Assembly (NCBI GenBank): GCA_003142185.1
Contig: PLOR01000047.1
Location: forward strand, 1 to 36,853
DNA length: 36,853 nucleotides
Direction: 5' to 3'
Origin: Bryobacterales bacterium
Lineage (GTDB): Bacteria; Acidobacteriota; Terriglobia; Bryobacterales; Bryobacteraceae
The translations under genes and the position numbers were made by a program. Below, in pieces: positions 1 through 36,853 of the stretch; position 1 is the first letter of the stretch, and the number at the start of each line of letters is the position of its first letter. The notes beneath the pieces were generated by a model, which was not told the DNA's origin, made no database searches, and saw only the letters and a list, made by a program, of their open reading frames with translations.

Positions 1-125
1 TCGTGGTCCTGGTGCTGGTCGGCATGGGTAATATTCGCGCCGTGACGATAAAGCGCGCTGGCCACGCCCGCCACCAGCCCCTTGCGGTCCGGACAATCGA
101 TGAGCAATACCGCCGTATCTCGCAT
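1..125 (-). CDS. purU: Formyltetrahydrofolate deformylase, N-terminal fragment
   Basis: The gene runs off the left edge, so only the first 41 codons are present. Read from the ATG at 125, they begin [20 protein letters not shown] and continue through a stretch ending HADQHQDH. The CPDRKGLVA and [10 protein letters not shown] segments are the N-terminal ACT-domain signature of PurU, which hydrolyses 10-formyl-THF to formate and THF to feed purine synthesis and balance one-carbon pools. The catalytic formyltransferase-like domain would lie outside the window. No strong Shine-Dalgarno sequence precedes the ATG. The gene follows the DUF433/DUF5615 pair on the same strand after a 59-bp gap, so read-through from that pair is possible. 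Confidence 0.85.
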
Positions 126-184
126 GTTCGACCAGCTTAACGCCAATACGGGCAGTGGAAGAAACGCCTCCCGGACTAACGAGG

Positions 185-508
185 TTACCGGATCTGAAGA
201 ACGTTGACCTGCCCAGGTTTCGTCTGCCTGACCAAATCGCGGATCTCCGCAAACTGTGGCCGGTAAGCCGCGACATGGTTGAACTGAGTGATCAGGACAA
301 CGATCCCCATGGGATACTTCCCGGTTTGGTTCTGAAATTGGAGATTTTGGTCCAGAGTCACCAGGACATCAAAGCGAGGCGCCGCTTCCCTCATCAGTGC
401 GCCGTTGGTGAGCGCCCGCCAGCCCATCTCCGCGGCGCTCTTCACTTCGTCGCCAGGAAAGGCTAATCGAAGCCGCGGGTTCACGCACTCGTCAAGGAGG
501 ATGCGCAT
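185..508 (-). CDS. DUF5615 PIN-like toxin candidate
   Basis: This 107-residue protein starts [13 protein letters not shown]. It has acidic residues at the end of strand 1 (D6, E7) and in the later VTLDQN motif, the pattern of the DUF5615 (Mut7-C-like PIN) family, whose members are usually the toxin or nuclease partner of DUF433 proteins. The start codon lies inside the end of the upstream DUF433 gene, a 28-bp overlap, which implies translational coupling with antitoxin first and toxin second. The length is normal for the family. RNase activity is inferred from family and gene order only. Confidence 0.8.
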
Positions 509-729
509 TCCTTCATCTGCTCACCTGCCAACTCCAGAAAGCGCTGAGCCTGGCCACGTTCCAAGGACGGCACGGTATCCAGAAACTCGTCCAACGAGAA
601 GCCCGCCGCCAGGTGATCGATCAGCATCTGCACTGGTATCCGGGTTCCTCGGAAGCAGGGCGCTCCCGAGAGTCGATCCGGGTCGACCCACACGACTTCC
701 TCCAATCGGCGAAGGAGTTCCGGCCTCAT
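481..729 (-). CDS. DUF433 antitoxin candidate
   Basis: The product has 82 residues. The segment VDPDRLSGAPCFRGTRIPV is the DUF433 hallmark (G-x-P-x-F/I-x-G-T-R-I-P), followed by a helix-turn-helix-like part (LIDHLAAGFSLDEFLDTVP). DUF433 proteins are small and probably DNA-binding, and are commonly paired with DUF5615 or VapC-like toxins. The gene overlaps the downstream DUF5615 gene by 28 bp on the same strand. The region upstream (730-810) has no convincing Shine-Dalgarno sequence or consensus promoter. Confidence 0.8.
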   Translation of the reverse strand: MRPELLRRLEEVVWVDPDRLSGAPCFRGTRIPVQMLIDHLAAGFSLDEFLDTVPSLERGQAQRFLELAGEQMKECASSLTSA

Positions 730-810
730 ATATCCACGTTACTGCAAAGTGGTGCAACATTCCAAACCGCAAGGTCGAGGCGCCCGGGTCTGCCCCACCG
801 TCCCCCAACA

Positions 811-856
811 CCTTCCCCGGCACCACGAACGGCTTGCGGTAGTCGCGCGTGAATAA
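811..856 (-). repeat. Detached copy of the oxidoreductase 3' end
   Basis: These 46 bp match 1201-1246 with two mismatches, and 40 bp (817-856 against 1207-1246) are identical. The second copy is the end of the Gfo/Idh/MocA coding sequence (its last codons, KPFVVPEKV). Read on the minus strand, this copy would give PFVVPGKV before diverging. It is therefore a remnant or duplicate of the gene end, 390 bp away, with the second DUF433 gene between the two copies. Confidence 0.9.
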
Positions 857-863
857 GTGGGAA

Positions 864-940
864 AAGAACCGGCGGCAAGACCGCCGGCGCTACGGCGCTC
901 GAGTTTTTCGGTAGCGCCGGCGGTCTTGCCGCCGGTTCTT
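864..940. repeat. 30-bp perfect inverted repeat (GTAGCGCCGGCGG family)
   Basis: The arms 864-893 and 911-940 are perfect reverse complements of 30 bp around a 17-nt loop. The arm core GTAGCGCCGGCGG occurs again as an inverted pair at 22735-22823, so this is a dispersed family rather than a unique terminator. On the minus strand the left arm is followed by TTCTTTTC, so it could also end transcription in that direction. It lies between the detached gene-end copy and the second DUF433 gene. Confidence 0.85.
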
Positions 941-987
941 CGCGCGACACGCCAATGCCGCGGCCTTCCGCAGCGCTGGTATCCTGA

Positions 988-2488
<1,501 letters not shown>

Positions 2489-2583
2489 GGATGCTCCTTG
2501 GCTCCCGAATTGGCTGGACGGACAGCTTGGCAACTACCGATCAACCTATCACGTCGCGGCTCTCCCCGCTGGCGCCGGGTGCG

Positions 2584-4035
2584 CTAACCCGCAACCGCCG
2601 TTTCCTTCGGCAGCGCGGCTTCTTCGGCGGGCAGCGTGAAGAAGAACGTCGAGCCTTCCTGCACGCGGCTTTCCACGCGCACCGTGCCATTGTGCGCGCC
2701 CACCAGGTGCTTCACGATGGACAGCCCCAGCCCGGTGCCGCCCAACTCCCGCGAGCGCGCCTTGTCCACGCGGTAGAACCGTTCGAACAGCCGCGGCAGA
2801 TCCTCGGCCGGAATGCCGGCTCCGCTGTCCCGCACGAAAACCTCCACGAAGCGGCCGGCGGGGTAAGCGCCAGCCACAATGGATCCGCCGGCCGGCGTGT
2901 ACTTGATGGCGTTGTCGAGCAGGTTGCTCAGAATCTGCGAAACCGCTTCGCCGTCGCACCAGACTTCGGGCGTGGCGGCGTCCAGTTCGGTCTCGAGACG
3001 AATCGAACTCTTGGCGGCGATGGGCCGCACCAGATCCATCGACTCCTCGATCAATCCGCCGATCGAATGCGGCTCGAACTCCAGCTTCTGCCGCTTCTGT
3101 TCCACGCGGGAGAGCGTGAGCAGATCTTCGGTGAGCCGCGCCAGCCGCTCGGCGTTGTGACGAATGATGCCGAGAAAGCGCATGTTGTATTGCGGATCGG
3201 CCAGCGCGCCATCGAGCAGCGTCTCCGTGTAGCCCTGGATCGAAGCCAGCGGCGTGCGCAGCTCATGCGAGACGTTGATGACAAAATCCTTGCGGATGCG
3301 CTCCAGCCGCTCCAGTTCGCTGTGCTCGAGCTGCAACTGCTCCACCGTCCGCTGCAGGTTGGCGGCGGTGTCGTTGAGTGTGCGCGACAATTGGCCGAAC
3401 TCGCTGCCGCCGGTGACGGCCAGGCGTGCGCGGAAGTTGCCGCCCGCCAGCTCGCCGGCGTGCGCCATGATGGTGGCGAAATGGCGTGAGATCCAGCGCG
3501 CCAGCAGCGCCGCCACCAGGATGGCAGGCACAAATGCCAGCGCGGTGCTGATCAGAATCTTGGCGCGGATCTGCGCCACTTGAGTCTCCACCTGGGCATA
3601 GGGAACCGCCAGCCGCACGGCGCCCCCGCGGCATGGCGCCGCTACGTACAGAAAAGGAATTCCGAGCGTCCCGCTGCGCCGGATGGCCCAGCCCGGCTCG
3701 CCCGCCAGCGCTTGGCGAATCTCCGGCCGCGCAGCGTGGTTCTCCATTTGGGCGGCGTCTGCCTCGGAATCCACCGTCACGCGGCCGTCGCTCCGCACCA
3801 GCGTCAAACGCCCGCCGGCGGCCGCGGCCATGGCGCGCGCCGCGGGTTGGCCGACGGCGCCGATGTCATCCAGCAGCAGCGCCAGCGTGCGCGCTTTGTC
3901 CGTGGCTTGCCGCACCAGGCTATCGATGTAGACCTGCTTGGCCACCCGCGTGGTGAAGTAATCCACCGTCAGCAGCGCCAGCAGCAGCAGGCCCAGCACG
4001 CCGGCAATCAGCTTCAGAAAAATCCGGCCGGTCAA
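2584..4035 (-). CDS. phoR: PhoR-type sensor histidine kinase
   Basis: The product has 483 residues. There is an N-terminal TM helix (about 8-27), an extracytoplasmic region (about 30-158), a second TM (about 160-180) and a HAMP segment. The HisKA motif FVINVSHELRTPLASIQGYT has the phospho-acceptor His257. The ATPase domain has an N-box (NLLDNAIKYT, 371-380), a G1 box (DSGAGI, 403-408) and a G2 box (GGTGLGL, 432-438). It probably phosphorylates the PhoB-like regulator encoded just upstream. The start is a TTG overlapping the phoB stop (TTGA), with GAGGA 6 nt upstream. No PAS domain is evident. PhoR/PhoB is the closest family, but no pst or phoU genes are nearby, so phosphate as the signal is inferred. 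Confidence 0.88.
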   Translation of the reverse strand: MTGRIFLKLIAGVLGLLLLALLTVDYFTTRVAKQVYIDSLVRQATDKARTLALLLDDIGAVGQPAARAMAAAAGGRLTLVRSDGRVTVDSEADAAQMENHAARPEIRQALAGEPGWAIRRSGTLGIPFLYVAAPCRGGAVRLAVPYAQVETQVAQIRAKILISTALAFVPAILVAALLARWISRHFATIMAHAGELAGGNFRARLAVTGGSEFGQLSRTLNDTAANLQRTVEQLQLEHSELERLERIRKDFVINVSHELRTPLASIQGYTETLLDGALADPQYNMRFLGIIRHNAERLARLTEDLLTLSRVEQKRQKLEFEPHSIGGLIEESMDLVRPIAAKSSIRLETELDAATPEVWCDGEAVSQILSNLLDNAIKYTPAGGSIVAGAYPAGRFVEVFVRDSGAGIPAEDLPRLFERFYRVDKARSRELGGTGLGLSIVKHLVGAHNGTVRVESRVQEGSTFFFTLPAEEAALPKETAVAG

Positions 4036-4724
4036 TCGGTGTCCTCGAAACGATAGCCGAAGCCGCGCACGGTGGTGAGATAGCGCGGGCTCTCCGGCTG
4101 CCCTTCAATCTGCTCGCGCAGGCGCCGTACGTGCACGTCCACCGTGCGCGGCGTTACGTAATGAGACTGACCCCACACCGCGTCCAGCAGTTGATCGCGG
4201 CTGTAGGCGCGGCCCGGATGGCTGAGAAAAAATTCCAGCAGGTTGAATTCGGTCGATGTCAGCGTCAGCTCCCGTTCGCCCACATACACCCGCCGGCCGG
4301 TCCGATCCAGCCGGAAAGGACCGATGCCGGTCACTGCCGGTTCAGCGTCCATTTGTTCGCGGCGCAGGTGCGCTTTCACTCGCGCCACCAGCTCGCGCGG
4401 GCTGAACGGCTTGGTGATGTAATCGTCGCCGCCGATTTCCAGGCCCAGCACGCGGTCCACCTCGTCGCCGCGCGCGGTGAGGAATATGACCGGCGTGCGC
4501 GCCATCGCCTGCGACTGGCGAATCTCGCGGCAAAGCTGGAAGCCGTCGACATCCGGCAGCATCACGTCCAGCACGATCAGGTCCGGCTTGGCTCGCTCCA
4601 ACTCCTCCAGCGTCCCCTTATCGCCGCGTAGGATCTGGGTCTGGTAGCCGTGCCGGGTCAGGTTGTAATCGATCAGGGAAGCCAGCTCGGCTTCGTCTTC
4701 CACGATCGCAATTCGCTTCGGCAT
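4032..4724 (-). CDS. phoB: PhoB-type response regulator
   Basis: The product has 230 residues. The receiver domain starts MPKRIAIVEDEAE, with phospho-acceptor Asp53 (LIVLDVMLPDVDG), Thr83 (FLTARG) and Lys105 (ITKPFSP). The C-terminal winged helix (about 135-227) ends TVRGFGYRFE, the OmpR/PhoB signature. It overlaps phoR by 4 bp, so the two are translationally coupled. The DedA-like gene ends 22 bp upstream and may share a transcript. Confidence 0.9.
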   Translation of the reverse strand: MPKRIAIVEDEAELASLIDYNLTRHGYQTQILRGDKGTLEELERAKPDLIVLDVMLPDVDGFQLCREIRQSQAMARTPVIFLTARGDEVDRVLGLEIGGDDYITKPFSPRELVARVKAHLRREQMDAEPAVTGIGPFRLDRTGRRVYVGERELTLTSTEFNLLEFFLSHPGRAYSRDQLLDAVWGQSHYVTPRTVDVHVRRLREQIEGQPESPRYLTTVRGFGYRFEDTD

Positions 4725-4746
4725 CGAGGATGGGGGATCTTCCCGC

Positions 4747-5346
4747 CTATTGTAACGTCGCGCGCGCCGCGGCGCGCCGCCGCTCGGCCATCCGGAGCAA
4801 CAGAACCATGACGAGCGCCAGCCCCACTGCCACGCCCGTCAGCGCCCACGCGTTGTGCTTCACGTAGTCCTGAGCGCCCAGGCCCAGCCGGATTCCCAGG
4901 TACGCTTCGCCGAAATAGCGGATCACCCGAGCCACCAAAATCACCGCCGCGAACTGCGCCAGCGGCGTGCGCAGCACGCCCGCCGAAATGACAAACGCCT
5001 TCAGCGGAAGCGGAGGAACCGGCAGCAGCGCCGGGATGAAAACCGTCACCAGGCCGTAACGATCGAACCACTCGCGGAACCGGCCCGGCTTGCCCGGCAT
5101 GGGCGGCTTGAAGAAGCGGCGCACGCCATGACGCGAGAGCAGAAACAGCGCGAGATTTCCGCCCAGAGAACCCAGCACGGCCATGGCGGCCGTGAAATAG
5201 GCGCGATCGGGAGACTTGTAGGCCACGAACATTACCAGAATGTCCATCGCCGCAGGCATCGGCACACCCGACGAATCGAGCACCGCCAGGAGGAACACCC
5301 CCGACGGGCCGAACCGGACCAGTGCTTCGGATAGAGTGTGCAGCAA
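4747..5346 (-). CDS. DedA/VTT-domain (YqaA-like) membrane protein
   Basis: The product has 199 residues and several hydrophobic helices. It carries the VTT (SNARE-associated) pattern: a glycine-rich segment (LGSLGGNLALFLLSRHG) and a proline-rich re-entrant loop (FIPALLPVPPLPLKAFVISAGV). The C-terminus is basic. DedA/VTT proteins are linked to lipid-carrier flipping and membrane homeostasis, consistent with a neighbouring polysaccharide locus, but its role here is inferred. The start is TTG, chosen because AAGGA lies 7 nt upstream and no closer ATG fits. Confidence 0.85.
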   Translation of the reverse strand: MLHTLSEALVRFGPSGVFLLAVLDSSGVPMPAAMDILVMFVAYKSPDRAYFTAAMAVLGSLGGNLALFLLSRHGVRRFFKPPMPGKPGRFREWFDRYGLVTVFIPALLPVPPLPLKAFVISAGVLRTPLAQFAAVILVARVIRYFGEAYLGIRLGLGAQDYVKHNAWALTGVAVGLALVMVLLLRMAERRRAAARATLQ

Positions 5347-5415
5347 CGGATAATCCTTGACTTCAATTCGAAGCCGCGACCGTAGGGAGCGGTCAGCCCG
5401 GCCACTTCGGCCATT

Positions 5416-5434
5416 GGCAGGTCGGGGACCTGCC
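5416..5434. repeat. Hairpin repeat GGCAGGTC-GGG-GACCTGCC
   Basis: Perfect 8-bp arms with a 3-nt loop lie between the end of the ABC permease gene and the DedA-like gene. The same 19 bp recur at 29242-29260, and a close variant lies inside a coding region at 7503-7523. The family is dispersed. There is no T-run, so I do not call it a terminator. Nearby, 5378-5394 shares a GGGAGCGGTC segment with 9466-9478. Confidence 0.8.
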
Positions 5435-5442
5435 CCACGTGT

Positions 5443-6675
5443 CTACAACATGTCGGCGAACGAGCGGCGCAACTTGTAGAAACACGCGTGGCCCACCACC
5501 AACGCCACCAACGCCACCACAGTCAGCTTCCACAACGGGCCGAACTGCGGCGCGCGGTTCTCCAGAAAGATCGCGCGATAGCCTCGCACCAAAACGTAGA
5601 GCGGGTTCTTCGTCAGCAGCGCCGCCGCGCCCTTCGGCAGAGACCCCTCAGGGTAACAGATCGGGGTGACGAAAAACCAGATGGTGAGCAGGAAGCCGAT
5701 GACCTGCCCCAGGTCGCGCACAAACGCGCCCAGCGCCGCCAGCAGCCAGCTCAGGCCGAGCGTCAGCAGGATCTGCGGCACCAGCAGCACCGGCAGCCAC
5801 AGTATGGTGACGGGCAGACTGTGCCGGATCGCGAGAAGAAACCCGCAGTAAAGCACCACCGCGAAGAATTCGCTCACCAGGCCGGCCGCCACCAGGTTGA
5901 CGGGCAGCGTCTCCACCGCGAAGACCAGCTTCTTGACGAAATTGCGGTGCTCCAGCAGGATCGAGGGCGCGCGTCCGGCGGCCTCGCTCAACGCCAGCCA
6001 GGGCAGCATTCCGCACAGGAAGTAGAGCGCGAATCCGGCGCGGCCGGGAATGCCGGGGAAGCGCGACTGGAGCACCACCCCGAAAACGAAATAGTAGGTG
6101 AGCATCAACAGCAGCGGGTTGATCACGGTCCAGAAGGATCCGCCGAACGAACCGCGGTAGCGCCCCAGCACGTCGCGCCGCACCATCACCCGGATCAATC
6201 CGCGATTGCGCCACAGCGTCAGGAACGGATAAACGAAGGCGCGGCCCATGGCGCGGACGGCTTGCGCGCGGCTGAGCGCCGCCCGCGTGGACACGCCAAC
6301 GTGGGTCAGGCGCGTGACGCCATCGCGCACCACGGCCTCCACCAGCAGGAACGGCCAGCCCTTTTCGTAAAACCAGCAGACGTGCTCGCGCAGCGGCGAA
6401 ATCAGCGCCTGAAAACGGCCATTTTCGGTGGGCAGCGCCAGATCCATACCGATCCGCGCGCTCTCTCCGGGCGCCAGGTCGCGCTCGGCAGCCACTCGCG
6501 CGCCATCTACGATCAGCGTTCCGGTATCGGCGTCGAACAGATGGACCCCAACGAAGAAACCGTCCGCGGCACGCCACGTTTCGCCCGACTGGTTACGGAT
6601 TTCAAACTCCGCCCGCAGCTTGCCGGTCGCCGGGTCCAGGTCTACCCGCGGATTCAGATATGCCGCCGCCTTCAT
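5443..6675 (-). CDS. wzm: Wzm-type polysaccharide ABC permease with N-terminal beta-rich domain
   Basis: The product has 410 residues from the ATG at 6675, which overlaps the stop of the upstream gene (ATGA). Residues ~150-410 are a polysaccharide-export ABC-2 permease: the pre-TM1 motif RRDVLGRYRGSFGG (about 166-179) is characteristic of Wzm/TagG, followed by about six TM helices. It would move an undecaprenyl-linked glycan across the inner membrane with a Wzt ATPase. Residues 1 to ~118 form a non-membrane, beta-rich domain (for example GFFVGVHLFDADTG, RFQALISPLREHVCWF) resembling the C-terminal glycan-binding domain of Wzt proteins. Wzm normally lacks this, so the order looks swapped. No canonical Wzt is in the window. 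Confidence 0.88.
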   Translation of the reverse strand: MKAAAYLNPRVDLDPATGKLRAEFEIRNQSGETWRAADGFFVGVHLFDADTGTLIVDGARVAAERDLAPGESARIGMDLALPTENGRFQALISPLREHVCWFYEKGWPFLLVEAVVRDGVTRLTHVGVSTRAALSRAQAVRAMGRAFVYPFLTLWRNRGLIRVMVRRDVLGRYRGSFGGSFWTVINPLLLMLTYYFVFGVVLQSRFPGIPGRAGFALYFLCGMLPWLALSEAAGRAPSILLEHRNFVKKLVFAVETLPVNLVAAGLVSEFFAVVLYCGFLLAIRHSLPVTILWLPVLLVPQILLTLGLSWLLAALGAFVRDLGQVIGFLLTIWFFVTPICYPEGSLPKGAAALLTKNPLYVLVRGYRAIFLENRAPQFGPLWKLTVVALVALVVGHACFYKLRRSFADML

Positions 6676-8735
6676 GTGTACAGCCACCCCGGGTAGCGTT
6701 CCCGCACCGCGCCCGTCTTGCGGCCCACCGCGTAAATGCCATCGCCGCGCAGCGCCGAGTCCAGCCGGTAGCGTTCCAGCAGATGCACCACCCAGCGGAA
6801 CTCGGGATGCGGCAAGTCGCGAAACTCGCCAGTCTCCAGCCGGTCCACCTCGAACCCGGAGTTTACCAGCAACTGGTGAATCTCGCGCGGCGTGTATTCG
6901 CGATTGTGCCGCGCGTCGCCCTCGCCGGTTTCGCTGGGACGCAGATAGGCATGGAAAAAGCCGGGATGGTACCCCTGCAAAATGGCCGCCAGGCCGCGCA
7001 GGCTGGCGATGTTCGGCGTGGTCAGCACGAAGTGGCCGCCCGGTTTGAGGATGCGGTTCACTTCGCCCATCAGGTGCATGGGGTCCGTGAACAGGTGCTC
7101 GATCAGCTCGCAGCACAGCACGGTCGAGAAATGCTCGTCCGGGTATGGGAAGGAATCCTTCTCGGCATCGAAATGGTCGATCTCGCAGGTGAACGTTTCG
7201 CCCGAGGACGAAGTCACCGAGCGGTGGTCCACCCGGCCCGGTTCGCCATAATAGCAGCCGCGAACTTCGCCGTAGCCCAGCTTGTCGTGTAGCGCGGGCG
7301 TCATTTGCATGTAGGCGCCCATCTCGAGAATGCGATCTTCCGGGCCGCCCGGTGGAATCAGGCCCAAGGTTTTCTCGAGGCGTGTCTGGTGAACTTCCAG
7401 GTAGGTCGCCGATTCCTCGTCCACCGCCCACCCGCGCAAGTAAGGCGTCATCTCTTGGGCAGGAATCTGCTCCGAGGCCGGCCCAGCCGAATCCACTTGG
7501 TGGGGCAGGCCCCCGGCCTGCCCAGTCGAATTCGCTTCCTCGGCAACCGGCACAGTAGAATCCGTCTGCTCCTTAACCGGCCCGCTGGAGCGATCCGGTT
7601 CCTCTGCTTTCCACGCCTTGCCTTCCATCACCGCTTCCAGAAATTGCGCGTACTGTTTCGCCACCGCCGGCCAATTGCACTGCTGCGCGACGTAATCCCG
7701 CGCGCGCGCGCCCAGCGCCAGTGCCACTTCCGGGCGCGACGTCAGCAGGTTGAGGTATTCGAAGATGGTGTCTTCCTCGCCCGCGCCCACCGGCACTTTG
7801 AGGCACACATCGTCGGGGAACTCGGCGAAGCTTCCGACGTCGGAAACCAGCGCCGCCTTGCCCAGCCCCATCGCCCGCAGCAGCGTGCCCGAACTTTCGC
7901 CCACCGTCGGGTAGCGCAGGTTGAGGACGATGTCGCAGGCCGAAAGGTAGCCGGTGAAATCGTCGATCGGCACAAAGCCCACCATCCGCACGCTGGCGGA
8001 GAGCCCCAGCGAGCGAATCATTCCCTCCAGCGGAAGATCGGCATGCGGCTCGCCCACCAGAATCATTTTCGCTTCCGGCGCCAGACGCAGCAGGCGGCGG
8101 AAAGCGCGCAGCGATTCGGCAATTCGCTTGTAGGGTTTGAGAAAACCGAAGACGCCCACCAGCGGTACGGCCTCGTCGAGGCCCAGCCGTTGGCGAAACC
8201 CGTTGCGGTCGCCCGGCGGAATCCACGCGCCGTGCGGAATCACCGCCAACGGCCCGCCAAACCCACCGGCGCGGATTTCCGATTCCATGAACCGGCTATG
8301 CACGATCACACCGCGCGCGCCTTCGAGCAGCCGCCGCGTAAGCGCCAAGCCTTCGTAATCCGGGCCGACCTCCAGCTTGCGCACGCGTTCGGCGAATTCG
8401 CGCGCCACTCGGCCGCCGGCGTATTCGCACTCGCGCACGTACGCGTCCCAATCGCCGCGCCGGATGGTGATTTCCGTCATCAGATGGTGCAGGTTGGATT
8501 CATGCATCACCACCACGCCGGCGTGGCGCAACGCGGACTCATACACGAAGCCGTGGCAGCGATTGTTGCCCATCTGGTACAGGGCGATATCGAAGCGCGC
8601 AGCATCGAATGGCTGCGAGGCCTGCGAAAAGACTTCGACTTGGGCCAGATGCCGGAGCGGCTCGAGCAGGGCTTCGGAATAGTCGGCAATCCCGCTGCGC
8701 TCCGGCGGCAGCGGCGAGAAGAACGCCACCCGCAT
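6672..8735 (-). CDS. Fusion: family-4 glycosyltransferase plus SAM methyltransferase
   Basis: The product has 687 residues from the ATG at 8735, 2 bp after the DUF3108 stop. Residues 1 to ~380 are a GT-B glycosyltransferase (MRVAFFSPLPPERSGIADYS; the C-half has FGFLKPYKRI and VGESSGTLLRAMGLGKAALV). Residues ~440-687 are a class I methyltransferase (motif I ILEMGAY at ~469-475, CCELIEHLF at ~541-549, LKPGGHFVLTTPN at ~563-575). The linker (~381-435) is low-complexity, with three loosely repeated units (DSTVPVAEE, NSTGQAGGL, DSAGPASEQ), and its DNA contains a hairpin repeat at 7503-7523. It probably adds and methylates a sugar, perhaps as a chain-terminating cap. Donor and acceptor are unknown. 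Confidence 0.88.
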   Translation of the reverse strand: MRVAFFSPLPPERSGIADYSEALLEPLRHLAQVEVFSQASQPFDAARFDIALYQMGNNRCHGFVYESALRHAGVVVMHESNLHHLMTEITIRRGDWDAYVRECEYAGGRVAREFAERVRKLEVGPDYEGLALTRRLLEGARGVIVHSRFMESEIRAGGFGGPLAVIPHGAWIPPGDRNGFRQRLGLDEAVPLVGVFGFLKPYKRIAESLRAFRRLLRLAPEAKMILVGEPHADLPLEGMIRSLGLSASVRMVGFVPIDDFTGYLSACDIVLNLRYPTVGESSGTLLRAMGLGKAALVSDVGSFAEFPDDVCLKVPVGAGEEDTIFEYLNLLTSRPEVALALGARARDYVAQQCNWPAVAKQYAQFLEAVMEGKAWKAEEPDRSSGPVKEQTDSTVPVAEEANSTGQAGGLPHQVDSAGPASEQIPAQEMTPYLRGWAVDEESATYLEVHQTRLEKTLGLIPPGGPEDRILEMGAYMQMTPALHDKLGYGEVRGCYYGEPGRVDHRSVTSSSGETFTCEIDHFDAEKDSFPYPDEHFSTVLCCELIEHLFTDPMHLMGEVNRILKPGGHFVLTTPNIASLRGLAAILQGYHPGFFHAYLRPSETGEGDARHNREYTPREIHQLLVNSGFEVDRLETGEFRDLPHPEFRWVVHLLERYRLDSALRGDGIYAVGRKTGAVRERYPGWLYT
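7503..7523. repeat. Hairpin repeat inside the fusion-protein linker
   Basis: GGGCAGGCC and GGCCTGCCC form perfect 9-bp arms around CCC. It is a variant of the intergenic hairpin at 5416-5434 and 29242-29260, but here it is translated in frame as part of the linker (around TGQAGGLPH). Confidence 0.75.
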
Positions 8736-8737
8736 GG

Positions 8738-9439
8738 TCAGCGCACCAGGTCCAGCGAAAAGACTCCCAGCGGGAGCGGAATGCGGATGCTCAGCGGCGT
8801 GCGCGCGGCATCGCGCGCGAAGAACATGTCGCACTGAAAATCCGCCTTCGGTCCCTTCACCGCCGCGTGCACGCGGTCGGCCGCCACGGACTTCCCGGCC
8901 GAGTTCACGTTTTCGGCGCCCACGTACGAGAGACTCACCGAATAGGCCGACCCGAAATACACTTGCTGCGGCGCGGGCACGCGGCCTTGGCCCAATTCCA
9001 CGCGCGCGTAATAAGCGAACGCCACCGCGTCGCGAGCGCAGGTGGCGATGCTGAAATCGCCCCTGCCGCCGCCGGCTGGAAACACCGTGGTGCGTGTCGC
9101 GCTGCCCGCTTTCTGATCGAAGCTGGTCTTGTCGTCGGTCCGGTTGCCAGCGTGCGTCAGGTCGCGCTCGAATTCCTGCGAGCACAGCCCCGCGTCGACC
9201 GCCGAATGCAGTTGGTCGGCCAGTGAAAAGCCGGGCACACTCGCGTTCAGCGTCGCATCCAGGTTCCAACCCACGGCGGAGCGGTGCGCGGTGAGGGTGG
9301 CCTCGCCCAAGCTGGTGCCGCTTTGCCAGCTCAAGTTGTATCGCAGCGATTCGTCGGTGAAGGGAAAGCCGGGCTGGGCGGAGGCCGCCAGCAGCGGGAA
9401 CAACGCCGCGAATGTGAAGGGAAGGAATCTCATAAGCAT
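8738..9439 (-). CDS. DUF3108 exported protein
   Basis: The product has 233 residues, with a hydrophobic signal peptide (MRFLPFTFAALFPLLAASA). An internal Met at 9433 is an equally good start. The remainder is beta-rich and begins FTDESLRYNLSWQSGTSLGE, the DUF3108 pattern (periplasmic, probably lipocalin-like). The family has no established biochemical role. It sits between glycosyltransferase genes and 2 bp before the fusion gene, so it is probably part of the polysaccharide operon. Confidence 0.8.
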   Translation of the reverse strand: MLMRFLPFTFAALFPLLAASAQPGFPFTDESLRYNLSWQSGTSLGEATLTAHRSAVGWNLDATLNASVPGFSLADQLHSAVDAGLCSQEFERDLTHAGNRTDDKTSFDQKAGSATRTTVFPAGGGRGDFSIATCARDAVAFAYYARVELGQGRVPAPQQVYFGSAYSVSLSYVGAENVNSAGKSVAADRVHAAVKGPKADFQCDMFFARDAARTPLSIRIPLPLGVFSLDLVR

Positions 9440-9492
9440 CGGAGCCGGGCCCAGCGCTCACCCCGTAAGGGAGCGGTCGTTGGCACAAAACC

Positions 9493-9516
9493 AAAAAATG
9501 CGCCCGCAAGCGGGCG
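9493..9516 (-). terminator. Possible intrinsic terminator on the minus strand
   Basis: A 6-bp GC stem (CGCCCG/CGGGCG) with a 4-nt loop is followed on the minus strand by CATTTTTTGG. It lies after the three-glycosyltransferase block and before the DUF3108 gene, so it may separate two transcription units or reduce read-through. The stem is short. Confidence 0.5.
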
Positions 9517-9554
9517 TTGGCAAGCTAAAGCATGCCCCACCAAAACAAGCCGGT

Positions 9555-10712
9555 TCATCGGTGCGCCAGGCTGCGGGAGGCCGGCAGCACGGCGGGCTGG
9601 CTTTGATGGGCCACCTCGCGGAACACATCCAGGATGGCGTCCGCCGTTTTCTGCCAACTGAAATGGGCGGCGCGTTGCAGCCCCAACCGCTCCATGCGCG
9701 CGCGCAATTCCGCGTCCAGCAGCAGGTCCTTGAGCGCGCGCACCATCTCGTCGGTGCGGTAAGGATCGAAGAGAATCGCGGCGCTGTCGACCACCTCCGG
9801 CAAGGCGCTAGCGTTCGAACAGGCCACCGCGCGGCCGCACGCCATGGCTTCCAGCGCGGGCAGTCCGAACCCTTCGTAGAACGAAGGGAACACGAAAAGG
9901 TCACAGGCGTTATAAAGCTGGAGCAGGTCGGTATCGGATACAAAACCCAACATGCGGATGCGATCGCCGACGCCCGATTCGCGCGCCGCGGCCTGCACCT
10001 GATCCGCAAACCAGGTGGGCTTCCCGGCCAGCACCAGGTCGTGGCCAAGCTGCGGGCAGGCGCGGACCAATTCGGCGAACGCCCGGATGAGGCCGATCTG
10101 ATTCTTGCGCGGCTGCAGATCGCCCACCGAAAGAAGGAATGGCCGATCGAGCGAAAAGCGCTGGCGGACGGCGGCCCGCGCCGCCTGGAGCGACACCGGG
10201 CGGAATTCCGCGCCGGCGGCGTTGGGAGCCACCACCACTTTGTCCTCGTCCAGGTGGCCGTAAACCCGCAGGATGGCGCGCCGCGAAAACTCGCTCACCG
10301 TGAGCACCCGCGCCGCGCGGTCCACCGTCCGCCGCACCGTCCAGCGCAACTGCCGCGCCCGCCCTCCGGTGAAATACTCGGGATGCTCCAGAAAGCTGAC
10401 GTCGTGGACGCTCACCACCACCGGCACCGTGCACGCCACCGGAGCCGTGTACTGCACGTGAAGCAGATCCGGCCGGTCCCGCCGCAGCTTCATGCTCAAC
10501 TCGTATCCCAGGCGCAAGAACGGGTTGGTGGAGATGGAACTGGTACGAATGCCGGCGGGCAAACTACTGCAAGCCTCTTCGGAAGACACATAGGCCAGGA
10601 CCTCGCATTCGCGGTCCTTGGCGGCGGCGAATCCGTTCAAAAGGCTTCGGACGTAGACCTCATTGCCTGTGAGGTGACGGCCGATGGCGTGTGCATCAAC
10701 GGCAATCCGCAT
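9555..10712 (-). CDS. Glycosyltransferase, GT4 family
   Basis: The product has 385 residues from the ATG at 10712 (MRIAVDAHAIG); a frame extension to 10745 has no support. It has a GT-B fold with the N-terminal acceptor part, FLLSVGDLQPRKNQIGLIRAF at the start of the donor domain, and the E-x7-E region YEGFGLPALEAMACGRAVA that binds the nucleotide sugar. It is probably a mannosyl- or rhamnosyl-type transferase working on the cytoplasmic face. It follows two other GT4 genes in the same orientation. Confidence 0.9.
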   Translation of the reverse strand: MRIAVDAHAIGRHLTGNEVYVRSLLNGFAAAKDRECEVLAYVSSEEACSSLPAGIRTSSISTNPFLRLGYELSMKLRRDRPDLLHVQYTAPVACTVPVVVSVHDVSFLEHPEYFTGGRARQLRWTVRRTVDRAARVLTVSEFSRRAILRVYGHLDEDKVVVAPNAAGAEFRPVSLQAARAAVRQRFSLDRPFLLSVGDLQPRKNQIGLIRAFAELVRACPQLGHDLVLAGKPTWFADQVQAAARESGVGDRIRMLGFVSDTDLLQLYNACDLFVFPSFYEGFGLPALEAMACGRAVACSNASALPEVVDSAAILFDPYRTDEMVRALKDLLLDAELRARMERLGLQRAAHFSWQKTADAILDVFREVAHQSQPAVLPASRSLAHR

Positions 10713-10754
10713 TAACCGTACCAGTATAACGGAGCATTGTGTCACTCGGCTGTG

Positions 10755-11939
10755 TCAGAAATCCAGACTTGCCCAAGCTGATACCCACGTAAATTCCTTT
10801 TCTAGCAACAATCTGCCGGAATTTCCAACGCTTACACGGAGATTCTTGCACGTCAACAGCCGTGAAACCGCATCGGCGAACGCCGCGGCGGTGTCGGCCA
10901 GCAGCAGGTGCTCGCCGTCCCGCGCCGGAAGGCCCTCGGCGCCGATGGAAGTGGAGACCACCGGCAGCGCCGCTGCCCAGGCTTCGAGGATCTTGAACCG
11001 CGTGCCGCTGCCGGCGAGCAAGGGGACGACCGCAACTTGCGCCCGCGCCAATTCCGCGACAGCATCTTCCACCGGCCCACTTAATTGAATACGTGGGTCA
11101 ACCGGTACAAGTTTCTCGACTGATTGCGGAGCCTTGCCCACCAGCCGCCATACCAGGTGCGGCCAGCGCTCCCGCAGCGTGGGCCAGATCTCGCGCGCGA
11201 AGAAGCGCACGGCGGACAGATTGGGGTGGTACTCCAGGTTGCCGGAAAATACAATCATCTGCTCTTCTGTTTTGGGCGGCACTGGTGTCCAGGGAATCGC
11301 GTTTGGATAGACCCGCACCCGCGCGCCCGGCGCCAGGAGCGCGACGGAACGGGCGTCTTCGGCCGAGGGCGCCAACACTTCACCGAACCGCGGCAGCCAC
11401 TCCGCCTCGAAGCGGGCCGAGGCCTCTCCGAAGATGCGATGCGCCAGCCCCACCGCGCCGCCCTCCACCTGGGCGCAACGCGCGTGCAGCACGGATTCCA
11501 CGTTGTGCAGGTCGAGCACGGTGCGGCGGCAGGCGCCGGCGATCCGCTCCAGGTACGGCGCGCACCAGGAGTGCTCGATGACGCCGATTTCGTAGCTGCG
11601 CCCCTCCACGGCCCGCTCGACTTGGGCGTCGAAGCCGGCGAAACGGTCCACCAGTGGCGGCACGCCGCGGGCCAGCCGCACGGCATTGCGAACGGCGCGC
11701 GCCGCCGGGCTGCGCCGGGTGGCGGGGAGATCGATCACGGTCACCCGCCGCACCAGGCCGGCGGGCAGCAGCGAGGCTGGCTCGGCCGCTCCCGGCTGCC
11801 GGAAAACGATCAGGTCGAGCGCATAGTGCCGCCCCAGGTACTCGAGGAGAGACGCCGTGCGCAGCGAACCGCCGCCCGAAAGCGGATAGGGCGCTTCCGG
11901 CGCCAACAGCAGGGCCGCGGCTCGATCGTCACTTGTCAA
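10755..11939 (-). CDS. Glycosyltransferase, GT4 family
   Basis: The product has 394 residues. The N-terminus reads LLAPEAPYPLSGGGSLRTASL, the sugar-transferase opening with a glycine-rich acceptor loop. The donor domain has MIVFSGNLEYHPNLSAVRFF and PLLAGSGTRFKILEAWAAALPVVST, typical of the WcaI/GT4 group. The start is a TTG at 11939 inside the end of the upstream GT gene (11-bp overlap). GGGAGG lies about 12 nt upstream, a long spacing, so the exact start is uncertain; no ATG is available near by. Confidence 0.87.
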   Translation of the reverse strand: MTSDDRAAALLLAPEAPYPLSGGGSLRTASLLEYLGRHYALDLIVFRQPGAAEPASLLPAGLVRRVTVIDLPATRRSPAARAVRNAVRLARGVPPLVDRFAGFDAQVERAVEGRSYEIGVIEHSWCAPYLERIAGACRRTVLDLHNVESVLHARCAQVEGGAVGLAHRIFGEASARFEAEWLPRFGEVLAPSAEDARSVALLAPGARVRVYPNAIPWTPVPPKTEEQMIVFSGNLEYHPNLSAVRFFAREIWPTLRERWPHLVWRLVGKAPQSVEKLVPVDPRIQLSGPVEDAVAELARAQVAVVPLLAGSGTRFKILEAWAAALPVVSTSIGAEGLPARDGEHLLLADTAAAFADAVSRLLTCKNLRVSVGNSGRLLLEKEFTWVSAWASLDF

Positions 11940-12984
11940 AGCGTCTACGGGCCTCCCGATAGACTGCGTAAGTCTGGTGCGCGGTGCGCTGCCAGGAGAA
12001 TTCGGCGGCGCGGGCGCGGGCGCGCTCTCTCCATTCGGCCCGCCAGGCGGGACGCTCGATCGTATCGAGCATCGCCTGCGTCAGTTCGCGCGCGTTCTCG
12101 GCATAGATCGCCGCGTCGCCGGCCGTCTCGCGCAGCGCCGGGGAGGCGATCACGCACGCCCCGCACTGCATCGCCTCCACCACCGGCAAGCCGAACCCCT
12201 CGTAGAGCGACGGATAGACGAAAGCCGTGGCGCCGGAGTACAGGCCCGGCAGTTGCTCGTCGGGCACCTCGCCCAACAGACGCAATCCAGGCTCCTCCGG
12301 AATCGCGGGCGCATCCGCGCGCCGGCGGCCGGCAATCACCAGGCCGGCTGTGGGGGCGCGCTTGCGCACTTCGCGCCACGCTTCGAGCAGCAACGGCAGA
12401 TTCTTGCGCGGCTCGATGGTCCCGACGAACAGGAAATACGGCGATTCCGGGCGCGTCTCGACGGGGGTGAACCACTCGGCGGCGGCTTCCGGCACGGCCA
12501 CCACGCGATCGGGGCTGAGCTGAAACCGCGCGATCACCTCCTGGCGCACGTGCTCGCCGGGAGTGATCACCATGGTGGCCAGGCCCATCTTCAACAGCAG
12601 GGGCGTGCGGCGCATCACGCGGCCGGCGCCATCGTGCCAGGCCGGGTCGAGCCAGGGCGAAAGGTCGTGAAGCGTCATCACGCTGGGCCGGCGCGCCAGG
12701 TAGGGAACGGCGAAGTCCGGCCCGTGCACCACGTCGGCGCCGATGCGATTCAATTCGCGCGCCATGCCCCACAGCCACCAGCGCCGCTCGACCGCGTTCC
12801 GCGGAGCCGCGCCGCGCTTCAAGTTGGCCGGAGCGCCCGCGGGCATCGAAAAAGGCTGATCCGAGATCAGGTAGAATTCGTCGTCCGCGTGCCAACGCGC
12901 CAGCGCCAAGCTGAGCTGGCTGGTGTAGCGCGCCAGACCTCCGCTCGAAAGGCTCAAGCTCGCCGCTTCAATTGCCACCCGCAT
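11929..12984 (-). CDS. Glycosyltransferase, GT4 family
   Basis: The product has 351 residues from the ATG at 12984. The N-terminus MRVAIEAASLSLSSGGLARY is the GT4 acceptor loop. The donor half has YFLFVGTIEPRKNLPLLLEA and the E-x7-E motif in YEGFGLPVVEAMQCGACVIA. It resembles the mannosyltransferase/WbdA-like group. It is the first of the three tandem GT genes, and its 3' end overlaps the next by 11 bp. Confidence 0.9.
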   Translation of the reverse strand: MRVAIEAASLSLSSGGLARYTSQLSLALARWHADDEFYLISDQPFSMPAGAPANLKRGAAPRNAVERRWWLWGMARELNRIGADVVHGPDFAVPYLARRPSVMTLHDLSPWLDPAWHDGAGRVMRRTPLLLKMGLATMVITPGEHVRQEVIARFQLSPDRVVAVPEAAAEWFTPVETRPESPYFLFVGTIEPRKNLPLLLEAWREVRKRAPTAGLVIAGRRRADAPAIPEEPGLRLLGEVPDEQLPGLYSGATAFVYPSLYEGFGLPVVEAMQCGACVIASPALRETAGDAAIYAENARELTQAMLDTIERPAWRAEWRERARARAAEFSWQRTAHQTYAVYREARRRFDK

Positions 12985-13020
12985 GAGAGTTAAGCCGAGG
13001 CAGCCGTGGAAGAATTATAG

Positions 13021-13082
13021 CCACAGATAAACACAGATGAACACAGATTAAAATCAAAAGTTTTATCCGTGTTCATCTGTGG
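13021..13082. repeat. Dispersed CCACAGAT/GAACAC hairpin repeat
   Basis: The left part (13021-13053) contains tandem-like CACAGATGAACACAGAT units. The right part (13061-13082) is an imperfect reverse complement ending CATCTGTGG. A related element lies at 18933-19004. It is AT-richer than its surroundings and sits between rfbB and the first glycosyltransferase gene. Short elements of this sequence type are widespread between genes in environmental bacteria (background knowledge, not tested here). Confidence 0.8.
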
Positions 13083-13104
13083 CTCGAAATGATTTTATCG
13101 CGGC

Positions 13105-14115
13105 CTACACCCGGTTCGCGTAGTTGCGCTCGTAATAGTTCCGATACTCTCCGCTGCGCACGCGGGCGACCCATGGGGCGTTGGCGCGATACCACTCGAT
13201 GGTGCGGGCGAGGCCGGTTTCAAAATCCACCTTCGGCCGCCAACCGGTTTCGCGCAGGATTTTTTCGCTCGATAGCGCATAGCGGCGGTCGTGTCCGGGC
13301 CGGTCCTTCACGTATTGAATCAGGCTCTCCGGCTTGCCGGCCAGCGCCAGCAGCTTGTGGATCACGTCCAGATTGGGCAGCGAGCGGTTGCCGCCGATGT
13401 TGTAGATCTCGCCCGCGCGCCCTTTGTCGAGCACCGCCAGAATGCCGCGGCAATGATCGTCCACATACAGCCAGTCGCGAATCTGCATGCCATCGCCGTA
13501 CACCGGCAGCGGCCGGTCTTCGAGAGCGTTGGCGATCATTAGCGGAATCAGCTTTTCGGGGAACTGGTAGGGGCCGTAGTTGTTGGAGGCGCGCGTCACC
13601 ACCACCGGCATGCGGAAGGTGACGAAGTAGGAGAGCGCCAGCATATCCGAGCCCGCTTTCGATGCCGAATACGGGCTGCTCGGCTGGAGCGGAAATTTTT
13701 CGGTGGCTTCCTCCGGCGCCGGGAGGCTGCCATACACTTCATCGGTCGAGACGTGCACGAAGCGCGGAACGTTGTTCAGGCGCGCGGCTTCGAGGAGGCG
13801 GAAAGTGCCCAGGAGATTGGTTTGGATCACCGGCTCGGGCGAAATGATGCTGCGGTCGACGTGCGATTCGGCGGCGAAATGCACAATGGCGTCCGGCTTG
13901 GTTTCGGCGACCAGCGCGCCAACCGCCGCCTGGTCCGCGATATCGCCCTGCACGAACCGGTAGCGGCCGCTCGATTCCACCTCGGCCAGGTTCTCGAGGT
14001 TGCCGGCGTAGGTCAGCTTATCCAGATTGACGACTTCCCAGCCGGTCTCCGCCATCACCAGGCGCACGAATGCCGAGCCGATGAAACCCGCGCCGCCGGT
14101 AACCAGGATCTTCAT
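13105..14115 (-). CDS. rfbB: dTDP-glucose 4,6-dehydratase
   Basis: The product has 336 residues from the ATG at 14115 (MKILVTGGAGFIGSAFVRL). It has an extended SDR with NAD-binding GGAGFIG (7-13), the catalytic STDEVYG segment (T124, D125, E126) and Y149-x3-K153. It converts dTDP-glucose to dTDP-4-keto-6-deoxyglucose. The start lies 7 bp after the rfbC stop, and the longer frame to 14190 would overlap rfbC. It belongs to an rfbA-rfbC-rfbB operon. Confidence 0.95.
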   Translation of the reverse strand: MKILVTGGAGFIGSAFVRLVMAETGWEVVNLDKLTYAGNLENLAEVESSGRYRFVQGDIADQAAVGALVAETKPDAIVHFAAESHVDRSIISPEPVIQTNLLGTFRLLEAARLNNVPRFVHVSTDEVYGSLPAPEEATEKFPLQPSSPYSASKAGSDMLALSYFVTFRMPVVVTRASNNYGPYQFPEKLIPLMIANALEDRPLPVYGDGMQIRDWLYVDDHCRGILAVLDKGRAGEIYNIGGNRSLPNLDVIHKLLALAGKPESLIQYVKDRPGHDRRYALSSEKILRETGWRPKVDFETGLARTIEWYRANAPWVARVRSGEYRNYYERNYANRV

Positions 14116-14122
14116 CGGCGTC

Positions 14123-14704
14123 TCACTTGTGCTGGGTTTCCCAATCGTAGTGGATACCGGGGTCGTCGAAAACGACGCGGCCTTCGTCACTCGGATCGTA
14201 GAAGCGGTCGGTCATGTAAATCAGCATGGCGCTTTCTTCGCCGATCACTTTATATCCGTGGCCCACGCCGGGCGGAACGAGGATCTGCCAGGGGCGCAGC
14301 GGGCCGACATACATGGTGTTGCGTTTGCCAAAGGTGGGCGAGCCCAAGCGGAAGTCGACCAGCGCCACTTGGAACAACCCCTTTGCCGGCGTCCAGCAAT
14401 CGGTTTGCTTCAGATGATAATGGAACGCCTTGATAGTACCCGCATAGCTGAGCGCGGCAGAAACCTGGCTGCTCTGGGGCGGAAAGGCGTGGGCCAGTCC
14501 CTGACCGAGGCGCTGCACTTCGAGAAAGTAGCCGCGGTCGTCCGGGTGCACCGCCAGGCGGGCAATCTCAACGCCCGCGATGCGTTCCGCCGAATCGATA
14601 GCGCCGATCAGCGCGCCGATTCCCTTGGGACATTGCGGAACCGCCAGTTCCAAGCCGCCGAGCGAAGCCAGAGGCCGCGCCGGCGCCGGTGTTTCTTGCG
14701 CCAT
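14123..14704 (-). CDS. rfbC: dTDP-4-dehydrorhamnose 3,5-epimerase
   Basis: The product has 193 residues. The cupin core has the segment TIKAFHYHLKQTDCW, where His95 aligns with the catalytic base of RmlC (canonical RGLHYQ), and later PPGVGHGYKVI. It epimerises dTDP-4-keto-6-deoxyglucose at C3 and C5. The usual Arg-Gly before the catalytic His is Lys-Ala-Phe here, so a related epimerase specificity is possible. The start overlaps the rfbA stop by 1 bp (TGATG). Confidence 0.88.
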   Translation of the reverse strand: MAQETPAPARPLASLGGLELAVPQCPKGIGALIGAIDSAERIAGVEIARLAVHPDDRGYFLEVQRLGQGLAHAFPPQSSQVSAALSYAGTIKAFHYHLKQTDCWTPAKGLFQVALVDFRLGSPTFGKRNTMYVGPLRPWQILVPPGVGHGYKVIGEESAMLIYMTDRFYDPSDEGRVVFDDPGIHYDWETQHK

Positions 14705-15468
14705 CAGGTTCGCACGGCTCCTTCCTCTCGTTCCTCGACTGCCTTGCCGCCCGTGACGGATTCCTTCACCAGGTTAGCGGCGCGGAGCAGGGAATCGAAG
14801 GTGCCGGCATCGGTCCACCAGCCGGAGAGGAACGAAAAGGTGAGCGAGCCTTCGCGCACGTATGCGTTGTTGACGTCGGTGATCTCGAGTTCGCCGCGGC
14901 CTGAGGGAACCAGGGTCTTGATCTTATCGAACACGCTCGAGTCGTACATGTAAATGCCGGTCACGGCGTAATTCGATTTCGGGTGCGCGGGCTTCTCTTC
15001 GATGCCCGCGATGCGGTCGCCGGCCAGTTCCGCCACGCCGAAGCGCTCGGCATCGGCGACCTCTTTGAGCAGGATGTGGGCGCCGTGCGGCTGGCTGCGG
15101 AAACGATCGGCGGCGGCGCGGACGTTGCCCTGGATGATGTTGTCGCCCAGGATGACACAAATTTTGTGGCCGTCGGCGAAGTGCTCGGCCAGCGCCAGCG
15201 CATCGGCGATGCCACCTTCACCTTCCTGGTACGTGTAATGGATATGCTTCAGCCCGAACTCTTTCCCATTGGCCAGCAGCCGCAAAAAATCCCCCGAGTT
15301 GCGCCCGCCGGTGACGACCATGATGTCCTCGATCCCGGCATCCACCAAGGTCTGGATGGGGTAGTAAATCATGGGCCGGTCGTAGATTGGCAGCAGGTGC
15401 TTGTTGGTGATCTTGGTCAGTGGAAAGAGCCGGCTTCCGGTGCCTCCGGCAAGAACTATGCCTTTCAT
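14704..15468 (-). CDS. rfbA: Glucose-1-phosphate thymidylyltransferase
   Basis: The product has 254 residues from the ATG at 15468 (MKGIVLAGGTGSRLFPLT), the canonical RfbA start. An ATG two codons earlier at 15474 is also possible. The nucleotide-binding GGTGSRLFPLT motif (8-18) and KHLLPIYDRPMIYYP follow. It makes dTDP-glucose from glucose-1-phosphate and dTTP. The length is short for RfbA (about 290), matching the shorter RmlA-like group. It is the first gene of the rfb operon; rfbD is absent from the window. Confidence 0.93.
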   Translation of the reverse strand: MKGIVLAGGTGSRLFPLTKITNKHLLPIYDRPMIYYPIQTLVDAGIEDIMVVTGGRNSGDFLRLLANGKEFGLKHIHYTYQEGEGGIADALALAEHFADGHKICVILGDNIIQGNVRAAADRFRSQPHGAHILLKEVADAERFGVAELAGDRIAGIEEKPAHPKSNYAVTGIYMYDSSVFDKIKTLVPSGRGELEITDVNNAYVREGSLTFSFLSGWWTDAGTFDSLLRAANLVKESVTGGKAVEEREEGAVRT

Positions 15469-15543
15469 CAGCATCCATCATAGCAGGGGAGAGGTTCGAT
15501 GCAAGCTGGAGGGGTGCGGGTGCCAGCCCGAGTGCAGCGGCGC

Positions 15544-15563
15544 GGGCCAGGCGTGCCTGGCCC
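15544..15563. repeat. Hairpin GGGCCAGG-CGTG-CCTGGCCC
   Basis: A perfect 8-bp stem with a 4-nt loop lies in the divergent gap between rfbA and the toxin-antitoxin pair. No T-run follows on either strand. Its style resembles the GGCAGGTC hairpins, but the sequence differs. Confidence 0.6.
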
Positions 15564-15589
15564 CTACGGCGCCCCGGAGGGTCATGTGA

Positions 15590-15612
15590 GCACAAATTCA
15601 AATAATTTGTGC
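15590..15612. promoter_or_regulatory. AT-rich palindrome, probable operator
   Basis: GCACAAATT and AATTTGTGC form perfect 9-bp arms around CAAAT, centred about 50 bp upstream of the antitoxin ATG at 15651. Toxin-antitoxin operons are usually repressed by their own antitoxin through such palindromes, so autoregulation is likely (inference). It is conspicuous in otherwise GC-rich DNA. Confidence 0.55.
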
Positions 15613-15650
15613 CACAATTGGGGTAGGCCTGTGTCCTCGAGGAACGCGCC

Positions 15651-15914
15651 ATGGGTGAGACACGCGAGCACGTCCACGAACTGATTGAGCGCCTGCCGCC
15701 GGCGAAGCTTCCTGCTATCGCTGGTTTGCTGGAAGCCATGCTGGACACTCCCTCCACCGCACCCGTCGACGATGAACCGATCACCGACGAGGACCGTCGC
15801 CGTGTTCGCGAGGGAGAGGTTTGGTTCGCCCAACGCGGCGGCAAGGGCATTCCGATGGAAGAGGTTCTTGCCGATTTCGGCCTGACGCTCGAAGATTTCC
15901 CGCTCAGCAAGTAG
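15651..15914 (+). CDS. Putative antitoxin of a RelE-type pair
   Basis: The product has 87 residues. An N-terminal helix pair (HVHELIERLPPAKLPAIAGL) precedes the segment DDEPITDEDRRRVREGEVWF and the C-terminal PMEEVLADFGLTLEDF. The latter two are typical of small antitoxin proteins that accompany RelE/ParE toxins. GAGG lies about 9 nt before the ATG. An AT-rich palindrome lies upstream. The toxin follows after 181 bp, an unusually wide gap, so the pairing is likely but not certain. Confidence 0.75.
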   Translation: MGETREHVHELIERLPPAKLPAIAGLLEAMLDTPSTAPVDDEPITDEDRRRVREGEVWFAQRGGKGIPMEEVLADFGLTLEDFPLSK

Positions 15915-16095
15915 GCTGTCCCCCCCCCAGCGCATCGTGCCGCAGTGGATGTTGGTGTGAACGGAGTCGGGGTACCGTTGCGCTGATCGCTGCCGGTGGC
16001 ATCCGCCCGGCGGTCTTAGGTGAGTCGCTGCGTACTAACCATTCACAATCTGGGCGGCACGCGACGGAGGTTCTAAGCTTAGGTTAGTTGGCATC

Positions 16096-16362
16096 ATGAC
16101 CTCCCCAAACGCAGTCAAGATCGAGTGGCTCGACGAAGCCAAGGCCGACGTTCGACGCCTTGACCGTGCCGTGGCGAGGCACATCATCTTCGAAGGCGTG
16201 TTGCGATACGCTCTCATTGGCTCGGGCGATGTGAGGCCGCTTCACGGCGGATTGACGGGTTCCTTTCGGCTGAGGCTTGGCGATTACCGCGTCATGTTTA
16301 AGCTTCATGATGACACCATGCGCATCTTCGGAGTTCGCCACCGCAGTGAAGCGTACCGGTGA
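16096..16362 (+). CDS. RelE/ParE-type toxin
   Basis: The product has 88 residues. It begins KIEWLDEAKADVRRLDRAVA and has the family core GDVRPLHGG, then FRLRLGDYRVMFK and the C-terminal IFGVRHRSEAYR. These are the RelE/ParE toxin signatures (mRNA interferase or gyrase inhibitor). It has no strong Shine-Dalgarno sequence. The candidate antitoxin gene lies upstream on the same strand. Target and activity are inferred from family. Confidence 0.88.
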   Translation: MTSPNAVKIEWLDEAKADVRRLDRAVARHIIFEGVLRYALIGSGDVRPLHGGLTGSFRLRLGDYRVMFKLHDDTMRIFGVRHRSEAYR

Positions 16363-16371
16363 GTGACTAAG

Positions 16372-17109
16372 CTACGGACGTGAGGACAGGATCTGGGCGC
16401 CGGTGACGGCGGCTCCCACCGGATTCAGGCTGCGATAGATGACGACGCCATTGAGTCCGTAGCCGATCAGCCGGTCGTACCAGTGCGGATGGGTGAGGCG
16501 GTTCATGTTAGCGACGAAGCCATCGGTCTGGACGCCGATATCCTGCCAGGTTTTGAGATAGGCCGGCCAGTCGCGGCGGAAATCCCGGCTCATGCCGGAG
16601 ACGTCGGTGGCGGCGGTTTCGATGCCACGGGAGACGCCGACGTAGCGGTTGAACACGCAGTCGGGGTTGTGGTCGCAATCGAGGAACATGGGGAGGGAAT
16701 CGTCGATCTGCGCAGCGATGGCGGCGGAATGGCGAAGCGTGGGACGGAGCTCGCGTTCGAGCGAAGCCGTGGTGGCGAGGGCGGTATCGATTCGCGACAG
16801 AGTACCGCCGAGCTGGCGGCTGGCGGCGTCGCCGAAACCGGCGGTTTGCGCCAGAATGCCAGTGCGGAACGCGGTTGCCTGGCGGTCGGAAAGCGTGAAC
16901 GCGGCGACGCGGGCCGCGGCAAGCTGGTTCGAGAGATCGTGGCGCGCCGCGTCGGCTTGGTGAACGAGCGCGGCGCGCGTCAGGCGGATCTCGGCCGGAA
17001 CCGCCGCAACCGTGGCGGTGGCGGCCCGCACGAAAAGCGTTGCCGCAACGGCGAGCGTGGTGAGCGCCGCCAGAAGGGCGCAGAGGAACACTTGCTGAAC
17101 CGTTTTCAT
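16372..17109 (-). CDS. Membrane-anchored coiled-coil protein, unknown function
   Basis: The product has 245 residues from the ATG at 17109 (MKTVQQVFLCALLAALTTLA); a longer frame to 17208 only adds a non-hydrophobic leader. One N-terminal TM or uncleaved signal (about 5-28) is followed by a long alanine-rich helical region with repeated heptad-like stretches. A small Cys-containing loop (DCDHNPDCVFN) comes next, and a hydrophobic C-terminus (LIGYGLNGVVIYRSLNPVGA). I do not recognise the family. It lies convergent with the RelE-type toxin gene (9-bp gap). A periplasmic structural role is possible. Confidence 0.75.
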   Translation of the reverse strand: MKTVQQVFLCALLAALTTLAVAATLFVRAATATVAAVPAEIRLTRAALVHQADAARHDLSNQLAAARVAAFTLSDRQATAFRTGILAQTAGFGDAASRQLGGTLSRIDTALATTASLERELRPTLRHSAAIAAQIDDSLPMFLDCDHNPDCVFNRYVGVSRGIETAATDVSGMSRDFRRDWPAYLKTWQDIGVQTDGFVANMNRLTHPHWYDRLIGYGLNGVVIYRSLNPVGAAVTGAQILSSRP

Positions 17110-17846
17110 GGAGGATTCCCGCTCCGCGCGGGACGAACACTTTGGGCTTGAGAAATTTCGTTGCGGGTGGCCGGGCTTCGCGGACTTATCGCCGTGCGTA
17201 TCGGCCACCCAATGGATTGAGTGGAAACTTCGTCGATGTGAGCCCGCTGGATGGCGGACAATGTCGGGTCGATTCGTTCCTTACTCTCTGTTATCCGAGC
17301 GGGCGGCGATAACTGCTATCCGTATTCCGCCGGCGGTTATGAATTCCGGAATCCAAAGTCTTCCGTCGGGAGTCCTGCCCGTAGGGGACCCCGCATGCCT
17401 TTAAGGGGCGCCGGAAGTTCAGTACCACCTGAGTGCAACGATCCCCGGCCGGGGAGAAAGCTGTTGTGGCTGCGCGGGTGGGCCGCGCGGCCTCGATCCG
17501 ATTCCACTGTACGCGGCGCGCGGCGCGGTTCGCGCGGCGAACGCGCCGTAAGCGGCTGATAACGCGGGGGAGAAAAAAGTTCGCGCGCCTGTCATCGGAT
17601 TCCAGGAAGCGGCCGGACTCGCGCCCGGCTGCGCCGATGGGCAATCGGCGCGCCGATTTGACAATCTGCCGCACAACGCTTCTTGATTTGGCTGTTTGGG
17701 GAACTTTTGGCCAACCCAGGCGGAACTTTTGGTATGGAGTGGAGTTCCAGAGAGATATCGGTGAGGGATCCGATGTCAATCAGGCTGGTCAGGGCAGTTG
17801 CCGGGTACTCCCACGGTTATCGAGTCGATTACAACGAGGGATCGTT
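17110..17846. other. Long gene-free leader region upstream of the sulfotransferase
   Basis: These 737 bp lie between divergent genes. I find no convincing gene; the open frames have the composition of chance frames. A spaced direct repeat lies at 17700-17732. There is a small GC palindrome (CCCCGGCCGGGG) near 17444-17455, and GAGGG lies just before the GTG start of the next gene. No known riboswitch could be recognised by eye. Confidence 0.6.
17700..17732 (+). promoter_or_regulatory. Direct repeat GGAACTTTTGG with 22-bp period
   Basis: The 11-bp word occurs at 17700-17710 and 17722-17732, exactly two helical turns apart, about 115-145 bp upstream of the sulfotransferase start. This spacing suits cooperative binding of a regulator on one DNA face. 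No regulator is assigned. Confidence 0.45.
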
Positions 17847-18770
17847 GTGAACGTAACCATGCCCGTGGTGCGCACTCGATACGTTATCGTTCATTACCAC
17901 ATATTCAAAAACGGCGGCAGTACGATTGAGTACATTTTAGGGCGCGCGTTTCCGGGGCGGTTTGCCACGGTTCATGGCAGCGATCCGGATGCCACGCTGG
18001 ATGCCGCAGACCTGGTGGAGTTCGTGGGACAGCACCCCGGGATTGCCGCCGTATCCAGCCATCATTTGCGTTATCCGAAGCCGCTTAGCCGGCGGACGGT
18101 GTTCTTCGATTGGTGCTTTTTACGCGATCCACTAGCCCGGTTGTATTCGACTTACCACCACTTCCGGCGCAGCGACGCGGATTCTCTCTGTGCCCGTTGG
18201 GCGCGATCCTACAGTCCGCGAGAGTTTGCGATGCGCCTGATCGACGAAGCTCCCCATCAGGTGAGCGAGGTGCAAGTGACGCAGTTAGCCAACGCCGGAG
18301 CATTCACGCGTCCAGCGGACGACCGGGATCTGGAACGGGCGACGGCGGTGCTGCGCGACATGGCGGTTCCAGGCCTGGTTGAGATGTTCGAGGAGAGCCT
18401 GGTGGTTGCGGAGTATTTTCTACGCCCCGCGTTTCCGGGTCTCCGGCTGGAGTATGTTCCGCAGAACGTGGGTCAGGGGACGCCGCGCGCGCCGGTCGAG
18501 TCTGGCGAGTATTGGGAAGGCGTCTGGGGCAAGGAGCTGTACGAACGGCTGGTGCGGATGAACGAGATGGATACGGAACTGGTTCTGCGGGCGAAGCGGG
18601 AAATCCTGCACCGCCTGGAGCGGGTTCCGCGGGCCGCCGACAAGCTCGCCGGCTTGCGGTCGCGGTGCGCGCGGCTGGCTTTGACGTGCGAGCCGGCGCG
18701 GGTACCGTTCGCGGTGGTTCCGGCTGTGGAGGAACAAGCCAGGGTCCGGCGGAGCGCGGCCGGGGATTGA
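17847..18770 (+). CDS. Sulfotransferase family protein
   Basis: The product has 307 residues. The PAPS-binding P-loop is FKNGGST (20-26), after RYVIVHYHI. The 3'-phosphate motif region is FLRDPLARLYS (91-101). These are the two hallmarks of sulfotransferases. It would transfer sulfate from PAPS to a carbohydrate or lipid. GTG at 17847 is chosen as start because GAGGG lies 6 nt upstream; the in-frame ATG at 17859 is too far from it. It is isolated on the plus strand between the glycan locus and the methyltransferase, so a surface glycan is the likely acceptor. Confidence 0.85.
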   Translation: MNVTMPVVRTRYVIVHYHIFKNGGSTIEYILGRAFPGRFATVHGSDPDATLDAADLVEFVGQHPGIAAVSSHHLRYPKPLSRRTVFFDWCFLRDPLARLYSTYHHFRRSDADSLCARWARSYSPREFAMRLIDEAPHQVSEVQVTQLANAGAFTRPADDRDLERATAVLRDMAVPGLVEMFEESLVVAEYFLRPAFPGLRLEYVPQNVGQGTPRAPVESGEYWEGVWGKELYERLVRMNEMDTELVLRAKREILHRLERVPRAADKLAGLRSRCARLALTCEPARVPFAVVPAVEEQARVRRSAAGD

Positions 18771-18803
18771 GGAGCTGAGAAGGGGGCGGCAATGCCGGCG
18801 CGG

Positions 18804-18887
18804 CAAGAAAAGCCGAGACGACTCTCGGCTCAGCAGGCTGGACAGCCCGCGCCACGACTTAGCTCAAAGCGCGGCGCAATGTTTTTC
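18804..18887 (+). repeat. AGCCGAGA hairpin repeat, copy A
   Basis: This 84-bp element matches 19055-19138 with six differences. It contains a perfect 8-bp stem AGCCGAGA/TCTCGGCT (18811-18818 and 18823-18830). On the minus strand the stem is followed by TTTCTTG, so it is terminator-like for genes read leftward. Reverse-orientation and partial copies lie at 32475-32530 and 32621-32654. Confidence 0.85.
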
Positions 18888-18932
18888 GTTCGGGTAACGG
18901 TCCCAAGAGCAAAAGGCCAAAAGCATGACGGG

Positions 18933-19004
18933 CCACGAATGAACACGGATGAACACAGATTAAGAAAAACTGGCTTATCCGTGTTCCTCTGTTTTCATCC
19001 GTGG
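18933..19004. repeat. Dispersed CCACGAAT/GAACAC hairpin repeat
   Basis: The left part (18933-18963) and the right part (18975-19004) are imperfect reverse complements of about 30 bp, built from GAACACGGAT-like words. It is related to the element at 13021-13082. It lies between copies A and B of the AGCCGAGA repeat. The whole 18771-19153 gap (383 bp) holds only these repeats and no gene. Confidence 0.8.
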
Positions 19005-19054
19005 GCTCAAAATGCCTTTTCGGGTTTTTTCGGCAGCGCCCAAAGGAATAGTTC

Positions 19055-19138
19055 CAAGAAAAGCCGAGATGACTCTCGGCTCATCAGGCTTGACAGCCTG
19101 CGCCACGACTTAGCTCAAAGCGCGGCGTAATGCTTTTC
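19055..19138 (+). repeat. AGCCGAGA hairpin repeat, copy B
   Basis: This is the second full-length copy, with stem AGCCGAGA/TCTCGGCT at 19062-19069 and 19074-19081. A second hairpin CAGGCT/AGCCTG follows. It lies 15 bp beyond the stop of the leftward beta-helix gene and could terminate it. Confidence 0.85.
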
Positions 19139-19153
19139 TCGGGGCAGGCTGAC

Positions 19154-20476
19154 TCACCGATCGCGGCAGAGGTTGCCGATGATGGTGTTGGAGCGCGGGT
19201 CGACGCCGGGGGCGGCGAGGATGCAGCGGGATTGCATTTTGTAACCGGCGATGCGGTTGTCCTGGATGAGGTTGTGGCGGGCGGGGGAGGGGTGCTCGGC
19301 GCCGCGGGCCAAATAGATGCCGGCTTCGAGAATCTCGGGATCGGCGGGGCCGTAATAGCAGCCGAAGCGGGCGGCGTTTTCGTTGCAGTGGGAGGCGTCC
19401 AGGCGGAGCAGGCGGTTGCGGGCGATGGTATGGCCGGAACCGATGACGAAGATGCCGCCGTAGAGCGTACCGTCGATAAGGTTGTCGACCAGCCGGATGT
19501 TTTGGGAACGCATGTCCGGGTTCGAGTTGTTCATGGTGATGCCGTAGTGGCCGTAGCGGTAGGACGCGGCACCGTGGCGGTTGATGCACTGGTTGGTGCG
19601 GACTTCGCCATCGTGAAATCCGTCGAGGTCGATGCACTTGCCGTCGATTTCCTGGAAGCGGTTTCCGTCATAGGAGGACGCGTCCACGTTGCCGGCGGTA
19701 TCGATGGCGACCGGAGTGGCGAGGTTCTCGATATCCACTTCGTCGAAGGGATAGCCGATGCGGCTGCCCGAGTTCCCGGTCACCGAAAGGGCGGTCGCGT
19801 GGCCGGCCTGGATGGCGTCACGGCCGATCTCGCGGAAATGGTTGAAGGCGATCGAGCCGCGGGCATTGCGCGCCGATGTGTACAGGGAATGCGTCCAGAT
19901 GCCGTTGCCGCGGATGTTCGACAGGTCGCATTCGATGACGCGGAAATCGGCGGTTCCTTCTTCGAGCAGGATACCGCCGGTTGAATTGTTGCGGCCGAGG
20001 GGATTGCGCGAACCGCTATCGGCGACGGTGACGCGGCGGATATCGACCGAGCGCGCGCGGCTGACCAGCACGGCGAAGCCGGCGATATTGCGGCAGCGGA
20101 GGCGCTCGATGGCGAGGCCGGTGACTCCTTCGGCAAAAACGCCATTGGCGCGGGTGAATTCCGCGAAAGAAGTATTGGAAGGCGGCAGGCCGGCGCGGAT
20201 CTCCAGTGCGGCGCGGTTGCCATCGATCGAAAAATCGCGCAGGGTGACGTTGTCGCCGCGCACGACGATAGCGGCGCGGCCGTTGAAATCCGGGGCCAGA
20301 TGGAGAACCGTGCCGGAGGGCGCGCCGCGCAGCTCGCTATCGGCGTCGACGGCGATTTCGGAGTGAAGCTCGATCACGCCGGCGGGCAACTGGCGGAACG
20401 GGCGGCGCCGCAACGGACCCAGGAAAAGAGCGGCGACGGCGATGGCGACCGCGGCCGCGGCGAGGGAGCGGCGCAA
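19154..20476 (-). CDS. Exported right-handed parallel beta-helix protein
   Basis: The product has 440 residues. An N-terminal hydrophobic segment (about 4-21) precedes repeated short strands of the NosD/pectate-lyase type (NVTLRDFSIDGNRAAL, NIAGFAVLVSRARSVDIRR, NIRLVDNLIDGTLYGG, NLIQDNRIAGY). Such proteins are polysaccharide lyases, epimerases or glycan-binding scaffolds. I cannot identify catalytic residues. The start is TTG directly after the methyltransferase stop (TGATTG), with GAGGTGG 5 nt upstream, so the two genes are coupled. Two repeat hairpins lie just downstream. Confidence 0.82.
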   Translation of the reverse strand: MRRSLAAAAVAIAVAALFLGPLRRRPFRQLPAGVIELHSEIAVDADSELRGAPSGTVLHLAPDFNGRAAIVVRGDNVTLRDFSIDGNRAALEIRAGLPPSNTSFAEFTRANGVFAEGVTGLAIERLRCRNIAGFAVLVSRARSVDIRRVTVADSGSRNPLGRNNSTGGILLEEGTADFRVIECDLSNIRGNGIWTHSLYTSARNARGSIAFNHFREIGRDAIQAGHATALSVTGNSGSRIGYPFDEVDIENLATPVAIDTAGNVDASSYDGNRFQEIDGKCIDLDGFHDGEVRTNQCINRHGAASYRYGHYGITMNNSNPDMRSQNIRLVDNLIDGTLYGGIFVIGSGHTIARNRLLRLDASHCNENAARFGCYYGPADPEILEAGIYLARGAEHPSPARHNLIQDNRIAGYKMQSRCILAAPGVDPRSNTIIGNLCRDR

Positions 20477-21754
20477 TCAGGCCACCTCGATGGGTATCTG
20501 CGGATAGACGCGGCGGCCCAACGCGATGGACACGCGGTGCGGGCCGGGCGCGAGGTTCTCGGGGAGGTTGAAGTTGAACTCCCAGCGCTGCGCGACGGGG
20601 TCGGTACAGAAGGCATCGGCGGCGGGCGTGGCGAGCGAGTCCACGCTGGCGTGGAAGTCGGCGCCGTGGGCAACCTCTTCCATGGTCACTTTCACGGTGC
20701 CGCTGACGATGCGGTTGCCGGACAGAAGGTTGACGCCGTCACTGATTCCCGTGATGCGGGGAACCGAAGGACCGGGAGGCACGATGCGCACCCAGCCGGC
20801 GGAGCAGAGCGGGGCGCCGTCATGGGCGGCTTCGACCATCACCAGGCCGGTGCGCAGGTTCTCCGGAAGCACGGCGTTGATCTGGGAGACGCCGTCGGCG
20901 GCTGGCGGGCCGACGTAAGTGAGGCGGCAGGGGCGGCCATCGGCGGTGACGGTGGTGTTGAGCAGGTGGCAGGAGGCGGGCAGGCGTTCGATCCACAAGG
21001 CCAGCGCCGCCATGGCGCCGGACGCGGGAGTGACGGCTTCCCCGGTGAGCGCGTTGGAAATGTTGCGCAGGCGCGCGGAATAGTTGACCGGCGCGGCGCC
21101 GCCAGGGCCGGGCTTGCGGAGCGTGATCCACATGTACTGGGTCCAGACCTGCTCGAGCGCGAGGAGGTGAAAGCCGGTGGATTCGACGAATGCGGCGACT
21201 TCCGCGGCCGTGATGCGTACGCCGTTCCAGGTGTCGTATTGGCGCGCGTGCGGCGGCAGGCCGTTCAACTGGCAGCGCAGGAAGCCGCCGGGCTTGAGGA
21301 CGCGGAAGGCGTCGCGCAGGTAGCCAAACACGACGTCGCGGCTGGGAATGTGCTGGAAGACGGCGTAGGAGTAAATGAAATCGAATTTGCCATCGGGGTA
21401 CATCGCCAGGTCCGAGCCGGAGCATTGCTGGGCGAAAGCGTTGGCGGTATGGGCGAGACGCTCGTGCGCCAGGCGGATCATTTCGTCGGAGACATCGACG
21501 CCGTGGATTTCCTTGAAATAGCGGCTGAGCGGGCGCATCAGGCGGCCGGGACCGCAGCCGATTTCGAGCGCGGCGTCGCGGCCGATGAATCGCTGGAGCT
21601 CCGGCAGCAACTGCTGAACGGTGCCGTCGGCGGTGGAAAAGAACTCCTCGTTGGACTGCTGGCGGCGGCCGAAGGCCACGTAATAATTGGCGTCCTCGGC
21701 GGCGCGCCGATTCCAATCGGCGCGCATGGAATCGAGCAAGTTGGGAGTATCCAT
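20477..21754 (-). CDS. SAM methyltransferase with TIGR03437-like C-terminal module
   Basis: The product has 425 residues. Residues ~55-215 are a class I methyltransferase: motif I ALEIGCGPGR (62-71), the acidic end of strand 2 (VDVSDEM) and motif post III (LKPGGFLRCQL). Residues ~228-325 align by eye with the secreted-type TIGR03437 module: NALTGEAVTPASG and VSQINAVLPENLRTG match NAANGTAPVAPGG and TQVNAQLPDNVLG of the protein at 25319-28534. The tail (~330-425) is another beta-rich segment. There is no signal peptide, so the module is presumably cytoplasmic. The gene heads a pair with the beta-helix gene and lies 24 bp from a divergent Wzt-like gene. Confidence 0.85.
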   Translation of the reverse strand: MDTPNLLDSMRADWNRRAAEDANYYVAFGRRQQSNEEFFSTADGTVQQLLPELQRFIGRDAALEIGCGPGRLMRPLSRYFKEIHGVDVSDEMIRLAHERLAHTANAFAQQCSGSDLAMYPDGKFDFIYSYAVFQHIPSRDVVFGYLRDAFRVLKPGGFLRCQLNGLPPHARQYDTWNGVRITAAEVAAFVESTGFHLLALEQVWTQYMWITLRKPGPGGAAPVNYSARLRNISNALTGEAVTPASGAMAALALWIERLPASCHLLNTTVTADGRPCRLTYVGPPAADGVSQINAVLPENLRTGLVMVEAAHDGAPLCSAGWVRIVPPGPSVPRITGISDGVNLLSGNRIVSGTVKVTMEEVAHGADFHASVDSLATPAADAFCTDPVAQRWEFNFNLPENLAPGPHRVSIALGRRVYPQIPIEVA

Positions 21755-21765
21755 GTTGCAGTTGC

Positions 21766-21772
21766 TATTCTA
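21766..21772. promoter_or_regulatory. Symmetric -10-like element in a 24-bp divergent gap
   Basis: TATTCT (plus, 21766-21771) and TAGAAT (minus, 21772-21767) overlap in one word between two divergent starts (21754 and 21779). Placed as -10 boxes, transcripts in both directions would begin within a few bases of the ATGs. Neither gene has a Shine-Dalgarno sequence, which fits leaderless mRNAs. The only -35-like word on the plus strand is TTGGGA at a poor 19-nt spacing. Confidence 0.35.
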
Positions 21773-21778
21773 GCGTTT

Positions 21779-22717
21779 ATGGCCTTGGTCTTTCGACGTG
21801 TCACGAGCGCACCGCTGGTGGAATTTGACGCGGCGGCGCCGGATGGCGCGGTAATCGGCGTGGTGGGAGAGAACGGAGCCGGGAAAAGTGTGCTGGCCCG
21901 CCTGGCGGGCGGGGTGGAACAACCGGCATCCGGCGAGGTGGAGAGCCACGGCGGGGCGCGGCTGCTGGGGCCGGACGACCCGCTCAATCTAGCGCCGGCG
22001 CCGGTGCTGGCGATCGACCACACGTTTGCCCGGCACGACCTGCTGGTGCGGGAGCGCGCCGCGGTGGCGATCGACCGTTTGCGGCAGACCGGCTCGACGA
22101 TTCTGCTGGTGTCGCATGAAGAGGAACTGCTGAGGCGGCTGGCGGACGAAGTGTGGTGGCTGCACGAGGGCAAACTGGCCGCGCGCGGCGACCCGGAAGA
22201 GATCCTGGGCGCTTACCGCCAGCACATCGCAGCGCGGGTGCGGGCGTGGGGCGGGACGATGAAGACACCCCTCAGCCCGCGGTTTTACCGAGGCGACGGG
22301 CGGGCCGAGATCGTGGGTGTGGAACTGACCGGCGAGGATGGCAAACCCACCATGGCGTGGCGGAGCGGCGAACCGGTGGGAGTGAAGATCACGGTGCGGT
22401 ACCAGGCGCTGGTGGCCAATCCGGTGGTGGGGATGATGATCCGCACGCGCAGCGGGTTCAACGTTTACGGCACCAATACGGAACTGGAACGGCTGCGGCT
22501 GGGGCCGGTGCGCCAGGGCGCCACGCTGGCGGTGAGCTTTCAATTCCGCTGCGAGTTGTGCCCGCAGGAGTACACGATCACGGTGGCCTCCCACGATCCG
22601 GACGGGGTTTGGCACGAGTGGCTGGAGGACGCCGTAGCGTTCCTGGTAACCGACAGCCGTTACACGGCCGGCGTGGCGAACCTTCGGGCAAAGGCGAGTT
22701 TCGCCGTGGTGGGGTAG
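21779..22717 (+). CDS. Wzt-like ATPase lacking the helical/signature region
   Basis: The product has 312 residues from the ATG at 21779. Walker A is GENGAGKS (30-37). Only about 40 residues later comes a Walker B-like VLAIDH (76-81), with His instead of the catalytic Glu, and then an H-loop His113 (ILLVSHEEE). The intervening ~80 residues that normally carry the Q-loop and the ABC signature are absent. Residues ~165-312 are a beta-rich domain of the Wzt C-terminal glycan-binding type (VGMMIRTRSGFNVYGTNT). ATP hydrolysis by the usual mechanism is doubtful. The frame is intact, so it is not an obvious pseudogene. The closest permease in the window is at 5443-6675. Confidence 0.8.
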   Translation: MALVFRRVTSAPLVEFDAAAPDGAVIGVVGENGAGKSVLARLAGGVEQPASGEVESHGGARLLGPDDPLNLAPAPVLAIDHTFARHDLLVRERAAVAIDRLRQTGSTILLVSHEEELLRRLADEVWWLHEGKLAARGDPEEILGAYRQHIAARVRAWGGTMKTPLSPRFYRGDGRAEIVGVELTGEDGKPTMAWRSGEPVGVKITVRYQALVANPVVGMMIRTRSGFNVYGTNTELERLRLGPVRQGATLAVSFQFRCELCPQEYTITVASHDPDGVWHEWLEDAVAFLVTDSRYTAGVANLRAKASFAVVG

Positions 22718-22734
22718 CCGGCGGTGTTTTTTCG

Positions 22735-22823
22735 GTAGCGCCGGCGGTCTCGGCCGCCGGTGTTTTCTCTGCGTTACTGGCGGCGCCGCCTCAAGACACC
22801 GGCGGCAAGACCGCAGGCGTTAC
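22735..22823. repeat. GTAGCGCCGGCGG inverted repeat pair, possible terminator
   Basis: The left copy 22735-22762 and the right copy 22797-22823 are imperfect reverse complements and belong to the family at 864-940. Within the left copy, CCGGCGG/CCGCCGG (22741-22747 and 22754-22760) forms a 7-bp stem followed by TGTTTTCTCT. It could end transcription of the Wzt-like gene on the plus strand. Confidence 0.75.
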
Positions 22824-22834
22824 CGCAAGGGTCC

Positions 22835-25159
22835 CTACTGGATCGGCAGCAGGACGGTGTTGCTGACCACTTTATTGATGGTCACCGTGAGCTGGAAGTC
22901 GCCGCCGGAGGGCGCGCCGCTTGCCAGCGCGAACTCGACGACGTCGATGCCTACGGCCCCAGGCAAGGCATAGGCACTCTGTGCCGTGAAACTGGCCGTG
23001 GCTATTTGAACGCTGGCTGGGTCGGTCACCACGAACGCGGGCGATTGCGGTACCGGCAGGCCCTCGGGCCGCGCCGGCGTGGTTGGGCCGAAGCCGGTGC
23101 CGTAGAGCGTGAGCACCTCGCCCGCCTTCCCCGGAGAGGCTTCGGTTACCAGCGTGCCGTCCTGGTGAAAGGCGAGCGCGTACGCTTTGTTATTCGAGGT
23201 GAAAGCGAATAAGCCGGGCGCGTCCTGCGCGATGGTGAAATTGGCCGTGACCTGGGCCTGTTCCGGCGTGGTTACCACGAGGCTGGATGGGCCCAATGGC
23301 ATGGCCGCCGGCAATTGGGCGTTGATTTGAGTCGGCGACACGTAGTACAGGGCCAGCAGGTTGCCGCCGGCGGAGACCGTCACCCCGGCTAAGGTCTGCG
23401 GCATGGTGCTGGCCGTGTTGATTTGCACGCCGTCGGCCAGGTTCACACCGAAAATCGAAATCGCGGAACCGGGAGCCACGGCACTGGAGGGAGTGGGTCC
23501 GGCGGCGTTGGTCACCGAGCCAGTGGGCAGGTAGGGAACGGTCGAAAACAGGGCCGTCACCGTGCGCGGCTGGTTCATCACGACCGTGCCGAACGGCTCG
23601 ATACCGCTCAGGTCACCGCTCCAATTGCGGAATTGATAACCCGGCAACGGGCTCAGGCTGACGTTGACCACAGTGCCGGCATTGTAATATCCGTCCGGCG
23701 AGGCCGGCTGCAGGCTCCAGGTGGCCGCGTTGGCGGGACTGGTGGCGGTTACGAGTTGGTACATCAACTGATAATTGGCGGTTACAGTGGTGGCATTGGC
23801 GGGCGCGGCGATGGTCAGGTTGCCGGGTCCGGCTCCGGTCGACCATCCCAGCAGTTGCTGCCTGGCGCCGACTCCGGCCGGCACACTGGCCGGCGCGCTG
23901 ATCGTCACTTGCGTTCCCAGCGGTGGCTGCACCGTGCAAGGCGTTGTGCAGTTGGTTCCATTCACGCTCACCGAGAGGCTGGGAAGAGTGCTGTTGACGG
24001 TCAATTGTCCCAACTGTTGGAAAGTCGCCGTGTAGCTGGTGCCTTGCGTGCTCGCCACGGTCACGGTCTGCGCGGCCGGCCCGCCATTGGACCAGCCGGT
24101 GAAACTCCACAAGTGGCCTTGCGCATCGACCTGAGTGGCCGGCGCCGAAAAAGTGTGGGTCGAGCCCACGGCCCAGGCGAAATACCACGTGTTCCAATTG
24201 CTCCGCCCGTCCACGGTCAAATTCAACCCAGGGGGTTGGGTGAGGAATGTGTTGAGCGAGGCGGGGGTGTAGGTAGCCGTGAGAGTGACCGGGTTGGAGG
24301 ATAAAGGCACTGTGTACGGGTGATTGACCGCCCCGCCATCGCTCCACGACAAAAACACCCAATAATTACCCGTCAAATCCTGTTGCGGCGAAACCGCAGC
24401 GACATTGTGCACGGTTCCCCAACCCAAAGACTCCGTGAAGGGAGCCGTGGTCGGCTCGGTGTCGATCACCAGTCTGAGCCCCTCCGGCTGCGTGGCGAAA
24501 GTGATGGGTGTGGCTTTGGTGAAATTGGCAATCGCGGTGATGGGCTCAGCCAATGAGACGGTGTCGGTAACACCCGCGATCACCTGGTCGGGGCCGGGCG
24601 TCCATCCGGCGAATGCATACCCAATACTGGGAACGGCGGTGAGGACCTCCGGGACGCCCGCGGGATACCATTGCGGTCCCAGAGAGCCCATCTGGGCCCC
24701 ATTCAAAAGGATCTGGCCAGGCACTCCGCCGCAGGAGACGCTTCCGCAATTATTGGTGACGGACACGGTGAGTGCAAAGGAGGTAGTGAAGTTCGCCGTA
24801 TATTGCGTTATGCCGGCGGTGGCTGTCACCCAAATCTCGGGTGAAATACTCGTTGTGTTCGAGAAGGTCCAGTTCTGGAACGTGAACACCGTTTGCGCCC
24901 CGATGAATGGCTGGATTGGGGTACCCACGACCAGCGAGTGCCCGGTTCCGACCGCCCAGGTGAAGGTCTGCGACTGAAAAAAGAGCTGGTTGTCGACCAC
25001 GAATTGTTCTCCGGCGGGCGACGTCGAAATAGTGACCACCACGCTCTGGGCGCGGACCTGCGGCGTGAACGCGAGGCCGCTGAAAACAGCCGCCGCCAGG
25101 ACGAGCCTTGCCGCCACGTATCTGATCAAGCCGGATTTTGCGCTGGAGCGCTCGAACAT
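22835..25159 (-). CDS. Secreted InlB-repeat protein with C-terminal TIGR03437 module
   Basis: The product has 774 residues from the ATG at 25159; a longer frame to 25219 would bury the signal peptide. A signal peptide (VLAAAVFSGLAFTPQVRAQ) is followed by about six beta-rich repeats of the InlB/Listeria-Bacteroides type. Each has a Y/F-x-F-x-x-W-S-x-G core: FAGWTPG, FLSWSDGGAVNHPYTV, FTGWSNGGPAAQTVTV, LGWSTGAG and FRNWSGD. The C-terminal ~230 residues are a TIGR03437 module (YYVSPTQINAQLPAAMPLG). It is probably a cell-surface or extracellular adhesion protein. It is divergent from the next large gene, with 159 bp between them. Confidence 0.88.
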   Translation of the reverse strand: MFERSSAKSGLIRYVAARLVLAAAVFSGLAFTPQVRAQSVVVTISTSPAGEQFVVDNQLFFQSQTFTWAVGTGHSLVVGTPIQPFIGAQTVFTFQNWTFSNTTSISPEIWVTATAGITQYTANFTTSFALTVSVTNNCGSVSCGGVPGQILLNGAQMGSLGPQWYPAGVPEVLTAVPSIGYAFAGWTPGPDQVIAGVTDTVSLAEPITAIANFTKATPITFATQPEGLRLVIDTEPTTAPFTESLGWGTVHNVAAVSPQQDLTGNYWVFLSWSDGGAVNHPYTVPLSSNPVTLTATYTPASLNTFLTQPPGLNLTVDGRSNWNTWYFAWAVGSTHTFSAPATQVDAQGHLWSFTGWSNGGPAAQTVTVASTQGTSYTATFQQLGQLTVNSTLPSLSVSVNGTNCTTPCTVQPPLGTQVTISAPASVPAGVGARQQLLGWSTGAGPGNLTIAAPANATTVTANYQLMYQLVTATSPANAATWSLQPASPDGYYNAGTVVNVSLSPLPGYQFRNWSGDLSGIEPFGTVVMNQPRTVTALFSTVPYLPTGSVTNAAGPTPSSAVAPGSAISIFGVNLADGVQINTASTMPQTLAGVTVSAGGNLLALYYVSPTQINAQLPAAMPLGPSSLVVTTPEQAQVTANFTIAQDAPGLFAFTSNNKAYALAFHQDGTLVTEASPGKAGEVLTLYGTGFGPTTPARPEGLPVPQSPAFVVTDPASVQIATASFTAQSAYALPGAVGIDVVEFALASGAPSGGDFQLTVTINKVVSNTVLLPIQ

Positions 25160-25190
25160 TTCTGACACCAGAAGCCTCGATTCCGACGTG

Positions 25191-25196
25191 AGTATA
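25191..25196 (-). promoter_or_regulatory. Candidate -10 box for the leftward secreted protein
   Basis: TATACT on the minus strand matches the -10 consensus at 5 of 6 positions and would start transcription about 25 nt before the ATG at 25159. No good -35 word is visible at 16-18 nt. Confidence 0.4.
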
Positions 25197-25261
25197 CGCG
25201 TAAACCCGCAGAAATACACGACTAACTTTGGTAATGGCGGAACTGCTAGCCATTTCGATCA

Positions 25262-25290
25262 TTGATTCACATCCGATTTGGTTCTGTAAT
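25262..25290 (+). promoter_or_regulatory. Sigma-70-like promoter for the beta-propeller gene
   Basis: TTGATT (25262-25267) and TGTAAT (25285-25290) are separated by 17 bp. A transcript would begin near 25297, giving a short leader with GAGGA at 25305-25309, 9 nt before the ATG at 25319. Confidence 0.55.
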
Positions 25291-25318
25291 TCGAATAGTC
25301 GCGTGAGGACTATATTGT

Positions 25319-28300
25319 ATGCGTGGGACAAGACTATTCTTTTCGATTGCCATGACGCTTCTGACGGCCGGAGCCGGGCGGTCAGTCGCCGCAACCTTTG
25401 GAACCGTGGTACCAATCGGCGGCACGCCCTCCGATATCGCCCTCGATGAGCCAAGGGGCGTTTTGTACATCGCGGATTTTGGCTGCGCTTGCATTGACGT
25501 GATGACGCTCGCCGACAACACCATTCACACGTCGATCAACGTAGCCCCGTTCCCGGCGGCGATCGCCCTGTCGCCCAGCGGGCAATATCTGGTGTCAGTG
25601 CACTATGCCAATTTCGGCACGTCAACCACCAGTCCGACGCCCACGGGCGGCAACCTGGTTACGGTGATCGATCTGAACAACAACCAGGCGCAGACTACAT
25701 ATGCGCTGGGCGCAGCGCCACTGGGAGTGAGCTTCGTCAACACACTCAGCGGCGACCAGGGTGGCTTGGCGGTTATCGCCACAAACGCGAATGTGATGAC
25801 GCTCGATCCGGAAACCGGAGAAATCAACATCGTGATTACGATGGCCGACATCGCGGTGACGATTCCGCAGCAGGCGCCGAACTTCCCGGGTCAGTTCACC
25901 GAAGCCGCCGTCAGTACGTCGGCCGATGGTTGGACTGCATGGGGTGTTTTCGGCGGTGGAACGGGCTTGCAGCCGATGTTCTGGTATAACGCGTTTAACG
26001 GCACTTTCAACTCGATCGCCTGGACGACTACGCCGGCGCTGGAGGCCAGGGTCAGTGTTTCCGGAGACGGCACCCACGCCATGATCGGCTGGGCTCAGTT
26101 CAATCAGACTTTCAGTATGGTCGCCGAGTACCCGAATAACGTCCTGCTCAAGAATGTCACCGGCCACGCCTGGGATTCGATCAACAACATTCTCTATGCG
26201 CAGATCCCCGATGCAGCCATGGCTGCCGCAACCCCTGTCGCCGGTTCGAATCAGTCGACGCCGGTGACTGGCCCGCTGCCGGCCCTCCTCGTCATGGATG
26301 CGGACAACCTGACTTTCCGGGAGCGGCTGACGCTGCAAGAGAACCTGATCGGGCGGGCGGTGCTGAACAAAGCGGTCTCCGTGATGTACGCCGTTTCCGA
26401 TAGCGGCGTTACCATCCTTCCAGTGGGATCGCTCAACCAGTACAACCGGGTCGAGCCAGGCCAGGAGGATGTGCTGGTCCAGACCGGTTTCTGCAACCAA
26501 TCGAACGTAAGCCAGACCTTTACTCTCGCCGATCCAGGCGGAAATCACACCGATTTCGAGCTCACTCCAGGCCCCGGCATTTTGGTTTCGCCTTCGTCGG
26601 GTGTCACGCCGGCCACCATCACGGTGATCGCGGATTCGGCCGCCTTCGCCGGCGCGCTGGGCACCAGCGTGGTGCCGGTGAAGATCAGTTCGGCATCGGC
26701 CGTCAACCAGCCGATTCCGGTGCGCGTGCTGGTCAGCAACCCGGACGAGAACCAGCGGGGCACGATAGTCAACGTTCCGGGCGTGCTGAGCGATATTGTA
26801 GCGGACACCAGCCGCAACCGGTTCTATATTACGCGCCAGGACCGCAACAAAGTGCTGGTTTACGACGGCGCCACGAGCAAGTTGCTGGCGAGCCTGCGTA
26901 CCGCGACCACGCCCATGGGAATGGCTATGACTCTCGACCAGAACTACCTATTAGTCGCCAACGCCGATTCTCAACTGGTGAGCGTGTTCGACCTGAATGC
27001 GCTGCAGCCGGTGACGCCGATCACTCTGACGCCGGACGGCAGCGATTTTGGCCGGTCCATCGCGGTGTCCAACAGCGCCATCCTGGCGTTGTCGAGGAAC
27101 GGTGGAACGGATCAGGGCGACGTGGCCGTGCTCGACCTGGCTAACAAGGTTGGCATTTCGATGCCAAGTCTGGGACCCTGGACGAACAACTCCGGGGGCG
27201 TTTCTCCTCAGTCGGTGTTGAGTGCCTCGCCCAACGGGGCCAACATTTTGATGGTCGGGCCCGATGGTCACGTCTACCTGTATAGCGCCGCGGCCAACAC
27301 TTTTGTAGCCGCGCGCCAGGACTACACGGCTTTGTCCGGCTCCTACGGCGCCTCGAGTTACGACAACTATGTGGTTGGCAGCGCCTTCCTCAACTCATCG
27401 CTGGTGCCGATGGGCGCCTTCAACACCGCCGGCGGCAATCCCTCGGGCTTCGCCTTCATCGATCAGAACAATGCCGCCAGCGGCTACCTCACGACGGCGC
27501 CAAATGCAACCAGCCCGGGCACGATACAGTTGTTCTCGCCCCTTTCCTCCGCTTCCGAAAGCCCCATCCCGATGGTGGAGGCCCCGCTGTTGCCGAGCCA
27601 TGGCAGCAGTCCGACCGGCAGCACTTCCGGTGCCAGCACGTCCACTTCGGTCTATCCCAGCCCCGATGGCACTGTTTCGAACAACGGATCGGGATCCAAC
27701 TCCGTAGACCAGTTGAACAGTTTCATGCGCACGGTGGCTCCGCTGCCCAGCGCTAACGAGATCATCGTGCTGAGCACTTCCGGCTTCACCATCTTGAGCC
27801 AGAACTATGCAGCCTCCTTCGTACCGCCAGTGATCACCAGCATAGTGAATGCGGCTAATGGCACGGCGCCGGTAGCGCCGGGCGGCCTGATCACCGTCTG
27901 GGGCACAAACATGAGCCCGGTCAGCCTGGTCGCTTCGCAAGTCCCGCTGCCGACGGCACTGGGGCAGTCTTGTCTGAGCGTCAACGGCACGCCAGTGCCG
28001 CTGCTGTTCGTTTCGTCTACGCAAGTCAATGCGCAGTTGCCGGACAACGTCCTCGGTCCCTCCACCGTCAGCATCCACACGCCGGGCGGTGTCAGCAATA
28101 GCACGCACTTCACGGTTCAGCCGGCCGCGCCGGCAGTGTTCATGTCCGGCAGCGCCGGGCCGACCACGGGCCTGGCCACCGTCGTCCGCGCCGCCAACAA
28201 CCAGCTCGTGACGCCCACCAATCCGATTCGTCCGGGAGACACGCTGGTGATTTACCTGACCGGTATGGGCCTCACCACGCCCGGGGTCATCGCCGGCGTG

Positions 28301-28534
28301 CCCGCGCCCGTCAGCCCGCTGGCCTTGGCGTCGGATGTGCCCACGGTGACGTTGGGCGGCTCCCACCTGGAAATCCAGTACGCTGGCCTGGCGCCGGGCG
28401 AGATCGGTGTGTACCAGATCAACGCGGTCGTTCCCGGCAGCGTCACGCAGGGCTTGAGTGAACCTCTGGTGATCAATCAGGGCAGCGCCATCGGCGCCAA
28501 CACCACGCTCAACGAGCGGGTGGTGGGCAACTAG
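25319..28534 (+). CDS. Secreted beta-propeller protein with C-terminal TIGR03437 module
   Basis: The product has 1071 residues. A signal peptide (FFSIAMTLLTAGAGRSVAA) is followed by two YVTN/NHL-like propeller regions: GTPSDIALDEPRGVLYIADF with AIALSPSGQYLVSV, and later SDIVADTSRNRFYITRQDRN with GMAMTLDQNYLLVANADS. A Ser/Thr/Gly-rich linker (about 760-800) leads to the C-terminal TIGR03437 module (ITSIVNAANGTAPVAPGG, SSTQVNAQLPDN, and ALASDVPTVTLGG near the end). It is an extracellular protein, probably for binding. The promoter and GAGGA site support the ATG at 25319. It is followed after 19 bp by the beta-barrel gene. Confidence 0.9.
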   Translation: MRGTRLFFSIAMTLLTAGAGRSVAATFGTVVPIGGTPSDIALDEPRGVLYIADFGCACIDVMTLADNTIHTSINVAPFPAAIALSPSGQYLVSVHYANFGTSTTSPTPTGGNLVTVIDLNNNQAQTTYALGAAPLGVSFVNTLSGDQGGLAVIATNANVMTLDPETGEINIVITMADIAVTIPQQAPNFPGQFTEAAVSTSADGWTAWGVFGGGTGLQPMFWYNAFNGTFNSIAWTTTPALEARVSVSGDGTHAMIGWAQFNQTFSMVAEYPNNVLLKNVTGHAWDSINNILYAQIPDAAMAAATPVAGSNQSTPVTGPLPALLVMDADNLTFRERLTLQENLIGRAVLNKAVSVMYAVSDSGVTILPVGSLNQYNRVEPGQEDVLVQTGFCNQSNVSQTFTLADPGGNHTDFELTPGPGILVSPSSGVTPATITVIADSAAFAGALGTSVVPVKISSASAVNQPIPVRVLVSNPDENQRGTIVNVPGVLSDIVADTSRNRFYITRQDRNKVLVYDGATSKLLASLRTATTPMGMAMTLDQNYLLVANADSQLVSVFDLNALQPVTPITLTPDGSDFGRSIAVSNSAILALSRNGGTDQGDVAVLDLANKVGISMPSLGPWTNNSGGVSPQSVLSASPNGANILMVGPDGHVYLYSAAANTFVAARQDYTALSGSYGASSYDNYVVGSAFLNSSLVPMGAFNTAGGNPSGFAFIDQNNAASGYLTTAPNATSPGTIQLFSPLSSASESPIPMVEAPLLPSHGSSPTGSTSGASTSTSVYPSPDGTVSNNGSGSNSVDQLNSFMRTVAPLPSANEIIVLSTSGFTILSQNYAASFVPPVITSIVNAANGTAPVAPGGLITVWGTNMSPVSLVASQVPLPTALGQSCLSVNGTPVPLLFVSSTQVNAQLPDNVLGPSTVSIHTPGGVSNSTHFTVQPAAPAVFMSGSAGPTTGLATVVRAANNQLVTPTNPIRPGDTLVIYLTGMGLTTPGVIAGVPAPVSPLALASDVPTVTLGGSHLEIQYAGLAPGEIGVYQINAVVPGSVTQGLSEPLVINQGSAIGANTTLNERVVGN

Positions 28535-28553
28535 TCGTCTCCCGGAGAAGAGT

Positions 28554-29207
28554 ATGAAAACGATTGGAAAGACGTTTCTGCTTCTCGCGTTCGGTTGCTG
28601 CGCCTTCGCCCAGCAATGGGAAGTGGGAGGCATCGGCGGCGTAGGCTTCCTCGACACCGTCCATGTGAGCACTACCACCGCCGGTTCGGCCACTGCCGGG
28701 TTCGCGACGGGAGCGGTCGCCGGCGCATTCTTCGGGCAAAACCTCAACGCGCACTGGAGTGGCGAGATCCGCTATGAGTTCTTCGCGACCAGCCCCAAGC
28801 TTTCCGGCGACGGCTCTTCGGCCTCATTCAGCGGCGTCGCCCACGCCGTCCACTACGACCTGATTTATCACACCGACCGAAAACATTCGCCCGTGCAGTT
28901 CTTTGCGGCGGTCGGCGGCGGTATGAAGATCTTCGATGGCACTGGTGCGCCGGAGGCTTACCAGCCTCTTCAGCAGTTTGGATACTTCACCCAGACCCAC
29001 CAGGTCAAACCGATGCTCAGTGTTGGCGGCGGCCTCATCTACAAGTTGAGCGATCGTCTCTACTTGCGCACCGAGATCCGCGATTTCATCTCCGCGTTCC
29101 CCACCAACGTAATCACGCCGCCATTGGAGCCGCCGGGCCAGCAGGTCACTTACGGCAAGGTTTTGCAGAACCTGGTTCCCATGGTGGACATCGAATACGT
29201 GTTTTGA
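28554..29207 (+). CDS. Outer-membrane beta-barrel protein
   Basis: The product has 217 residues, with a signal peptide (MKTIGKTFLLLAFGCCAFA). Alternating hydrophobic strands follow, and the C-terminus ends in aromatic residues (MVDIEYVF), as outer-membrane barrels do. The length fits an eight-stranded OmpA/OmpW-type barrel. GGAGAAG lies just before the ATG. It is probably co-transcribed with the beta-propeller gene (19-bp gap), so the two may form a surface unit; this is inference. Confidence 0.82.
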   Translation: MKTIGKTFLLLAFGCCAFAQQWEVGGIGGVGFLDTVHVSTTTAGSATAGFATGAVAGAFFGQNLNAHWSGEIRYEFFATSPKLSGDGSSASFSGVAHAVHYDLIYHTDRKHSPVQFFAAVGGGMKIFDGTGAPEAYQPLQQFGYFTQTHQVKPMLSVGGGLIYKLSDRLYLRTEIRDFISAFPTNVITPPLEPPGQQVTYGKVLQNLVPMVDIEYVF

Positions 29208-29241
29208 CGCAGGCGGAGCTCCCAGGGACCGCGGGTACAAA

Positions 29242-29260
29242 GGCAGGTCGGGGACCTGCC
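29242..29260. repeat. Hairpin repeat GGCAGGTC-GGG-GACCTGCC between convergent genes
   Basis: It is identical over 19 bp to 5416-5434. It lies in the 60-bp gap where the beta-barrel gene (plus) and the DUF420 gene (minus) converge, so it could serve both as a shared terminator hairpin. CCTTTT follows on the plus strand. Confidence 0.75.
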
Positions 29261-29267
29261 TCACCTT

Positions 29268-29678
29268 TTACATGTGGTACAGCATGAAGTAGACCACCAC
29301 GCCGGTCACGCTCACGTATAGCCAGATGGGCAGGGTCCAGCGCGCGATTCTTCGGTGGGCATCGTAGCGGCCGGCGAGGCTGCGGCGCAGCGTGATAATC
29401 GCCAGCACCGGAACCGCGGCGGCCAGCACCGTGTGCGTGCCCAGTATGCTTAGATAGATGGCGCGCAGCGGTCCGGCGTGTTGAAATCGCACACTCCCGA
29501 CCTGCACGTGATAAACGATGTAGCAAACCAGAAACGTGCAGGAGACGACGAACGCGGCCGTCATCACCCGCCGGTGGGTTTCCCTCCGCTTACGCCGGAT
29601 CAGCAGGTAACCCCACACCAGCAGAATGGCGGCGCTGGCGTTCAAGAAGGCGTTGATCGAAGGAAGAATTGGAGTCAT
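29268..29678 (-). CDS. DUF420 membrane protein (CtaM/YozB-like)
   Basis: The product has 136 residues from the ATG at 29678. Four TM helices carry the family motif TPILPSINAFLNASAAILL near the start and conserved histidines (THRRVMTAAF, YIVYHVQVG, GTHTVLAAAVPVL). DUF420 proteins of the CtaM/YozB type are needed for cytochrome aa3-type oxidase maturation in Firmicutes (background knowledge). The gene is last in a group with ctaB and an ABC transporter, which supports an oxidase-assembly role. The gap after the permease gene is 69 bp. Confidence 0.85.
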   Translation of the reverse strand: MTPILPSINAFLNASAAILLVWGYLLIRRKRRETHRRVMTAAFVVSCTFLVCYIVYHVQVGSVRFQHAGPLRAIYLSILGTHTVLAAAVPVLAIITLRRSLAGRYDAHRRIARWTLPIWLYVSVTGVVVYFMLYHM

Positions 29679-29747
29679 GGTGTTTTGCGTTCTTGGCAGG
29701 CGAAATCCTGAACGGACCCGAAAACCGGGGCGCCTGCCCCACAATCT

Positions 29748-30518
29748 TCACGCCGTGCTGTGCGTGCTCTTCTGCGCGGCCATGATTCCCGAGGCCGCCA
29801 GCAGCACCAACCCGAACGCCAGCGTTACGAGCAGGCTGGCCGCCGCTCCCGGTTGCGCATTCGGCAGCGCCAGCGTGTGATTCAGCAACGCGATCGAATA
29901 CGTCAGCGGGTTGGCCCACATCAGCCACCGCACCCAGCCGTGCGCGGTGGCCATCGGGAACAGCGACCCCGAGACCATCCACATGGGCACCAGCAGCAAA
30001 TTCATAATCGCATGAAAGCCGGCGGTGGATTCCATCCTCCAGGCAATCACGAATCCGAGGCCGGTGAGCGTAAATGAAATCAGCAGAATCGCCAGCGCTA
30101 CCGGAATCAGTTCCAGCACCCCGATGCGGACGCCCGCCAAGGGCGCGAAGCACAGGAAAATCAGCCCCTGAATCCAGGCCAGCGTGGCCGACCCCAAAAT
30201 CTTGCCCAGCACCAAGCTGGTGCGCGGCGCGGGCGAGACCATCATCGATAACAAAAATCCCTCTCGCCGGTCTTCGATGATGGAAATGGTCGAAAAGATG
30301 GCCGAGAACATCACCGTCAACACCAGGGCGCCGGAATAATACCGCGCCAGGTCGTTCGATCCGGAGCCGATCAGCAGCCAGAACACCAGCGGCGACGCGA
30401 CCACGCCCAGCACGCGGCTTTTCTGGCGCCAGAAGCGGACCAGTTCGCGCTGCCACAGCGTGGCGGCAGGCAGAACGAAGCTACTCAATCTGCGCCCCCG
30501 TTTCGCGCACGAAGACAT
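29748..30518 (-). CDS. ABC-2 type transporter permease
   Basis: The product has 256 residues from the ATG at 30518. It has six TM helices and the ABC-2 pattern (WQRELVRFWRQKSR before TM1; SIIEDRREGFLLSMMVSPAPR in the coupling loop). The start is uncertain. The ATG overlaps the ATPase gene by 38 bp with a weak ribosome site, and a TTG at 30488, after a GGGGG stretch, gives an 8-bp overlap. It partners with the ATPase encoded just upstream. The substrate is unknown; the DrrB/NatB-like family and the ctaB context point to heme or oxidase biogenesis. Confidence 0.87.
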   Translation of the reverse strand: MSSCAKRGRRLSSFVLPAATLWQRELVRFWRQKSRVLGVVASPLVFWLLIGSGSNDLARYYSGALVLTVMFSAIFSTISIIEDRREGFLLSMMVSPAPRTSLVLGKILGSATLAWIQGLIFLCFAPLAGVRIGVLELIPVALAILLISFTLTGLGFVIAWRMESTAGFHAIMNLLLVPMWMVSGSLFPMATAHGWVRWLMWANPLTYSIALLNHTLALPNAQPGAAASLLVTLAFGLVLLAASGIMAAQKSTHSTA

Positions 30519-31389
30519 CTTCGAGGGTCGGCTTGTGCAGGCCCACCGATTGGATCGCTCCGGGAAACGCCTCCACCACTTCGGCGATGAAGCGATGCCC
30601 GTTTTCGATTTCCACGCGCACTTGGCCGTCCACCTGGCTGGCGCGCAATCCGAAGCGCTGCTCGATCGAGCCAGCCAAGGCCTTCGCGTCTTCCGCCTCC
30701 AGCACCACCACGTCGCCGCCGATGCGCGCGCACAGCGCTTGCGGGCTGCCCTCGGTCACAATCTGACCCTGGTGCAGCAGCGCCAGGCGGTTGCAGCGGT
30801 CGGCCTCTTCCAGAACGTGGGTGGTGAGCAGAATCGTCACGCCCTCCTGATCGCGCAGCCGCTCGATGTGTCGCGTCAGGTCGCGCCGCGCGGCAGGATC
30901 GAGGCCGGTCGACGCCTCGTCCATCAGCAGCACCGGCGGGCGGTGCAGCAGCGCCTTGGCGATCTCGACGCGCCGGCGCAGCCCGCCCGAGAGCTTCTCC
31001 ACCACGTCCTTGCGGCGATCCTCCAGGCCCAGTGGCGTCATGGCGTGTTCCATGCGCTCCCGCAACAGCGCGCCCGAGAGCCCGTGCAAATGGCCTTGCG
31101 CGCGCAGGTTCTCTTCCACCGTCAGCGCCTTGTCGAGACTCTGCGTTTGGAACACCACACCCACCTGGCGCCGCACCGCCGCCCGGTCGCGCACCACGTC
31201 GCAGCCGCCAATCACGGCGCGGCCTTCGCTGGGCGCCATCATCGTCGACAGAATGCGGAAGAGCGTGGACTTGCCACCGCCGTTCGGCCCCAACAGGCCG
31301 AAGATTTCGCCTTGCGCCACTTCGAAGGTGACATTGCTCAGGGCCGTGCGCTCGCCGTATCGATGTGTCAGATTCGCAACTTCAATCAC
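30481..31389 (-). CDS. ABC transporter ATP-binding protein (DrrA/NatA-like)
   Basis: The product has 302 residues from a GTG at 31389 whose GTGA overlaps the ctaB stop. Walker A is GPNGGGKST, followed by Q-loop (VGVVFQTQSL), signature LSGGLRRRVEIAK, Walker B VLLMDEASTGLDP and H-loop TTHVLEEAD. All core motifs are intact. A C-terminal extension (about 215-302) ends VETGAQIE-like after PTLEDVFVRETG, the usual end of this family. It energises the downstream permease. Confidence 0.9.
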   Translation of the reverse strand: MIEVANLTHRYGERTALSNVTFEVAQGEIFGLLGPNGGGKSTLFRILSTMMAPSEGRAVIGGCDVVRDRAAVRRQVGVVFQTQSLDKALTVEENLRAQGHLHGLSGALLRERMEHAMTPLGLEDRRKDVVEKLSGGLRRRVEIAKALLHRPPVLLMDEASTGLDPAARRDLTRHIERLRDQEGVTILLTTHVLEEADRCNRLALLHQGQIVTEGSPQALCARIGGDVVVLEAEDAKALAGSIEQRFGLRASQVDGQVRVEIENGHRFIAEVVEAFPGAIQSVGLHKPTLEDVFVRETGAQIE

Positions 31390-32264
31390 AGGCCTGGCCT
31401 GTCGAGGAGCATCAGCCCGTAAAGAAACGGCAGGTACACCACCGAGGTGAGCAGAACGCCGCGCGCGCGCGCCACGGTCCGCTCGCGGGCCACCCGCACG
31501 CCCGCGTACAGGAACCACAAACCGAGCAGCAGCGCTCCCGCCAGGTAGATGCGCCCCGACATTCCCAGCATACCCGGAACCAGGCTGACCGGGATCAGCG
31601 CCAGGCCGAATAGTACGATCTGGCGCGCCGTCGACCGGCCGTCCGGTTCCACCACCGGCAGCATGCGTATGCCGGCGCGCGCGTAATCTTCTTTATACAT
31701 CCAGGCGATCGAATAGAAATGGGGGAACTGCCAGAGGAAGAGGATTGCAAAGAGCACCCAGGAATCCGCCGTCAGCCGTCCCGCCGCGGCCGCGTAGCCG
31801 ATCACCGGCGGCATGGCGCCCGGAATGGCGCCGATGGTGGTGGACCACCAGGTGCGCTGCTTGAGCGGCGTATAGAAGAACAGGTAGCTGGCCAGGGTGA
31901 ATGCGCCGATCCAGGCGGCCAGCGGATTCACTCCCGCCCACAGATCGGCAAATCCCGCCACCGAAAGCGCCACGCCGAAAGCCAGCGCCGGCCCGGAGGC
32001 GAGCCGTCCGGAAGGCAGCGGCCGGTCCGCCGTGCGCCGCATTCGTGCGTCGGCCTCCCGTTCCAGCCACTGGTTGAGCGCAGCGGTGCCGGAGGCAATC
32101 AGCCCAGTTCCGAGCATGGTGTTGAACAATCGCAGCACGCCGACGTGCTGGAGGAATTGGCTCCAGCCGCCCGTCCCGGCAAGTCCAAAAAAGTAGCCGA
32201 TTCCGGTGCTCATCAGAATCAGCCAGGTGATCCGCGGTTTGGTCAGCTCAATGTAATCGCGCAT
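31386..32264 (-). CDS. ctaB: Protoheme IX farnesyltransferase (heme O synthase)
   Basis: The product has 292 residues and belongs to the UbiA-type polyprenyltransferase fold with about nine TM helices. The allylic-diphosphate motif is N64-x3-E68-x3-D72 followed by RRTADRPLPSGR (76-87). The second motif region is HFYSIAWMYKEDYARAGIRML. It farnesylates heme B to heme O for cytochrome oxidases. E68 replaces the usual Asp, a conservative change. It heads the ABC-ATPase/permease/DUF420 group (overlap 4 bp). Confidence 0.93.
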   Translation of the reverse strand: MRDYIELTKPRITWLILMSTGIGYFFGLAGTGGWSQFLQHVGVLRLFNTMLGTGLIASGTAALNQWLEREADARMRRTADRPLPSGRLASGPALAFGVALSVAGFADLWAGVNPLAAWIGAFTLASYLFFYTPLKQRTWWSTTIGAIPGAMPPVIGYAAAAGRLTADSWVLFAILFLWQFPHFYSIAWMYKEDYARAGIRMLPVVEPDGRSTARQIVLFGLALIPVSLVPGMLGMSGRIYLAGALLLGLWFLYAGVRVARERTVARARGVLLTSVVYLPFLYGLMLLDRPGL

Positions 32265-32474
32265 GTGTGGGATCGATGGCAGCCCGCTCGCTCGCCGGGC
32301 ATGTTTATGTGATGCACGCGCAGTGGAGCAAGCTTCCCAAAACCCGCTCGTAATTCGCCCTCAGTCGACATCATCCGTTCAGCCAGCCATCCTCGCGCAA
32401 GCCAGTGTTGAAGTTCCCAACGCTTCGGCGCGTCCCAAGGATGGCCAGCGACTTTCTATTGTAGTAGGTTTGGG

Positions 32475-32530
32475 ACCGTGGCGCAGGCTGTCTGAGCCTG
32501 CTGAGCCGAGAATCGTCTCGGCTTTTCTTG
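32475..32530 (-). repeat. AGCCGAGA hairpin repeat, copy C
   Basis: In reverse orientation it matches the first part of copies A and B. It has the stem AGCCGAGA/TCTCGGCT (32504-32511 and 32516-32523), followed on the plus strand by TTTCTTG, and a second stem CAGGCT/AGCCTG (32484-32489 and 32495-32500). Confidence 0.8.
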
Positions 32531-32620
32531 TTTGCTGCGCCTCCGGGTAGACGTTGGGAAGCCGACTCCGTTGACGCTCCATGGCAGGTTGTCGGCTCTT
32601 TCGGGAAAGAGATCCCCTCA

Positions 32621-32654
32621 AAGGAAAAGCCGAGACGACTCTAGGCTCAGGCTA
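32621..32654 (+). repeat. AGCCGAGA hairpin repeat, copy D (partial)
   Basis: This is a shortened copy with one stem mismatch (AGCCGAGA/TCTAGGCT, 32628-32635 and 32640-32647). In the leftward direction it follows the radical SAM gene stop by about 150 bp and could act as its terminator. Confidence 0.7.
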
Positions 32655-32800
32655 CTACCGTTACCGGCGTATCATGGGAGAATCTCGCCGCCGCTCAGGA
32701 AGGAGGAGCACTCACGTCGCCGCCTCCGGAGCGGCGCTTAAGGCCATGGGTCCGGCAATGGCGGTGTCGCAGCCGTGCACGCAAAGCCGGTGCCAAGCCG

Positions 32801-34471
32801 TCATGTGCGGCAAACCGCTTCATCTTCCAGGGTAGTCGCGTTCCTTGGCATAACGTCGGCGGCCGCTTTGTGGCCCGTGCCACACCCCGCGGCCGCGGCA
32901 GCCTCCAGCGCGGCAAGGATGGTTTGCTGGTACTGCGCGACAAAGGCATTCCGCATACTCAAGAGTTGCTCACTGAAGCCCTTGCTATCTGCCTGAACTT
33001 TTGCGGAAGAAGGAGTTCGACCCAGATCTCGCTCAAAGATCTGGCAGACTTTCCCGGCCAAATCGAGGAGGTACTCGTTGCAGCGCCGCGTAATGGAACG
33101 GAGAGACTTCTCGTATTCCTGTAACCCGGCGATTGGCGGGCATAGCCTCCGCAGCACCCAATACTCGTGCCAGGCGAAGGTAAGTTGGCTCGCCAAAGCG
33201 TCCGAGCCATTCATCCAGTGGGCTACCAGGACGTTCAGCGCCTCAAAGCATGAATTAAGGCGTGGGTCCAGGAAATCATAGTCGGGGTTATGAACGCTGC
33301 CGCGCAACCGGCCTTCCCGGGCTAATTGCTCTTCGATTGGCGTCGCAGCGTAGGGAAGCATGCGGCAAAATACGGCCGGCACACCGCCGTCTGCAGTGAT
33401 CTGCTTCAGGTAAACCGTGTTCTCCCTCACGGAATCGAAGGAGCTCGAGGGATCGAAGAGCATGAAGCCATAGGTAAAGCACAGGTCCAGGTGCTGGAGA
33501 ATGCGTACGGCTCGGAGGCTGTCATCGAGACTCAGTTGCTTGTTCAGCGCACGCAATCCGGTCTCATTGCCGGACTCGATGCCCAAGTAAACCATATAAA
33601 GGCCGGCATCTCGCAGACGCGCGAACAACTCCGGCTCCACTTCGTCAGAGCGGCAACTGATTTTCCAGATCACCTTTCCGTAGAGCCCTTGTTCCCTGAG
33701 CGAATCGATAAACCGCGTTACCCAGCGTCTCCCGAACGCGCCCCAAACCGGAAAGTCGTCATCCTGGAACAGAAAGATAGATACTCCGCTCTCTTCATAC
33801 AGCGCTTTCATCTCCTGCACAACTCTCGCTGGGTTTCGGGTGCGGACCTTTTTGCCGGGTACCTGTCCGTAAAACTGGCGGATGGAGCAGAACGAACAAT
33901 CGCGGCAACAACCGCGGCTCGCAAGAATCGGACTGGCCCTCCTCCCTAATATCTGCAAGGACGACTCCAGCGGGCGTGCGGGAAAAGGAAGGTCGTCCAA
34001 GTCGGCGATCAGCGGTCGTGGCGCGTTGGTGATGCACCTGTCGCCATCGCGATAGGCAACCCCCGCCACGTCATGCCATTCCCGGCCCTCCGCTAACCGC
34101 TGCACTAACTCCGCCAACGTAATCTCGCCTTCGAACCGAACTACGCTGTCGAGTTCCGGTACATCCCGCAATACCTGTTCATACCGAAGACTGGGGTAGT
34201 GTCCGCCGGTACAGAAGTGACACGCGATGCCGTTGTTCCGGAGGTAGACTGCCAGAGCGCGAAACTGCGGCACATAGTATTGGAAGATCAGCGAAAACCC
34301 AACCAATACCGGATTCGCAGATCGGATCGAGTCGAGGATTGACTCGCGTCTCTCGCGGAAGTCCAAAATGCGAACTGCGAAGCCGCGCTGGAGCAGCATC
34401 GCAGCCACGTACCCTACTCCAAGATTCCCCTGCTCCTGAAACCCGATGAGGATTACATTCGGAAGGAACAT
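32801..34471 (-). CDS. B12-binding-type radical SAM protein
   Basis: The product has 556 residues from the ATG at 34471, with GGAGGT about 6 nt upstream. Residues 1-130 are a B12-binding-type Rossmann domain (LIGFQEQGNLGVGYVAAMLL; GGHYPSLRYEQVL). The radical SAM core has C188-x3-C192-x2-C195 (SRGCCRDCSFCS) and the later segments LFQDDDFPV and VYLGIESGNETGL. Residues ~400-556 form a helical extension I do not recognise. Such enzymes methylate or rearrange unactivated carbons in peptides, lipids or antibiotics. The gene lies 42 bp after a 71-residue peptide gene on the same strand, so peptide modification is the leading idea, not a proven function. Confidence 0.9.
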   Translation of the reverse strand: MFLPNVILIGFQEQGNLGVGYVAAMLLQRGFAVRILDFRERRESILDSIRSANPVLVGFSLIFQYYVPQFRALAVYLRNNGIACHFCTGGHYPSLRYEQVLRDVPELDSVVRFEGEITLAELVQRLAEGREWHDVAGVAYRDGDRCITNAPRPLIADLDDLPFPARPLESSLQILGRRASPILASRGCCRDCSFCSIRQFYGQVPGKKVRTRNPARVVQEMKALYEESGVSIFLFQDDDFPVWGAFGRRWVTRFIDSLREQGLYGKVIWKISCRSDEVEPELFARLRDAGLYMVYLGIESGNETGLRALNKQLSLDDSLRAVRILQHLDLCFTYGFMLFDPSSSFDSVRENTVYLKQITADGGVPAVFCRMLPYAATPIEEQLAREGRLRGSVHNPDYDFLDPRLNSCFEALNVLVAHWMNGSDALASQLTFAWHEYWVLRRLCPPIAGLQEYEKSLRSITRRCNEYLLDLAGKVCQIFERDLGRTPSSAKVQADSKGFSEQLLSMRNAFVAQYQQTILAALEAAAAAGCGTGHKAAADVMPRNATTLEDEAVCRT

Positions 34472-34513
34472 GACCTACCTCCGGAACAGCCGCCGTCAAA
34501 CCAAACCAAGGGG

Positions 34514-34729
34514 CTATTTGCCCTGCGCCCCCTTGACGATCGCCAGCGCCTGCGTATTAGCTGTAAGATGGGCTTGCAGGACGGCTTGATTGAGCTGTAG
34601 CCCCACCACAGCCAGGCTGACCAGTTGACTCTTTTCCAGTTGGTCAACCAGCCAAGGCGCGATTGGGTCTCCAGGCGGCCATGGCCTAAAAACAAACGGG
34701 TGCGGAAGACCTTCTCCGATTTCTGGCAT
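34514..34729 (-). CDS. Small peptide gene upstream of radical SAM enzyme
   Basis: The product has 71 residues (MPEIGEGLPHPFVFRPWPPG at the start). AAGGAG sits 8 nt before the ATG at 34729; the in-frame ATG at 34765 lacks such a site. A Pro/Phe/Trp-rich N-terminal third (PHPFVFRPWPPGDPIAPWL) is followed by an amphipathic, Leu/Val/Gln-rich helix (SLAVVGLQLNQAVLQAHL) and a short Lys tail. It contains no Cys and no signal peptide. I know no family match. Position, size and ribosome site suggest a radical SAM substrate peptide, but a small accessory protein is equally possible. Confidence 0.7.
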   Translation of the reverse strand: MPEIGEGLPHPFVFRPWPPGDPIAPWLVDQLEKSQLVSLAVVGLQLNQAVLQAHLTANTQALAIVKGAQGK

Positions 34730-34818
34730 AGCGATCTCTCCTTCTGGGTCTGTGCGGATTGCCACTCAGGGCATCCTCACGAGAAGAGTACACCCATGTC
34801 CGACGAAATCAAATAAGA

Positions 34819-34838
34819 ATCTAAGGTTCTGATCTAAG
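34819..34838. promoter_or_regulatory. Direct repeat ATCTAAG upstream of the peptide gene
   Basis: The word occurs at 34819-34825 and 34832-34838 (period 13) in the AT-rich 138-bp gap between the receptor gene and the peptide gene. It may be a regulator site. No convincing -35/-10 pair is visible. Confidence 0.3.
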
Positions 34839-34867
34839 AAATGTACTTTTTCGAACCAACTCAGCTC

Positions 34868-36685
34868 TTATTTCCGCCGCACCAGCAGTTCCACGCCGGC
34901 CACAATGGTGCGGCCGGGCATCGGCACGCCTAAGATCTCCTGATAACTGGTGTTAGTTAGGTTCGAAACTTGTAAGAACGGATGGACTTTGCCGGCGGCA
35001 TACGCGGCGTAGATATCCCAGAGAGCGTACGGGGAAAGACCGCGCCGATTCAGCGCGCCTACGCGGGTGCGCAGCATCCAGCGCTCGCCGAACATGGCTT
35101 GCCATGCGGCCACGCCGGAGTCGGCCGGGTAATTGAAGCTGTACTTGGTGTAAGTGCCGGGTATGGTGTCTTGCGTTCCGATCAGCCAGTCATAGTGTAC
35201 GTCGAGCGTTTGCGAACGAGTGAGTGCGAAGTGCAGACCGCTTTCGACGCCGGTGAATCGCAGTTGGTCGATGTTCAACGCCTGCCAGGGAGCGTTCACA
35301 TCGGTGCGGTAATAATCGATGCCGTCGTGCACCTGCCGGTTGAACACTGTCATATCGCCGCGCACGCGGGAGCTGGGCTGCCAATCGGCGCCGGCTTCGT
35401 AGGTCCAGGCGCTTTCCGGTTTCAGGTTGGGATTGCCGAAGTCACTGGGGTCGGAGTAATACAGCTCGGTATAACTGGGTACGCGAAAAGCGCGGCTCGC
35501 CGAACCGCGGAATTTGAACCGCGGATTGACCCAGACGCCGCCGGCGATGGTGGGGGTCATCGTCGCCGAAAGGTTGCGCCAGATTTCCTCCCGCGCAGAT
35601 ACGGAGAGCGAGAACCGCCGCAGCGCGCGGAAGTCGGCCGCCGCGTAGGCCGAGGCGCGACTGCGCGCGTGCGTCCCCAGATTGTTGCTCACGATGGATT
35701 CGTGAAGGCCTTCCACGCCGTAAGAGATGGTGATGGCGCGCGCCGGCGTTTCCGTGCGGCGCAACGCGCCCTGGTAGCTTTCATCGGCATGGTGGTTGGT
35801 GTAGATTTCGGGATCGTCGCGGAACAGAACGAACAGATCGCTGTGACGGCGCCAGGCGAAGCTCACCTCGGTTTTCTTGCCCAACATTTGCCGGCCACCG
35901 ATCCACCAGGTCTTGGTGTCCTCCCAGGAAGGATACGGTCCGTAATAGTCGTTGGCGCCGAAGGGTTTGTCCATATACGCCATCGTCAAATCGGCCGGGC
36001 CCCAGCCGGTGACGATGTGAGTGCTCGATGCGAAGTTCAGGTTGCGGTAATCGCGGTCCGGCATGAAGCCGGTGGAAAAATCGCGCGCGAAACTGAGCTG
36101 CTCGCTAACTGGCCCGAACGTGTCCGAAATCGACGCGCGCTGCTGGTTGATGCCGTCGTTGCCCACGGCGGTGCGCAGGCGCAGTTCCAGATCCTCCGGT
36201 GGCGCCGTGATGATGTTGATCACGCCGCCGATCGCATCTGAGCCATACAGCGTGGAGCCGGAGCCGCGCAGCACTTCGACCTGCTCGATCATATCGAGCG
36301 GCACCGGGATATCCATGTCGTGGTGGCCTGTTTGCGCGTCGTTGAGGCGCTGGCCGTCGAGCAGCACCAGCGTCTCGGCGAACGTGCCGCCGCGTATCGA
36401 AAGGTCGGTCTGTACGCCATTGGGAGCGCGTTCCTGAAGGTCGAGCGCGGGATCGGTACGCAGCAGGTCCTCGAGCGCGTTGAGCACCAGGCCGATCGAG
36501 CGCGCCGGCAGCAGCGTGATGGCGCGGTCCATCTCATCGAGCGAGAGAGGCTCGAAGGTGCCCGTTACCACCACGGTTTCATGCTGCGCGGCGGGCACAG
36601 GCTGGGCCGGCGGTTGCGGCGCAGCAGGCTGCTGGGCAACAACGGGGAAGGCCAGAAGGAATATCGAAAGAAACGAGGAGCGCAA
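34868..36685 (-). CDS. TonB-dependent receptor, BtuB-like
   Basis: The product has 605 residues if the TTG at 36685 is used. It is chosen because it starts a clean signal peptide (LRSSFLSIFLLAFPVVAQ); the frame is open upstream with another TTG at 36793 and no ATG or GTG between. A TonB-box-like HETVVVTGTF precedes the plug (SIRGGTFAETLVLLDGQRLN, VEVLRGSGSTLYGSDAIGGV). A 22-strand-type barrel follows (FRGSASRAFRVPSYTELYYS). The YGSDAIGGVINII pattern resembles BtuB, the cobalamin receptor, but other iron or sugar receptors share it. It is upstream of the peptide and radical SAM genes on the same strand. Confidence 0.85.
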   Translation of the reverse strand: MRSSFLSIFLLAFPVVAQQPAAPQPPAQPVPAAQHETVVVTGTFEPLSLDEMDRAITLLPARSIGLVLNALEDLLRTDPALDLQERAPNGVQTDLSIRGGTFAETLVLLDGQRLNDAQTGHHDMDIPVPLDMIEQVEVLRGSGSTLYGSDAIGGVINIITAPPEDLELRLRTAVGNDGINQQRASISDTFGPVSEQLSFARDFSTGFMPDRDYRNLNFASSTHIVTGWGPADLTMAYMDKPFGANDYYGPYPSWEDTKTWWIGGRQMLGKKTEVSFAWRRHSDLFVLFRDDPEIYTNHHADESYQGALRRTETPARAITISYGVEGLHESIVSNNLGTHARSRASAYAAADFRALRRFSLSVSAREEIWRNLSATMTPTIAGGVWVNPRFKFRGSASRAFRVPSYTELYYSDPSDFGNPNLKPESAWTYEAGADWQPSSRVRGDMTVFNRQVHDGIDYYRTDVNAPWQALNIDQLRFTGVESGLHFALTRSQTLDVHYDWLIGTQDTIPGTYTKYSFNYPADSGVAAWQAMFGERWMLRTRVGALNRRGLSPYALWDIYAAYAAGKVHPFLQVSNLTNTSYQEILGVPMPGRTIVAGVELLVRRK

Positions 36686-36805
36686 TTCTTTATTGTACTG
36701 GGCGCGAGGCGTGGGCTTTTCCAGCTTAGCCTGGATTCCGAAGTCAGCTTCGGCGAAGTTGCATTTCCACGGCGGAAGACCAAGGAAAAGCAAGTCTTGT
36801 ATCAG

Positions 36806-36825
36806 GGCACGGCTTGAGCCGTGCC
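36806..36825. repeat. Hairpin GGCACGGC-TTGA-GCCGTGCC
   Basis: A perfect 8-bp stem with a 4-nt loop lies just upstream of the receptor gene. It may be a repeat element or the end of the neighbouring transcript beyond the window. No T-run follows. Confidence 0.6.
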
Positions 36826-36853
36826 GGAACGGGAGGTACGGACCGGGGACATG

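Follow-up and report, generated by a model that had tools for sequence, protein, structure and literature searches.

The window (the whole analysed stretch of 36,853 nucleotides from a Bryobacterales bacterium) carries, on its minus strand, a gene for a 71-residue peptide and, after it, a gene for a B12-binding radical SAM enzyme. The first-pass annotation had described a short gene with an AAGGAG motif, a 42-bp gap and a radical SAM gene with a GGAGGT motif, and all three were confirmed from the sequence: AAGGAG lies 8 nt before the ATG of the peptide gene, GGAGGT 5 nt before that of the enzyme gene, and 42 nt separate the end of the former gene from the start of the latter. The locus comprises the following features.

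34514..34729, minus strand: gene for the 71-aa peptide, the proposed substrate, with a flexible head and then an amphipathic helix (ribosome-binding site, dN/dS, homologues, model)
34652..34672, minus strand: GDPIAPW, peptide residues 20-26, copy of the Asp-Pro head motif (alignment A2, motif counts)
34523..34633, minus strand: long helix, peptide residues 33-69, proposed docking element (AlphaFold2 model)
34738..34743, minus strand: ribosome-binding site AAGGAG of the peptide gene (sequence)
32801..34471, minus strand: gene for the 556-aa B12-binding radical SAM enzyme (sequence, Pfam, AlphaFold2 model, fold matches)
34477..34482, minus strand: ribosome-binding site GGAGGT of the enzyme gene (sequence)
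34103..34426, minus strand: B12-binding domain, enzyme residues 16-123 (PF02310)
33461..33922, minus strand: radical SAM domain, enzyme residues 184-337 (PF04055)
33887..33910, minus strand: C188-x3-C192-x2-C195, iron-sulphur cluster motif (invariant in alignments A1 and A3)
32885..33265, minus strand: all-helical C-terminal region, enzyme residues 403-529 (AlphaFold2 model)
34730..34860, minus strand: conserved upstream stretch, probable promoter region, travelling with the cassette (DNA match to locus L045)

An alternative in-frame GTG start would yield a peptide of 83 aa, but the ATG is preferred because it has a ribosome-binding site. The 71-residue product lacks Cys, as the annotation had it. 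Five pairs of peptide genes gave dN/dS values of 0.06-0.69, one pair being nearly saturated at silent sites, and on these ratios the peptide genes are under purifying selection. Since dN/dS is below 1 in five pairs and the arrangement recurs in many phyla (see below), the gene pair is more than a product of chance. The short ORF might alternatively be conserved leader DNA of the enzyme gene and not a gene at all: it sits at the 5' leader position, and the approximately 130 bp before it are also conserved with L045. Such a reading is extremely improbable, however, given the dN/dS values, the good ribosome-binding site, the recurrence of the same protein layout in several phyla, archaea included, and the fact that no Rfam family reaches its gathering score in the window.

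Pfam searches assigned to the enzyme a B12-binding domain (residues 16-123, 62.5 bits) and a Radical_SAM domain (residues 184-337, 61.6 bits), both above the cut-off, which bears out the N-terminal B12-binding-type domain of the first-pass annotation; likewise, the C-x3-C-x2-C that it had pointed out corresponds to C188, C192 and C195, unchanged in all rows of a 59-row enzyme alignment. An AlphaFold2 model built with 59 sequences (pLDDT 92.6, pTM 0.91) matched best, among solved structures, OxsB (5ul4; Z 24.6, 476 residues, rmsd 4.3), the other top folds being AprD4 (Z 24.3), MgmA (23.9) and TsrM (22.9), and a sequence-profile comparison also ranked OxsB first (E 3e-27). Domains, CxxxCxxC motif and fold all agree, and the enzyme is a member of the broad B12-binding radical SAM group. 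Within NCBIfam it scores far under every cut-off: the best scores were obtained with BchE (TIGR02026, 129 bits, cut-off 481.35), HpnR (107.8 bits) and ApyD (NF050148, 105.3 bits, cut-off 750), and the family of RiPP maturation radical SAM C-methyltransferases (TIGR03975) gave 71 bits with a cut-off of 281.85. The last ~155 residues had been left unassigned in the annotation; of these, residues 403-529 are modelled with confidence as an all-helical part of the enzyme fold, and residues 531-556 have a pLDDT <50. A novel C-terminal domain is unsupported, because the region is helical and lies inside the range aligned to solved relatives in the whole-enzyme comparison. A Pfam search of the enzyme with E up to 1 gave no PqqD-type match of the kind that marks an RRE, an element that is common but not obligatory in RiPP systems; many RREs escape Pfam.

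Peptides related to that of the window have a head centred on Asp-Pro, frequently as WDPVPPW, followed by an amphipathic helix, and D21 and P22 are the sole nearly invariant residues among 30 aligned peptides (A2). The window peptide reads DPIAPW and its nearest relative DPITPW, that is, DPxxP and not the strict DPxP of many relatives. In the AlphaFold2 model, residues 1-20 are low-confidence coil (block pLDDT 54 and 58), residues 25-30 form a short helix (block 76) and residues 33-69 a long one (blocks 90-98); judging from the model, this C-terminal helix is probably a docking element. Conserved C-terminal residues, which the annotation had proposed to look for, are thus not the hallmark of the family: the conserved, repeatable part is the Asp-Pro head, and the C-terminus is the helix. 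Of 47 separate peptides, partly picked by eye, 29 contain DP.P, with 41 copies in all, compared with a mean of 1.3 and a maximum of 7 in shuffled sequences.

The window peptide matched nothing in Pfam or NCBIfam at E up to 1. Its 30 relatives gave just four isolated single-member matches at E up to 0.1 (E 0.04-0.09), and neither a nitrile-hydratase-like nor a Nif11-like leader family appeared among them in the same search. A known family for the peptide was therefore rejected, as no Pfam/NCBIfam model covers the peptide family beyond isolated weak matches; membership of a well-known unrelated family, which the annotation had named as evidence against its reading, was looked for and not found in these two collections.

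A scan of genome contigs yielded 87 relatives of the enzyme, of which 80 were kept. They come from Acidobacteriota, Nitrospirota (Nitrospira), Alphaproteobacteria and other Pseudomonadota, Planctomycetota, Thermodesulfobacteriota (Desulfobacteraceae-type), Bacteroidales and Asgard archaea, among others, and in most relatives with sufficient upstream DNA the enzyme gene is preceded, on its own strand, by a short ORF of the type expected. For a count free of selection we took the 52 non-Bacteroidales loci that have 450 nt or more of upstream DNA, omitting three that were too short and keeping a few near-copies: DP.P was present in a same-strand upstream ORF at 35 of the 52 loci (opposite strand, 2; downstream, 3), and a looser motif at 49 (opposite strand, 10; downstream, 7). 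When a profile of 30 peptides was searched against 23,737 six-frame ORFs from 124 loci, a set that includes some copies, the 50 best matches all lay upstream of such an enzyme, the first exception being L018 (E 0.096); the seeds match by construction, and the non-seed matches include L036, L050, L069, L070, L073, L074, L076, L096, L098, L099 and L107.

Enzyme and peptide were also counted in 399 genomes of the class, the two samples being taken as the same because their size and handles agree. The enzyme was present in 13 (E up to 1e-50) and the peptide profile (A2) matched eight, all within these 13 and each directly upstream of the enzyme; seven of the eight are profile seeds or identical copies, present by construction (G378 is not), so that the informative part is the absence of the peptide from the other 386 genomes. 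The five enzyme-positive genomes lacking a peptide match comprise two with a divergent upstream ORF (L038, L040), one with the enzyme at a contig edge (L042) and two of a sister type with 33-35% identity (L043, L044). No clear separate peptide gene was seen in this sister type, and the tails contain IDP...PVPIPY or similar. Among 200 genomes of the window's family there was one other true peptide homologue, in G049 (69% identity; the same peptide as at L045), whose gene lies directly before the enzyme, yet in surroundings unlike those of the window. Single-query peptide matches at E up to 1 were obtained in 83 of these 200 genomes, and all except the window and G049 (E 0.007-1) were taken as chance. 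Of 396 genomes of the phylum, seven matched the enzyme profile at E up to 1e-60. One of these is that of the window; L134 and L136 have a clear peptide, L135 has no convincing one upstream, and L137-L139 look like other families. The annotation had asked for co-occurrence of the pair and would have been contradicted by a lack of peptide homologues near related radical SAM genes; the pair co-occurs across phyla. Peptide and enzyme are a two-gene cassette that occurs in numerous bacteria as well as in some archaea.

At the DNA level, the window matches L045 over 32808-34466 and 34504-34860 and over no other part of its length (E up to 1e-5), and the GC content of the cassette is ~57.5% in both, versus 63.4% for the window and 60.9% for L045. 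Seventeen plasmid records matched, but among the ten matches listed identity was 35% or less, and they are not close members; in viral contigs, 92 stretches matched a pattern and no relative was confirmed. Movement between contexts and sporadic distribution, together with a small gene placed directly before a larger one, could also be explained by a toxin-antitoxin or immunity module, in which a toxic peptide is neutralised by the radical enzyme, or by a phage-defence unit. PADLOC matched the candidate model PDC-M51A weakly to the enzyme (27.6 bits, E 3e-7) and to a Bacteroidales relative (26.5 bits, E 6e-7), and in Bacteroidales the pair is accompanied by TPR proteins, of which some, judged by eye, begin like TIR domains. 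The PDC-M51A match, however, spans the shared radical SAM region and was taken as superfamily similarity, so a defence system was rejected; the other six of the eight proteins scanned with PADLOC match nothing, the TIR reading is unconfirmed, no relative was confirmed in viral contigs, and the fused forms described below fit poorly with such a module, which we consider very unlikely.

ORF clustering of the 80 loci, many of them on short contigs, revealed no further gene family that accompanies the pair from lineage to lineage outside Bacteroidales, and a gene-by-gene view of the neighbours agreed with this among the loci listed. An ABC ATPase family found in 11 loci occurs on either strand and at no fixed distance (534 to 8345 nt). 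As no leader protease or exporter, a usual though not obligatory companion of RiPP pairs, is consistently beside the pair in this clustering, a secreted product is not indicated.

Bacteroidales contain a diverged version, in which the peptide layout is kept and the motif is not: DP is present in five of 12 peptides picked by eye and DP.P in one, and M is followed by D/E/H/N in 11 of the 12, a count that shuffles also reach (maximum 12). A TPR-family protein is encoded directly upstream at 15 of 18 Bacteroidales loci, ending 251-635 nt before the enzyme and hence next to the peptide; in the exceptions it is downstream (L081) or farther upstream (L104), or the locus is cut by the contig end (L112). 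These proteins form one BLAST-linked family, three members of which were scanned by Pfam. A TIR domain, suggested by a YD-FISYR start seen by eye, was confirmed neither by Pfam (E up to 0.01) nor by a PDB sequence search and was discarded.

The Asp-Pro unit has been multiplied in one enzyme clade (10 rows, support 99), in which the peptides are long and most have two to six DPxP copies. L096 and L099 have five each, along ~190 residues before the C-terminal helix; L111 also has five, L095 three and L105 two, whereas L106, L107, L109 and L122 have two units each and L100 one strict copy. Peptides similar to those of this clade, both from loci outside the tree, have six DPxP (L090) or two strict copies among six DP (L110).

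In a myxobacterial order, 25 of 115 genomes searched had an enzyme match at E up to 1e-60. A tail of >60 aa extends the enzyme C-terminus in 25 of 30 loci read (L159-L188), and 22 of the 25 tails contain DP.P, with 96 copies in comparison with a mean of 17.4 and a maximum of 29 in 500 composition shuffles (5.5 times over shuffles), although the tails are related, some being near-copies, and tandem duplication inflates the counts. The enzyme bodies of the same loci have one DP.P versus 2.2 expected from shuffles. Tails bear up to seven DPxP repeats, and that of L180 repeats VVDPVPQDSG six times with variation. In the four fused enzymes scanned by Pfam, just B12-binding and Radical_SAM were above the cut-off.

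Separate peptide gene and DPxP tail show a complementary distribution between the 52 split loci and 28 myxobacterial loci. The enzyme C-terminus has DP.P in two of the 52 split loci (and in six of seven distant loci of the first scan), whereas among the 28 L159-L188 loci with enough upstream DNA DP.P is in the tail in 20 and in an upstream ORF in two, which look spurious. In a tree obtained by a quick method, with midpoint root and weak long outgroups, split-type (59 rows) and tail-bearing enzymes (25 rows) formed two groups with a support of 98 each. The latter includes two tail-less rows and three other relatives, so the tails are not one clean gain; L172 and L174, labelled 'fused' in the tree, are without a tail and group with L137.

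Given that head units are multiplied in one clade and borne on the enzyme in another, the simplest reading would be that the Asp-Pro units are what the enzyme acts on; multi-copy DPxP peptides in the one, and DPxP tails replacing the separate gene in myxobacteria, argue for the peptide as substrate. No long docking-type helix was seen by eye in most cis tails, and the helix is most simply read as the docking device of the split peptides, one that a fused substrate would not need. The fused tails are also poor in aromatic residues, which makes Asp or Pro a likelier target than Trp and disfavours the aromatic residues (W...W) as target.

Two other explanations bear on these observations. The first accepts the split-gene peptides as substrates but takes the myxobacterial DPxP repeats for ordinary proline-rich lipoprotein linkers, uninformative on the reaction. 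Proline-rich repeats are common in lipoprotein tails, and each of the 25 tails has, close to its beginning, a hydrophobic segment with a Cys that looks lipoprotein-like by eye (with no control set), which leaves the cell compartment of the tails uncertain; moreover, three tails are without DPxP, and at least two of these have other repeats, of EM-AP kind. As such repeats are common in lipoproteins and the tails are related, some being near-copies, with counts inflated by tandem duplication, the fused motif could be convergent. We nonetheless hold this to be improbable, if a serious minority view, as DP.P exceeds composition shuffles in the tails 5.5 times and tail-bearing enzymes have no separate peptide apart from the two spurious-looking ORFs.

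According to the second, the peptide would be a small subunit or adaptor which, itself unmodified, uses its helix to bind the enzyme and either switches it on or brings it to a different substrate. Constant pairing with no recurring protease or exporter would suit such a role, as would a C-terminal half modelled with high confidence as a long helix and, in Bacteroidales, a TPR-family protein placed as that of a partner complex might be. In the window-L045 pair, furthermore, that half evolves more slowly (dN/dS 0.42, versus 1.07 for the head), a pattern that other pairs do not repeat. A subunit would, however, not be expected to repeat its unfolded part, and it is the head motif that is multiplied in one clade and placed on the enzyme itself in another; the subunit reading is thus unlikely.

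Taken as a whole, the sequence evidence makes it likely that the two genes form a mobile two-gene cassette that modifies a ribosomal peptide, with the peptide as substrate. Such modified peptides would apparently constitute a class not described before, in which the peptide family and the motif are both new and the enzyme also seems to occur in a fused form. The annotation had read the peptide as a candidate substrate of an unrecognised class, and the cross-phylum pairing, the lack of a known family and the multi-copy and fused forms lend support to this proposal.

In the mechanism that we propose, the C-terminal amphipathic helix of the peptide would dock on the enzyme and the flexible Asp-Pro head, as its conservation and repetition suggest, would enter the active site. 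Using cobalamin, SAM and a [4Fe-4S] cluster, the enzyme would then attack an unactivated carbon within the Asp-Pro unit or adjacent to it; from the enzyme class, methyl addition appears most likely, although B12 radical SAM enzymes also carry out non-methylating reactions (PMC10635010). The product may keep its helix and stay in the cell, in line with the missing protease and exporter. In the related clade with substrate repeats fused to the enzyme, the docking helix would be unneeded.

The best family score (BchE, 129 bits) and the best folds place the enzyme near the group of BchE, HpnR, HpnJ, MgmA, OxsB and TsrM. The substrates of these enzymes are porphyrins, lipids, nucleotides, amino acids or large proteins, and we know of no paired small peptide for any of them. 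PoyB/PoyC and the TIGR03975 enzymes share cofactors and class with the enzyme of the cassette, as well as the peptide substrates proposed for it, but that enzyme reaches just 71 of the 281.85 bits that define the TIGR03975 family; PoyC is reportedly a valine C-beta-methylase. Precursors of proteusins (PoyB/PoyC type) carry a nitrile-hydratase-like or Nif11-like leader, unlike the peptides described here, which are without a known leader family.

ApyD, from the aminopyruvatide pathway, is a B12 radical SAM enzyme that methylates a peptide Tyr at C-beta; it contains an RRE, and its cluster has P450, MNIO and methyltransferase genes (PMC10635010). ApyD belongs to the same broad B12-binding radical SAM group (105 bits) and acts on a ribosomal peptide of its own cluster, as is proposed for the enzyme here, but the cassette consists of two genes only, its peptide is of the head-plus-helix type and its enzyme is far below the 750-bit cut-off. 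Borosins, in which one family of modifying enzymes acts on a peptide encoded separately or fused to the enzyme (PMC8429565), are the nearest architectural parallel for the split and fused layouts. Their enzymes are SAM-dependent alpha-N-methyltransferases and not radical SAM enzymes, and the core differs as well. No alpha-N-methyltransferase domain, the mark of borosins, was above the Pfam cut-off in the window enzyme or in the four fused enzymes. The family was not found among the top matches of full-text searches in open-access literature, which is weak evidence of absence as most subscription papers are outside that scope. To our knowledge, a fused enzyme-substrate arrangement would be the first for a radical SAM enzyme, none having appeared among these top matches.

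The cassette would offer a small, testable pair of genes with which to study radical chemistry on peptides, present in bacteria and in Asgard archaea alike. Its candidate substrates occur in nature with one copy, with several copies and fused to the enzyme, which should make the target motif easy to recognise. A working fused form would show that a radical SAM enzyme can bring its own substrate along, as borosin enzymes do; if the overall reading is true, B12-dependent peptide modification extends past secreted natural products to proteins that seemingly stay with the cell.

More tentatively, and with rather less than even confidence, three layouts may be distinguished: a split one with a single Asp-Pro unit, a split one with as many as six DPxP, and a fused one, in which the enzyme would modify its own repeats. 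Instead of a secreted small molecule, the product might be a small protein that is modified and remains inside the cell, or, for the myxobacterial enzymes, a modified repeat tail displayed at the cell surface behind a lipoprotein-like segment, and the Bacteroidales version might be wired to a TPR (possibly TIR-type) signalling protein. Two other families recur as neighbours in Bacteroidales: one with RyR and SpoIIE domains, in seven loci, and a SiaC family, in five, as assigned from one scanned member of each.

In the Bacteroidales, where a diverged version of the peptide-enzyme pair occurs at 18 loci, the peptide gene was immediately preceded by a gene for a TPR-family protein in 15 of them (L077-L101, L116; for example, L101:7274-9733), and several of the loci with this protein also contained RyR-SpoIIE and SiaC family genes. 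Some of the TPR-family proteins start, as read by eye, with a TIR-like N-terminus. These associations suggest a signalling role in this order.

The C-terminal tails (more than 60 residues) of 25 myxobacterial enzymes among L159-L188, which lack a separate peptide gene, all contained a hydrophobic segment plus a Cys separating the enzyme from the repeats, and many were closed by a conserved terminal stretch that appears Ig-like by eye. The tails of paralogous myxobacterial enzymes (L152, L154, L156, L173, L185 and L186) show repeats of an EM-AP kind, such as THMCEMAP and PMEAAP, in place of the Asp-Pro motif DPxP, possibly reflecting a second substrate specificity among these paralogues.

Other genes noted in the window were:

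34868-36793, same strand as the peptide gene: TonB-dependent receptor gene, ending 138 bp upstream of the peptide gene
29268-32264, downstream of the cassette: genes for a UbiA-type prenyltransferase (CtaB-like by eye), an ABC transporter pair and DUF420
13105-15474: dTDP-sugar pathway-like genes (by eye, from translations), adjoining glycosyltransferases

DNA comparison of the window with locus L045 excluded the receptor gene as a member of the cassette. The genes at 29268-32264 look like an ordinary respiratory-assembly set.

At the four loci from Litoreibacter and Tabrizicola (L107, L109, L121 and L122), the enzyme gene was followed by a gene resembling, by eye, frr, and a pyrH-like gene, likewise assigned by eye, occurred a short way upstream in L107 and L122. 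The C-terminus of an 845-residue spirochaete relative (L123:1506-4043) resembles ankyrin repeats by eye. One Heimdallarchaeota assembly contained two enzyme loci, L071 and L072; a possible extra peptide copy, located 671 nt upstream of the first, lies at the beginning of a longer open frame (region L071:2404-2799).
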